A stretch of 50,294 nucleotides of DNA from an uncultured Eubacteriales bacterium (GTDB taxonomy: Bacteria > Bacillota > Clostridia > Oscillospirales > Oscillospiraceae): NCBI GenBank assembly GCA_900319695.1, contig ONPN01000016.1:1-50294 (forward strand), in the 5' to 3' direction. The position numbers and the translations under genes are program-made. The notes beneath the pieces are model-generated. The model made no database searches and was not told the origin of the DNA. It saw only the letters and a program-made list of their open reading frames with translations. Shown in pieces: positions 1 to 50,294 of this stretch (positions are counted from its first letter, which is position 1; each line of letters starts with the position of its first letter).

Positions 1-948
1 AACCGCATGGACGATCTGCCCTTCACCATCTACGCCTTCCTGATGGCCGACTACTTCACCGGCTCCTACGTCTGCCGCGGCTTCAGCCATGAGATGAGCC
101 TGAAGCTCCAGACCAAGTGCGAGGAAAACGGCGCGCAGTACGAGTTTAACCAGGAGGTCGAGAAGATCCTGGTCCGCGACGGCAAGGTCTACGGCGTCCG
201 CACCGCCCGCGGCGACGAGATCCACTGTGACTACGTCATCTCAGGCGCCTATCCCAACCGCGTCTACTCCCAGATGATCGAGCCGCTGAGCGAGGTGCCC
301 GAGGGCGCGATCCGCATGATCAATAACCGCAAGCTCTCCGTGGTCCCTGTGTCCGTCATCATGCTCATTGAGGGCAGCCCGGAGTCAAACGGCATCACCG
401 ACTACTCCACCTTCTCCGGCTCCACCATGGACACCAACAAGATCTGGGAGAACTACTCCAACATCACCGAGCCCTATAACTACATCACCACCATCTGCTT
501 AAACTATGCCAATCCCGGTCTGCCCAAGGACTACACCCAGCTCTCCATCACGGCTCTCGTCCCCTCCAAGCCCTTTGAGGGCGTCAAGGAGGAGGAGTAC
601 TTCGACCTCAAGCGCCGCCTCGCCTCCGAGATGATCGACGAGTGCATCAAGATCACCAAGGTCGACTTCCGCAAGCGCATCACCGAGATCGAGGTCACCA
701 CGCCCATGACCGTCTCCCACTATGTGGGCGCGTGGAAGGGCAACATCTACGGCTACCTCCACTCCATGGAGGATCACGCCGTGGCGAGACTGCAGATGAA
801 GGAGAAGGATCACTTCATCGAGGGCCTTGAGTTTGCCGGTGCGCACGGCATGTCCGGCGACGGCATGGGCCCGCAGATCACCAACGGCCGCGCCGCGGCC
901 AAGGCTGTCAAAGAGGACATCGAGAAGAAAAAGGAGGCGAGGAAATGA
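1..948 (+). CDS. NAD(P)/FAD-dependent oxidoreductase, phytoene-desaturase-like (C-terminal part)
   Basis: The reading frame is open to the left edge, so the N-terminal Rossmann FAD motif lies outside the window and only about 315 residues are visible. The visible part fits the amine-oxidase/CrtI-like flavoprotein superfamily. It has a domain of alternating strands around the VISGAYPNRV segment, and a C-terminal FAD-contact motif in which GAHGMSGDGMGPQITNGR is followed by AAAKAV. The C-terminus is a short Lys/Glu-rich tail. The stop overlaps the start of the next gene by four bases (ATGA), and that gene encodes a 2Fe-2S flavoreductase, so the two proteins probably form an electron-transfer pair. 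The substrate cannot be read from the sequence; a carotenoid role is not implied. The family assignment is reasonably secure and the reaction is unknown. Confidence 0.75.
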   Translation, partial: NRMDDLPFTIYAFLMADYFTGSYVCRGFSHEMSLKLQTKCEENGAQYEFNQEVEKILVRDGKVYGVRTARGDEIHCDYVISGAYPNRVYSQMIEPLSEVPEGAIRMINNRKLSVVPVSVIMLIEGSPESNGITDYSTFSGSTMDTNKIWENYSNITEPYNYITTICLNYANPGLPKDYTQLSITALVPSKPFEGVKEEEYFDLKRRLASEMIDECIKITKVDFRKRITEIEVTTPMTVSHYVGAWKGNIYGYLHSMEDHAVARLQMKEKDHFIEGLEFAGAHGMSGDGMGPQITNGRAAAKAVKEDIEKKKEARK

Positions 949-2138
949 GCAGCATCAAGGTCAAAGGCTTTCTGCAGGACGTAGGCGGCGCATCCCGCGT
1001 CGTCAAGCTCCGTGAGGAGAACTTCGCCAAGGGCTCTCCCATCCCCGATCCCAAGGACCCCATCCGCGAGCTTGCCGATCTCCTGCACCCCGAGCATATG
1101 CTCTTCAAGGTCGTGAGCATCCGTGAGGCGTCCCCCTCCTCCCGCGTCTTCCGTTTTGAGTCCGCCGACGGGCACATCCCCCCGTTCCAGAGCGGCCAGT
1201 ACGTGAACTTCCGCCTCAAGATCGGCGACAGCCTGCTGTCGAGACCCTATACCATCTCCTCCGCCCCCTTCGAGGCGAGAGGCGAGCACCCCTTCTTTGA
1301 GATCACCGTCCGCCGGAACGTGCCCTATCTCGTCCCCGATTACCTCTTTGAGAACGTGAAGATCGGCGACATCCTTGAGGGCGCGCTGCCCTTCGGCTTC
1401 TTCTACTGGGAGCCCCTGCGCGATTCCAGAGAGCTCGTGGCCCTGGCCGGCGGCTCGGGCATCACGCCGTTCCACTCCATGGCCAAGGAGATCGCCTACG
1501 GCAAGATGAAGGGCGTCAAGCTCACCATCCTCTACGGCTCCGTCAAGGCAAACGACATCGTCCTGAAAGACGAGCTCGCCAAAATCGAGGCCGACTGCCC
1601 CGATGTGAAGGTCGTCCACGTCCTCTCGGATGAGCCCGACTGGGAAGGGGAGAAGGGCTTCATCACCCGCGAGATCATCGAGAAGTATTCCACGCCCGAC
1701 TGCACCTACATGTTCTGCGGCCCCCTGCCGATGTTCCGCTTCGTCAAGAAGGCCCTGGACGACATGGGCGTGCCCGTGCGCCGCTTCCGCCATGACGTGG
1801 TCAACAACCCCGCCGACGTCTCCACCCTGCCGGGCTACCCCAAGGGCACCGAGACCAAGACCTTCAAGATCACGGTCGTGCGCGGCATCCACGAGGACGT
1901 CATTGACGCCAAGGCCAGCGAGCCCGTGGCCGTCGCCCTGGAGCGCGCCGCCATCCCCATCGACACCCACTGCCGCAACGGCGAGTGCGGCTTCTGCCGC
2001 AGCCACCTGCTCGAGGGCGAGATCTTTGTCTCCCCCGTGGGCGACGGCCGCCGCATGATGGACAAGGAGATGGGCTGGTTCCACGCCTGCTCCTCCTGGC
2101 CCCTCACGGACCTCAAAATCAAGATCCCCATCATGTGA
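945..2138 (+). CDS. Flavodoxin/ferredoxin reductase-type FAD protein with C-terminal 2Fe-2S ferredoxin domain
   Basis: This 397-residue protein has the order FAD domain, NAD(P) domain, plant-type ferredoxin domain. The FAD-binding RPYTISS motif is at residues 100-106, the NAD(P)-binding GGSGITPF at 169-176 and CGP at 258-260. The ferredoxin cysteines are C343, C348, C351 and C382 (CX4CX2C plus a distal Cys), so a 2Fe-2S cluster should form. About 50 residues precede the FAD domain. Proteins of this design pass electrons from NAD(P)H through FAD and the cluster to a partner. The ATG overlaps the upstream oxidoreductase stop (ATGA) and follows a strong AAGGAGG-type ribosome site inside that gene, so translation is coupled. 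It is likely the dedicated reductase of the upstream flavoprotein (inference). Confidence 0.85.
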   Translation: MSSIKVKGFLQDVGGASRVVKLREENFAKGSPIPDPKDPIRELADLLHPEHMLFKVVSIREASPSSRVFRFESADGHIPPFQSGQYVNFRLKIGDSLLSRPYTISSAPFEARGEHPFFEITVRRNVPYLVPDYLFENVKIGDILEGALPFGFFYWEPLRDSRELVALAGGSGITPFHSMAKEIAYGKMKGVKLTILYGSVKANDIVLKDELAKIEADCPDVKVVHVLSDEPDWEGEKGFITREIIEKYSTPDCTYMFCGPLPMFRFVKKALDDMGVPVRRFRHDVVNNPADVSTLPGYPKGTETKTFKITVVRGIHEDVIDAKASEPVAVALERAAIPIDTHCRNGECGFCRSHLLEGEIFVSPVGDGRRMMDKEMGWFHACSSWPLTDLKIKIPIM

Positions 2139-2159
2139 TCAAAAACGAGATAAACAGCC

Positions 2160-2196
2160 TTTGGGCGGATACGTACACGGTACGTATCCGCCCAAA
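2160..2196. terminator. Bidirectional hairpin terminator between convergent genes
   Basis: A perfect 17-bp stem (2160-2176 pairing with 2180-2196) with a 3-base loop sits between two convergent stops at 2138 and 2199. The rightward side lacks a good T tract, while the leftward transcript runs into T-rich sequence, so termination may be stronger for the minus-strand gene. Confidence 0.7.
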
Positions 2197-2198
2197 CA

Positions 2199-2870
2199 TT
2201 ACCACACACAGGGGATGATCCGGTATCTCACGCGGCGCTTGTAGTCAGCATAGCCCGCGAGACCCTGCTCCAGCACCTGCTCCTCGTTCCGTATGCGTTT
2301 GGCGATGATCGGGACATAGAGCAGCATGAGGAGAAAGGAATACAGCGAGCCCAGGATCAGCGGCATCGAGAGAAAGAGCAGCAGCGTGCTCATATACATC
2401 GGGTGGCGCACAAGGCCGTAGAGCCCTGTGTCGATAATCTTCTGCCCCTCCTGCACCTCGACCGTGCGGGAGAGCCAGACGTTTTCCCTCAAGACCTCCG
2501 CGTACAGTACATAGCCAAGCAGGAACACAAGCGCCGCCGCCCAGGAGACCGCGTCCGGCAGGATCAGCCAGCCGAAGCGCCAGTTCAGCCCGGCCAGGAC
2601 AAAGGCCGCGATGAACAGCAGCCCGCTCAGCGCGACGACGGTCCGCTGTTCGCCTTGTTCCTCCTTCGCGCTCAGCCGCTTTCGCAGAAGCTCCGGGCTC
2701 TTGAACAGCATCACAAAGCCCGCGGCCAGCATCGGCACAAACAGCACGCCCATCAGCAGCCACGCCTGCCGGTAATGAAGGCTTCCCGCCGGAAGAAAGA
2801 GCAGCAGCCCCACCAGCAGAATACCGCCCAGTACCTTGACCATCGCCTGCCTGAAAAGCTCCCGGTCCAT
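2199..2870 (-). CDS. Isoprenylcysteine carboxyl methyltransferase (ICMT)/PEMT-like membrane methyltransferase
   Basis: The product is a 223-residue polytopic membrane protein with about five hydrophobic segments. The C-terminal half carries the ICMT/phospholipid N-methyltransferase signature: G-L-Y-G-L-V-R-H-P-M-Y followed by a hydrophobic hairpin, then an E-E-Q-V-L-E-Q-G-L-type segment and a Y-A-D-Y-K-R-R-V-R-Y end. In this superfamily these residues form the SAM pocket. Bacterial members are often of unknown substrate, and prenylated proteins are not expected here, so a small lipid or isoprenoid acceptor is more plausible (inference). A GGGAGGG ribosome site lies six bases before the ATG. 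The gene stands alone between convergent and divergent neighbours. Confidence 0.8.
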   Translation of the reverse strand: MDRELFRQAMVKVLGGILLVGLLLFLPAGSLHYRQAWLLMGVLFVPMLAAGFVMLFKSPELLRKRLSAKEEQGEQRTVVALSGLLFIAAFVLAGLNWRFGWLILPDAVSWAAALVFLLGYVLYAEVLRENVWLSRTVEVQEGQKIIDTGLYGLVRHPMYMSTLLLFLSMPLILGSLYSFLLMLLYVPIIAKRIRNEEQVLEQGLAGYADYKRRVRYRIIPCVW

Positions 2871-3004
2871 ACGTTTCCCTCCCGCAATTCATTTCTGTAT
2901 AAGAGAGTATCACGCTCTTTCCGCGTACGCAAGCCCAACGTGCGCAAAAATCGAAAGGAAAGGCTCAACAAAAAAGCAGAGACAATTTTAACAAAAGAAG
3001 GGGC

Positions 3005-3033
3005 TTGATTTTATCGACAGTTTGGTATATATT
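3005..3033 (+). promoter_or_regulatory. Sigma-A-type promoter of the serine transporter operon
   Basis: TTGATT (3005-3010), 17-base spacer and TATATT (3028-3033). Transcription would begin near 3040 and give a leader of about 215 bases holding the long inverted repeat at 3070-3228. Confidence 0.6.
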
Positions 3034-3069
3034 ACAACATGCCGCGGGGAAACTCGCGGTAATATTTAC

Positions 3070-3228
3070 GGGGTTATACTATTCCCTGATAGAAAGTACA
3101 ATTAGATTTCCGAACAGAATTTGCGCCAGACAAGGCGCCTTCCGCAGAGCATAATGGAGATATATGGTCAAGGAAGGCAACGCAGTATGGCACAAATCTG
3201 TTTCTATTAGGGGATAGTATGAAACCCC
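3070..3228. repeat. MITE-like long nested hairpin in the serine operon leader
   Basis: The arms 3070-3095 and 3201-3228 are near-perfect inverted repeats (about 24 of 26 positions pair, with a 2-base bulge). Nested inside are a second stem (3115-3128 with 3188-3200) and a third (3137-3143 with 3172-3178), so nearly the whole 159 bases can fold as one rod. No ORF is inside. It could be a small non-autonomous mobile element, a leader RNA structure, or both. Confidence 0.6.
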
Positions 3229-3254
3229 AAAGAGAGAAAGAATAGGAGTCAGAC

Positions 3255-4454
3255 ATGAAAAAAGCAAAGATCGGTCTCGTCCCCAAACTCATTATCGCAA
3301 TCATTTTGGGTATCCTGATCGGACTGTACACCCCCCTGTGGTTCTGCCGCATCATCGTTACAGCGTCCAGCCTCTTCGGCACCTTCCTCAAGTTCGTCAT
3401 CCCCCTGCTGATCCTCGCCTTTGTCACCATGGGCATCGCGGATCTCAGCCAGGGCGCGGGCAAGCTGCTGCTTATCACGGTCGCCATCGCCTACGCCTCC
3501 ACTCTGATCGGCGGCACCTGTTCCTTTATCGTTTCCAGCAATCTCTTCCCCAGCTTCATGAATGCCGAGGCGCTTGAGAAGATCGCCGCCACCGCCGGCA
3601 ACAGTGTCGACAGCTACTTCTCCCTCGCCATTCCGCCCGTGCTCGACACGCTCTCCGCGGTCGTCCTGGCCTTCATTCTCGGCCTGTGCCTGTCCGCCAT
3701 GAAGGGCAAGACCATCGGCATGACCCTCTACAACGCCATGAAGGATTTCAGCGGCATCGTCGACGCCGTGCTCAACACGGTCATCGTCCCCCTGCTGCCC
3801 CTCTTCATCTGCGGTACCTTCGTTGACATGACCTACTCCGGCAAGACCTTCACCATCCTGAGCATCCTGTGGAAGGTCTTCCTCACCGTCATCGTCATGC
3901 ACCTGATCTTCATTGTGCTCCAGTTCCTGGTCGCCGGCTCTGTCAGCGGCAAGAACCCCTTCAAGCTCATCAAGAACCAGATCCCCGGCTACACCACCGC
4001 CCTGGGCACCCAGTCCTCCGCCGCCACCATCCCCGTCAACCTCCAGTGCGCCGAGGCCGACGGCGTGTGCGAGGAGATCCGCAACTTTGTGGTTCCCCTG
4101 TGCGCCAACATCCACATGTGCGGCTCCATGATCACCATCACCGCCTGCGCAACGGCCGTGTGCCTGATGAATCAGCTGCCCATCTCCCTCAGCACGGTCA
4201 TCCCCTTCATCATGACCCTCGGCGTCGCAATGGTCGCCTCGCCCGGTGCGCCCGGCGGCTCCATCATGACAGCCCTGCCCTTCCTGTACATGATCTTCGG
4301 CCAGGAGGCCGGTGATCCCAATGGCCCGATCTGCGCGATCATGGTCGCCCTCTACATCACGCAGGACTCCTTCGGCACCGCCTGCAACGTCTCCGGCGAC
4401 AACGCCATCGGCGTCATTGTCGACAAGATCTACAACAAGTGGATCAAGGCCTGA
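3255..4454 (+). CDS. Dicarboxylate/amino acid:cation symporter (DAACS), probable serine transporter
   Basis: The 399-residue product has the DAACS (glutamate/serine transporter) fold. It shows several membrane helices, a serine-rich first re-entrant loop (GTQSSAATIPVN, about residues 250-261), a second loop with SPGAPGGS, and the final-helix signature D-S-F-G-T-A-C-N-V-S-G-D-N, which in this family lines the Na+ and substrate sites. Length is normal. An AATAGGAG ribosome site precedes the ATG. The gene is followed after 21 bases by both subunits of L-serine dehydratase, so Na+-coupled serine uptake feeding deamination is the best reading. It is similar in outline to SstT but is not called sstT because substrate specificity cannot be read directly. 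Confidence 0.88.
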   Translation: MKKAKIGLVPKLIIAIILGILIGLYTPLWFCRIIVTASSLFGTFLKFVIPLLILAFVTMGIADLSQGAGKLLLITVAIAYASTLIGGTCSFIVSSNLFPSFMNAEALEKIAATAGNSVDSYFSLAIPPVLDTLSAVVLAFILGLCLSAMKGKTIGMTLYNAMKDFSGIVDAVLNTVIVPLLPLFICGTFVDMTYSGKTFTILSILWKVFLTVIVMHLIFIVLQFLVAGSVSGKNPFKLIKNQIPGYTTALGTQSSAATIPVNLQCAEADGVCEEIRNFVVPLCANIHMCGSMITITACATAVCLMNQLPISLSTVIPFIMTLGVAMVASPGAPGGSIMTALPFLYMIFGQEAGDPNGPICAIMVALYITQDSFGTACNVSGDNAIGVIVDKIYNKWIKA

Positions 4455-4475
4455 GTATTCTGCAAGGGAGTACCT

Positions 4476-5144
4476 ATGAACGTATTTGACATTATCGGCC
4501 CCGTGATGATCGGCCCGTCCAGCTCCCACACCGCGGGGGCCGTGCGCATCGGCCGCGTGGTCAACAAGCTGATGGACGGGCAGACCCCGGAAAAGCTGGA
4601 GATCGTCCTCTCCGGCTCCTTTGCCCAGACCTATCGCGGCCACGGCACGGACCGCGCTTTGCTGGCCGGGATCATGGGCTTTCGCAGCGACTCGGCGGAG
4701 ATCCGCGACGCGCTTGAGATCGCGAAGGAGCGCGGGATCAGCTACGAGTTTATCAAGAGGGACATCCCCGGCGCGCACCCCAACACCGCCCGCATCACCT
4801 ACACCCTGGCCGACGGCTCGACCGGCTCGGCCCAGGCGGCCAGCGTCGGCGGCGGCAACATCCGTGTCGACCTCATCAACGGCATGAAGGTGGATTTCAG
4901 CGGAGAGAGCAATACCCTGCTGGTCATGCACCTGGACCGCCCCGGCGTCATCGCCGCGGTCACGACTCTGATGCGCTGGGAGTACGCCGATCTGAACATC
5001 TGCAACTTCCATCTCTCGCGTGAGCAGCGCGGCGGCAACGCCATCATGACCATCGAGATCGACAACATGCCCCCGGAGACCCTGATCGAGGACGTGCGCA
5101 AGCTGGACCATGTCACCAACGCCATGCTGATCCGGCGGCTGTAA
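4476..5144 (+). CDS. sdaAB: L-serine ammonia-lyase, iron-sulfur dependent, beta subunit
   Basis: The 222-residue protein is the beta subunit of the two-subunit Firmicutes L-serine dehydratase, which converts L-serine to pyruvate and ammonia in the cytoplasm. The N-terminal signature GPSSSHTAGAVRIGR is at residues 11-25. A YRGHGTDRAL segment follows, and a C-terminal ACT domain (from about residue 148, LLVMHLDRPGVIAAVT) is expected to bind serine as an activator. It lies between the putative serine symporter and the alpha subunit, 16 bases before the latter, in one operon. Length and motifs are standard. Confidence 0.95.
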   Translation: MNVFDIIGPVMIGPSSSHTAGAVRIGRVVNKLMDGQTPEKLEIVLSGSFAQTYRGHGTDRALLAGIMGFRSDSAEIRDALEIAKERGISYEFIKRDIPGAHPNTARITYTLADGSTGSAQAASVGGGNIRVDLINGMKVDFSGESNTLLVMHLDRPGVIAAVTTLMRWEYADLNICNFHLSREQRGGNAIMTIEIDNMPPETLIEDVRKLDHVTNAMLIRRL

Positions 5145-5160
5145 GAGGGGAGGACGCAGT

Positions 5161-6042
5161 ATGCTGAAATATCAATCCATCCAGGAGCTCGTGAGCGCGG
5201 CCGAGGAGCGCGGCCTCAAGATCAGCGAGCTTGTCATGCTCGACCAGGCGGAGGCTATGGAGCAGACCCCCGAGGAGATTTACGAGCGCATGCGCAAGAG
5301 CTTTGAGGTCATGCGCGAATCCGTCGCGGAGGGCCAGAAGAAGGACCTGCGCTCCATGTCCGGCCTCACCGGAGGCGAGGGCTATCTGATGAAGCAATAC
5401 GCCGAGAGCACCAACGGCGGCCTCTGCGGTGATTTCCTGTCGAAGGCCATCGCCCGCGCCCTGGCCGTGGCGGGCTGCAACGCCGCCATGGGCCGCATCG
5501 TCGCCGCCCCGACGGCGGGAAGCTGCGGCATCCTGCCCGGCTGCCTCGTCTCCCTGTATGAGGATCGCGGTATCCCGGAGCGGGACATCGTCATGTCCAT
5601 CTTCACCGCCGGCGCCTTTGGCATGGTCATCGCGGCCAATTCCAGCATCGCGGGCGCCCAGGGCGGCTGCCAGGCCGAGTGCGGCAGCGCCGCCGGCATG
5701 GCGGCGGCCTCGCTGGTCGAGGTGATGGGCGGAACGCCCTCCCAGTGCGGCGACGCCTGCGCCATCGCAATTGCAAACCAGCTCGGCCTGGTCTGCGACC
5801 CTGTGGCGGGCCTCGTGGAGATCCCCTGCATCAAACGCAACGTCTCGGGCCTGATGATCGCCTTTTCCAGCGCGGACCTCGCCCTCGCGGGCGTGGGGCC
5901 GAAAATCCCCGTGGACGAGTGCGTCGACGCCATGCGTGAGGTCGGCAACGCCCTGCCCGCCGCTCTCAAGGAGACGGCGGGCGGCGGTCTCGCCACCACC
6001 CCGACGGGCGTTAAGCTGCGCAAGCAGGTCTTCGGAAAGTAA
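5161..6042 (+). CDS. sdaAA: L-serine ammonia-lyase, iron-sulfur dependent, alpha subunit
   Basis: This 293-residue subunit carries the oxygen-sensitive 4Fe-4S cluster that acts as the Lewis acid in serine dehydration. The PTAGSCGILPGC segment (about 117-128), GGCQAECGSAAG (168-179) and GLVCDPVAGLVEIPC (209-223) are conserved and contain the candidate cluster cysteines. It has a good GGGGAGGA ribosome site and is the last gene of the symporter-sdaAB-sdaAA operon, followed at once by a terminator. Pyruvate made here could enter the anaerobic metabolism to which ppdK (end of window) also belongs. Confidence 0.95.
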   Translation: MLKYQSIQELVSAAEERGLKISELVMLDQAEAMEQTPEEIYERMRKSFEVMRESVAEGQKKDLRSMSGLTGGEGYLMKQYAESTNGGLCGDFLSKAIARALAVAGCNAAMGRIVAAPTAGSCGILPGCLVSLYEDRGIPERDIVMSIFTAGAFGMVIAANSSIAGAQGGCQAECGSAAGMAAASLVEVMGGTPSQCGDACAIAIANQLGLVCDPVAGLVEIPCIKRNVSGLMIAFSSADLALAGVGPKIPVDECVDAMREVGNALPAALKETAGGGLATTPTGVKLRKQVFGK

Positions 6043-6061
6043 ATACAGACAGCAAAAACTA

Positions 6062-6097
6062 CCGCCCCGGGCTATTGCCCGGGGCGGCGTCTGTTTT
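6062..6097 (+). terminator. Intrinsic terminator of the serine operon
   Basis: An 11-bp GC-rich stem (6062-6072 with 6077-6087), a TATT loop and a trailing CTGTTTT tract, 20 bases after the sdaAA stop. Confidence 0.85.
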
Positions 6098-6121
6098 CAG
6101 TTCGGCGTGAGTAAGCGCGGC

Positions 6122-8227
<2,106 letters not shown>

Positions 8228-8335
8228 GTTGTTCCCTCCATTGTGAGTAAATAATATTCCGAAGTATAGACGCAGACGGCCAGGGGCTCCACGAGGTTGG
8301 ATTCCTGTATCTCCCTGCGACCAAATCATAATTTT

Positions 8336-8344
8336 AGTATAACA
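8336..8344 (-). promoter_or_regulatory. Extended -10 element for glgB
   Basis: Read on the minus strand this is TGTTATACT, an extended -10 with no clear -35. It would give a leader of about 100 bases before the glgB ATG. The same nonamer context (AGTATAACATGAAAT on the plus strand) recurs at 17156-17170. Confidence 0.4.
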
Positions 8345-8440
8345 TGAAATCCTGCGGATTGCTATAGGCAAGCGCCGTAAAAACGTCGAAATAAAATAGG
8401 ATTAACGCAGGCGTTTTCTCTCCCAACAGCGTCCGGCCGG

Positions 8441-8603
8441 TCATAACGGACTCAACACTCGCGTTAAACCCAAACCGGAGGACCCTCGTGGGTCCTCCGG
8501 TTTGGAAAGGAAGAAGGAGACTGTGGATGTGGAGCTTTCCCGGTGCTTACGCAAACCGGGGAAGCGGAACGGAACAGACTTCTTCTGACGTTGGTACGGA
8601 TGT
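8441..8603 (+). repeat. Tandem hairpin repeat, copy 1
   Basis: First of three tandem units of about 160 bases. It holds a perfect 16-bp stem (8470-8485 with 8490-8505) with loop TCGT, then an invariant purine-rich block (8506-8531), then a second stem of about 11 bp with one G-T pair (about 8534-8564). A GGAGG (8477-8481) lies six bases before a GTG at 8488 inside the stem. No known RNA family was recognised. Confidence 0.75.
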
Positions 8604-8761
8604 TCATAGCGAACGCGAACACCCGTTAAACCCAAACCGGAGGACCCTCATGGGTCCTCCGGTTTGGAAAGGAAGAAGACTGTGGATGTGGAGCTTTCCC
8701 GGCGCTTACGCAAACCGGGGAAGCGGAACGGAACAGGCTTCTTCTGATGCGGTACGAGTGT
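8604..8761 (+). repeat. Tandem hairpin repeat, copy 2
   Basis: The second unit has the same 16-bp stem (8632-8647 with 8652-8667) and loop TCAT. It is almost identical to copy 1 except for a 3-base deletion in the purine block, scattered changes after the second stem and a GTG-to-ATG change at 8650. Copies 1 and 2 share one open reading frame. Confidence 0.75.
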
Positions 8762-8870
8762 TCATAACAGACTTAAAAACTCCCGTTTAAACCAACTCGG
8801 AGGTCCCCCGTGAGACCTCCGAGTTGGAAAGGAAGAAGGAGACTGTGGATGTGCGGTTTCAAAACCGGCT
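8762..8870 (+). repeat. Tandem hairpin repeat, copy 3 (diverged, shortened)
   Basis: The third unit keeps a perfect 14-bp stem (8792-8805 with 8814-8827), but three base pairs differ from copies 1 and 2 and all three are compensated on the other arm. The purine block after the stem matches copy 1 exactly. The second hairpin is replaced by a shorter one (about 8854-8868). Confidence 0.75.
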
Positions 8871-8954
8871 TAGATAGTATACACCAGGAGGGACGCCAGC
8901 GCAAGAAAAACTTTTGGCAGCAGCGTATTTTGGCACATTCCGCGTGTTTGATGA

Positions 8955-8983
8955 TTGATGTTTTCCCTTGCTTGTGTTATCCT
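8955..8983 (+). promoter_or_regulatory. Probable promoter of the trmB-xth-dusB operon
   Basis: TTGATG (8955-8960), 17-base spacer and TATCCT (8978-8983), 24 bases before the chosen trmB start. The -10 match is moderate. Confidence 0.5.
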
Positions 8984-9007
8984 ATATTCTTAGGAGTGTG
9001 ATATTCT

Positions 9008-9754
9008 TTGAGAATGAGAAAAAGATCAAATCTGGACACGCGCATGGAGCGCTGTGCCGCTTTTTTGGATACAGAACCCGAAGCCCTGCGCGGCAAGTGG
9101 CGCGAGGTCTATCCCGGTCATGACCGACTGTACCTCGAGCTCGGCTGCGGCAAGGGCCGCTTTACCGCCGATACTGCCGAGACCATGCCCGATACCCTGT
9201 ACATTGCGCTCGAAAAGGTGCCGGACGCGATGATCCTCGCCATGGAGAAGATTGCCCGGCGCGGCCTTGAAAATGTGCGCTTCCTCGACGCAGACGCGAA
9301 AAACCTCGGCGAGATGTTCGCAAAAGACGAGGTCGACCGCATTTACATCAACTTCTGCGATCCCTGGCCCAAAAGCCGGGACGCAAAGCTGCGGCTGACC
9401 GCGCCGTCCTTCCTGCGCCTGTATGCCGACGTGCTGAAGGATGGCGGGCAGATCCATTTCAAAACCGACAATACCCCGCTTTTTGACTGGTCGATCGAGC
9501 AGTTTGAAGCCGAGGGCTGGCAGCTCTCCGAGGTCACACACGACCTGCACGAGCGCGGCCCCGTCGGCGTGATGACCGACTACGAGGCCAAGTTCTATGA
9601 GCAGGGCATGAAGATCAACCGCCTTGTCGCGACGAAGACGGCGGCTGCGAAGACCACTGCCGCGGGGCCTGTGCCGAGACTGCGCAACGCCTCGCTCACC
9701 GACGCGCGGGGCTATGAGGAGAGCCAGGAGGCAAACCGGAGGAACAACGCATGA
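9008..9754 (+). CDS. trmB: tRNA (guanine-N7-)-methyltransferase
   Basis: TrmB methylates G46 of tRNA using SAM. The 248-residue product has the SAM motif ELGCGKGRF, the family block [12 protein letters not shown] and a late FKTDN segment. The TTG at 9008 is preferred over the ATG at 9014 because it recreates the usual MRMRK beginning and is 11 bases from AGGAG (8992-8996), against 17 for the ATG; the choice is not certain. An Ala/Thr-rich C-terminal extension of about 40 residues is unusual for the family. The stop overlaps the next start (ATGA). Confidence 0.92.
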
Positions 9755-10506
9755 GATTTCTTTCCTGGAACGTAAACGGCCTGCGTGCTGTAAGAGGCAA
9801 GGGCTTTGAGGACATTTTCCTCTCCCTCGACGCGGACTTCTTCTGCCTGCAGGAGACCAAGCTCCAGGCGGGGCAGATCGACCTGAGCTTCCCCGGCTAT
9901 GAGAGCTATTGGTGCTATGCCGACAAAAAGGGCTATTCCGGCACGGCGATATTTACGAAGCATACGCCGCTGTCCGTTACTTATAATATCGGCGTGGAGG
10001 AGCACGACCATGAGGGCCGTGTCATCACGCTGGAATATGACAATTTCTACCTCGTCTGCGTCTACACCCCGAACGCGCAGGACGGGCTCAAGCGCATCGA
10101 CTACCGCATGCGCTGGGAGGACGATTTCCGCGCCTATCTCTGCAAGCTGGATGAGAAGAAGCCCGTCATTGTCTGCGGCGATATGAACGTGGCGCACAAC
10201 GAGATCGACCTGAAAAACCCCAAGCAGAATGTGGGCAACGCGGGCTTTTCCGATGAGGAGCGCGGCAAGTTCACCGAGCTTCTGGCCGCGGGCTTTACCG
10301 ACAGCTTCCGCTTTCTCTACCCCGACAAGACGGACGCCTACTCCTGGTGGAGCTACCGTATGCGCGCCAGAGAGCGCAACGTCGGCTGGCGTATCGACTA
10401 CTTTGTGGTGTCCGACCGCCTGCGCGAGAAGATCAGGGACGCCTATATTCTGCCCGAGATCATGGGCTCCGACCACTGCCCGGTGGGACTGGACGTCGCA
10501 TGGTAA
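9751..10506 (+). CDS. xth: Exodeoxyribonuclease III (AP endonuclease)
   Basis: The 251-residue protein belongs to the EEP nuclease family that cleaves DNA at abasic sites and degrades 3' ends. Visible motifs are SWNVNGLRA with the metal-site Asn, LQETK with the metal-binding Glu (E34), the YTPNA region, CGDMNVAH (Asp and Asn of the active site), and GSDHCPV containing the catalytic Asp-His. The length is typical. It is the middle gene of a three-gene operon, overlapping trmB by four bases and dusB by seven. Confidence 0.95.
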
Positions 10507-11471
10507 AGATCGGAGACGTTGAACTCAGGGGCAATCTGACCCTTGGCCCGATGGCGGGGGTGACGGACTTTGCCTTTCGCGGGGTGTGTCACCGGCTCGG
10601 CGCGGCCCTGACCACGACGGAGATGGTGTCCGCGAAGGCCCTGGTCTATCACGACGAGAAGACGAAGGAGCTCCTGTACATCCCGGATGACGAACACCCG
10701 AGCGCCGCGCAGATCTTCGGCCATGAGCCGGAGGTGATGGCGGAGGCGGCGGGGATGGCGCTGGAGATTTCCGGCGCGGACATGCTGGACATCAACATGG
10801 GCTGCCCCGTCGGAAAGATCGTGAAGGCCGGGGACGGCTCTGCGCTGATGAAAGACCCGGAGCTTGCCGCGCGCATTGTGGAGAGCGTCAAAAAGGCGGT
10901 GGACAAGCCCGTGACCGTGAAGTTCCGCAAGGGCTGGGACAACGGCAGCGCCAACGCCGTGGAGTTCGCCGGGCTCATGGAGCAGGCCGGAGCGGACGCG
11001 GTGGCCGTGCATGGTCGGACACGCGCGCAGATGTACGCGGGCCGCGCCGACTGGGACATGATCCGGGAGGTGCGCAGGGCGGTCAACATTCCCGTGATTG
11101 CAAACGGCGACGTCTTTACGCCGGAGGACGCGGCGCACATCCTGCGCTACACCGGCTGCGAGCTCGCCATGATCGGGCGCGGCAGCTTCGGCAATCCCTG
11201 GCTTTTCGAGCGGGGACAGGCCATGATCGAGGGGCGCGAGCTCCCGACCCTGCCGCCGCTTGCCGAACGCATCACCCTGGCCGAGACACAGATCGAGACC
11301 CTGGCCTCGCGCATCGGGGAGCGCCGTGCCTGCATGGAGGCGCGGCACCAGCTGCCATGGTATCTCCACGGCGTACCCCATTCCGGCGTGTACCGTCAGG
11401 AGCTCGTGCAGGTGAACACGCTGGAGGACATCCATAGAATCTGCAAAGGCATCAAAAGAGATTTGAAATAG
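10500..11471 (+). CDS. dusB: tRNA-dihydrouridine synthase (DusB type)
   Basis: This FMN enzyme reduces uridines in the tRNA D-loop with NADPH. The start at 10500 (323 residues) overlaps the xth stop by seven bases; the frame is open further upstream but that part is only the xth gene in another frame. Motifs in order: [19 protein letters not shown] with the catalytic Cys, [27 protein letters not shown] and [11 protein letters not shown], all part of the FMN-binding barrel. The C-terminal helical tRNA-binding domain is present. Assignment to DusB rather than another Dus subgroup rests on Firmicutes family usage. Confidence 0.92.
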
Positions 11472-11482
11472 GCACTATACTT

Positions 11483-11568
11483 GCCTCTCCCACTGGGGGC
11501 GGAGGGGGCCGCGCGAAGACCCTCTCAGTTACGGCGCTTGCGCGAGACGCGCCGTCGGAGGGGGAGCC
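11483..11568. repeat. Dispersed GC-rich intergenic repeat
   Basis: An 86-base GC-rich non-coding block begins with GCCTCTCCC and ends with GGAGGGGGAGCC, so its ends are imperfect inverted repeats, and an inner GGCGC...GCGCC stem is present. It resembles the short intergenic repeats common in gut Clostridia (recalled, not searched). It lies in the leader of the sigma factor gene. Confidence 0.45.
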
Positions 11569-11598
11569 ATGACCAATACTTAAAGGTGGTGATAGAGC

Positions 11599-12219
11599 TT
11601 GACAAGAGAACAGGAGGCCATGATTGTCCGCAAGGTCCTGCAGGGCGACGTCAACGCCTTTGAAAAGCTGGTCACGGAGTACGAGAAAGGCGTGTATGCC
11701 ATCGCGCTGCGCATGACCGGCAACCCCGAGGATGCCTCCGACATGACGCAGGAGGCGTTCATCAAGGCGTACAATTCCCTGCAATCCTTCCGCGGCGACA
11801 GCAAATTCTCCGTCTGGCTCTACCGCATCGCAAGCAACGTCTGCCTTGACTTCCTGCGCAGCCGGAGCCGAAAGCCGACGGTCTCGCTCTCGGTGGAGGA
11901 CGACGAGGGGGAGGAGACCCAGCTCGACGTCGCGGACGAGAGCCAGTCGCCCGAGCTGCTGCTGGAGCGCAGCCTCACGCGCGACGCGGTACAGAGAGGC
12001 CTGCAGTCCCTGGCGCCGGATTACCGGCAGATCCTGCTGCTGCGAGAGATACAGGGCCTGAGCTACGAGGAGATCGCCGACGTGCTGCAAATCGAGGTCG
12101 GTACGGTGAAATCCCGTATTTTCCGGGCGAGGAAAAGATTGTGCGCGTTTTTGGTGGAAGACGGGAACATTCCCGACTTTGCTTCGTCAGGTAGAATGAA
12201 AGGCGGTGAGAAGCAATGA
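11599..12219 (+). CDS. RNA polymerase sigma factor, sigma-70 ECF family
   Basis: The 206-residue protein has ECF region 2 (DASDMTQEAFIKAY for core binding, then the FSVWLYRIASNVCLD segment) and region 4 (GLSYEEIADVL followed by GTVKSRIFRARK, the -35-reading helix-turn-helix). The start is TTG, supported by an exceptional ribosome site, AAAGGTGGTGAT, ending five bases before it; no ATG is comparably placed. It overlaps the following anti-sigma gene by four bases, so the two should be made in fixed proportion. The pair resembles SigW/RsiW-type envelope-stress switches, but the regulon cannot be read here. Confidence 0.92.
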   Translation: MTREQEAMIVRKVLQGDVNAFEKLVTEYEKGVYAIALRMTGNPEDASDMTQEAFIKAYNSLQSFRGDSKFSVWLYRIASNVCLDFLRSRSRKPTVSLSVEDDEGEETQLDVADESQSPELLLERSLTRDAVQRGLQSLAPDYRQILLLREIQGLSYEEIADVLQIEVGTVKSRIFRARKRLCAFLVEDGNIPDFASSGRMKGGEKQ

Positions 12220-13955
12220 ATTCGTGTGACTACTATCAGGAGCTGATCAGCAGGCTCATCGACGGTGAAATCAGCCGGGAAGAGCATGAGGCCCTGATGG
12301 CGCATATGAACACTTGCTCCCGCTGCAACGCGATGTACGCGGTCTTTCACGACCTGTCCGATATTCTGTCCGAAGAGCCCGAGCCGCTGCCGGAGGGCCT
12401 GCATGAGAACATCATGGCAGGCGTCCGCCGCAGCGAGATCATCAAAAAGAACCGCCGTCTGCGCACGTTCGGCCTGCGCATGGCGCTGAGCGCAGCGGCC
12501 TGTGCCCTGCTGGTCCTGTTCGCGGCCAGCGGTTTCGGCCCCGGCAAACATGCAGAGGACGTCAGCCTCCGTACGCAGGAGGCTGCCGAGCAGCTCTATC
12601 AGGCCACGCAGGCGCCGACAGTGGAGAACTTGCCCGCGCCGACGGAGAATGTCTTTACTCTCTCCGTGCAGACAGCGGCCCCGACGCCCGTCTGGACGGC
12701 CCCGGCAGAGACACCCACAACGTATGCCTCCCCGGACGTCCGCCTCGCGGCGGGAAACAGCGTGAACGAGACCTATAACACCCTGCAGCCTGAACAATAC
12801 AATCCATATCAAGATGACCGTTATGCCGCCCAGGTGACGGCGCAGACGCCCGCCCCGGCACAGTACTATGAGCCCTACACCGCGGTACAAACGCCCGCTC
12901 CCACTGTGGTACAAACGCCCGCTCCCACTGTGGTACAGGCACCTGCTCCCGCTGTGGTACAGACACCCGAGCCTGAAGCGTTACAGGCACCCGCCCCGGC
13001 GGCGTTACAGGCGACCAATCCGGAAGCGCTGCAGATGTCCGCGCCGGTCGAAGCACAGACTTCTGTGGAGCCGCAAGCTCCGGCGTCTGTTCCGGAACAG
13101 AGCCTGACGTCTGTCCAGGAGCAGGTCACGGAACCCGCGGTGCTTGAAAACGCCGAAGTTCCCATGCTGAGAATGACAGCGCCCGCGCCTGCGGTCTCTC
13201 AGGACGAAGCGCTTGCTTCGGCGGAGATTGACGTTTCCGAGCCGGTCGTGGAGCTCGCTCCCTTCTCCATGAGAAGCAACACGCCTGAACTGCTCGAGAG
13301 CAAGACCTCCGTGCCGGAAGCGGGGGAGGATGTGAATCTCATGCTCTTCAGCGGGCTTGGCATCGGGCTTGCCTCCGACCAGCCGGATGAGGAGAAGGGT
13401 GAAACGATGGATGCGGAGAATGCAGTACAGCTCCGGAAACCGGCGGAGAGCGGCGTCCCCGAATTGAGGACTGCGAATCTGACGCCGGACGCCGCTGCGC
13501 CAATGCCGGAAGAGATCGAAGAGAAGATCGAAGAGAAGATCGAAGAGAAGATCGAAGAGAAGATCGAGGAACTTCCTGCCGCGACGCCGGAGAAGAAGGC
13601 CGAGGAGCACAACGCCAAAATCTACGGCAAGGGAGGGCGTGACAGACTGTTCGCCCTGCTGGGAGGCAGCGAGAGCGAGCTGCCCGCGGAGGCGGAGCTC
13701 ACGCGGGTGGTGCATGTCACACTCGTGCCGGACGACGCCTACGGCGGCGAGGAGAAAATGGACATCAGCATCTACGGTGATTTTGTCTATTACAGCCTCT
13801 ACCCCGCGGGGGGCGCAGCTAAAAGCTGCCGCGCGGCCTGCGCGCTCAGAGATCTGGACAGTCTCCTGAGAGAGCTTACGACCCAGAGCGCGACCGCTTC
13901 GGAACCTGCTCCGACGCCGACCATCGACCCATACGCCGTTGAAACGCAGAAGTGA
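12216..13955 (+). CDS. Zinc-finger anti-sigma factor with long repeat-rich extracellular region
   Basis: Residues 1-40 form a ZAS-type anti-sigma domain with Cys4, His30, Cys34 and Cys37 (HX3CX2C). One membrane helix follows at about 88-106, so the remaining 470 residues should be outside. That part is rich in Ala, Pro, Thr and Glu. It includes an eight-residue repeat (TPAPTVVQ-like, about 223-278) and EEKI repeats (about 432-451), and ends in a possible folded domain from about residue 465. A typical anti-sigma factor is 200-300 residues; this one is 579. The size and repeats suggest the outer region spans or senses the cell wall, probably with regulated proteolysis (inference). Confidence 0.88.
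   Translation: MNSCDYYQELISRLIDGEISREEHEALMAHMNTCSRCNAMYAVFHDLSDILSEEPEPLPEGLHENIMAGVRRSEIIKKNRRLRTFGLRMALSAAACALLVLFAASGFGPGKHAEDVSLRTQEAAEQLYQATQAPTVENLPAPTENVFTLSVQTAAPTPVWTAPAETPTTYASPDVRLAAGNSVNETYNTLQPEQYNPYQDDRYAAQVTAQTPAPAQYYEPYTAVQTPAPTVVQTPAPTVVQAPAPAVVQTPEPEALQAPAPAALQATNPEALQMSAPVEAQTSVEPQAPASVPEQSLTSVQEQVTEPAVLENAEVPMLRMTAPAPAVSQDEALASAEIDVSEPVVELAPFSMRSNTPELLESKTSVPEAGEDVNLMLFSGLGIGLASDQPDEEKGETMDAENAVQLRKPAESGVPELRTANLTPDAAAPMPEEIEEKIEEKIEEKIEEKIEELPAATPEKKAEEHNAKIYGKGGRDRLFALLGGSESELPAEAELTRVVHVTLVPDDAYGGEEKMDISIYGDFVYYSLYPAGGAAKSCRAACALRDLDSLLRELTTQSATASEPAPTPTIDPYAVETQK
12882..13049 (+). repeat. 24-bp tandem repeat inside the anti-sigma gene
   Basis: About seven 24-bp units beginning GNGGTACA or GCGTTACAG encode the eight-residue repeat. 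The first two units are nearly identical; later ones drift. Being in-frame, slippage would change only protein length. Confidence 0.8.
13509..13568 (+). repeat. 12-bp tandem repeat encoding EEKI
   Basis: Five 12-bp units (GAGAAGATCGAA), of which three internal copies are identical, encode a Glu/Lys/Ile helix. The identity of the copies marks a recent or slippage-prone expansion. Confidence 0.85.
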
Positions 13956-13960
13956 AAAAT

Positions 13961-14004
13961 GTGCGGCAGACCCGTGCCTTTGAACCGGGTCTGCCGCACT
14001 GTGT
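13961..14004 (+). terminator. Terminator of the sigma/anti-sigma operon
   Basis: A perfect 14-bp stem (13961-13974 with 13986-13999) six bases after the stop, followed by TGTGTTT. Confidence 0.8.
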
Positions 14005-14010
14005 TTACGC

Positions 14011-14039
14011 TTGCTATTTATTTCACTATATGCTATACT
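14011..14039 (+). promoter_or_regulatory. Promoter of rex
   Basis: TTGCTA (14011-14016), 17-base spacer ending in TG, and TATACT (14034-14039). The TTCACAA at 14039-14045 is a half-site like those in Rex operators, so autorepression is possible but not shown. Confidence 0.65.
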
Positions 14040-14093
14040 TCACAACATAAATGCTATCTGCCTTCCCACTACATATAAGGAGAGTACAAAACA

Positions 14094-14753
14094 GTGAAGC
14101 AAGTCAAGGTGTCCAACAACGTCATCCGCCGCCTGCCGCGCTATCTGCGTAAGCTGGACGAGCTCAGCGAAAATGGCGTCGACAAAATCTCCTCCCGCCA
14201 GCTGGGAGAACAGTTGGGCCTCACATCCTCGCAGGTCAGACAGGACTTCAACTGCTTCGGTGAATTCGGACAGCAGGGCTACGGCTACAATGTCCTGGCC
14301 CTTCGTGAGCAGATCGCGGGCATCCTCGGCATGGACCGTGGCTTTCGCGCGATCCTCATCGGCGTCGGCAATATCGGGCGCGCCCTAATGGAAAATTTCT
14401 GCTTTGACGACTGGGGCGTCAGGCTCGCCGCGGCCTTCGACATCAAGCCCGCGCTCATCGGGACCGAATACAAGGGCGTCAAAATCTACAGCATGGAGGA
14501 GCTGGAGAGCTACCTCGAGAACAACCAGGTCAACATCGCGGTGCTCACAGTCCCAAAAGCGGCGGCAATTCCGGTGACCGAGAGACTGACGGCCGGCGGC
14601 ATCGATGCCATCTGGAACTTCACCAATGTTGAGCTGACCGAGCCCAACAGCAGCACCATTGTGGAAAACGTCCACTTTTCCGACAGCCTCCTGTCGCTGA
14701 GTTATTTTGTGGCTGAACGCTGTGATGAAAAGGCGGCCAGAGAGGAACAGTAA
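14094..14753 (+). CDS. rex: Redox-sensing transcriptional repressor Rex
   Basis: Rex senses the NADH/NAD+ ratio and represses fermentation and respiration genes when NADH is low. The 219-residue protein has the N-terminal winged helix (about 1-80, with the ISSRQLGEQLGLTSSQVRQD recognition region), a Rossmann domain with GVGNIGRA, and the C-terminal FTNVELTEP region. The start codon is GTG, eleven bases after AAGGAG. The gene stands alone with its own promoter. Confidence 0.95.
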   Translation: MKQVKVSNNVIRRLPRYLRKLDELSENGVDKISSRQLGEQLGLTSSQVRQDFNCFGEFGQQGYGYNVLALREQIAGILGMDRGFRAILIGVGNIGRALMENFCFDDWGVRLAAAFDIKPALIGTEYKGVKIYSMEELESYLENNQVNIAVLTVPKAAAIPVTERLTAGGIDAIWNFTNVELTEPNSSTIVENVHFSDSLLSLSYFVAERCDEKAAREEQ

Positions 14754-14932
14754 ATCCCCATGCGCATGGGGATTTTCACGCATGCCATTCGGTTGCCCCG
14801 CAGGGGCGAGAATGGCGCGTTAGAATCAATTATTTACTATGGAAGCGACAGCTTCCATAGTAAATCCCCATGCGGCAAGCCTCGCCGCACTCAAATTACT
14901 ATAAAGGCGTCAGCTTTTATGGTAAACAAGCC
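14752..14932. repeat. Cluster of short palindromes downstream of rex
   Basis: Consecutive palindromes fill this non-coding stretch. A 24-base perfect palindrome at 14752-14775 overlaps the rex stop and may terminate rex. There follow a GCCATTC/GAATGGC stem (about 14783-14817), a 14-bp stem with loop GACA (14833-14846 with 14851-14864), and an imperfect ATAAAGGC-GTCA-GCTTTTAT stem (about 14910-14930). No ORF is supported. Confidence 0.6.
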
Positions 14933-15015
14933 GTCATCCCGAGGGATGAAACGACAAAGGATCTTTCCCGTTTTCAGCGCTTCGGGGAAAGATCCTTCAC
15001 TTTGCTCAGGATGAC
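14933..15015. repeat. GTCATCC-type dispersed palindromic element
   Basis: The 83-base element is bounded by GTCATCC and GGATGAC as terminal inverted repeats. It encloses a perfect 13-bp stem (14957-14969 with 14985-14997). Similar elements are widespread between genes of gut Clostridia (recalled knowledge, not searched). It ends 21 bases before the HAD gene. Confidence 0.6.
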
Positions 15016-15036
15016 AACTCATTAAAGGGAGACGCT

Positions 15037-15687
15037 ATGAACATCGACGCCATTATTCTTGATCTTGACGGCACGCTGTGGGATTCCTGCCGCGTGGTTG
15101 CCGAGAGCTGGGGAGAGACCCTTCGGCGGCTGGGCTGCACGGACTGGGAACCGAGGCCCGAGACGGTCAAAAGCATCATGGGCATGACGGCCGAAGAGAT
15201 CGCCGCCGCGCTTTTCTCACAATATGGCGCAAAAAGCCGGGAAATATGCCGACAATGTATCCATGAAGAAAACGCCTATATCGCCCGCCACGGCGGAGAT
15301 CTCTATCCCGGCGTGGGGGAGACGCTCGCGGCACTGTCGGAGACCCTGCCGCTGTTCATCGTCTCCAACTGCCTGGAGGGCTATATCGAGTGCTTTCTTA
15401 CGAGCAGCGGCCTTGGCCCCCTGTTCCGGGATCACGTCTGCGAGGGGGACACCGGCCTTAAAAAAGCGGGCAACATCGCGCTGCTCGCCCGCCGCCACGG
15501 CCTGCGCTGCCCCGTCTATGTGGGCGACACCGCCTCTGACGAGCGCAGCGCCCGCGAGGCGGGCTGTGCCTTCGTTTTCGCTTCCTACGGCTTCGGAGGG
15601 GCGGAGCGGCCGGACGCGGTGATCGCCTCGTTTTCGGAGCTGCCCGCCGCCATTGACGCATTGAAAGGGGGCTTTTCCCATGTCTGA
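15037..15687 (+). CDS. HAD-superfamily hydrolase, phosphoglycolate-phosphatase-like
   Basis: The 216-residue protein has the HAD motifs: I DLDGTLWDS with the nucleophilic Asp near residue 8, II FIVSNC, III a GLKKAGN Lys, and IV VGDTASDERSA with the metal-binding Asp residues. A helical type-I cap lies between motifs I and II, as in Gph/PgmB-like phosphatases. The substrate is unknown. A GGGAGACG ribosome site precedes the ATG. It overlaps mnmE by eight bases, so the two are co-translated, although no functional link is known. Confidence 0.85.
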   Translation: MNIDAIILDLDGTLWDSCRVVAESWGETLRRLGCTDWEPRPETVKSIMGMTAEEIAAALFSQYGAKSREICRQCIHEENAYIARHGGDLYPGVGETLAALSETLPLFIVSNCLEGYIECFLTSSGLGPLFRDHVCEGDTGLKKAGNIALLARRHGLRCPVYVGDTASDERSAREAGCAFVFASYGFGGAERPDAVIASFSELPAAIDALKGGFSHV

Positions 15688-17038
15688 TACCATTGCCGCC
15701 GTCGCGACCGGAGCGCAGGTGGCCGCCATCGGCATCGTCCGCCTCTCGGGGGACGACGCCCACCGGATCGCGGACGCCCTGTTCCGCCCCGCCTCCGGGA
15801 AACGGATGACGGACTATGAGGACAGAAAGCTCGTCTACGGCGGGCTGCACGATAGAGAAGGAAACCTGTTGGATCTCTGCCTCTGCACGCTCAGCCACGC
15901 GCCGAAGAGCTATACCGGCGAGGACACCGCGGAGTTTCAGTGCCACGGCTCGCCGACGCTGCTGCGCGCGGTGCTGGAGGAGTGCTTCCGCCTCGGCGCG
16001 CGCCAGGCCCTGGCGGGAGAGTTTACCAAGCGCGCCTTTCTCAACGGCTGCCTGGAGCTCAGCGCCGCCGAGGCTGTGGCCGACCTCATCGACGCCGAGA
16101 GCATGGAGTGCGCGCGCAACGCTGCGGCCCAGCTCTCCGGGGCCATCGCCAGAAAGACGGAGGCCGTCTATTCGGCCCTTGCCGACATCAGCGCCCACTA
16201 TCACGCGGTGCTGGATTACCCGGATGAGGATATCGAGGACTTCCGCCTCGCCGATTATAAAACGCGCCTGCGGGAGGCGGAGCGCTCGCTTGCGGCCCTG
16301 CTCGGGAGCTTCGAGCGCGGCAAGCTCATGACCGCAGGCATCCCCGCCGCCATCGTCGGCAGGCCGAACGCGGGCAAGAGCTCGCTTTTAAACGCGCTTT
16401 TGGGCTACGAGCGGGCCATCGTCACCGATGTGCCGGGCACCACCCGCGACACCATTGAGGAAAAGCTGCGCATCGGCTCGCTGCTGCTGCGCCTGACCGA
16501 CACCGCCGGCATCCGCGACGCCCGCGACGCGGTGGAGCGCCTCGGCGTGGAGCGCAGCCGCCTCGCCATGCGGAGCGCCGCGCTTGTGATCGACGTGCTG
16601 GACGGCAGCACCGAGCCCGAAGCGGAGGATCTGGAGCTGCTGCGGGAGGCGGAGCGCTGCCCGAAGGCGGTGCTGGTGCTGTCCAAGTCCGACCTCGGCA
16701 AAACGATCGCGCCGCCGGAGACCGCGCTGCCCGTCGTGGTGCTCTCCTCGCACACCGGGGAAGGGCTTGACGAGCTGGAGCGCGTGATCCGCTCGCTCTT
16801 TCCTCTGCCCGAAGCCCCCGCCGGTGAAATCCTCACCAACGCCCGCCAGGCCGAGACGATCTCCCGCGCCCTCGAGAGCCTGCGTGCCGCGCTCTCCGCG
16901 ATGGAGCAGGGCCTTACCCCGGACATCGTCCTCACCGAGAGCGAGACCGCCATGGCTGCCCTGGGCGAGCTCAGCGGAAAAAACATCCGCGAGGATGTGA
17001 CCGCCCGCATATTCAGCCGCTTCTGCGTGGGAAAATAG
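15680..17038 (+). CDS. mnmE: tRNA uridine-5-carboxymethylaminomethyl modification GTPase
   Basis: MnmE works with MnmG on U34 of certain tRNAs. The 452-residue protein has the N-terminal tetrahydrofolate domain (GIVRLSGDDA, then YTGEDTAEFQCHGS), a helical domain, and an inserted G domain with G1 GRPNAGKSS, G3 DTAGI and G4 SKSD. It ends in the obligatory FCVGK, whose Cys is catalytic. Length and order are normal. Its usual partners mnmG and rsmG are not in this window; here it follows a HAD phosphatase gene. Confidence 0.96.
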   Translation: MSDTIAAVATGAQVAAIGIVRLSGDDAHRIADALFRPASGKRMTDYEDRKLVYGGLHDREGNLLDLCLCTLSHAPKSYTGEDTAEFQCHGSPTLLRAVLEECFRLGARQALAGEFTKRAFLNGCLELSAAEAVADLIDAESMECARNAAAQLSGAIARKTEAVYSALADISAHYHAVLDYPDEDIEDFRLADYKTRLREAERSLAALLGSFERGKLMTAGIPAAIVGRPNAGKSSLLNALLGYERAIVTDVPGTTRDTIEEKLRIGSLLLRLTDTAGIRDARDAVERLGVERSRLAMRSAALVIDVLDGSTEPEAEDLELLREAERCPKAVLVLSKSDLGKTIAPPETALPVVVLSSHTGEGLDELERVIRSLFPLPEAPAGEILTNARQAETISRALESLRAALSAMEQGLTPDIVLTESETAMAALGELSGKNIREDVTARIFSRFCVGK

Positions 17039-17060
17039 AGCGCGCGAAGATTAATACTAT

Positions 17061-17133
17061 TTTTCAATAAAAAGTCGACACTTTTTATTGAAAAGATGCC
17101 ACCTGCGGCGGCATACAGTTGCTGACGCAACTG
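17061..17133. repeat. Three consecutive palindromes after mnmE
   Basis: A perfect 15-bp AT-rich stem (17061-17075 with 17080-17094, loop CGAC), a short ATGCC/GGCAT stem, and a 7-bp stem (17116-17122 with 17127-17133, loop TGAC). The loop style matches the palindromes downstream of rex. The first may terminate mnmE, though it lacks a T tract. Confidence 0.6.
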
Positions 17134-17235
17134 ACGTCTTATACGATTTTAATCAGTATAACATGAAATTGGCTCTTTTGGATTTGGATAATCCTTCTGC
17201 AAAATACAAAACACTGACGGAGAGGAGGCGCTGCC

Positions 17236-18666
17236 GTGCAGTTCAATTCCTATGAGTTCATCCTGATCTTTTTCCCGCTGCTGTTCGCGGGCTATTTCCT
17301 GTTGAACAGATGGAGCCGAACGCTGGGACGGCTCTTCCTCACCGGCATGAGCGCATGGTTTTATCTCTGGTACGGTCTTGCCTCCGCGCCGGTTCTGCTC
17401 GTGAGCCTTGCCATCAACTACGCCGCTGCGGCGCTGATCGCCCGGAACGAGAAGCAGGCAAGGCTTGTCCTCACGCTGGATGTCGCTGCCAACATCGCGC
17501 TGCTGTTTTACTATAAATATATGCCCTTTGCGCTGGCCAACGTCAATTACTTCCTGAACACGGATTTTCGCGTCAGCGTGGTTTTACCCCTCGGCATCAG
17601 CTTCTTCACCTTCCAGCAGATTTCCTACGTCCTGCATGTCCGCAAAACCGGCAGAAACGAGAGTTTGCCGGACTATCTGCTGTACATCCTGTTTTTCCCG
17701 AAACTCGTCATGGGCCCGCTGGCCGAGCCGGGCGAGCTGATCCCCCAGCTTCGCGACGAGGCGCGCGCCCGACCGGACGCCGCGAACATCGCCTGCGGTC
17801 TGAAGCTCTTCTGCTTCGGCCTGTTCAAGAAGCTGCTGCTCGCGGATGTGTTCGCCTCCGCCGTCAACTGGTGCTTCAGCGATCTCGCCTCCGCGACGGC
17901 GGCGGATATTATGCTCACAATGCCCGCCTATGTTTTTGAACTCTATTTTGATTTCTCCGGCTACAGCGACATGGCGACCGGCATTGCCAAAGTGCTGAAC
18001 ATTGATCTGCCCATTAATTTCGATTCACCCTTCAAGGCTCTCTCAATCCACGATTTCTGGAAACGCTGGCACATCTCGCTCACAACGTTTCTGACGCGCA
18101 ATGTCTATATTCCCCTCGGCGGGAACCGGCGCGGGACGCTGCGGCAGTATCTGAATATGATGACCGTCTTCTTTGTCAGCGGCGTATGGCACGGCGCGAA
18201 CTGGACTTACATCCTCTGGGGTTTGCTCAACGGCGCGCTCAGCGTGGCGGAGCGAATTGTTGACCGGGCGCAGATCCGTGTCAACAAAGCGTTGGGCTGG
18301 CTCGGCACTTTCCTCGCAGTCAACGTCATGTGGCTGCTCTTCCGCTCCAATTCCGTCGGCCAGTGGCTCGCCATGCTGAAAACCATGCTGCGCTGCGAGA
18401 GCCTGAGCGTGTCGCCCGCGCTGCTGGGCTGCTTTGAGATACAGGAGACCGCGCTTCTCGCACGGCTGCTGCACATCCCGTCGGCAGGCGCCGCTTCTGC
18501 ACTGCTGTTTTACGCGGCGGCGCTGATCCTGTGCCTGATCCCGGAGAACAATTTCCGCAGCCGCGACCGCCTTACCCCGGCGAACGCCGTCCTCGCAGCG
18601 CTGGCTTTCTTCTTCGCCTTCCTCCACCTGGGCGGCGAATCCGTGTTCGTGTACTTTAACTTCTGA
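17236..18666 (+). CDS. MBOAT-family membrane O-acyltransferase (AlgI/DltB-like)
   Basis: The 476-residue polytopic protein has about ten membrane helices and the MBOAT core: FFPKLVMGPL, YLDFSGYSD-like YFDFSGYSDMA, NFDSPF, DFWKRWHISL, and SGVWHGANWTYILWG with the catalytic His at about residue 319. This family moves acyl groups across the membrane onto extracytoplasmic polysaccharides or teichoic acids. A GGAGAGGAGG ribosome site precedes the GTG start. The next gene, 13 bases on, encodes an extracytoplasmic protein of the AlgJ/AlgX/DltD kind, which is the usual MBOAT partner. The acceptor polymer is unknown. Confidence 0.9.
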   Translation: MQFNSYEFILIFFPLLFAGYFLLNRWSRTLGRLFLTGMSAWFYLWYGLASAPVLLVSLAINYAAAALIARNEKQARLVLTLDVAANIALLFYYKYMPFALANVNYFLNTDFRVSVVLPLGISFFTFQQISYVLHVRKTGRNESLPDYLLYILFFPKLVMGPLAEPGELIPQLRDEARARPDAANIACGLKLFCFGLFKKLLLADVFASAVNWCFSDLASATAADIMLTMPAYVFELYFDFSGYSDMATGIAKVLNIDLPINFDSPFKALSIHDFWKRWHISLTTFLTRNVYIPLGGNRRGTLRQYLNMMTVFFVSGVWHGANWTYILWGLLNGALSVAERIVDRAQIRVNKALGWLGTFLAVNVMWLLFRSNSVGQWLAMLKTMLRCESLSVSPALLGCFEIQETALLARLLHIPSAGAASALLFYAAALILCLIPENNFRSRDRLTPANAVLAALAFFFAFLHLGGESVFVYFNF

Positions 18667-18679
18667 AAGGAGGGCCGCC

Positions 18680-20104
18680 ATGAAAGTAAAAAGCTGGCTG
18701 AGACTGTTTGGCCTGCTGACTGCCGCCGTGTTCCTGTTTGCGGGCGTGCTTGTCTGGTATGTCGACCCCTTCTTCCACTACCACGCCCCGCATACGGAGC
18801 GCTTCTTCTACCCCCTTGACAACGAACGCAGCATGAACGACGGCCTCCTGCGAAACCTTGATTACGACGCGATCCTCACCGGGACCTCCCTCGCGGCCTG
18901 CTTCAAGACCAGCGAGCTGGACGCGCTCTTCGGCGTTCACGCAATCAAGATCCCGGCCTCCGGCGCGTCGTATTTTGAAATCAACAAGCTGATCAACACC
19001 GGCCTCGACACGCACCCGGACACGAAGCTCGTCATCCGCAGCATCGACCGGCACATGCTGCTCTACGGGGCGGAGGAGCTGCGCGACGATCTGGGGGAGT
19101 ACCCCGACTATCTCTACGACCGCAACCCGTTCAATGATTACAAGTACCTCTTCAACGCCGACGTGCTGTTCACGCGCTGCCTCCATATGGCGCTCGACGC
19201 CGCGCGTTCCGATTCTGTCCCCGGCATGACCTCCTTCGACGATTACTCCAACACCATGGCGGAGTACAGGGGCGCTTTCGGCCTGCCGAACATTGAAAAC
19301 ATGTTCCACTTTGACCTCGACGCCGTGGGCGAGCCGATGCACCTCAATGAGTACGACCGGCGTGAGGTGACGCGAAAGATACAGGAGAACGTCATCGCGA
19401 CCGCCGAGGCTCACCCGGATGTGACGTTTTACTGCTTCTTCCCGCCCATCTCCCTCGGCTACTGGCGTGACAGGATCGCCCTCGGGGATATTTACGCGCA
19501 GATCGAGGCGGAACAGCTCGCCGCGGAACTCATGCTGCGTTGCCCCAACATCCGCCTCTTCGATTTCACCGGGCGCGAGGATATTATCTCCGACGTGAAC
19601 CAGTACCGCGATCTCATGCACTACGGCGAGTGGATCAACAGTCTCATGCTCAAGTGGATGCGCGGCGATCAATACCGTCTCACGGAGGAAAACTATAGGG
19701 ACTTCTTTGCCGACCGCCTCGCGTACTACCTCGCGGCGGACTACAAGGCTCTGCTGACCCAGGAGCGCTGGCACTGCGACTACTACGCCGCCGCGCTTTT
19801 AAATGAGGAGCTGACGGGAATCCCCCCGCGCCCCCTCGGAGACGACGCGCTCCGGGACGGCCGCCTGAGCCTCCCCGACGCCGGGGCGTATTCCTACCTC
19901 TGCTTTGAGGCCCGCGGCGGGAAACCGGGCGACACGCTTGTGATCTCCGTCTATGACGAAAACGGCGCCTGCCTGAGCACTGCGGAAGAGACGTATCAGG
20001 TCGACGACTGGCAGCGCTTCGCGGTGGATTTACGCACAGCGACCGGCCCGGCGGAAGTGGTGATCGACGGCGGTGAGGAGCTGAGAGGGTTTGGGCTGTA
20101 TTGA
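18680..20104 (+). CDS. Membrane-anchored surface protein, probable MBOAT partner (SGNH/AlgJ-like)
   Basis: The 474-residue protein starts with an uncleaved signal anchor (about 8-28, GLLTAAVFLFAGVLVWY), then VDPFFHYH and a fold with ILTGTSLAAC, in which the Ser of GTS is a candidate for the SGNH nucleophile. Other blocks include RSIDRHMLLYG and YCFFPPISLGYW. The last 90 residues look like a small beta-sandwich that may bind carbohydrate. It is 13 bases after the MBOAT gene with a GAAAGGAGG site, and a terminator follows. Partner proteins in such pairs deliver acyl groups to cell-wall polymers. The active-site assignment is tentative. Confidence 0.7.
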   Translation: MKVKSWLRLFGLLTAAVFLFAGVLVWYVDPFFHYHAPHTERFFYPLDNERSMNDGLLRNLDYDAILTGTSLAACFKTSELDALFGVHAIKIPASGASYFEINKLINTGLDTHPDTKLVIRSIDRHMLLYGAEELRDDLGEYPDYLYDRNPFNDYKYLFNADVLFTRCLHMALDAARSDSVPGMTSFDDYSNTMAEYRGAFGLPNIENMFHFDLDAVGEPMHLNEYDRREVTRKIQENVIATAEAHPDVTFYCFFPPISLGYWRDRIALGDIYAQIEAEQLAAELMLRCPNIRLFDFTGREDIISDVNQYRDLMHYGEWINSLMLKWMRGDQYRLTEENYRDFFADRLAYYLAADYKALLTQERWHCDYYAAALLNEELTGIPPRPLGDDALRDGRLSLPDAGAYSYLCFEARGGKPGDTLVISVYDENGACLSTAEETYQVDDWQRFAVDLRTATGPAEVVIDGGEELRGFGLY

Positions 20105-20113
20105 CAAAAATAG

Positions 20114-20155
20114 ATGATGGAGAGACAAAGTACGTCTCTCCATCATTTTTACCCT
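20114..20155 (+). terminator. Terminator of the MBOAT operon
   Basis: A perfect 13-bp stem (20114-20126 with 20134-20146) followed by TTTTACCCTTTTTTT. A close relative of the same hairpin (GATGGAGAGAC stem) recurs at 20836-20865. Confidence 0.9.
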
Positions 20156-20187
20156 TTTTTTATTTTACAACCGTAAACTCCGCCCGC

Positions 20188-20268
20188 CGCACTACAGAAA
20201 TATACAAGAAGATCGGCTAAGACATTGCCCTTGCCCAGCGGCTCTGACACCACAGCAGCGCGGCGGTC
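20188..20268 (+). pseudogene. Decayed tyrosine-integrase C-terminal remnant
   Basis: Read on the plus strand this gives TTEIYKKIG-stop-DIALAQRL-stop-HHSSAAV. It is clearly related to ATEIYRKNGYDIALVQRLLQHSSAAV of the integrase fragment at 22071-22526, but with two in-frame stops and in the opposite orientation. It runs directly into the duplicated attachment block at 20267. Confidence 0.75.
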
Positions 20269-20502
20269 ATTACAGGCAATAAACAGGAGGGGTTTCATAC
20301 CCGATCGTCGAATGCGGTGGTGTGTCGTGACGGCACGGCTCACCGCACGGCGTGCTTTCTCTTGAGGCTGAGATTGTCAGCGATCATCGCGATGAATTCG
20401 CTATTCGTCGGTTTTCCCTTGATGCCGCTGACGGTGTAGCCGAAGTAGCGCTGGAGGGTCTCGACGTCGCCGCGGTCCCAGGCGACCTCAATGGCGTGGC
20501 GG
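20267..20502. repeat. Attachment-site duplicate, left copy (attL-like)
   Basis: 236 bases are about 94% identical to 22514-22751 in the same orientation, with about 13 substitutions and a 2-base indel. The block covers the last 53 codons of spo0A and about 75 bases downstream. It marks the left edge of an inserted island. Confidence 0.8.
20340..20502 (-). pseudogene. Displaced 3' end of spo0A
   Basis: Encodes [20 protein letters not shown] through KHAVR-stop, identical in protein to the last 53 residues of the intact Spo0A although about 10 bases differ, all silent. There is no start or receiver domain. The fragment most likely derives from a second functional spo0A allele and was left when an element integrated. 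Confidence 0.85.
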
Positions 20503-20991
20503 GCTATCGCCCTTCTGGGGGGCGGATGGCTTGGCTCTTTTGCGGGCGGCTTTTCTCTATGAGAGTGAAATGATTTATCGGCTTGTTCATTGGCTTCACG
20601 GCCTCTGTTCATTGCCTTGCTCTAATGATAGCAAAAGTAAAGAGGAAAGACAAGGCCAGCAATCCAATGAACACAGCATTATTTTTTTCCGCCAGCTTTG
20701 AGGATTATTAAGGCCAGTCTCACGGAGGAACGAAGCATAGCGGGACTGTCCCAGGAATCCGCGAGGCTGGCCTTTATGACCGTTTAAGAGCATTCTTGAA
20801 CATCTTTGAGCATCTACGAACATCTTATAGCGTGATGGAGAGACTTTGAACATCTCTCCATCATCTTTTTACATCTTGTATTGAAAATACACTTTCAAAA
20901 GCAAAGCACGCCCGCCGCGCTGGGGATGGAGCGCTTTGCTCAGTCGTTGCCGTTTTTGATGAAAAAGTTATGAAATGCAGCAAATTAGGAA
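20503..20991. other. Gene-free left part of the inserted island
   Basis: No supported gene is present. The stretch holds an imperfect hairpin (AAGGCCAG at about 20711 with CTGGCCTT near 20776) enclosing GGGAC-T-GTCCC, several GAACATCT words (20795-20855), and a terminator-like hairpin with T tract at 20836-20872 that resembles the one at 20114. It looks like accumulated debris of insertions. Confidence 0.5.
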
Positions 20992-21020
20992 TTGCGATTG
21001 TAGTAATCCTATGGTAATAT
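20992..21020 (+). promoter_or_regulatory. Promoter of the HTH-lipoprotein operon
   Basis: TTGCGA (20992-20997), 17-base spacer, TAATAT (21015-21020). Transcription would start at about 21027, exactly where the long hairpin begins. Confidence 0.6.
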
Positions 21021-21026
21021 AAGGGT

Positions 21027-21135
21027 GCTACACAAATCAAATAATGCAATTCAGGCAAGGAGCGTGTTTTTACTTCGGTAAAAACGCACTCTCCATTTTG
21101 GCGTTCCTTGTTGAATTGCTAAAGATTTGTGTAGC
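21027..21135 (+). ncRNA. Structured leader or small RNA with UUCG-capped long hairpin
   Basis: Nearly all 109 bases pair. The outer 12-bp stem is 21027-21038 with 21124-21135. Next come an 8-bp GCAATTCA/TGAATTGC stem and a GCAAGGAGCG/CGTTCCTTGT stem with wobble pairs. The inner GTTTTTAC-TTCG-GTAAAAAC stem is closed by a C(UUCG)G tetraloop, typical of stable RNA. It begins at the predicted transcription start and lies 85 bases before the HTH gene. No Rfam family was recognised. Confidence 0.55.
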
Positions 21136-21219
21136 AGCAAACGGAGCTCTGCGTTTTTCGTGCGTGGTTCCGTTTGGGGCTGCGCACTTTTTTATTATCA
21201 AAAAGAAGGGAGAGAGAAA

Positions 21220-21399
21220 ATGGCTGACACAATGGGAACAAAGGAAGCGTCAGAATTATGGGGCATACCACAAGCAACAATTGCGACGTTATGTAGACAA
21301 GGGAAAATACAAGGTGCTGAACAGTTCAAAAAGGGAAGCCCTTGGCAAATCCCTAAAAATGCTAAGCGCCCCGATGTTAAAGTGAGGAAAAGGAAATGA
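21220..21399 (+). CDS. Small helix-turn-helix protein, excisionase-like
   Basis: The 59-residue protein (start chosen at 21220 after GGGAG; the frame is open upstream without similarity) has the pattern GTKEASELWGIPQATIATLC, followed by RQGKIQGAEQFKKGSPWQIP. This matches the short MerR/excisionase-like HTH_17 fold used by Xis proteins and small regulators. It overlaps the lipoprotein gene by four bases (ATGA). Its place beside integrase remnants suggests an excision or regulatory role for the element; a role as regulator of the lipoprotein is equally possible. Confidence 0.75.
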   Translation: MADTMGTKEASELWGIPQATIATLCRQGKIQGAEQFKKGSPWQIPKNAKRPDVKVRKRK

Positions 21400-22061
21400 A
21401 AAAAGGAATTAGCATCTTTTCAAATTTTAAAAAGAAACTATACGTGATTATCCTACTTCTTTCGTGCTGCTCATTTCTAACTGCTTGTGAGAATAATGAA
21501 AATACTACAGCAATCGTTGGATATGTTGACGTTTCTGATTTAGGCCGTGGTGATATTTATGCTTGTTCTATAAACGACAAAGATAAAGTAATGCTTGACT
21601 ATTATGAAGTGGTTTTTTACAAAACTGGTGAAGATGCTATTTATCATCACGACCAGTATGAAGGGGTAAATATTTCTGGATATAAATATAGTGAAGATAA
21701 GAAAACTATTACGACATATTCAATGGAAAATAAAGAAAAAATTAAAAAAGACAAGCCAAGTTACACATACACTTTAATTGAGACCAACAGTAGAGACCGC
21801 TATAATCACACGAAGAAGGATGTTATTAAAGTCACTGAGGATTACATTAAGTCAACTGTTTCTTCCATGTCAGATATTACCTTTGAGAAAGATAAATATA
21901 CTGTTTATGCGTTTGATAATACTTGGCTTGTTATTGGCGTATATAATGCTATGCCTAACGCTGGAGAACTGAATAAATATTGGTATTATCTAACTGTTAA
22001 TTATTCAAACGACAGTAATTATAAGGTAGATATGGAATTTTGGGGCGAACTTTCAACATAA
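21396..22061 (+). CDS. Predicted lipoprotein of unknown function, AT-rich
   Basis: The 221-residue product has a lysine-rich N-terminus, a hydrophobic stretch (about 15-29) and a lipobox FLTA-C with the lipidated Cys at residue 31, so it should be anchored on the outer face of the membrane. The mature part is rich in Asn, Lys, Tyr and Asp. No family was recognised. Base composition (clearly AT-rich, with AT-ending codons) is unlike all neighbours and marks it as transferred. It is translationally coupled to the HTH gene and lies between the two spo0A 3'-end copies. Confidence 0.8.
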   Translation: MKKGISIFSNFKKKLYVIILLLSCCSFLTACENNENTTAIVGYVDVSDLGRGDIYACSINDKDKVMLDYYEVVFYKTGEDAIYHHDQYEGVNISGYKYSEDKKTITTYSMENKEKIKKDKPSYTYTLIETNSRDRYNHTKKDVIKVTEDYIKSTVSSMSDITFEKDKYTVYAFDNTWLVIGVYNAMPNAGELNKYWYYLTVNYSNDSNYKVDMEFWGELST

Positions 22062-22070
22062 AAGAAGACA

Positions 22071-22526
22071 CTATATCAACTCCGCGTGGCCCTCTATCGC
22101 CCTCTCTATCCGCTGTGGCTCTATACCGATATATCTTTGCGTCACGGCGGCGGAGCTGTGCTGTAGAAGCCGCTGGACAAGGGCAATGTCATAGCCGTTT
22201 TTCCTGTAAATTTCTGTCGCATACCATTTCCGAAAGCTATGTGTGCTGATACCCTCATAGCCCAAGTAATCGCAGACAAGGGCAAGTTGTTTCTGTATTG
22301 CCCTCGTGGTCAGAGGAAACATCAACTCATTACGCCTTATCCCATTGCGCAGGCAAAAGATTTCAATATATTGATAGATAACAAGGGGAACAGTGAAAAC
22401 GCGCTGTTTCCCTGTTTTCTGTTCTGTGATGGCAAGTCTGGTTCTTCTGCTGTCGCTGACTAAGGTAATCAAAATTGGTGTTGAACATACAAAACCCCTC
22501 CTGTTCATTGCTTTCATTACAGGCAA
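22071..22526 (-). pseudogene. Truncated tyrosine recombinase/phage integrase (catalytic C-terminus)
   Basis: The 151-residue frame has the C-terminal catalytic residues of tyrosine recombinases: a Lys in EQKTGK (34-40), H96-X2-R99 in THSFRK, H123 in LLQHSS and the nucleophile Y132 in RYIG. The first catalytic Arg and the N-terminal core-binding domain are missing. The first 20 or so residues come from the spo0A-downstream sequence and have no family match, so the gene is 5'-truncated at the island edge and probably inactive. An active internally started protein is unlikely. Confidence 0.8.
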
Positions 22527-22542
22527 TAAACAGGAGGGGTTT
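22491..22542 (-). terminator. Hairpin downstream of spo0A
   Basis: 19-base arms (22492-22510 with 22524-22542) pair at 18 positions and are followed on the minus strand by GGGGTTTTGT. It probably terminates spo0A. One arm lies inside the duplicated attachment block and the other outside it, so the stem was completed by the insertion. Confidence 0.55.
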
Positions 22543-22751
22543 CATACCCGATTGTCGAATGCGGTGGTGTGTGCTGTGACGGCAAGGCTCACCTTACGGC
22601 GTGCTTTCTCTTGAGGCTGAGATTGTCAGCAATCATCGCGATAAACTCGCTATTCGTCGGTTTTCCCTTGATGCCGCTGACGGTGTAGCCGAAGTATCTT
22701 TGCAGGGTCTCGACGTCGCCGCGATCCCAGGCGACCTCGATGGCGTGGCGG
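22514..22751. repeat. Attachment-site duplicate, right copy (attR-like)
   Basis: The partner of 20267-20502, covering the 3' end of the intact spo0A and the sequence just after its stop. The gene is restored on this side, as expected when an integrase uses the 3' end of a gene as target. Confidence 0.8.
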
Positions 22752-23380
22752 ATGGCGCGCTCGACCCGGGAGGGCGTGGTGCCGAAGCGTTTGGCGACCT
22801 CGGGGTAGAGCACCTTGGTGACGGCGTTGATCATGTCCATGTCGCGGATGGTGAGAATGATGGCCTCGCGCAGATACTGATAGCCCTTGATGTGCGCGGG
22901 CACGCCGATCTCATGGATGACCTCGGTCACCACGGCCTCAAGGTCCGTGTCCGGGCGCTCCTCCGCGCCGCGGCGAAAGTCCACGCCCACGCCCGGTGTG
23001 CGCGGCAGACCGAAGGTGAGCTGCCGGATGCGGGCGATCAGCGACTGGATGTCGCAGGGCTTGGGGATGAAGTAGTCCGCGCCGCTTTCGGAGCACTCGG
23101 CGATGACCTTGCCATTGACAAAGCCGGACAGCACGATCACGTGACAGTCGTTGCCCTGCTCCCGCAGACGGCGCAGCACCTCCAGCCCGTCCAGCTTCGG
23201 CAGCACCAGCTCCAAAAGAATCAGATCCGGCTGGAGCTCCGCCGCCCGTTCCAGTGCTTCCGTCCCGTCCGCCGCCGTGCCGACGACCTCCATGTCCCGC
23301 TCGGCGGCGACAAGCTCCGACAACTGTCGGCAGAACTCGCGGTTCGGGTCGGCGGTGAGTATACGAATCTTAGTTTCCAT
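22589..23380 (-). CDS. spo0A: Sporulation master regulator Spo0A with altered phospho-acceptor site
   Basis: The 263-residue protein has a receiver domain (1-125) and a complete Spo0A DNA-binding domain (about 155-263, with [35 protein letters not shown] and [10 protein letters not shown]). The receiver is odd. The phospho-acceptor Asp is Glu57 in [15 protein letters not shown], and the second Asp of the acidic pair is Pro12 in TADPNREF; the switch Ser and the Lys of IPKPCD remain. Phosphorylation by the usual relay is therefore unlikely. A GGGAGG site precedes the ATG by nine bases. The last 53 codons lie in a duplicated attachment block. spoIVB, the common neighbour in Clostridia, is absent. 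Confidence 0.93.
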
Positions 23381-23477
23381 AATATAAATCCTCCCATGTT
23401 GCGATAGCAGGTGAAGCGCTTTGTCAGAAAAGCCTTGTTCATCGCGTTTGTCGCATTAAATTTACCATAAGGGCAAG

Positions 23478-23504
23478 TTTTGCGACAACAGAAAGCTGTC
23501 GAAC
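23478..23504. promoter_or_regulatory. Two Spo0A-box-like sites in the spo0A leader
   Basis: TTGTCGCAAAA on the minus strand (about 23478-23488) and TGTCGAAC on the plus strand (23497-23504) resemble the 0A box TGTCGAA. They lie between the predicted spo0A start of transcription and the gene. Confidence 0.4.
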
Positions 23505-23524
23505 AATCGGGATAATCTGTTGAC

Positions 23525-23553
23525 ATAATACTACAAGATAAGGCGCGCTTCAA
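23525..23553 (-). promoter_or_regulatory. Sigma-A-type promoter of spo0A
   Basis: On the minus strand: TTGAAG (23553-23548), 17-base spacer, TATTAT (23530-23525). The leader would be about 135 bases. Confidence 0.55.
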
Positions 23554-23592
23554 CAGTATTTCAGAGATTTCTCCCTGTTTTTTGCAACGGTC

Positions 23593-23610
23593 TTGTCGAA
23601 TTATGTCGAA
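23593..23610. promoter_or_regulatory. Tandem Spo0A boxes upstream of spo0A
   Basis: TTGTCGAA (23593-23600) and ATGTCGAA (23603-23610) are two direct 0A-box matches 10 bases apart, about one helical turn. They lie about 40 bases upstream of the -35. They suggest autoregulation of spo0A and possibly an effect on the ribonuclease gene ending at 23634. Confidence 0.65.
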
Positions 23611-23633
23611 TGGAAACGGACTGCGGAGGCAAA

Positions 23634-24221
23634 TCAGGAGCCGGTGTCGTCGTACAGCAGCTCAAAGCTCTCGTAGTGGTCGGGCGTGTAATAGATCAGC
23701 CCGTCGTTGGAGAAGACGATGCGCTCTGCCCCGCGGGATTTCGCGCCGAGGGTGTTGATGTCGCACTCCGTCCACTTGCGCCCCTTGGCCTTGGGAAGCT
23801 GCCCCTCGTAGTTGCCGAAGTAGCTGCCGCCGATGCACATGCCGGGCAGCACGCGGTCGAGCGGGCCGCCGCTCCAGCCGGCGGCCTCGGCCTCCTTCTT
23901 GGTGATGAAGTTCGAGGGCAGGTGCCCGTAGGTGTGGATATAGAGGGCCACGTCCTCCTTGCTGGTATAGCTGCCGTCCTCGTCGAGCGTTTTCTCCGTC
24001 GAAGCGGACGCGGCGGGGGAGGGGGCCGGGGCCTTCGTCGGTTTCGGCGTTGCTGTCGGCTTCGGCGTCTTGGTCGGCGCGGGCGTGACAAGACTGAGCT
24101 CGGCCGCGGGGGAAGCCTGGGCGGCCGCCGTCGGCAGAACCGCGCCGCCCATATCGGGCAGCAGATACCAGGCCAGCAGCAGGATCAGCGCCAGGATCGG
24201 AAGCAGTTTTTTCATTCTCAT
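23634..24221 (-). CDS. Secreted barnase-type ribonuclease
   Basis: The 195-residue protein has a signal peptide or anchor (about 5-24), a Pro/Thr/Lys linker (about 45-75) and a barnase domain (about 85-190). It matches barnase through LPSNFITKKEAEAAGW, IGGSYFGN, LPKAKGRKWTECDIN and DHYESF. The catalytic residues align as general base E152, R167 and general acid H182; the position of barnase Arg59 is Tyr here. Such enzymes cut single-stranded RNA after guanosine. No barstar-like inhibitor gene is visible in the window. It lies just upstream of spo0A with tandem 0A boxes between them. Confidence 0.9.
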   Translation of the reverse strand: MRMKKLLPILALILLLAWYLLPDMGGAVLPTAAAQASPAAELSLVTPAPTKTPKPTATPKPTKAPAPSPAASASTEKTLDEDGSYTSKEDVALYIHTYGHLPSNFITKKEAEAAGWSGGPLDRVLPGMCIGGSYFGNYEGQLPKAKGRKWTECDINTLGAKSRGAERIVFSNDGLIYYTPDHYESFELLYDDTGS

Positions 24222-24243
24222 ATTGTATCATCTCCTGACATAC

Positions 24244-24272
24244 AGTTTACCATGTGTCGCTGTGCTTGGCAA
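24244..24272 (-). promoter_or_regulatory. Promoter of the ribonuclease gene
   Basis: On the minus strand: TTGCCA (24272-24267), 17-base spacer, TAAACT (24249-24244), about 23 bases before the ATG. Confidence 0.6.
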
Positions 24273-24300
24273 CGGCTGCGCATTTTTCCTTCAAAAGCTC

Positions 24301-24329
24301 TTGCAATCTATGACAGCATGGTGTATATT
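24301..24329 (+). promoter_or_regulatory. Promoter of the PAP2 phosphatase gene
   Basis: TTGCAA (24301-24306), 17-base spacer, TATATT (24324-24329). Confidence 0.6.
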
Positions 24330-24364
24330 GGTTACAACATGTTACGGAAAGAAGGCGCCTCTCT

Positions 24365-25351
24365 ATGGCTGAATCCGCAATTGCCCTCTGGCTGGACAGC
24401 AATCTGGCCGGTTTTGACCATCTGTTTTTATCTTTTCAGCACTTTTTCGCCGATAAGGCCGGAACCGTGCTGACGCCGGTGATGCGCGCGATCACCTTTC
24501 TGGGAGAGAAAGGAATCATCTTTTTCATTCTCGCCCTGTTGTTCATGCTCCTGGCGAGCAAGCGCGACCTCGGCGTCTGCATTTTCGGCGCGGTCTGCTG
24601 CGGCGCCCTGATCACGAACATCATCCTCAAGGACACTGTCGGACGGCTGCGCCCGTTTGAGAATGACATCGAGTATGAGCTCTGGTGGATGGCGGTCGGC
24701 TCCCCGGCGGAGGACGGCTTCTCCTTCCCCTCGGGCCATGTCACGGCCTGCGCCGCCGGCATGACGGCCATCATGCTGATGCGGGGTAAGAAGTGGATAC
24801 TCCCGTCGGCTATCGCCGTGGCGCTCATGTGCGTATCACGCAACTACCTCATGGCACACTATCCCAGCGACGTGCTGGCCGGGGCCATCATCGGTCTGCT
24901 CTCCGGCATCGTCGCCTGGCTCATCACCCAGCTCATTTTCCGTTTCCTCAACCGCGGCCGCAACAAATCGGGTCTGTGCGCGTTCATCCTGGACTTCGAT
25001 ATCGGGGACTTCCTGCCCTTCCGTCGCTCCGGGAAGGAGAAGGCTGCCCCTGCGAAACCTGAGCGCGGCGCCGGGAGCGGGGAGGAGGATGTGAAAACCT
25101 ATTCCGCCAGACGCAAAGCCGCGCCCGCTGCGGCTCCCGTAAGCGAGGAGGAGCCCGCCGCGCCCGCCCCTAGAGCGGCGCGGGTACGCCGCGCCGCGCC
25201 TGCTGAGCCTGCCGGGACGGCAGAAGAGCCCGCCGTCCCCGTCCGCAGAACCGAGAGCGCGCGTCCCGCCGGGCGGCACGCCCTGCCCGAGAAGGACGCC
25301 GGAAAGAAGCCCGCGCGGAGAGCGCCCGGCGGCTATCAGGGCAAGCACTGA
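24365..25351 (+). CDS. PAP2-family membrane phosphatase with long basic tail
   Basis: The protein has 328 residues, with about 195 of them in the membrane domain. The three PAP2 motifs are complete: KDTVGRLRP (motif 1), FPSGHVTA (motif 2) and SRNYLMAHYPSDV (motif 3, with the nucleophilic His). It likely removes phosphate from a lipid such as undecaprenyl pyrophosphate or phosphatidylglycerol phosphate (family knowledge). After the last helix comes a 115-residue tail very rich in Ala, Pro, Arg and Glu with no recognised domain, which should be cytoplasmic and disordered. Confidence 0.9.
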   Translation: MAESAIALWLDSNLAGFDHLFLSFQHFFADKAGTVLTPVMRAITFLGEKGIIFFILALLFMLLASKRDLGVCIFGAVCCGALITNIILKDTVGRLRPFENDIEYELWWMAVGSPAEDGFSFPSGHVTACAAGMTAIMLMRGKKWILPSAIAVALMCVSRNYLMAHYPSDVLAGAIIGLLSGIVAWLITQLIFRFLNRGRNKSGLCAFILDFDIGDFLPFRRSGKEKAAPAKPERGAGSGEEDVKTYSARRKAAPAAAPVSEEEPAAPAPRAARVRRAAPAEPAGTAEEPAVPVRRTESARPAGRHALPEKDAGKKPARRAPGGYQGKH

Positions 25352-25366
25352 GTTATATGACGCAAA

Positions 25367-25446
25367 CCGTAGGGGTCGATCCCCTGATCGACCTGCCGAT
25401 CAACTGACGTAAGACGGCGGGCCGATGAGGGCATCGGCCCCTGCGG
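25367..25446. repeat. Dispersed CCGTAGGGG element, copy A
   Basis: The 80-base element starts CCGTAGGGGTCGATCCCC and ends ATCGGCCCCTGCGG, so its ends are imperfect inverted repeats. It is the inverse of the element at 44046-44131, with similar flanks and a diverged centre. No coding content. Confidence 0.75.
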
Positions 25447-25522
25447 CATTCTCTGTCCTCCGCCATGTGCGGCGCAGATTGTTATCAAACGGTAAATTCC
25501 TGCCCGGGCGCGGTATCGGCGG

Positions 25523-25550
25523 TTGAAATTCAGGATTTTTGTGATATACT
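25523..25550 (+). promoter_or_regulatory. Promoter of htpG
   Basis: TTGAAA (25523-25528), 16-base spacer ending GTGA, TATACT (25545-25550). No CIRCE inverted repeat was seen near it. Confidence 0.65.
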
Positions 25551-25593
25551 TCGTTTTTATGGAAATATTTAATTGTACGGAGGATAATTACAA

Positions 25594-27507
25594 ATGTCCA
25601 AGAAACAATTCAAAGCGGAATCCAAACGACTCCTCGATCTGATGATCAACTCCATATACACCAACAAGGAGATTTTCCTTCGTGAGATCATCTCCAATGC
25701 GTCCGACGCCATCGACAAGCTCTGCTACCTGTCCCTGACCGACGAACAGGTGGGTCTTGACCGGGCCGACTTCCGGATCGAGGTCAGCGCCGACAAGGAG
25801 GCGCGCACCGTCACCGTGAAGGATAACGGCATCGGCATGAGCATGGCTGAGGCTGAGAACAACCTCGGCGTCATCGCCAAGTCCGGCTCCGGCGCCTTCA
25901 AGGCGGAGATGGACCCTGGCAAGGCTGAGGACCTGAGCATTATCGGCCAGTTCGGCGTCGGCTTTTACTCGGCCTTCATGGTCGCCGACACCGTCACGGT
26001 CCTCTCCCGCAAGTACGGCGAAGAAAAGGGCGTCAAGTGGGAGAGCAGCGGGGCCGACGGCTACACCGTCACCGAGATCGACCGCGACGAGGTCGGCACC
26101 GAGGTCATCATGCACATCAAGCCCGACACCGAGGAGGAGATTTACGGCAGCTACCTCGAGGTCTGGAAGCTCAAGGCCCTGATCAAGAAATACTCCGATT
26201 ATGTGCGCTGGCCCATCAAGATGGAGCTCGAGCACAGCGAGAGCTTTGACACCGGCGAAAAGAACGACGACGGCAGCCCCAAGATGGACTACCGCATGGT
26301 CAAGGAGATCGAGACCGTCAACTCCATGATCCCCATCTGGCAGCGCTCCAAGAGCGAGGTCACGGACGACGACTGCATCGCCTGGTACAAGGAGAAGCAC
26401 CACGACGTCAAGGACCCCTGCGTGCTGGTGCGCATCAACGCCGAAGGCCAGGTCAGCTACAAGGCCATGCTCTTCGTCCCCGGCGAGGAGCACGGCAGCC
26501 AGTTCTACGGCGAGACCAAGGGCGGCATCACCCTCTACTCCAACGGCGTCATGATCATGGAAAACTGCGACAAGCTGGTCCACGACTACTTTGAGTTCGT
26601 CAAGGGCGTGGTGGACTCTCCCGATCTGTCGCTGAACATCTCCCGCGAGCTGCTGCAGCATGACCGCCAGCTCAAGCTGATGGGCCAGAACATCGAAAAG
26701 CGCATCAAGGGCGAGCTGGAAAAGCTCATGAAGGAGGACCGCCCCAAGTACGAGGAGTTCTTCCGGAATTACGGCATCCACATCAAGTGCGGCGTCTGCG
26801 ACGAGTACGGCCGCTACAAGGACTTCCTGCGCGATCTGCTGCTCTACTACACCTCCGAGGATCACCAGTGCACCCTCAAGGAATACGTCGAGGCCATGCC
26901 TGAGAGCCAGAAGGTCATCTACTACGCAAGCTCCGACTCCGTCAAGCACGCGCTGAGCCTGCCCCAGTGCGAGGACGTGAAAAAGCGCGGCTATGAGATC
27001 CTCTGCCTCACCACGCCCATCGACGAGATGGTGCTCGAGGCCCTGCACGATCAGGACGGCAAGACCTTCTGCAACGTCGTGACCGACGACCTCGGCTTCG
27101 AGACCGAGGAGGAGAAGAAGGCCGCCGAGGAGCGGGATATCGAGAACAAAGACTTCCTTGATTTCGTCAAAGAATCTGTGGGCGACGCGGTGAGCAAGGT
27201 GAAGCTGAGCCGCAAGCTCGCCTCTCAGCCCTGCTGCCTGACCACCGAGGGCGCGCTGACGCTCGAGATGGAGAAGTACTTCCGCCGCGGCCCGAGCCCC
27301 GAGATGCGCTCCATCCGCGCCACCCGCGTCCTGGAGCTCAACCCCGAGCACAAGGCCGTCGCCGCGCTGAAAGCGGCGTGGGAGAGCGGCGACAAGGACA
27401 AGGCGAAGAACCTGTCCCTGATCCTCGCCCGCCTCGCCGAGCTGATGGCCGGGGCCGAGATCGAAGACCCCACCGCCTTTGTCAGCGAAGTCAGCGAACT
27501 GTTTTAA
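25594..27507 (+). CDS. htpG: Molecular chaperone HtpG (Hsp90)
   Basis: The 637-residue protein is full length. The N-terminal GHKL ATPase domain shows REIISNASDAIDKL (with the catalytic Glu and Asn), DNGIGMS and GQFGVGFYSAF. The middle domain contains SRELLQHDRQLK, with the Arg that contacts ATP. The C-terminal dimerisation domain is present. It assists folding of client proteins in the cytoplasm. An ACGGAGGAT ribosome site precedes the ATG. Confidence 0.97.
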   Translation: MSKKQFKAESKRLLDLMINSIYTNKEIFLREIISNASDAIDKLCYLSLTDEQVGLDRADFRIEVSADKEARTVTVKDNGIGMSMAEAENNLGVIAKSGSGAFKAEMDPGKAEDLSIIGQFGVGFYSAFMVADTVTVLSRKYGEEKGVKWESSGADGYTVTEIDRDEVGTEVIMHIKPDTEEEIYGSYLEVWKLKALIKKYSDYVRWPIKMELEHSESFDTGEKNDDGSPKMDYRMVKEIETVNSMIPIWQRSKSEVTDDDCIAWYKEKHHDVKDPCVLVRINAEGQVSYKAMLFVPGEEHGSQFYGETKGGITLYSNGVMIMENCDKLVHDYFEFVKGVVDSPDLSLNISRELLQHDRQLKLMGQNIEKRIKGELEKLMKEDRPKYEEFFRNYGIHIKCGVCDEYGRYKDFLRDLLLYYTSEDHQCTLKEYVEAMPESQKVIYYASSDSVKHALSLPQCEDVKKRGYEILCLTTPIDEMVLEALHDQDGKTFCNVVTDDLGFETEEEKKAAEERDIENKDFLDFVKESVGDAVSKVKLSRKLASQPCCLTTEGALTLEMEKYFRRGPSPEMRSIRATRVLELNPEHKAVAALKAAWESGDKDKAKNLSLILARLAELMAGAEIEDPTAFVSEVSELF

Positions 27508-27510
27508 TCA

Positions 27511-28010
27511 GTGTGGAGAGTGAAGAGTGGAGAGTGGAGTTATGGAGTCCCCTTCGGGGACGGATTAGAATTCAATGGAAAATGATCATTCCAAATATGA
27601 TGAAACCGCCAAAGGCAAAAGCAAACGCTTTGCTGTGCGGATTGTAAAAGCATTTCAGTATCTCTGCGAAGAGAAAAAAGAATATGTCCTTTCCAAGCAG
27701 CTTCTCAGAAGCGGAACAAGTATCGGGGCCAACCTGGCTGAGGCGGAAACCGCAATCAGCCGGAGTGATTTTCAAGCCAAGATTTATATTGCGCTGAAAG
27801 AATGCTCAGAGACGTTGTACTGGCTGGAGTTATTGAGAGATACCGACTATCTGACACAAGCAATGTTCCAATCCTTGAACTGTGATTGTGAAGAACTGAA
27901 AAAAATCCTGTCAGCTACAACAAAAACCCTGAAGGAGCACAGAGAGTAATTTTTCAATTGTCGCGAAGCGACACCACAACTCCACTCTCCACTCTCAACA
28001 CTCCACTCTT
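27511..28010. mobile_element. Inverted-repeat cassette around a four-helix-bundle gene
   Basis: The left arm (GAGTGG-rich, 27511-27542) and right arm (27973-28010) include an 18-base perfect inverted match (27524-27541 with 27978-27995). Just inside each arm is a small hairpin (27547-27561, GTCCCC-TTC-GGGGAC; 27960-27972, GTCGC-GAA-GCGAC). The symmetrical order is arm, hairpin, gene, hairpin, arm. It separates htpG from hemW. Mobility is an inference. Confidence 0.55.
27575..27949 (+). CDS. Four-helix bundle protein (23S rRNA intervening-sequence/S23 family)
   Basis: The 124-residue all-helical protein matches the S23/IVP family through FAVRIVKAFQYL, the LSKQLLRSGTSIGANLAEAE core, SDFQAKIYIALKECSETLYW and ELKKILSATTKTL. 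Relatives were first found in intervening sequences of 23S rRNA genes, and the diversity-generating-retroelement accessory protein Avd has the same fold, but most chromosomal copies have no known role. There is no strong ribosome site. Codon use is less GC-rich than in htpG and hemW. It is enclosed by inverted repeats. Confidence 0.85.
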   Translation: MENDHSKYDETAKGKSKRFAVRIVKAFQYLCEEKKEYVLSKQLLRSGTSIGANLAEAETAISRSDFQAKIYIALKECSETLYWLELLRDTDYLTQAMFQSLNCDCEELKKILSATTKTLKEHRE

Positions 28011-28025
28011 TATTAGGAGCCCGCT

Positions 28026-29300
28026 ATGAATCGACCAAGACTCGGTATCTACATCCACATCCCGTTCTGCGCCAGCAAGTGCAGCTACTGCGACTTCTAC
28101 TCCCTCGCGGGCTGCGACCATCTGATGCCCGAGTATCAGACGGCTCTGCTGGAGCACATCAAGGAGTCGGCCCATTCCATCAAAAACTATGAGGTGGATT
28201 CGATCTACTTCGGCGGCGGCACGCCCAGCTTCTACGGCGCGGACCGCCTGGTGCAGATCCTTGACCAGCTCAAGTATAACGGCAACGTGCGCCTCGACGG
28301 AGAGATCAGCGTGGAGTGCAACCCGGACTCCATCAGCCCCACAGCCTTAAAGCTGCTGCGGGAGGAGGGGGTCAACCGCATCTCCATCGGTGTACAGGCA
28401 TCGGATAATAATTTATTAAAACTCATCGGCCGCCGCCACAGCTTCCAGCAGGCCCAGAAGGCCTTCCGGGACGCGCGCGCCGCGGGTTTTGACAATGTGA
28501 GCCTCGATCTGATGTACGGCCTGCCGAGCCAGACCCGGCGCGACTGGGCCGAGACCCTGGCGAAGATCGTGGAGATGCACCCTGAGCACATCTCCTGCTA
28601 CGGTCTCAAGCTGGAGCCGGGTACGCGGATGTACAAGGAATATTACGGCTCGCCCATCCTGCCGGATGATGACGAGCAGGCGGATATGTACTCCTACGCC
28701 GCCGAGATGCTGGAGCGCTACGGCTACCGGCAGTATGAAATTTCAAACTTCGCCGCCCCGGGCTTTGAGTCGCGCCACAACCTGAAATACTGGAATATGG
28801 ACGACTATATCAGCTTCGGCCCCGGCGCGCACTCCTGCGTGGGCAGCGTCCGCTACAGCTACATCAAGGACCTGCGCGAGTACATCTCCGGCGTTCACCG
28901 CAAGGTCAGCATCGTCGACGAGTATGAGGAGGTCAGCCCCCTTGAGCGGGCAGTGGAGTACATCATGCTCAGCATGCGCACCGCGCGCGGCATCTCCCGC
29001 TATGACTATGTGACACGCACGCAGTGCGACTGGCGGCCCATCGGCCAGGTGATGGAGGCGTTCAAGCAGAAGGGCTGGGTGGCCCAGACAGAGGATCGCT
29101 ATCACTTCACGGTGCCGGGCTTCCTGATCTCCAACACCCTGATCGGTATCATGCTCGAGACCCAGGCCAGCGGCCGGATCGAGGGCACGCCCTGGATCAG
29201 CGACGCGGAGTACGCCGCAAAACGGGTGGAACTCCCCAAGGGGGAGGAGGAGCTCTTCGCCGAGCTCTATGAACAGAAAAAGAAAGCAGAAGAGAAATAA
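28026..29300 (+). CDS. hemW: Radical SAM family heme chaperone HemW
   Basis: The 424-residue protein has the radical-SAM cluster motif CX3CX2C in PFCASKCSYCDFY (residues about 14-26), GGGTPS for SAM binding, and the HemW blocks GVNRISIGVQ and LMYGLPSQTRRDW. The Cys following the core motif is replaced by Phe-Tyr as in ordinary HemW rather than HemN. HemW delivers heme; in anaerobes it may have a related role. An AGGAGC site precedes the ATG. Length is slightly above average owing to a Glu/Lys-rich C-terminus. Confidence 0.92.
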   Translation: MNRPRLGIYIHIPFCASKCSYCDFYSLAGCDHLMPEYQTALLEHIKESAHSIKNYEVDSIYFGGGTPSFYGADRLVQILDQLKYNGNVRLDGEISVECNPDSISPTALKLLREEGVNRISIGVQASDNNLLKLIGRRHSFQQAQKAFRDARAAGFDNVSLDLMYGLPSQTRRDWAETLAKIVEMHPEHISCYGLKLEPGTRMYKEYYGSPILPDDDEQADMYSYAAEMLERYGYRQYEISNFAAPGFESRHNLKYWNMDDYISFGPGAHSCVGSVRYSYIKDLREYISGVHRKVSIVDEYEEVSPLERAVEYIMLSMRTARGISRYDYVTRTQCDWRPIGQVMEAFKQKGWVAQTEDRYHFTVPGFLISNTLIGIMLETQASGRIEGTPWISDAEYAAKRVELPKGEEELFAELYEQKKKAEEK

Positions 29301-29334
29301 ATCAGAGCGATAAGCAAAAACTGAGGGATACGTA

Positions 29335-30990
29335 TTGAGCGACAACTTTGACAAGCTGATGAACAGCAAAATATCCGCCTCGACCGAGAAGAAGGCCGTC
29401 CCGCCTCCGCCGAAGCCGAAGCGCAGCAAAGCCAAGCGGGCGCTGCTTTGGATCGTGATCGTGCTGTGCCTGCTGGTGCTGCTGGTCTGCGGCACGGCGG
29501 TCTGGGGCTATACCGTGTCTGTGGACGAACACATCCTGCCCAATGTCTACGTGGGCAATGTCGCCATCGGCGGCATGACCCGGGAAGAGGCCGACAAAGC
29601 CCTCCGTGACGCGGGCTTTGACGCCCTCGCTGGGCAAAGCCTCGCGGTCCGGCTGCCGGCGGGCGCAAAGTTTGCGGTGGATTACCTGCGCTCCGGCGCG
29701 GTGATGGGCCGCAACGAGGCCGTGGACACGGCCTATGCCCTCGGCCACGGCTCCAACGTGTTCTCAAATCTCTGGGGCTGGGCGGAGAGCCGCCTCGTCC
29801 CGGTACACATTGAGCCAGATACCCAAAACCTGGATGAACAGTATATCCGCGCCTGCATGGACGAGGGGATACTGAGCCTGGACGGAAAGCTCAACCAGAC
29901 CGCCTGGGTGGCCGACGTGCCGACCGAACGCCTGCTGATCTTCAAGGGCGCGGGCGGCGTCGAGCTCGATACCGACGAGCTGTACAGGGCTGTCGAAGGG
30001 GCGCTGAGGGCCGGGCAGACCGAGCTTCGCTTTGACACGCTCAAAAAAGAGCCCGCCATGCCGAATCTGGAGGACATCTACAGCCAGATCGCGGTGGAGC
30101 CCGTCAACGCCTGGTACAGCGAGACCTTTGAGGTCATGCCCGAGGTCGTCGGCGTCAGCTTCGATCTGGAGCAGGCCGCGCAGCTCTGGCAGGAGGCCAT
30201 GATCGGCGAGCAGGTCGTCGTGCCGCTGATCATCACACAGCCGCAGTACACGGCCGAGCAGCTCCGGTCCCTGCTGTTCCGGGACCTGCTGGGCGCGCAG
30301 ATCACCTACTACTACGGCTCCACGGCGGAGCGAATCAATAACATACGCCTTGCCGCCTCCAAGCTGGACGGCCTGGTCCTCCTGCCCGGACAGACCTTCT
30401 CATATAACGACGTGGTCGGTCAGCGCACGGTCGAAGCGGGCTTCCAGGTCGCCAAGGCGTACAGCGACGGCCAGGAGGTCGACGAGCTGGGCGGCGGCAT
30501 CTGCCAGGTGTCCTCCACGCTCTACGGCGCGACGCTTTACGCGAGACTCAAGATCGTCTCCCGCCAGAACCACTACTTCAAGGTCGGCTATCTCGACTAC
30601 GGCCTCGACGCCACGGTGAGCTGGCGGCAGCCGGACTTCAAGTTCCGCAACGACAAGGACTTCCCGATCAAGCTCGCCGCCTACCTCAACGAGGATGATC
30701 AGTCCCTCGTGGTGGAGGTCTGGGGCACGGACATGGACGGCATCAAGGTCAAGCTCTACTCCCAGGTTGAGCCGATCTATGACAGTGAATACTGGGACGT
30801 GCAGATCGGCAACAGCGTCAAGACCTTCGGCGATCTCTACGATGCAAACGGCGATTATCTCGATACCACCTACATCAACTCCGGCATCTACTACTTCCAC
30901 GATGAGGACATCGAATGGCCCGACGGCGTGGAGAAGCATTTGAGCGACGCCTTTGCCCCGCAGGAGAAAACCGACCCCTACGCATTCTGA
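29335..30990 (+). CDS. VanW-family protein with peptidoglycan-binding-like domains
   Basis: The 551-residue protein has a basic cytoplasmic start, one membrane helix (about 37-59), a PG_binding_4-like region (VYVGNVAIGGMTREEADKAL and a second such region around 220), and a C-terminal VanW domain. The VanW block includes NNIRLAASKLDGLVLLPGQT, ELGGGICQVSSTLY and NHYFKVGYLDYGLDATV. It should sit on the outer face near the cell wall. VanW function is unknown beyond association with wall genes. The start is TTG (29335), placed 9 bases after GAGGGA. Confidence 0.9.
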   Translation: MSDNFDKLMNSKISASTEKKAVPPPPKPKRSKAKRALLWIVIVLCLLVLLVCGTAVWGYTVSVDEHILPNVYVGNVAIGGMTREEADKALRDAGFDALAGQSLAVRLPAGAKFAVDYLRSGAVMGRNEAVDTAYALGHGSNVFSNLWGWAESRLVPVHIEPDTQNLDEQYIRACMDEGILSLDGKLNQTAWVADVPTERLLIFKGAGGVELDTDELYRAVEGALRAGQTELRFDTLKKEPAMPNLEDIYSQIAVEPVNAWYSETFEVMPEVVGVSFDLEQAAQLWQEAMIGEQVVVPLIITQPQYTAEQLRSLLFRDLLGAQITYYYGSTAERINNIRLAASKLDGLVLLPGQTFSYNDVVGQRTVEAGFQVAKAYSDGQEVDELGGGICQVSSTLYGATLYARLKIVSRQNHYFKVGYLDYGLDATVSWRQPDFKFRNDKDFPIKLAAYLNEDDQSLVVEVWGTDMDGIKVKLYSQVEPIYDSEYWDVQIGNSVKTFGDLYDANGDYLDTTYINSGIYYFHDEDIEWPDGVEKHLSDAFAPQEKTDPYAF

Positions 30991-31028
30991 TACGGTTTAA
31001 GCAATTTTACGATACAGGAGAAAAGAGT

Positions 31029-32984
31029 ATGGAAAAGAAGCAGACCTATTACATCACCACCCCCATCTACTACCCTTCGGATAAGCTGCACATCGGCCAC
31101 ACCTACTGCACCGTCGCCACCGACGCCTTTGCCCGCTACAAGCGGCTGCGCGGCTACGACGTGATGTTCCTCACGGGCACAGACGAGCACGGCCAGAAGA
31201 TCGAGGAAAAGGCCAAGGCCGCCGGGGTCACGCCCCAGCAGTTTGTCGACAAGATCGTCACCGGCGAGGGCGGCATCCTCGACCTGTGGAAGCTGATGAA
31301 CATCTCCAACGACCGCTTCATCCGCACCACCGACGACTACCATGTCCAGTCCATCCAGCGCATCTTCAAAAAGATGTACGACAAGGGCGACATCTACAAG
31401 GGCTCCTACAAGGGCAAGTACTGCACCCCCTGCGAGAGCTTCTGGACCGAGAGCCAGCTTGTTAACGGCATGTGCCCCGACTGCGGCCGCCCCGTCCATG
31501 ACGCCGAGGAGGAGGCCTACTTCTTCCGCCTCTCCAAGTACGCAAAGCCCGTGCAGGAGCTGCTGGAGACCGGCACCTTCCTGGAGCCCGCCTCCCGCGT
31601 CAACGAGATGATCAACAACTTCATCAAGCCGGGCCTTGAGGATCTCTGCGTCTCCCGCACCAGCTTCACCTGGGGCATCCCAGTGGACTTTGACCCGGGC
31701 CATGTGGTCTATGTCTGGGTGGACGCCCTGTCCAACTACATCACGGCCCTCGGCTATCTCAACGACCGCTATGACGATTTTGACAAGTACTGGCCCGCCG
31801 ACTGCCACATCGTCGGCAAGGAGATCGTCCGCTTCCACTCCATCATCTGGCCCGCCATGCTGATGAGCATGGAGCTGCCCCTGCCCAAGAAGGTCTACGG
31901 CCACGGCTGGCTCGTCATCGACGGCGGCAAGATGTCCAAGTCCAAGGGCAACGTGGTTGACCCCTATGTCCTGGCCGAGAAATTCGGCGTGGACGCGCTG
32001 CGCTTCTTCCTGCTGCGCACCTTCCCCTTCGGCTCCGACGGCAACTTCTCCAATGAGCTGCTGATCTCCACGATCAACACCGACCTTGCCAATGACCTCG
32101 GCAACCTTGTCTCCCGCACCACCGCCATGGTCGAGAAGTATTTCGGCGGCGCGCTGCCCGCTGACCGCGAGGCTGACGCCCTGGATGACGAGCTCATCAA
32201 TCTCATCAAGGCGACGCCGGAGAAGGTAGCCGCCCAGATGGACAACTACCAGCCCCATCTCGCGCTTGAGGAGATTTTCCGTCTCATCCAGCGCGCCAAC
32301 AAGTATATCGACGAGACCATGCCCTGGGCCCTCGCCAAGGACGAGAGCAAGAAGCCCCGCCTCGCCTCTGTCATGTACAACCTCCTGGAGGCCCTGCGCG
32401 TGTCTCTGGTCATGCTCACCCCCTTCATCCCCGAGAGCTGCGCCAAGGCCTTCGACCAGATCGGAGCGGACGAGAGTCTCAGAACCTGGGAGTCCGCCCT
32501 CAGCTTCGGCGCTCTGCCCGCGACCGTTCAGGTCCACAAGGGCGAGACCCTCTTCCCCCGCATCGACGCGGCAAAGATGCTCGAGGAGCTGGAGCAGGCC
32601 AAGCAGGCCGCCAGCGGCCCGAAGGTGAAGATCAACCCCGTCCTGCCAGAGGTCACCATCGACGAGTTCGCCAAGTGCGACATGCGCGTGTGCAAGGTCC
32701 TGGCCTGCGAGGGCGTCAAGAAGAGCGAGAAGCTGCTGAAATTCCAGCTGGACGACGGCAGCGGCACGCCCCGCCAGATTCTCTCCGGCATCCGCAAGTT
32801 CTATGAACCGGAGCAGCTTGTCGGCAAGACCGTCGTCGCCATCCTGAATCTGCCCCCGCGCAAGATGATGGGCCAGATGTCCAACGGCATGCTGCTGTCC
32901 GCCGTGCGCGAGGTCGACGGCAAGGAGGAGCTCAAGCTCATCATGCTCGACGACTCCGTCCCCGCCGGCGCCCAGCTCTGCTGA
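31029..32984 (+). CDS. metG: Methionyl-tRNA synthetase
   Basis: The start at 31029 (651 residues) follows CAGGAGAAA; an upstream open frame has no similarity. The class-I motifs are PSDKLHIGHTY (HIGH) and KMSKS in GGKMSKSKGN. A zinc knuckle CTPCESF plus CPDCGRP lies in the connective peptide. The C-terminal 110 residues form an EMAPII-like tRNA-binding domain (CDMRVCKVLACEGVKKSEKL to PPRKMMGQMSNGMLL). This is the usual form in Firmicutes. Confidence 0.97.
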   Translation: MEKKQTYYITTPIYYPSDKLHIGHTYCTVATDAFARYKRLRGYDVMFLTGTDEHGQKIEEKAKAAGVTPQQFVDKIVTGEGGILDLWKLMNISNDRFIRTTDDYHVQSIQRIFKKMYDKGDIYKGSYKGKYCTPCESFWTESQLVNGMCPDCGRPVHDAEEEAYFFRLSKYAKPVQELLETGTFLEPASRVNEMINNFIKPGLEDLCVSRTSFTWGIPVDFDPGHVVYVWVDALSNYITALGYLNDRYDDFDKYWPADCHIVGKEIVRFHSIIWPAMLMSMELPLPKKVYGHGWLVIDGGKMSKSKGNVVDPYVLAEKFGVDALRFFLLRTFPFGSDGNFSNELLISTINTDLANDLGNLVSRTTAMVEKYFGGALPADREADALDDELINLIKATPEKVAAQMDNYQPHLALEEIFRLIQRANKYIDETMPWALAKDESKKPRLASVMYNLLEALRVSLVMLTPFIPESCAKAFDQIGADESLRTWESALSFGALPATVQVHKGETLFPRIDAAKMLEELEQAKQAASGPKVKINPVLPEVTIDEFAKCDMRVCKVLACEGVKKSEKLLKFQLDDGSGTPRQILSGIRKFYEPEQLVGKTVVAILNLPPRKMMGQMSNGMLLSAVREVDGKEELKLIMLDDSVPAGAQLC

Positions 32985-33001
32985 GGCAACGATAACAACA
33001 G

Positions 33002-33047
33002 CGCCCCCTGTATGTGCAAGTCCGCACATACAGGGGGCGTCAGCTTT
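33002..33047. terminator. Bidirectional terminator between metG and the HD-GYP gene
   Basis: A perfect 16-bp stem (33002-33017 with 33024-33039) and a 6-base loop, between two convergent stops. A TCAGCTTTATATTT tail follows on the plus strand. Confidence 0.85.
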
Positions 33048-33060
33048 ATATTTGCTATAA

Positions 33061-35298
33061 TCAGGATACGGTGGCTCCGGCCGATGCTTCTCGTTCCGGC
33101 TCCAGAACGGAGCAGGAGGGCAGAAAAGGGCTGCTGCCGTTCATCTTGTAAAAGCCCCGGAAAATCCTGTCGGTGGCGATCTGAACGCTCGTGGAGTCGG
33201 CCCCGAGCAGAATGACAAGGAACTGCTGTCTGCTGTAGCGCGTCAGAATATCCACGCTACGTATGGCCTGCTGTATGGCCTGCTCCATATAGAACATGGC
33301 TTTTTCAAGCTCTTCCGGGCTCGTCTCATCTCCCGGCGGCACGTCAAGCGAGATCATGATCAGCTTGAAGTGGTGCGCATAGCGCTTTTCCAGATTGCTG
33401 ACATACTCATACAGCTTTGCGAACTGGCGGTATTCCACATCCAGTGCGCCTTTGTAGTTCCCGCTGCTGTGAATGCCGCTGACAAGACTGTTCAGATCCG
33501 GTAAATCGCTCTCGGCGGCGTCGGATTCGCTGCTGTAGAAGCTGTAGCCGTGCTTGCCGTTCTGCTTGACGTGATACAGCGCCTTGTCGGCACGGCTGTA
33601 CGCCTTGGAATAGGTGTCGGCGGGCGTACACATCACAAGCCCGGCGGAGAGCGTCGCAGGTGTGAGTCTGGCGTCGCTTGCCTTCTTTTGGTCAAAGTCC
33701 GAGAGTATCTTCTGAACCGTGGCCTCGGCCGCCTCTGCCGAGACGTTTTTCAAAAAGAGAAGAAATTCATCTCCGCCGAGACGGCAGCAGAGCGCATCCG
33801 GACTGCTTTCCCGGAGCGCCTGCCCGATGAGAGACAGCGCCTTGTCTCCCGCCTCATGGCCGTTGGTGTCGTTGATGAGCTTGAGATTATCCATGTCAAA
33901 GAAGACAAAGCAGCCGCTCTCCGTCTGCATGGTCCTGGCAATGAGAGCCTCTCCCGCCGTCCGGGTCATGACTCCGCTTGTCAGATCAAGATCCTCCGCC
34001 GCACTTTGGGCCAGGAAGGTCTCCATGACTTCGCGCAGGAGGGCCGAGGAGGCCTCCATGCTGTCGTCGTCCTCTTCCATGTCGTTGTTCATGATCGAAT
34101 CCAGAAGACCGCGCTCCCACAGATCCAGAAAGCAATCTGTGATATGCGGATCAAACTGCCGCCCGCGCCCCTCGATCAGCTCATGCATGATGTGGCTGCG
34201 GCTGCACGCCCTGCGGTAGACGCGCGTGGAGCTCATGGCGTCGAAGGCGTCCGCGATGGCGACAACTCTCGCCGCCTCGGAAATCGCCTCCCCCTTGAGC
34301 CCGAGGGGATAGCCCGTGCCGTCGTAGCGCTCGTGATGGCTGCGGGCGACGTCCTCCGCCGACTCGATCATAATGTGCTTGTGCAGAATTTCGCCGCCCA
34401 TGGTGGTGTGGGATTTGATGATGGCGTACTCCACATCTGTCAGGCGCTTGGGGTTGTTGAGAATGGAATCCGGGACGCCGATTTTCCCGATGTCGTGCAG
34501 CATCGCCGCGTAGCGCAGATCGTTGATGCGCTCCTTGTCCCAGCCCAGCGCCTCGGCGACGATGACCGAATACTGGCTGACGCGGGTGGAGTGGCCCTTG
34601 GTGTAGGGATCCTTCGCGTCGATGGCATTTGCGAGGGCCTGAATGGTCTGGAAGGACATCTGCTCAATTTTTTTAGCTCTGGCCTCGGCGACCGCCGTCT
34701 GGCTGGCAACCTCTTCGTGCAGCCTCTCCGTGTATTCGTTTTCCAGCAGGATGCCGCGGTGGTACTGTATCATGGAGATGGCGGTAAAGCCGGACATGCC
34801 CAGATAAAACAGCGGGAAGCGCAGCATGAAGGCCTCTGAATAAAGGCCCTCAATGTGTGAGCGCAAAGGCGTGTAGAAGGTGAGGAAGAAAAGAACCGTG
34901 TAGTACAGAGAGACGATGATGCCGTTTCGGACGCTGACAAAGTAGCACAGTCCCAGCGGTGCCAAAAGGGACCAGAGTATGCCCGTACCCTCGGCAAACC
35001 CCGTAAACGTATACAAGCTAAAGGCGACGATGCAGAAGGCCGTCGGGATCAGGGCTGCAAGCTCACGGTTCTGCTTCACCTTTGCGCAGTAGGCGCAGGC
35101 CACGCCGCCGAAGAAGGTGGCGCCTGAGGCAATGAGATTTGTCGGCTCCTGCTTTACCAGATTGATGATAATAAGCACGAGTCCCAGCCCGGCGGTAAAA
35201 TAGCTCACCGCGGTGAGAGCCCGCAGATTTTCCTGCAGGCGCTTTCCCGTATAAATCGGCGTGTTCAGGAGTTTCCAGATTTCCAACAGTTTTTTCAT
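33061..35298 (-). CDS. Membrane HD-GYP/GGDEF signalling protein with second degenerate GGDEF-like domain
   Basis: The 745-residue protein has about six membrane helices (30-180), a coiled-coil-like linker (185-215), and an HD-GYP domain with HD268-269 in MLHDIGKIG and HHERYDGTGYP (321-331), complete for c-di-GMP phosphodiesterase activity. A GGDEF domain follows with DMDNLKLINDTNGHEAGD and an intact GGDEF at 508-512. A third region (about 605-720) looks like a GGDEF fold whose signature is RYSRQQF, so it is probably catalytically dead. It may both make and break c-di-GMP, or bind a different nucleotide. A GAGGAGTGG site precedes the ATG. It lies 53 bases after cysE. Confidence 0.88.
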   Translation of the reverse strand: MKKLLEIWKLLNTPIYTGKRLQENLRALTAVSYFTAGLGLVLIIINLVKQEPTNLIASGATFFGGVACAYCAKVKQNRELAALIPTAFCIVAFSLYTFTGFAEGTGILWSLLAPLGLCYFVSVRNGIIVSLYYTVLFFLTFYTPLRSHIEGLYSEAFMLRFPLFYLGMSGFTAISMIQYHRGILLENEYTERLHEEVASQTAVAEARAKKIEQMSFQTIQALANAIDAKDPYTKGHSTRVSQYSVIVAEALGWDKERINDLRYAAMLHDIGKIGVPDSILNNPKRLTDVEYAIIKSHTTMGGEILHKHIMIESAEDVARSHHERYDGTGYPLGLKGEAISEAARVVAIADAFDAMSSTRVYRRACSRSHIMHELIEGRGRQFDPHITDCFLDLWERGLLDSIMNNDMEEDDDSMEASSALLREVMETFLAQSAAEDLDLTSGVMTRTAGEALIARTMQTESGCFVFFDMDNLKLINDTNGHEAGDKALSLIGQALRESSPDALCCRLGGDEFLLFLKNVSAEAAEATVQKILSDFDQKKASDARLTPATLSAGLVMCTPADTYSKAYSRADKALYHVKQNGKHGYSFYSSESDAAESDLPDLNSLVSGIHSSGNYKGALDVEYRQFAKLYEYVSNLEKRYAHHFKLIMISLDVPPGDETSPEELEKAMFYMEQAIQQAIRSVDILTRYSRQQFLVILLGADSTSVQIATDRIFRGFYKMNGSSPFLPSCSVLEPEREASAGATVS

Positions 35299-35351
35299 TT
35301 GACCACTCCTCGTCAGGTCGGGAAACGGTTTATCTCATACCAGGGATCGTA

Positions 35352-36281
35352 TCAGAGCATGGACGCGAGAAGGGAGCGCTGCTCGTCGCTGCTGTCCTGG
35401 AGCTCCGGCAGGTTGTCGCGCAGGAGGATATCGCCGGAGACGGCGGTGCGGGCCAGAACCATCTTCATCGGCTCCACCGAATGGGTGAGCCATACGCTGC
35501 CGCCGATGACGCAGCCGCTGCCGATGCGGGTATTGCCGCCCAGCACCGTCGCGCCCGCGTAGATGACCACGTTGTCGCCGATGTCGGGGTGGCGCTTGAT
35601 GCCCTTGACGAGGCTGCCGTCTTCTTCGACGGCGAAGCTCTTCGCGCCCAGCGTCACATGCTGGTAGAGCTTGACATGCTCGCCGATGGTGGTGGTCTCG
35701 CCGATGACGACGCCCGTGCCGTGGTCGATAAAGAAGTAGTCGCCGATGGTCGCGCCGGGGTGGATGTCAATACCGGTCAGACGGTGGGCGTACTCGGTCA
35801 TGACGCGGGGGATCAGGGGCACATGCTCGGTATAGAGCACATGGGCCAGGCGATAGGTGGAGATGGCCGTGAAGGCCGGGTAGCAGAGGATGACCTCGTC
35901 CTGGCTCTTGGCGGCGGGGTCGCCCTGATAGGCGGCGACGAGGTCCGTGCCGAGCTGACGGCGGATCTCCGGCAGCGCGGCCAGGAACTTCGCGACAATG
36001 CCCTCGCACGCCTCCCCGTCCGTCAGCATCGCCTCGAGGCAGCGCTTGAGGTGGCCCATCGCCTCGTGCAGATACTGCTCCCGTGCAAGGCGGGCGGGGA
36101 TGTTCAGACTCTTCAGATGTCCCGCGTGCTGGGGAAAGAGCGCCGCGATCAGCAGATCAGTCATGCGCTCCACACGGCCGCGAAAGCCGGTGAAGTCCAT
36201 CTGCTCGACGGCGCAGTCGGATTCGGTGCGCTCGAGACCGCGGACGGTCTCAGTGATCATAAGCTCAAGCTGTCTGTCCAT
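35352..36281 (-). CDS. cysE: Serine O-acetyltransferase, EpsC type
   Basis: The start at 36281 gives 309 residues; the longer open frame upstream only covers cysK. The helical N-terminal domain (1-150) is of the EpsC long form. The left-handed beta-helix contains DIHPGATIGDYFFIDHGTG with the catalytic Asp/His, GETTTIGEHVKLYQHVTLGA, and the hexapeptide repeats IYAGATVLGGNTRIGSG. It makes O-acetylserine for cysteine synthesis. It begins one base after the cysK stop, so the pair is coupled and could form the cysteine synthase complex. Confidence 0.95.
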   Translation of the reverse strand: MDRQLELMITETVRGLERTESDCAVEQMDFTGFRGRVERMTDLLIAALFPQHAGHLKSLNIPARLAREQYLHEAMGHLKRCLEAMLTDGEACEGIVAKFLAALPEIRRQLGTDLVAAYQGDPAAKSQDEVILCYPAFTAISTYRLAHVLYTEHVPLIPRVMTEYAHRLTGIDIHPGATIGDYFFIDHGTGVVIGETTTIGEHVKLYQHVTLGAKSFAVEEDGSLVKGIKRHPDIGDNVVIYAGATVLGGNTRIGSGCVIGGSVWLTHSVEPMKMVLARTAVSGDILLRDNLPELQDSSDEQRSLLASML

Positions 36282-36282
36282 A

Positions 36283-37215
36283 TCACACCTCGAAAAGGGG
36301 AGTGGAGAGATAACGGTCGCCCGTGTCGGGCAGGAGGACGACGATGGTCTTGCCCTCATACGCCGGGCGTTTGGCAAGCTCGATCGCCGCGTGCAGGGCA
36401 GCGCCCGAGGAGATGCCGACCAGCACGCCCTCGGTTTTGCCCAGAAGCCGCGCGGCTTCATAGGCCTCTTCGTTCTCCACGGTGACGACCTCATCGTAGA
36501 CCGCCGTGTCCAGCACCTTCGGGATGAAGCCCGCTCCGATGCCCTGAAGCCCGTGGGGGCCGGCCTTGCCGCCCGAGAGGACGGCGGAGGTCGCGGGCTC
36601 GACCGCGACGACCTTCACGCTGGGCTTCTTCTCCTTGAGATAGCGGCCCGTGCCGGTGATGGTGCCGCCCGTGCCCACGCCCGCGACGAAGACGTCGACC
36701 AGACCGGTCGTGTCGTCCCAGATCTCGGGGCCGGTGGTTCTGTAGTGCGCCTCGGCGTTGACGGGGTTTGTAAACTGGCCCGGAATAAAGCTGCCGGGCA
36801 GGGAGGCGGCGAGCTCCTCGGCCTTCTCAATGGCGCCCTTCATGCCCTTCACGCCCTCGGTCAGCACCAGCTCCGCGCCGTAGGCCTTCATCAGCACGCG
36901 CCGCTCCATCGACATGGTCTCGGGCATGACGATGATAACGCGGTAACCGCGCGCCGCCGCCACACAGCAAAGGCCGATGCCGGTGTTGCCGGAGGTGGGC
37001 TCGATAATGACGGAGCCGGGGCGGAGCCTGCCCTCGCGCTCGGCGGCGTCGATCATGGCAAGGCCGATGCGGTCCTTGGAAGAGCCCGCAGGGTTGAGAT
37101 ATTCGAGCTTGGCAAGCAGTTTTGCCTTGAGACCAAGATCCTTTTCAAGGCGGCACAGCTCCAACAGGGGCGTGCTGCCGATCAGCTGGTCGACGGCGGT
37201 ATAGACTTTAGACAT
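36283..37215 (-). CDS. cysK: Cysteine synthase (O-acetylserine sulfhydrylase)
   Basis: The PLP enzyme turns O-acetylserine and sulfide into cysteine. The start at 37215 (310 residues) is eight bases after GGGAGC. Motifs: GSTPLLEL, the PLP lysine in [11 protein letters not shown], the substrate loop [11 protein letters not shown], the phosphate-cradle [10 protein letters not shown], and GISSGAAL. It is the first gene of a cysK-cysE unit, possibly running on into the HD-GYP gene. Confidence 0.96.
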
Positions 37216-37254
37216 TCTGTAAGCTCCCTTCGCAGAACAAAACATAATATACTA

Positions 37255-37283
37255 TTTATATGTCAAGTCTGCGCGGCTGTCAA
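37255..37283 (-). promoter_or_regulatory. Promoter of cysK-cysE
   Basis: On the minus strand: TTGACA (37283-37278), 17-base spacer, TATAAA (37260-37255). The leader is only about 30 bases, leaving no room for a T-box or SAM riboswitch. Confidence 0.7.
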
Positions 37284-37342
37284 CAAAAATCGCATGTCCC
37301 GGCATAGAAATACATCTTTACAAATGGACTGTACTTGTCATA

Positions 37343-37371
37343 TTGCGCTTTGCCTTAGAATAGAGTACTAT
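37343..37371 (+). promoter_or_regulatory. Promoter of the MMPL exporter operon
   Basis: TTGCGC (37343-37348), 17-base spacer, TACTAT (37366-37371), divergent from cysK. Confidence 0.5.
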
Positions 37372-37429
37372 ACAATGTTAGATTTTGAATCGCTTATATC
37401 GATAAGTTTGGCAAAAGGACATGTCTGTC

Positions 37430-39961
37430 ATGGAAAATACGAACGAAAAAAACGGCGGGTTCATGATGACGCTGGCGGCGTTCATCGTGGACAAGCGAAA
37501 CCTGGTCTTCCTCCTGATCGGCATTATGATGATCTTCTCCGTTATCTCCCGCAACTGGGTCGAGGTGGAAAACGATCTGACGGCCTATCTGCCCGCGGGC
37601 TCGGCGACAAAAGAGGGCCTGGAGGTGATGGAGCAGCAGTTCATCACCTACGGCTCGGCCAATCTGATGGCGGCAAACCTCTCCTATGAGGAGGCGGAGG
37701 GCTTGTTTGAAAAGCTCAAGGCGATCGACGGGGTGCAGAGCGTCGCCTTTGACGACACCACCGAGCACTACAACAAGGCCTCGGCCCTGTTCTCCGTGAC
37801 CTTCGACTACCCCGAGACGGACGAGCAGTGCCTTACGGCTCTCGACGAGGTAAAGAAGGCGCTCGAGCCCTACGACACCTATGTCTCCACCACCCTGGGC
37901 GACACCAGCGCGGAGCTCATCGACCAGGAGGTCAGCATGATCACGGCCTTTGTCGCGGTGATCGTCGTGGTGGTGCTCACCTTCACCTCCCAGACCTATG
38001 CGGAGGTGCCCATCATCGGCCTGACCTTTATCACGGCGGCCCTGATGAACCTCGGCACCAACTTCCTGCTGGGCAAGATCTCCTTTGTCTCAAACTCCGT
38101 CACCACGATTCTGCAGCTGGCCCTGTCGCTGGACTACGCGGTCATCTACTGCAACCGCTTCAAGGAGGAGCGCCAGACGCACGAGCTGCGCGACGCCGTG
38201 GTCATCTCGCTGTCCAAGGCCATCCCCGAGGTCGGGGCCTCCAGCCTCACCACCGTCGGCGGCCTGATCGCCATGATGTTCATGCAGTTCAAGCTCGGCC
38301 CCGACATGGCCATCTGCCTTGTCAAGGCGATTTTCTTCTCCCTGCTGTCCGTGTTCACGGTGATGCCGGGCCTGCTCATGCTGATGGGCGAGCTGATGGA
38401 GAAGACGCGGCACAAGAACTTTGTCCCGAAGGTGCCCTTCGTGGGGCGCTTTGCCTACGCCACGAGAAAGATCATCCCACCGATCTTCGCGGTCGTCCTG
38501 GTGGCGGCTATCTCTTATTCCAACAACTGCCCCTACGTCTACGGCTACGACACCCTGGTCACGCCCAAGCTCAACGAAATGCAGATCGCCGAAAAGATGA
38601 TCGCCGACACCTTCTCCTCCCGGGCAATGGTGGCCGTGGTCATCCCCGGCGGCGACTACAGCGAGGAGCAGAGTCTGATCCGCGATTTTGAGGGCTACAG
38701 CCAGATCGACTCCGTCACCTCCATCGCCAACGCCGACGCCATCGGCGGCTACAAGCTGGCCGACAAGCTCTCGCCGCGCCAGTTCGCGGAGCTGATGAAG
38801 CTCGACTATGAGACGGCGGAGCTTCTGTACGCGGCCTACGCCTTCAACGGCGAAAACTATGCCAACATCATCAGCGGTATCTCAAAATACAATGTCCCGC
38901 TGGTCGACATGCTGCTTTTTGTCGTTCAGATGGTGGACGAGGGCTATGTCACCCTCGACGCCGACCAGGCCGACACCCTCGCCGACGCCAAGGCCCAGAT
39001 GCTCATGGGCAAGCAGCAGCTCGAGGGCACGGACTACGACCGCATGCTGGTCTATCTGACCCTGCCCGAGGCGGGGGACGAGACCTATCACTTCACCGAC
39101 ACCGTCCGCGACGTGGCCCAGTCCCACTATCCCAAGGGTCAGGTCTATGTCGTCGGCAACTCCACCAACCAGTTTGAGTTTGAAAAGTCCTTCCAGATCG
39201 ACAACGTCGTGGTCAACGTGGTCTCCATCCTCATCGTACTGGCGGTGCTGCTGTTCACGTTCAAGTCCGCGGGCATGCCGGTGCTGCTGATCCTGGTCAT
39301 CCAGGGCTCCATCTGGATGAACTTCTCCTATCCGACCCTTGCGCACAAGGACGTGTTCTTCCTGACCCAGCTTGTGGTCAGCTCCATTCAGATGGGCGCG
39401 AACATCGACTACGCCATCGTCATCGCCAACCGCTACACCGACGACACCAGGACCATGAGCCCGAAGGACGCCATCATTGAGGCCATGAACTTCGCCTTCC
39501 CGACGATCCTGACCTCCGGCACCATCCTCGCCGTCAGCGGCATCCTCATCAGCTTCATGACTACCGAGTGCACCATCAACGGCATCGGCGACGCCCTGGG
39601 CCGCGGCACCATCATCTCCATCGTCCTGGTCATGTTTGTCCTGCCTCAGATTCTGATCCTGGGCGGCAAAATCCTGGAAAAGACCTCCTTCTCCATGCCC
39701 ACCGTCAACCGCGAGCGGCGCGGCAGCGGCATGGTGGCGGTGGACGGACTCGTCACGGGCGAGATTCACGGCAGCGTCAACGGCCTGTTCCGCGGCACCA
39801 TCGAAGGCGACGTGGATCTGCGCCTGCTCTCTGGCAAGGCGGATTTTGCGGAGGCGGCTCCCGAACCGGAGCAGCCGCCCGCAGAGCCGGGAGCCGAAGC
39901 GCCCACAGCTCCGGCGGACGGGAAGCAGAGCGAACGGAAGGGGGCGGGCACGAATGAATAA
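37430..39961 (+). CDS. MMPL/RND-family exporter
   Basis: The ATG at 37430 (843 residues) is preferred over 37421 because AAAGGA (37414-37419) lies 10 bases before it and only one base before the other. The protein has two similar halves, each with an extracytoplasmic loop and a group of helices including a conserved membrane Asp in SLDYAVIYCNRFKEE and NIDYAIVIANRYTDD. This is the MMPL pattern of proton-driven exporters of lipids or peptides. The cytoplasmic C-terminus has a VDGLVTGEIHGSVNGLF-type repeat, then a Pro/Ala/Glu tail. Its stop overlaps the next gene by eight bases, so the large surface protein that follows is probably its partner or cargo. Confidence 0.9.
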   Translation: MENTNEKNGGFMMTLAAFIVDKRNLVFLLIGIMMIFSVISRNWVEVENDLTAYLPAGSATKEGLEVMEQQFITYGSANLMAANLSYEEAEGLFEKLKAIDGVQSVAFDDTTEHYNKASALFSVTFDYPETDEQCLTALDEVKKALEPYDTYVSTTLGDTSAELIDQEVSMITAFVAVIVVVVLTFTSQTYAEVPIIGLTFITAALMNLGTNFLLGKISFVSNSVTTILQLALSLDYAVIYCNRFKEERQTHELRDAVVISLSKAIPEVGASSLTTVGGLIAMMFMQFKLGPDMAICLVKAIFFSLLSVFTVMPGLLMLMGELMEKTRHKNFVPKVPFVGRFAYATRKIIPPIFAVVLVAAISYSNNCPYVYGYDTLVTPKLNEMQIAEKMIADTFSSRAMVAVVIPGGDYSEEQSLIRDFEGYSQIDSVTSIANADAIGGYKLADKLSPRQFAELMKLDYETAELLYAAYAFNGENYANIISGISKYNVPLVDMLLFVVQMVDEGYVTLDADQADTLADAKAQMLMGKQQLEGTDYDRMLVYLTLPEAGDETYHFTDTVRDVAQSHYPKGQVYVVGNSTNQFEFEKSFQIDNVVVNVVSILIVLAVLLFTFKSAGMPVLLILVIQGSIWMNFSYPTLAHKDVFFLTQLVVSSIQMGANIDYAIVIANRYTDDTRTMSPKDAIIEAMNFAFPTILTSGTILAVSGILISFMTTECTINGIGDALGRGTIISIVLVMFVLPQILILGGKILEKTSFSMPTVNRERRGSGMVAVDGLVTGEIHGSVNGLFRGTIEGDVDLRLLSGKADFAEAAPEPEQPPAEPGAEAPTAPADGKQSERKGAGTNE

Positions 39962-42900
39962 GCGTTTGATGGTTTCCCTGGCCCTTCTTTTGGCGCTGGC
40001 GCTCTGCCTCGGTTTCCCGGCTCTGGCCGAGGAGACGGAGACGGAGACGATCCATATCCGCACGGCGGACGATCTCATGCAGCTCGCGCGGGACTGCTCC
40101 CTCGACACCTGGTCCGACCGGAAGCGGATCGTGCTGGACAACGACCTGACCCTCACGGAGGTGGACTTCGACTCCATCCCCATCTTCAACGGCGAGTTTG
40201 ACGGCGGCGGCCATACGATCTATGACCTGAACCTCAGCTCCGCCCAGTCGCCCTGCGGCTTCTTCCTCGAGACGGGGAAGGACGCCTACATCCACAACCT
40301 GAACATAAGCGGCTCCGTTTTCACCGACGGCGACGACAGCATGGTCGGCGGCGTCGTGGGCCGCAACCGCGGGCGGATAGCAAACTGCGGCTTCAGCGGC
40401 GAGGTCAGCGCGCGCTCCCAGGTGGGCGGCATCGTCGGCAAGAACGAGGCCACCGGCTTCGTGACGGGCAGCACTGCCACCGGCAGGATCCGGGGCCTCA
40501 GCCAGAGCGGCGGTGTCTGCGGTGAAAACGCGGGCACGCTCACGCTGTGCGAAAACCGCGCCTTTGTCAACACCGAGAGCGTGGACCCCTCCCTACGCTT
40601 TGACGCCATCGACACCAGCTCCATCCTGAACTTCATCCGGAGCCTGCGCAGCGACAACGTCGGCATCACCACCGACACCGGCGGCGTCTGCGGCAAAAGC
40701 ATCGGCTATGTGGAGGGCTGCGTCAATACAGGCACCGTAGGCTATCTGCATTTGGGCTACAACGTGGGCGGTGTGGTCGGCCACTCCAGCGGCTTCGTCA
40801 GCGGCTGTCAAAACCACGGCGAGGTCTACGGCCGCAAGGACGTGGGCGGCGTGGTCGGCCAGGCCGAGCCTCTCGTCGAAACCGAGGCGGCCGAGAATAT
40901 GCTGGCCGGGGTGAGCTATCGCCTGTACGAGCTCAACCGTTCCTTCAACGACGCCATTGCGGACGCGAGAACCGCCTCCGGGGACCTCGCGGAGCGTTTT
41001 AAGACCATCGCGTGGTTTCTCAGCCCGGTGGGCGACGCAGTGCAGAACATCGACGTGCTGGACCCGGACAGCGCCTGGTATCTGCAGAGCGTCATCTCAG
41101 ACTCCATGTACAACGTCACAAACGAGATGGCCGCCCTCGGCGACGGCTTTGATCAGCAGTCCGCCATCCTTTTGAGCGACATGGAGCGCATCAACCAGAA
41201 CGCGACGGCCCTGTCCGGCGCGGCCATCCAGGCGGCGAGCACGATCACCGGCCTGAGCGGAGCCGGGGACGAGCAGATCCTGGTGGACGTCTCCGAGACC
41301 GCGGATGAGGAACAGCTCACCTTCGGCAAGGTGGCCGACAGCAGCAACGACGCGGACGTCTACGGCGACAGCAATGTCGGCGGCGTCGCGGGCAATCTCT
41401 CGGTGGAGGACGACTCAAACCCCGAGGGCGAGCTGAGCCTTCGCAGCTCCGGCCTCGCCCCCGACCAGATCAACCTCAACGCCATCGTCACCGGCTGTGT
41501 CAACCGGGGCGCCGTCACCGCCAAGCGCGAGTGCGCCGGCAGCATCGTGGGCAAGATGGACTTCGGTCTTGTCTCCCACTGCGCGGCCTACGGGTCGGTC
41601 ACGCTGGAGGACGGCAGCTATGCGGGCGGCGCCGCGGGCCTGTGCTACGGCGCAGTCAAGGACTGCTGCGCCAAGTGCAGCCTCGGCGGCAAACGCTATG
41701 TCGGCGGCATAGTCGGCAACGGCGGGGACGTGCGCCGCGGCGGGGAGAGAACCAGCTCCGTCTCCGGCTGCTATGCCCTCGTGGAGATACGGGATGTCCC
41801 GCAGTTTGCCGGCGCGATCTCCGGCGGCGGGGACGGCAAATACGAAAACAACTTCTTTGTCCCCTCCGGCTTTGCCGGGCTGGACAGGCTTTCCATCCAC
41901 GGCCAGGCCGAGCCCATCAGCTTCGAGGACTTCGCGGCGGTGGAGGGACTGCCTGCGGAGTGCAAAACCTTCACGCTGCGCTTCGTGGCGGACGGCGCGG
42001 TGATCAAGCAGCTCCGCTTCGACTACGGGGCGAGCTTCGACCGCTCCGTCTACCCCGAAGCTCCGCAGCGTGATGGGGCCTACGCGGTCTGGGACAGGGG
42101 AGAACTCAGCGATCTGTGCTTTGATACCACGGTGACGGCGGAATACCGCACGGACGAGACGGTCCTGCGCTCAGACGAGAAGCGCGGGGACGGGCGCTCC
42201 GCCGTCTATGTGGACGGCCGCTTCCAGCAGGGCGACACGCTGACGCTGACGGTGATCCCCGTCGGGGAAAATGACATCGACGCTTTCTCCTCCGACTGGA
42301 AGGACACCGTGCGCGAGCAGCTGCGCTCCATCTTCCGCGACCGGGACCCGGACTACTCCATCCCCGTCGCCGTGACCGAGCGCCTGCGTGTCTCCTTCCC
42401 GGAGGATGGGCTGGAGACGCATGCGCTGCGCTATCTCACACCCGACGGCCAGACAGGGAACTACCGCCTCTATCTCGCCGACGGGGAGGGCTGGCAGCGC
42501 ATACGCCCGGCGACCTTCGGCAGCTACTTCATGTTTGAGGTTCCCGGGGACGGGGCGGAGTTCTGCCTTGTCGCCACAATCCAGTCCTGGTGGATCGCGG
42601 CCTATATCGCGGCGGCGCTCCTGATCCTGCTTCTGCTGATCCTCGCAATCCGCAAGCTCTCGAAGCTCCTGCGCGCAAGACCGAAGAAGCAGCGGCCGCC
42701 GCGCGCGGAGCGCCCCGTGCCCCGCTTCCTCAAGGCCCACCGCAGGGCGGTACTCATTATCACGCCCCTTTTGATTCTCGCGGCGGCGGGTACTGTCGCG
42801 GCGATGCGCTTCGGCAGCATAGGCTCGGCCTTCTCCGCCTATCGTGTCATTAAAGATTACTCGAAGCGGGAGTCGGATGTGCAGACCGAGATCAGCATCC

Positions 42901-44036
42901 GCATGGACGACAGAGAGCTCGCCATGAGCACCACCGTGCACCGCGTCGTCAAGGACGGCCGCGTCATCCGCTGCACCGAACAGTACGGCGTGCCGCTCTA
43001 TATCTCCGACGGCTTGGTCTGTCTGGAAAACGGCCGCGTCTTCCGCCTCGCGGGCGGCCGGCTCAGCCAGGGCAAGGCGCTGGATCTCGCGCTGGACGTG
43101 TTCCTGCATGAGCAGGTGGAGAAGACCACCGACGGCGATTCGGTCCGCTATGAGGCCGTGATCGGCGGCGAGACGGCTGACCGCATCCTCCAGCTCTTCG
43201 TCCCGGCGGGCGGGGAAGAACTGCTGCGGACTGAGAGTATGACCGTCACCATGGATACGCTCGGCGGCGAGCTGCGGGGAATCACGTTCACGGGCACAGG
43301 CTCGGCGACTGGCGGACAGAATTTCAGCTTCGATGTGAGTCTCACGCCCCAGGCCGTGGCCGAGCGCCCGGCCATCCCGCAGGCCGTGCTCGACGCCATC
43401 GAAAGCGGCGGCGGAGAGGACGCGCTGCTCCTGTCGGAGGATCTGCTGCGTCTGCTGGCGGCCTGGATCAAGAACGAGAGCGCCGAGAGCGTCAGCGCCG
43501 ACATCAGCGTCAGCGCCGACTGCGGCTCGCTGACCCTTGATCCGCGCTACCGCTATTCCCGCCAAAACGTGGACGGGACGGACATCCACTGCGTCAAGAG
43601 CGCGCTGTTCAAGCTCTACTTCACCGACAACGCGGCCTGCACCGCCTCTGGCGCAGACCTGAGCGAGGCCCAGCAGCGCGTGCGGGACGCGGCGCGGCTC
43701 ATCCCCATCGCGCGCGAGCTCTGCCTCGAGGGGCAGTTTGCCTGCACGACCGCCGGGGAACGCTCCGTCTATACGATCACACTCTCAAGCGAGAGCGCGG
43801 CGGACATTGTCTCCCGCGTTCTGCCGGAGCTTGAGCGCGCGAACGTCAGCTATGACGACTGCCGCCTGCGCATCACTGTGGACAGCGGCGAGCTCGCCGC
43901 CATCGAGCTCGACTGCGGCGGCAGCGTGCGCGTCGTGTCACGCGACGTGGACGCCTCGGTGCGCGCCGATGTGCGCTTCAACGACAGCGCCGCCGAAAAA
44001 ATCCCCGTCAAGGTCCGCGAGGCCCTGCTGGGGTAA
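39954..44036 (+). CDS. Giant surface protein with GLUG-like repeats and two C-terminal membrane helices
   Basis: The start at 39954 gives 1360 residues; it has a clear signal peptide (1-26, cut after PALA). Residues 27-290 and 470-600 carry repeated Gly-rich turns of the GLUG type (VGGVVGRN, VGGIVGKN, SGGVCGEN, VGGVVGHS, VGGVVGQA, VGGVAGNL), which suggest a beta-helix. Between them is a helical stretch (about 310-430). Helix 1 (about 878-900), a basic loop (901-930) and helix 2 (about 931-953) place both large parts outside. The outer C-terminal 400 residues are Ser/Ala/Glu-rich and of unknown fold. It is coupled to the MMPL exporter by overlap. Function unknown. Confidence 0.82.
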   Translation: MNKRLMVSLALLLALALCLGFPALAEETETETIHIRTADDLMQLARDCSLDTWSDRKRIVLDNDLTLTEVDFDSIPIFNGEFDGGGHTIYDLNLSSAQSPCGFFLETGKDAYIHNLNISGSVFTDGDDSMVGGVVGRNRGRIANCGFSGEVSARSQVGGIVGKNEATGFVTGSTATGRIRGLSQSGGVCGENAGTLTLCENRAFVNTESVDPSLRFDAIDTSSILNFIRSLRSDNVGITTDTGGVCGKSIGYVEGCVNTGTVGYLHLGYNVGGVVGHSSGFVSGCQNHGEVYGRKDVGGVVGQAEPLVETEAAENMLAGVSYRLYELNRSFNDAIADARTASGDLAERFKTIAWFLSPVGDAVQNIDVLDPDSAWYLQSVISDSMYNVTNEMAALGDGFDQQSAILLSDMERINQNATALSGAAIQAASTITGLSGAGDEQILVDVSETADEEQLTFGKVADSSNDADVYGDSNVGGVAGNLSVEDDSNPEGELSLRSSGLAPDQINLNAIVTGCVNRGAVTAKRECAGSIVGKMDFGLVSHCAAYGSVTLEDGSYAGGAAGLCYGAVKDCCAKCSLGGKRYVGGIVGNGGDVRRGGERTSSVSGCYALVEIRDVPQFAGAISGGGDGKYENNFFVPSGFAGLDRLSIHGQAEPISFEDFAAVEGLPAECKTFTLRFVADGAVIKQLRFDYGASFDRSVYPEAPQRDGAYAVWDRGELSDLCFDTTVTAEYRTDETVLRSDEKRGDGRSAVYVDGRFQQGDTLTLTVIPVGENDIDAFSSDWKDTVREQLRSIFRDRDPDYSIPVAVTERLRVSFPEDGLETHALRYLTPDGQTGNYRLYLADGEGWQRIRPATFGSYFMFEVPGDGAEFCLVATIQSWWIAAYIAAALLILLLLILAIRKLSKLLRARPKKQRPPRAERPVPRFLKAHRRAVLIITPLLILAAAGTVAAMRFGSIGSAFSAYRVIKDYSKRESDVQTEISIRMDDRELAMSTTVHRVVKDGRVIRCTEQYGVPLYISDGLVCLENGRVFRLAGGRLSQGKALDLALDVFLHEQVEKTTDGDSVRYEAVIGGETADRILQLFVPAGGEELLRTESMTVTMDTLGGELRGITFTGTGSATGGQNFSFDVSLTPQAVAERPAIPQAVLDAIESGGGEDALLLSEDLLRLLAAWIKNESAESVSADISVSADCGSLTLDPRYRYSRQNVDGTDIHCVKSALFKLYFTDNAACTASGADLSEAQQRVRDAARLIPIARELCLEGQFACTTAGERSVYTITLSSESAADIVSRVLPELERANVSYDDCRLRITVDSGELAAIELDCGGSVRVVSRDVDASVRADVRFNDSAAEKIPVKVREALLG

Positions 44037-44045
44037 TTAAAAAAA

Positions 44046-44131
44046 CCGTAGGGGCCGATGCCCTCATCGGCCCGCCGTACAGCACCAGTGCGCGTTGATC
44101 GGCGGGTCGATCTGGGGATCGACCCCTACGG
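44046..44131. repeat. Dispersed CCGTAGGGG element, copy B
   Basis: The 86-base element has CCGTAGGGG and CCCCTACGG ends. Its reverse complement aligns with 25367-25446 except for the central 15-20 bases. It lies between convergent gene ends (44036 and 44151). Confidence 0.75.
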
Positions 44132-44150
44132 TCGTTTATCAAGGTATACT

Positions 44151-44324
44151 TTAACGAAACCGGTTCTGCTCCGGGTCGTAGACGAAGCCGACGGCTTCGA
44201 GCTTCCGCTCCAGCTCCGCACGGTCTGCGTCCTGATCCTCGCAGAGGGCGTCGAGACTGGCGTATTCGTCCCGCAGGCGGGTGTTGACCCAGCTCAGCAG
44301 GATCATGGGGTCTTTTGGCAGCAT
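44151..44324 (-). CDS. Small DUF4250-family protein
   Basis: The 57-residue protein begins MLPKDPMILLSWVNTRLRD and has the conserved YASLDALCEDQDADRAELE helix pair and a closing GFVYDPEQNRF, matching the DUF4250 family of Clostridia. The start at 44324 has GAGGAGGT eight bases before it; the ATG 18 bases upstream overlaps that site. Function is unknown. It lies 14 bases after the YoaK gene and may share its transcript. Confidence 0.8.
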   Translation of the reverse strand: MLPKDPMILLSWVNTRLRDEYASLDALCEDQDADRAELERKLEAVGFVYDPEQNRFR

Positions 44325-44338
44325 AGGATAGTACCTCC

Positions 44339-44992
44339 TCAAGTTTTATTCAAATCCCGCCGAAACAGGATGAGCAGCGCGCCGTATACTGCAATAGGAC
44401 ACCACGCGGCGCGGACGCTCAGGGCCTTCGTGACCCAGTAGCCCACCAGCACCGAGCAGGCGAACACCACATCGATGCCGTAGTATTGCAGGCTTACGCG
44501 CAGGGCCATGCGATCTTTTGTCGCAAAATAGCGGTTGAGGTGCTCGGTCGCGATGCGGAGATTGCCGGTGCACATGGTGGAGGCAAAGCTGTTGTCGCCG
44601 AACTTGCGAAAGCTCTCCACCTGTAAGGCGCAGACCAGCGAGACCGTCACCGTGGCCAGCACACTCAGGCGGTCAAGCGGGATGAGCCCCACCAGAAACA
44701 GCAGCGCGCCCATGATATAGAGCATGATGCGCTCCCAGTCCTTGCGCAGCCGCCGCAGCTGCAAAGACAGCGTGACCCCCGCCATAAAGGCCAGCACCGG
44801 GACAAAGTATCGCAGGGTCTTCATCAGATCGCCCTGGGCGAGATACAGTCCCATGCGGGCGATGTTGCCGGTCTGGGCGTTTGCAAAGACGCCGTCGCGC
44901 GTGACATAGGTATAGGCCTCCAGAAAACCGCCGACGGAGGCGAGGGCCAGAGAGACCCTGTAACGGCGAAAAAGCGTCGGCTGTTGTGTCAT
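44339..44992 (-). CDS. YoaK (DUF1275) family membrane protein
   Basis: The 217-residue protein has six hydrophobic segments and the family's features: ASVGGFLEAYTYVTRDGVFANAQTGN near the start (G-F-X-D/E-A and NAQTGN), and CALQVESFRKFGDNSFASTMCTGNLR. The start at 44992 follows AAGGCGG; the much longer open frame upstream is only the complement of mgtC. DUF1275 proteins are of unknown function, sometimes linked to small-molecule transport. Confidence 0.88.
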   Translation of the reverse strand: MTQQPTLFRRYRVSLALASVGGFLEAYTYVTRDGVFANAQTGNIARMGLYLAQGDLMKTLRYFVPVLAFMAGVTLSLQLRRLRKDWERIMLYIMGALLFLVGLIPLDRLSVLATVTVSLVCALQVESFRKFGDNSFASTMCTGNLRIATEHLNRYFATKDRMALRVSLQYYGIDVVFACSVLVGYWVTKALSVRAAWCPIAVYGALLILFRRDLNKT

Positions 44993-45024
44993 AAAGTGGT
45001 ACCGCCTTTCCAAAATGTTGTGCC

Positions 45025-45053
45025 ATTGTAACACAAACCGATTGATAGAGCAA
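45025..45053 (-). promoter_or_regulatory. Promoter of the YoaK-family gene
   Basis: On the minus strand: TTGCTC (45053-45048), 17-base spacer, TACAAT (45030-45025). Confidence 0.65.
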
Positions 45054-45085
45054 CGGATAAATTGTGCAAAATGTGAAAAACCCGC

Positions 45086-45114
45086 TTGACAAGGAGGACT
45101 TTTGTCCCTATAAT
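45086..45114 (+). promoter_or_regulatory. Consensus promoter of the MgtC-family gene
   Basis: TTGACA (45086-45091), 17-base spacer, TATAAT (45109-45114): a perfect match to the sigma-A consensus. The leader of about 64 bases contains a small CGGGGC-GCT-GCCTCG hairpin but is too short for an M-box. Confidence 0.85.
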
Positions 45115-45184
45115 GACCGCATAGAGAAGAGTCGGGGCGCTGCCTCGGCTCCTTACCATTTGCCATGTATCTCGGGAGGCTGCC

Positions 45185-45925
45185 ATGACACTTGCATCTT
45201 ATTTGAACAGCCAGTTTTCTCTGCTTCAAAATGCGGATTTCTGCTTCCGCCTGCTGCTGGCGGCCTTCTGCGGCGCGACGATCGGCATGGAGCGCAGCAA
45301 GCGCTTCAAAGAGGCCGGCGTGCGCACGCATATGGTGGTGTGCTTTGCCGCTGCCATGATGATGATCATCTCCAAATACGCTTTTGCCGATCTCACCATG
45401 CCGGACGGCGGCAACTTCCCCGGCACACGCGGCGCGGATTCGGCCCGTATCGCGGCCCAGGTCGTCAGCGGTATCAGCTTTCTGTGCGCGGGCGTTATTT
45501 TTAAAAACAGCGGCACGGTCAAGGGCCTGACCACCGCCGCCGGTATCTGGCTGACGGCCGGCATCGGTCTCGCCATCGGCGCGGGCATGTTCGTGGTCGG
45601 CGTGTGCGGCACGGCCATGATCATGGTGATCCAGTACATTCTGCACCGCTTCACCGTCGGCGGGGACGCCTACTCCGGCAACCATATCCAGTTTACAGTC
45701 CAGAACGGCTATGACTTTAACCAGGCCCTGGAGGATCAATTGAAGGAATGGAAGGCCCAGGTGACGGAGAGCAAGGTCACCCGCCGCAAGGACGGGACGA
45801 CGGATTACGATCTGATCCTCCGCCGCAGAGAGGCCCTGACCTACTCCGAGCTCAAGGCATTCATGGTGACGCGCGAGGACGTTCTCTCTTTCAGCAACAG
45901 CGCCCTGCAAACGCAGTTTTATTGA
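45185..45925 (+). CDS. MgtC/SapB family membrane protein
   Basis: The 246-residue protein has the MgtC core: LLLAAFCGATIGMERSKRFKEAGVRTHM, then the membrane segment, VVSGISFLCAGVIF and the KGLTTAAGIWLTAGIGLAIGAG helix pair. A soluble C-terminal domain of about 85 residues follows. The family is linked to magnesium homeostasis and ATP-synthase inhibition in other bacteria; a precise role here is inference. A GGGAGG site precedes the ATG. Confidence 0.9.
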   Translation: MTLASYLNSQFSLLQNADFCFRLLLAAFCGATIGMERSKRFKEAGVRTHMVVCFAAAMMMIISKYAFADLTMPDGGNFPGTRGADSARIAAQVVSGISFLCAGVIFKNSGTVKGLTTAAGIWLTAGIGLAIGAGMFVVGVCGTAMIMVIQYILHRFTVGGDAYSGNHIQFTVQNGYDFNQALEDQLKEWKAQVTESKVTRRKDGTTDYDLILRRREALTYSELKAFMVTREDVLSFSNSALQTQFY

Positions 45926-45931
45926 TTGTCA

Positions 45932-45967
45932 GCGCCCCTTTTCCGATCCAAAGAGGAAAAGGGGCGC
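45932..45967. terminator. Bidirectional terminator after the MgtC-family gene
   Basis: A perfect 13-bp stem (45932-45944 with 45955-45967) between two convergent stops (45925 and 45975), with a CGCATTTT tail. Confidence 0.85.
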
Positions 45968-45974
45968 ACGCATT

Positions 45975-46187
45975 TTAAAGGACTTCGTTGATCTTGGCCT
46001 CGATGGTGCGGGCCACGTCCTCGGGCAGGATCTTCTTGCTGACGACGAGATCGAAGATCTCACCGCAGGTTTTTCTGTTGAAGAGCTTGATGGGGTACTT
46101 CATGATCTGGGGCGCGTACTGCTCGATGATCGCCTTGCACTGGGGGTTGGCAAAGCAGTCCTTGACGGTCAGGTGTCTGAAATCCAT
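45975..46187 (-). CDS. Small protein of unknown function (70 residues)
   Basis: The family was not recognised. The product is a compact helical, slightly basic protein (MDFRHLTVKDCFANPQCKAI at the start, then YAPQIMKYPIKLF and ILPEDVARTIEAKINEVL). The F-A-N-P-Q-C-K-A-I-I-E-Q-Y-A-P pattern resembles a short helical add-on domain found at the end of some secreted glycosidases or esterases, but here it stands alone with no signal peptide. A strong AAGGAGG site and a good promoter make it a genuine gene. Confidence 0.75.
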   Translation of the reverse strand: MDFRHLTVKDCFANPQCKAIIEQYAPQIMKYPIKLFNRKTCGEIFDLVVSKKILPEDVARTIEAKINEVL

Positions 46188-46229
46188 GGGATGGCCTCCT
46201 TACAAAAATTGCCCGTTTGGGATATTCCG

Positions 46230-46258
46230 ATTTTACCACGGGCCCGGTTCTCCGTCAA
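46230..46258 (-). promoter_or_regulatory. Promoter of the 70-residue protein gene
   Basis: On the minus strand: TTGACG (46258-46253), 17-base spacer, TAAAAT (46235-46230). Confidence 0.7.
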
Positions 46259-46310
46259 CCGCTGCGGAAAGCACCGATGTTTTACAAAGCCGTAACAAAA
46301 TCTGCATGGT

Positions 46311-46338
46311 TTGTGAAATATCTTCCTGCTATTATAAT
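46311..46338 (+). promoter_or_regulatory. Promoter of the candidate small RNA
   Basis: TTGTGA (46311-46316), 16-base spacer, TATAAT (46333-46338). The next feature downstream is a terminator, not an ORF. Confidence 0.55.
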
Positions 46339-46344
46339 CCTGCA

Positions 46345-46424
46345 AGCAGCAAAGAACTTCATTGTTTCAAATACTTCTCCTTAAACCAAAACAGAGCGGT
46401 CAGGCGCTCTGTTTTGGTTTTTAT
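46345..46424 (+). ncRNA. Candidate small RNA upstream of rimM
   Basis: A promoter and a strong terminator bracket about 80 bases with no start codon or ribosome site. The unpaired part contains CTTCTCCTT (46375-46383), which is complementary to Shine-Dalgarno sequences. rimM has its own promoter after the terminator, so this unit is separate from the operon. Confidence 0.5.
46383..46424 (+). terminator. Strong intrinsic terminator of the candidate small RNA
   Basis: A perfect 16-bp stem (46383-46398 with 46405-46420), 6-base loop, and a TTTTTATTTGG tail. Confidence 0.85.
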
Positions 46425-46440
46425 TTGGTTTTTAAACATA

Positions 46441-46469
46441 TTGGCAAGGGCTATGGATTATGCTATACT
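46441..46469 (+). promoter_or_regulatory. Promoter of rimM-trmD-rsmA
   Basis: TTGGCA (46441-46446), 17-base spacer ending TGC, TATACT (46464-46469), about 30 bases before the rimM start. Confidence 0.7.
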
Positions 46470-46498
46470 CAGGCAAACAGAAAAGCAGGGGGAACACC

Positions 46499-46990
46499 AT
46501 GGAGAAAAAAGCGCTGATCGAGGCGGGACGCATCGTCAACACCCACGGCGTCCGGGGCGAGGTCAAGATCGAAAACTGGCTGGACTCGCCGCAGTTTTTT
46601 AAAAACTTCAAGCGCCTCGTGCTCGACACCGGAGAGGAACGGAAGGTGGTTGAAGCCCGGACGCACAAGGACTTTGTGATCGTGCGCCTGGAGGGCGTGG
46701 AGGATGTGAACGACGCCATGCGCCTGAAAGGGAAGACGGTTTCCGTTCACCGCGAGGACGCAAAGCTGCCCGCAGGCGCGTTCTTCCTCCAGGACATCAT
46801 CGGCGCCCGCGTCGTGGACGAGCTGGGAAACGAGATCGGCAAGCTCGCCGAGATCATGGAGACCCCGGCCTCCAACATCTATGTGGTGCGCGGCGAGAAG
46901 GAGCACCTCATCCCCGCGGTCCCGGCCTTCATCCTCAAAACCGACGTGGACGCGGGCGTGATCGTCGCGCGTTTGATTGAGGGCATGTAA
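46499..46990 (+). CDS. rimM: Ribosome maturation factor RimM
   Basis: The 163-residue protein has the N-terminal RimM barrel (AGRIVNTHGVRGEVKIENW) and the C-terminal PRC-barrel domain (GARVVDELGNEIGKLAEIME to HLIPAVPAFILKTD). It assists maturation of the 30S subunit head. The start at 46499 follows AGGGGGAA; the upstream in-frame ATG at 46460 overlaps the promoter. The stop shares one base with the trmD start (TAATG). Confidence 0.95.
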   Translation: MEKKALIEAGRIVNTHGVRGEVKIENWLDSPQFFKNFKRLVLDTGEERKVVEARTHKDFVIVRLEGVEDVNDAMRLKGKTVSVHREDAKLPAGAFFLQDIIGARVVDELGNEIGKLAEIMETPASNIYVVRGEKEHLIPAVPAFILKTDVDAGVIVARLIEGM

Positions 46991-48282
46991 TGAGAATCGA
47001 CATTTTAACGCTGTTTCCCGATACGGTCAGCGCCGTCCTGCATGAGAGTATCATCGGCCGCGCGGCCAAAAAGGGCATCGTGGAGATCAACTGCGTGCAG
47101 ATTCGGGACTTCACCGAAAACAAGCAGAAGCAGGTGGACGACTACCCCTACGGCGGGGGCTTCGGCTGTGTGATGATGGCCCAGCCGCTCAAGTCCTGTC
47201 TTGAGCATGTGACTGCCCAGACGGAGGGCCTGCGCCGCCGCGTGATCTATCTCTCTCCCCAGGGCCGGCCCTATACCCAGGAGACCGCCAAGCGCCTCAA
47301 CCGGGACTATGACCAGCTTATCCTGGTCTGCGGCCACTACGAGGGCGTGGACGAGCGCTTCATCGAAGCCTGCGTGGATGAGGAAATCTCCCTCGGCGAC
47401 TTTGTGCTCACCGGCGGCGAGATCGCGGCCATGGCGGTGGCGGACTCGGTGTGCAGGCTTGTCCCCGGTGTCCTCGCGGACGAGCAGTGCTATACCGGGG
47501 AGAGCCACTGGGACGGCCTTCTGGAATATCCCCAGTACACCCGCCCGGAGAGCTGGGAGGGCCGCGCCGTGCCGGAAATTCTGATCAACGGCAACCACGC
47601 CCATATCGAGCACTGGCGCAGAAAGCAGCAGCTCATCCGCACGCGGGACAAGCGGCCCGACATGTTCGCCGCTTTCGAGCCGGAGAGCGACGAGGATCGC
47701 CAGCTCCTGCGAGAGCTTGAGAAGGAAAAAGACCGCAAAAAGCTCACCGCCCCGGTGACGTACCGCCCGGCAAGGAATGAGGACATCCCGCGTATTCTGG
47801 AAATCGTAGAGGATGCGCGGAAGAGCCTTGCCCGCCATCACGTCGACCAGTGGCAGGGGCCCTACCCGGACGCCGCCCGCTTTGAGGAGGATATTCGTCT
47901 GGGCGAGTGCTTTGTTATGGAGCACATGGGCGACACCGTGGGCTTCTTTGTCCTCAGCACCGCCCATCAGGCAAACTACGACGCCATCACCGACGGCAAG
48001 TGGTCGAACGACAATCCCTACTGCGCCCTGCACCGCTGCGCAATTGCGAAGGAGTACCGGGGCAGCGGCGCGTCCCAGGCGCTGATGCGCTGTACCGACG
48101 AGCAGACGAAGGCCTACGGCCTCAAATGTATAAGAGTGGACACACACAGAAAAAATAAATCGATGCAGACCCTGCTGCGCGAGAGCGGTTACCGCTACCG
48201 GGGCAACATCCTCGTGGAGGCGGAGCCGGGCCACGACCCGCGCCGCCTGGCGTTTGAGAAAGTTTTGAAGGACAAGAAATGA
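46990..48282 (+). CDS. trmD: tRNA (guanine-N1)-methyltransferase TrmD fused to a GNAT acetyltransferase domain
   Basis: The first 245 residues are a standard TrmD: MRIDILTLFPDT, DDYPYGGGFGCVMM, the SPQGRPY and CGHYEGVDERF trefoil-knot loops that bind SAM, and LTGGEIAAMAV, with YTRPESW near the end. It methylates G37 of tRNA. Instead of stopping there, the frame continues for 175 more residues that form a GNAT fold: YRPARNEDIPRILEIVEDAR, a beta-rich middle, HRCAIAKEYRGSGASQALM (acetyl-CoA loop) and VDTHRKNKSMQTLLRESGY. No stop or frameshift was seen at the junction (about 256). The stop overlaps rsmA (ATGA). The acetyl acceptor is unknown. Confidence 0.93.
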   Translation: MRIDILTLFPDTVSAVLHESIIGRAAKKGIVEINCVQIRDFTENKQKQVDDYPYGGGFGCVMMAQPLKSCLEHVTAQTEGLRRRVIYLSPQGRPYTQETAKRLNRDYDQLILVCGHYEGVDERFIEACVDEEISLGDFVLTGGEIAAMAVADSVCRLVPGVLADEQCYTGESHWDGLLEYPQYTRPESWEGRAVPEILINGNHAHIEHWRRKQQLIRTRDKRPDMFAAFEPESDEDRQLLRELEKEKDRKKLTAPVTYRPARNEDIPRILEIVEDARKSLARHHVDQWQGPYPDAARFEEDIRLGECFVMEHMGDTVGFFVLSTAHQANYDAITDGKWSNDNPYCALHRCAIAKEYRGSGASQALMRCTDEQTKAYGLKCIRVDTHRKNKSMQTLLRESGYRYRGNILVEAEPGHDPRRLAFEKVLKDKK

Positions 48283-49148
48283 ACCTGACCGATTATAATG
48301 AAATCCGCGCCCTGCTCGCAAGGCACAAGTTCCGCTTCTCCAAATCCATGGGACAGAACTTTCTGACCGCCGCCTGGGTGCCGGAAGACATCGCGGAATC
48401 AGCAGCGCTCTCGGAGGAGGTCGGCGTGCTGGAGATCGGCCCCGGCGTCGGCTGCCTGACAAGGGAGCTGTCCAAACGTGCGGGCAAGGTTTTGAGCGTG
48501 GAGCTGGACAAGAGCCTCAAGCCGATCCTCGCGGAAACCCTTGCCGACTGCGGCAACGTGGAGATCGTATACGGGGACGTGCTCAAGCAGGACATCCCGG
48601 CCCTTATGGAGGCGCACATGCCCGGCCTGCGGTACGCCGTCTGCGCAAACCTCCCCTACAACGTCACGACGCCGGTGCTCACCGCCCTGATCGGGGCGGG
48701 CTGCTTCGAGCACATCACCGTCATGATCCAGCGCGAGGTGGCGCGCCGCATCTGCGCCGGAACCGGCAGCCCCGACTACGGCGCGTTCGGCATCTTCGTC
48801 CAGTGGTACATGGAGACGGAGCTTCTCTTTGACGTGCCGCCCTCCTGTTTTGTGCCTCAGCCGAAGGTGACAAGCTCCGTCATCCGCCTTACCCGGCGCC
48901 TGTCTCCGCCCCTGCCGGTGAAAGACGAAGGGCTTCTTTTCCGTGTGGTGCGCGCGGCCTTCAACCAGCGGCGCAAGACCCTGGTCAACGCCCTGAGCGC
49001 CCAGATCCCCGGCCTTGACAAGGCGGAGCTTGAGCAAATGCTCACCCGTCTGGGCTATGATCCCCGCGTCCGGGGCGAGGCGCTGGACATCGAGGGCTTT
49101 GTCCGGATCACGGATGAAATCGCGGCGGCACAAATTGCACTTTCATGA
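48279..49148 (+). CDS. rsmA: 16S rRNA dimethyladenosine transferase
   Basis: Also called KsgA, it dimethylates A1518 and A1519 of 16S rRNA. The 289-residue protein has SKSMGQNFL, SAM motif LEIGPGVGCLT, DVLKQD, and the catalytic ANLPYNVTTP (NLPY). The C-terminal helical domain has AFNQRRKTLVNAL. Its start overlaps the trmD stop by four bases, so rimM, trmD and rsmA form one translation-coupled ribosome/tRNA maturation operon. Confidence 0.96.
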   Translation: MNLTDYNEIRALLARHKFRFSKSMGQNFLTAAWVPEDIAESAALSEEVGVLEIGPGVGCLTRELSKRAGKVLSVELDKSLKPILAETLADCGNVEIVYGDVLKQDIPALMEAHMPGLRYAVCANLPYNVTTPVLTALIGAGCFEHITVMIQREVARRICAGTGSPDYGAFGIFVQWYMETELLFDVPPSCFVPQPKVTSSVIRLTRRLSPPLPVKDEGLLFRVVRAAFNQRRKTLVNALSAQIPGLDKAELEQMLTRLGYDPRVRGEALDIEGFVRITDEIAAAQIALS

Positions 49149-49250
49149 CGAAAAAGTATTGCGAAATTACCCCTTGATGTGATAAACTATACAGAGGTAA
49201 TCAATTCAAATAAATCATATTTTTTTCTACAAATGGAAAGGAAAGACAGC

Positions 49251-50294
49251 ATGAGCAAAAAGTACGTTTATCTCTTCTCCGAAGGCAATGCAAGCATGCG
49301 TGAGCTGCTCGGCGGCAAAGGCGCCAACCTCGCCGAGATGAGCCACATCGGCCTGCCCGTCCCCCAGGGCTTCACCATCACCACCGAAGCCTGCACCCAG
49401 TACTATGAGGACGGCCGTCAGATCAACGACAGCATCATGGCGGAGATCATGAAGAATGTCGAGATCATGGAGCAGATCAACGGCAAAAAGTTCGGCGACC
49501 TCCAGAACCCCCTGCTGGTCTCCGTCCGCTCCGGCGCCCGCGCCTCCATGCCCGGCATGATGGACACCATCCTCAACCTCGGCCTGAACGACGACGTCGT
49601 CGCAGCCATGATCGCCGGCAACCCCGATCCCAAGTTCGAGCGCTTTGTCTATGACTCCTACCGCCGCTTTATCCAGATGTTCTCCGACGTCGTCATGGAG
49701 GTCGGCAAGAAGTACTTCGAGCAGCTGATCGACAAGATGAAGGAAGAGAAGGGCGTCACCTACGACGTCGACCTCACTGCCGCCGACCTCAAGGAGCTGG
49801 CCGAGCAGTTCAAGGCCGAGTACAAAAACCAGATCGGCGAGGACTTCCCCTCCGATCCCGTTGTCCAGCTCAAGGAGGCCATCCGCGCCGTCTTCCGTTC
49901 CTGGGACAACCCCCGCGCCAACTACTACCGTCAGCAGAACGACATCCCCTATTCCTGGGGCACCGCCGTCAACGTCATGCCGATGGTCTTCGGCAACCTC
50001 AACGAGAACTCCGGCACCGGCGTCGCCTTCACCCGCGACCCCGCCACCGGTGAGAAGAAGCTCATGGGCGAGTTCCTCACCAACGCCCAGGGCGAGGACG
50101 TCGTGGCCGGCGTCCGCACCCCGATGCCCATCTCCATGATGGAGGAGAAGTTCCCCGAGGCTTACGAGCAGTTCGTCAAGGTCTGCGCCCTGCTCGAGGA
50201 TCACTACCGCGACATGCAGGACATGGAGTTCACCGTCGAGAACGGCAAGCTCTACATGCTCCAGTGCCGCAACGGCAAGCGCACCGCGCAGGCC
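49251..50294 (+). CDS. ppdK: Pyruvate, phosphate dikinase (N-terminal part)
   Basis: The gene runs off the right edge; 348 residues are visible. The ATP-grasp domain is clear: [53 protein letters not shown], and [22 protein letters not shown], followed by the LQCRNGKRT end of the nucleotide domain. The phosphohistidine and PEP domains would lie beyond. It interconverts pyruvate, ATP and Pi with PEP, AMP and PPi and serves glycolysis or gluconeogenesis in anaerobes. A GGAAAGGAAA site precedes the ATG. Confidence 0.96.

Follow-up and report, generated by a model that had tools for sequence, protein, structure and literature searches.

A relic element at the 3' end of spo0A points to an attachment site for conventional tyrosine integrases in Clostridia and relatives

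Why should the last codons of spo0A be present twice at the same locus, in the same orientation and about 2.2 kb apart? The window analysed here, which is the whole stretch of 50,294 nucleotides from contig ONPN01000016.1 of an uncultured bacterium of the Eubacteriales, holds a spo0A gene for which a domain search of the window returned Spo0A_C (E = 3.6e-46) and Response_reg (PF00072), and a second, displaced copy of the 3' end of this gene (Table 1). The two att copies match each other with an E-value of 1.2e-98 in a search within the genome and have a start-to-start spacing of 2247-2249 nt. Each consists of the codons for Spo0A residues 211-263, encoding the same 53 residues in both, and about 75 nt of 3' flank. 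The repeat of a 236-base block described in the initial annotation is thereby borne out, with one correction, in that the "about 13" differing bases are 14 substitutions and a 2-nt indel.

Eleven of these substitutions lie in the coding part and none of them changes an amino acid, as had been noted. The chance that a substitution is silent here is 0.27, and when 11 substitutions were drawn at random, none of 60,000 trials gave an all-silent outcome. Since all 11 coding differences are silent, the pattern fits two tails that were each under selection and does not fit the decay of an idle duplicate, which agrees with the earlier proposal that the copies come from two separately evolving functional spo0A genes and not from a recent local duplication. 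The spo0A gene of the window is open and complete with the island inserted, and is restored in frame to the same protein.

Table 1. Features at the duplicated spo0A 3' end, in positions of the window
Feature	Position	Strand	Basis or remark
Older scar: degenerate piece of a small recombinase (residues ~139-165) with half of a hairpin attached	20191..20266	+	shared with the G105 empty site
Distal att copy, 236 nt: displaced 3' end of spo0A (codons 211-263) with flank	20267..20502	-	downstream side runs into flank common to the G105 empty site
Island distal arm, attP arm with CCRATAAA-like repeats	20503..21009	.	within 956 nt that are 86.5% like L081; repeats by eye
Structured leader RNA, terminator-like hairpin at its end	21010..21189	+	conserved in related loci; no Rfam match
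HTH ORF, 59 aa, excisionase-like	21220..21399	+	PF12728, phrog_2655
Cargo ORF, 221 aa, lipoprotein-like (by eye)	21396..22061	+	domain and family searches, no family found
C-terminal part of a small tyrosine recombinase of 187 aa (residues 55-187 remain), truncated at the 5' end	22074..22472	-	sequence comparison with relatives
Start of the spo0A-specific integrase, 8 codons (MFNTNFDY), remainder deleted	22465..22488	-	putative, short; overlaps the small-recombinase fragment by 8 nt, junction inexact
Hairpin behind spo0A, immediately preceding the integrase start codon	22490..22545	-	arms 22492-22511 and 22523-22542; similar arrangements in relatives (by eye)
Gene-proximal att copy, 238 nt: functional spo0A from codon 211 to 263, with 3' flank	22514..22751	-	
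Intact spo0A, 263 aa	22589..23380	-	PF08769 and PF00072 domain matches
Family-wide alternative crossover, KPTNSEF, codons 240-246	22643-22663 / 20394-20414	-	putative
Crossover interval best fitting the window lineage, codons 215-219	22725..22738; partner 20476-20489	-	putative

When the 3' flank was used as a DNA query against 102 genomes of the genus, four had matches: the window's own genome, G105, G106, and G076 with a weak match of 26 nt. In G105, bases 1-10979 align to window positions 33882-22510 in five blocks that are 91-97.5% identical, with small unaligned gaps, and bases 10738-13984 align to window positions 20502-17220 at 92%. This genome has the att block only once, with the same flanks and without the island, and thus represents an empty site of the kind that the initial annotation had suggested looking for in sister strains. 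It follows that about 2.25 kb were either gained in the lineage of the window or lost in G105. The initial annotation had also named the opposite case, sister genomes that have the double arrangement and no empty site; one part of it is seen in the draft genome G106, which has the double arrangement of the window, but the empty site in G105 contradicts the case as a whole. In the G106 draft, spo0A is out of frame at the att region, which is an exception among the loci.

The single block of G105 shares states with both window copies. Among the 16 differing columns, it equals the left (distal) copy at nine and the right (gene-proximal) copy at seven, being right-like at column 13, left-like at 28-106, right-like at 109, left-like at 121 and 157, and right-like at 158-199 except 177. 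Simple excision from the present window would predict right-like states upstream and left-like states downstream, and the order in G105 is largely the opposite. Overall, G105 is about equally distant from the two copies (90.8 and 91.7% identity), so the imported tail cannot be told by identity. That the downstream end of the left copy is the old one is shown by the flank, which continues there as in G105.

The DNA between the copies (positions 20503-22490) has a G+C content of 0.41 as compared to 0.60 for the window, and the island, a low-G+C relic of 2.2 kb, is unable to move on its own. Domain and phage-family searches of the window island found no structural or packaging genes of phages. 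The leader RNA has a z-score of -6.4, with changes on both sides in 11 of its 30 predicted pairs, and the search of Rfam gave three matches, all under the gathering scores. We also considered an integron-like cassette array, which was set aside, the structured RNA being present once in its own genome and in no more than two full-length copies per fetched locus (L089). To the left of the left copy lies the scar of a small recombinase, joined to half of a hairpin and found also in G105, which indicates that the spo0A site had been visited before.

Two recombinases appear to have left traces next to the gene-proximal copy, and the question is which of them targets spo0A. The eight codons that follow spo0A, MFNTNFDY, correspond to MLNTDFDW and MTNTGFDW in relatives and appear, from this sequence comparison, to be the start of a conventional tyrosine integrase; these eight codons and the layout suggest that the relic belongs with the elements of such integrases. 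A search of the window's genome, which is estimated to be 79% complete, found no intact relative of this integrase at E 1e-30. In G033, a conventional tyrosine integrase of 330 aa with a SAM-like N-terminal domain lies directly after spo0A, and a spo0A 3' fragment is found about 11 kb further on. The first interpretation of the island is refined in this respect: the responsible enzyme appears to be nearly deleted, and the visible fragment comes from the other, small recombinase. The reading that this small 187-aa protein, and not the conventional integrase, targets spo0A would agree with the position of its fragment beside the att copy, and spo0A or a spo0A fragment is present in the fetched stretch of 7 of the 68 loci of its relatives. 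However, in these seven loci (L040, L070, L076, L077, L080, L081, L087) the small-recombinase copies are truncated or broken, none of the 34 full-length copies has spo0A in the fetched stretch, and 29 of these 34 have an inverted-repeat core of their own upstream. Furthermore, in G096 it is the conventional integrase that sits at spo0A, and the intact small recombinase of that element lies about 9 kb away. We therefore rejected the small recombinase as the spo0A integrase, its link to spo0A in the fetched stretches being confined to truncated or broken copies, and regard this reading as very unlikely.

The conventional integrase was searched for in four samples, in which some genomes occur more than once: 102 genomes of the genus (E up to 1e-30), 394 of the order (1e-50), 391 of the class (1e-70) and 398 of the phylum (1e-70). 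It was identified in three, two, six (with seven copies) and one of these genomes, respectively, giving 13 copies in 12 genomes of six families. The use of spo0A as a target is thus sparse, yet spread over at least six families. In 10 of the 13 cases the integrase lies directly behind a complete spo0A gene (G033, G012, G096, G442, G360, the first copy of G850, G752, G866, G657 and G903) and in two the preceding sequence is a spo0A 3' fragment (G845, where the contig starts, and the second copy of G850), while the remaining copy, in G816, is cut by the contig end. Integrases of about 25% identity are located elsewhere than spo0A.

Of the 12 carrier genomes, 7 (G033, G096, G012, G360, G866, G845 and G850) have a further spo0A 3' end on the same strand; many of the genomes compared are drafts. 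G850 contains two elements in tandem, the second integrase being located behind the second spo0A fragment, 31 kb away. No distal copy was found in the 60-kb stretches of G752, G657 and G903, nor in G442, where the contig starts 10.6 kb away, and the ten-residue spo0A match at the other contig end of G816 (E = 0.15) is only suggestive. A candidate for a split spo0A in G845 (C1:692748) was rejected, as it is another Spo0A-like gene. For comparison, none of eight integrase-free loci of the genus (L103, L104, L108, L110-L114) has a second copy; L104, L108 and L112 span only 3-4 kb downstream of spo0A and the other five at least 9 kb. These eight controls were taken from 14 stretches by omitting the carriers L105 and L115, two G031 contigs ending in the block (L106, L107), the second spo0A-like gene of G034 (L109) and L116, which has no spo0A. 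Likewise, searches of the whole control genomes gave one match in seven of the eight and two in G034, the second of which is the other full-length gene.

At least two of the elements carry phage genes, with portal and terminase genes and a capsid-like gene in the G866 element and tail genes on the G816 contig. The elements in G033 and G096 contain restriction-modification genes and WYL regulators, and no relaxase or conjugation genes were seen in the 40 element ORFs scanned, out of 80 ORFs listed in seven elements. Viral scans with one genus-level integrase as query gave no matches; a search of IMG/VR with an alignment of 11 integrase sequences (A4) retrieved 29 records with the integrase. The spo0A 3' end is located upstream of the integrase in all eight records with at least 240 bp of sequence there. 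L190 has only the last spo0A codons upstream, as read by eye, and L193 a Spo0A-like gene of about 35% identity. With the ends read against the contig ranges, a spo0A tail is present in 16 of the 29 records, beside the integrase in seven and at the far end in ten, one record having both; ten records thus have the integrase at one end and a spo0A tail towards the other. The other 13 records are without a spo0A tail and may be trimmed. In L199 and L200 the spo0A fragment is embedded in other DNA, like an attP in viral contigs, and the tail in L200 would end Spo0A early. Neither excision nor a circular form was observed for any element. Elements that end in a spo0A 3' fragment, which the initial annotation had advised searching for, are hence found both in relatives and in viral records. 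A phage collection gave 15 integrase matches of 24-32% identity, and none at 1e-30 with the G752 relative as query. As a separate observation, spo0A tails are present in 14 unannotated faecal phage records, which may be bacterial DNA.

We propose, with a probability of about 0.93, that a clade of conventional tyrosine integrases uses the 3' end of spo0A as its attachment site in the chromosome and that the window holds a relic of such an element. The integrases, of about 325-335 aa, would belong to temperate phages and to phage-like or defence islands in Clostridia and relatives. The element would have, in its own attachment site, a copy of roughly the final 20-53 spo0A codons. Upon integration, with strand exchange probably performed by the conventional integrase, the 5' part of the host gene would be joined to the tail of the element, such that spo0A is restored and the old tail is pushed to the far end. 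The element in the window would since have shrunk to its present 2.2 kb. The G105 empty site and the other spo0A-tailed elements also support the history first suggested from the window, in which an element with a foreign spo0A 3' end integrated and restored the gene.

The start of the homology is at codon 211 in the window, at about codons 210-211 in G033 and G096, at about 227 in G012 and at about 239-240 in G850 and the viral record G1251. The start thus varies between elements from codon 211 to about 240, and there are two putative crossover intervals. The private states of the window copies fit one in codons 215-219, provided that some subsequent drift of the left copy is granted. The minimum over the whole family indicates codons 240-246 (KPTNSEF), and the lineages may differ in this respect. 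In nine proximal/distal pairs, the base differences downstream of the KPTN motif are 45 silent versus 2 replacing, and those upstream of the motif 18 versus 4. The last stretch of G866 has 12 base differences and no amino-acid change, and the G845 pair has no differences. From the silent excess over the pairs, the elements seem to keep a working spo0A tail, and the phage-supplied tail hardly changes the predicted protein in the pairs examined.

That the spo0A 3' end was duplicated locally long ago, without any integrative element, would be in line with the double arrangement in G106 and with the 3' flank of about 75 nt that both window copies have in common. It is contradicted by the empty site in G105, by the low-G+C DNA between the copies, by the integrases linked to spo0A and the viral records that carry this tail, and by the silence of all 11 coding differences, and we consider it extremely unlikely. 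Another thought is that the island is an intervening element that keeps spo0A inactive while inserted and restores it on excision, much like the phage-like elements that interrupt sigK, spsM and yabG according to PMC10747680. The early end that the L200 tail would give to Spo0A could be taken in the same sense, but the window gene is restored in frame to the same protein, and the other proximal and distal tails encode nearly the same residues, with the out-of-frame G106 draft as the exception. We find this explanation highly improbable.

Within the proposed attachment-site reading, we lean towards a history of two successive integrations, in which the left copy is the tail of an earlier element and the right copy that of a later one; this is a refinement and not an alternative. 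The two window copies share the 3' flank and half of the hairpin, unlike in G033 and G012, where the homology of the pair stops at or just before the stop codon. The small-recombinase scar in the left flank and in G105 and the tandem elements in G850 point in the same direction, although the older element is known just from its scar. A bolder and rather doubtful hypothesis is that a temperate-phage clade, class-wide and with one case elsewhere in the phylum, has settled at spo0A, such that every lysogen would sporulate with a phage-encoded C-terminal piece of Spo0A. Some of these phages, with tails like that in L200, might then restore the gene imperfectly, and sporulation would require that the phage is absent or excised.

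Phage 21 and the element e14 integrate in the icd gene of E. coli, where an alternative coding 3' end with mostly silent differences restores the gene. The spo0A elements likewise bring an alternative coding 3' end and restore the gene, but their target is the master regulator of sporulation, their hosts are Clostridia and relatives, and their integrase clade extends over six families. Genomic islands of the SGI1 type attach at the 3' end of trmE (PMC8409611), which is likewise the end of a protein-coding gene; target and hosts are different, and at least two of the spo0A elements carry phage genes. According to PMC10747680, skin and yin are phage-like elements in the sporulation genes sigK and yabG, which resembles the situation at spo0A except that they interrupt the gene whereas spo0A is restored. 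In the literature searched, mostly at the level of titles and the beginnings of abstracts, spo0A is not named as an attachment site (including PMC6907783, PMC11222575, PMC5027557, PMC10747680, PMC10538166, PMC11318856, PMC10072058 and PMC8894767). The mechanism, integration at a 3' end with restoration of the gene, is thus known, and spo0A appears to be a new target.

How gut Clostridia spread from host to host is governed by sporulation, for which Spo0A is the switch. If a family of phages exchanges the coding 3' end of this gene whenever it integrates, lysogeny would be coupled directly to sporulation, and a spo0A tail beside an integrase could serve as a marker for finding such phages. In PMC6907783, PF08769, the Spo0A C terminus, is reported to be enriched in mobile elements of gut Firmicutes and is discussed together with niche-adaptive sporulation genes. 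Some of these published PF08769 matches in mobile elements may be attachment-site tails.

The element's own attachment site carries a copy of the spo0A tail, and in one viral record from IMG/VR (L200) this copy would not fully restore the gene. The L200 tail reads NSEFIAIFN around its point of divergence and then ends in a stop codon, so that integration of an element with such a tail would, judging from the sequence, leave Spo0A about a dozen residues shorter. The spo0A gene of genome G106 lacks a stretch of the attachment region, which represents either real damage or an error in the MAG. A paralogue of Spo0A may also serve as an integration target, as suggested by the gene order in another IMG/VR record, L193.

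Features in the window and in the compared loci
Feature	Location	Strand	Remarks
Structured leader RNA	window 21010-21189	+	terminator-like end; covariation support
78-nt repeat	window 8454-8853		three tandem copies, each with an inverted repeat; spacing ~160 nt
attP-like spo0A fragment	L200, ~9778-9870		tail diverges beyond ~codon 249
spo0A of G106	L216/L081, ~1354		~50 nt missing at the attachment region (codons 215-231); out of frame
Spo0A-like gene	L193, 13-354		~35% identical to Spo0A; related integrase behind
Example of the 187-aa recombinase gene	L033:3839-4399

Inspected by eye, the spo0A 3' flanks at L104 (genome G022) and at L040 resemble those of the integrase-bearing elements. No conventional integrase of the spo0A type was seen at either locus, and these flanks are likely to be scars of past integrations. 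Several contigs end in or near the attachment block (L106/L107 from G031, L150 and L174 from G816), as is expected where the block is repeated.

The small tyrosine recombinases of 187 amino acids (L033-L061 and others) form a family without an N-terminal domain. An inverted-repeat core resembling GTTCGTATAA-N8-ATACGAAC is located about 115 bp upstream in 29 of the 34 full-length copies, and was not found at the same threshold upstream of the gene in L063, L069, L071, L074 and L098. Other copies have an intact 3' end and are truncated at varied points from the 5' end.

The small recombinase gene faces the structured leader RNA, downstream of which the cargo genes vary. The RNA is also present in L035, L048, L051, L066, L070, L077, L079-L083, L085, L087, L089 and L090, as well as in L054, L058, L060 and L113, which are additional matches to the model built from 17 sequences. 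It had no match in Rfam above the gathering score. A -10-like promoter element was read by eye at the leader RNA.
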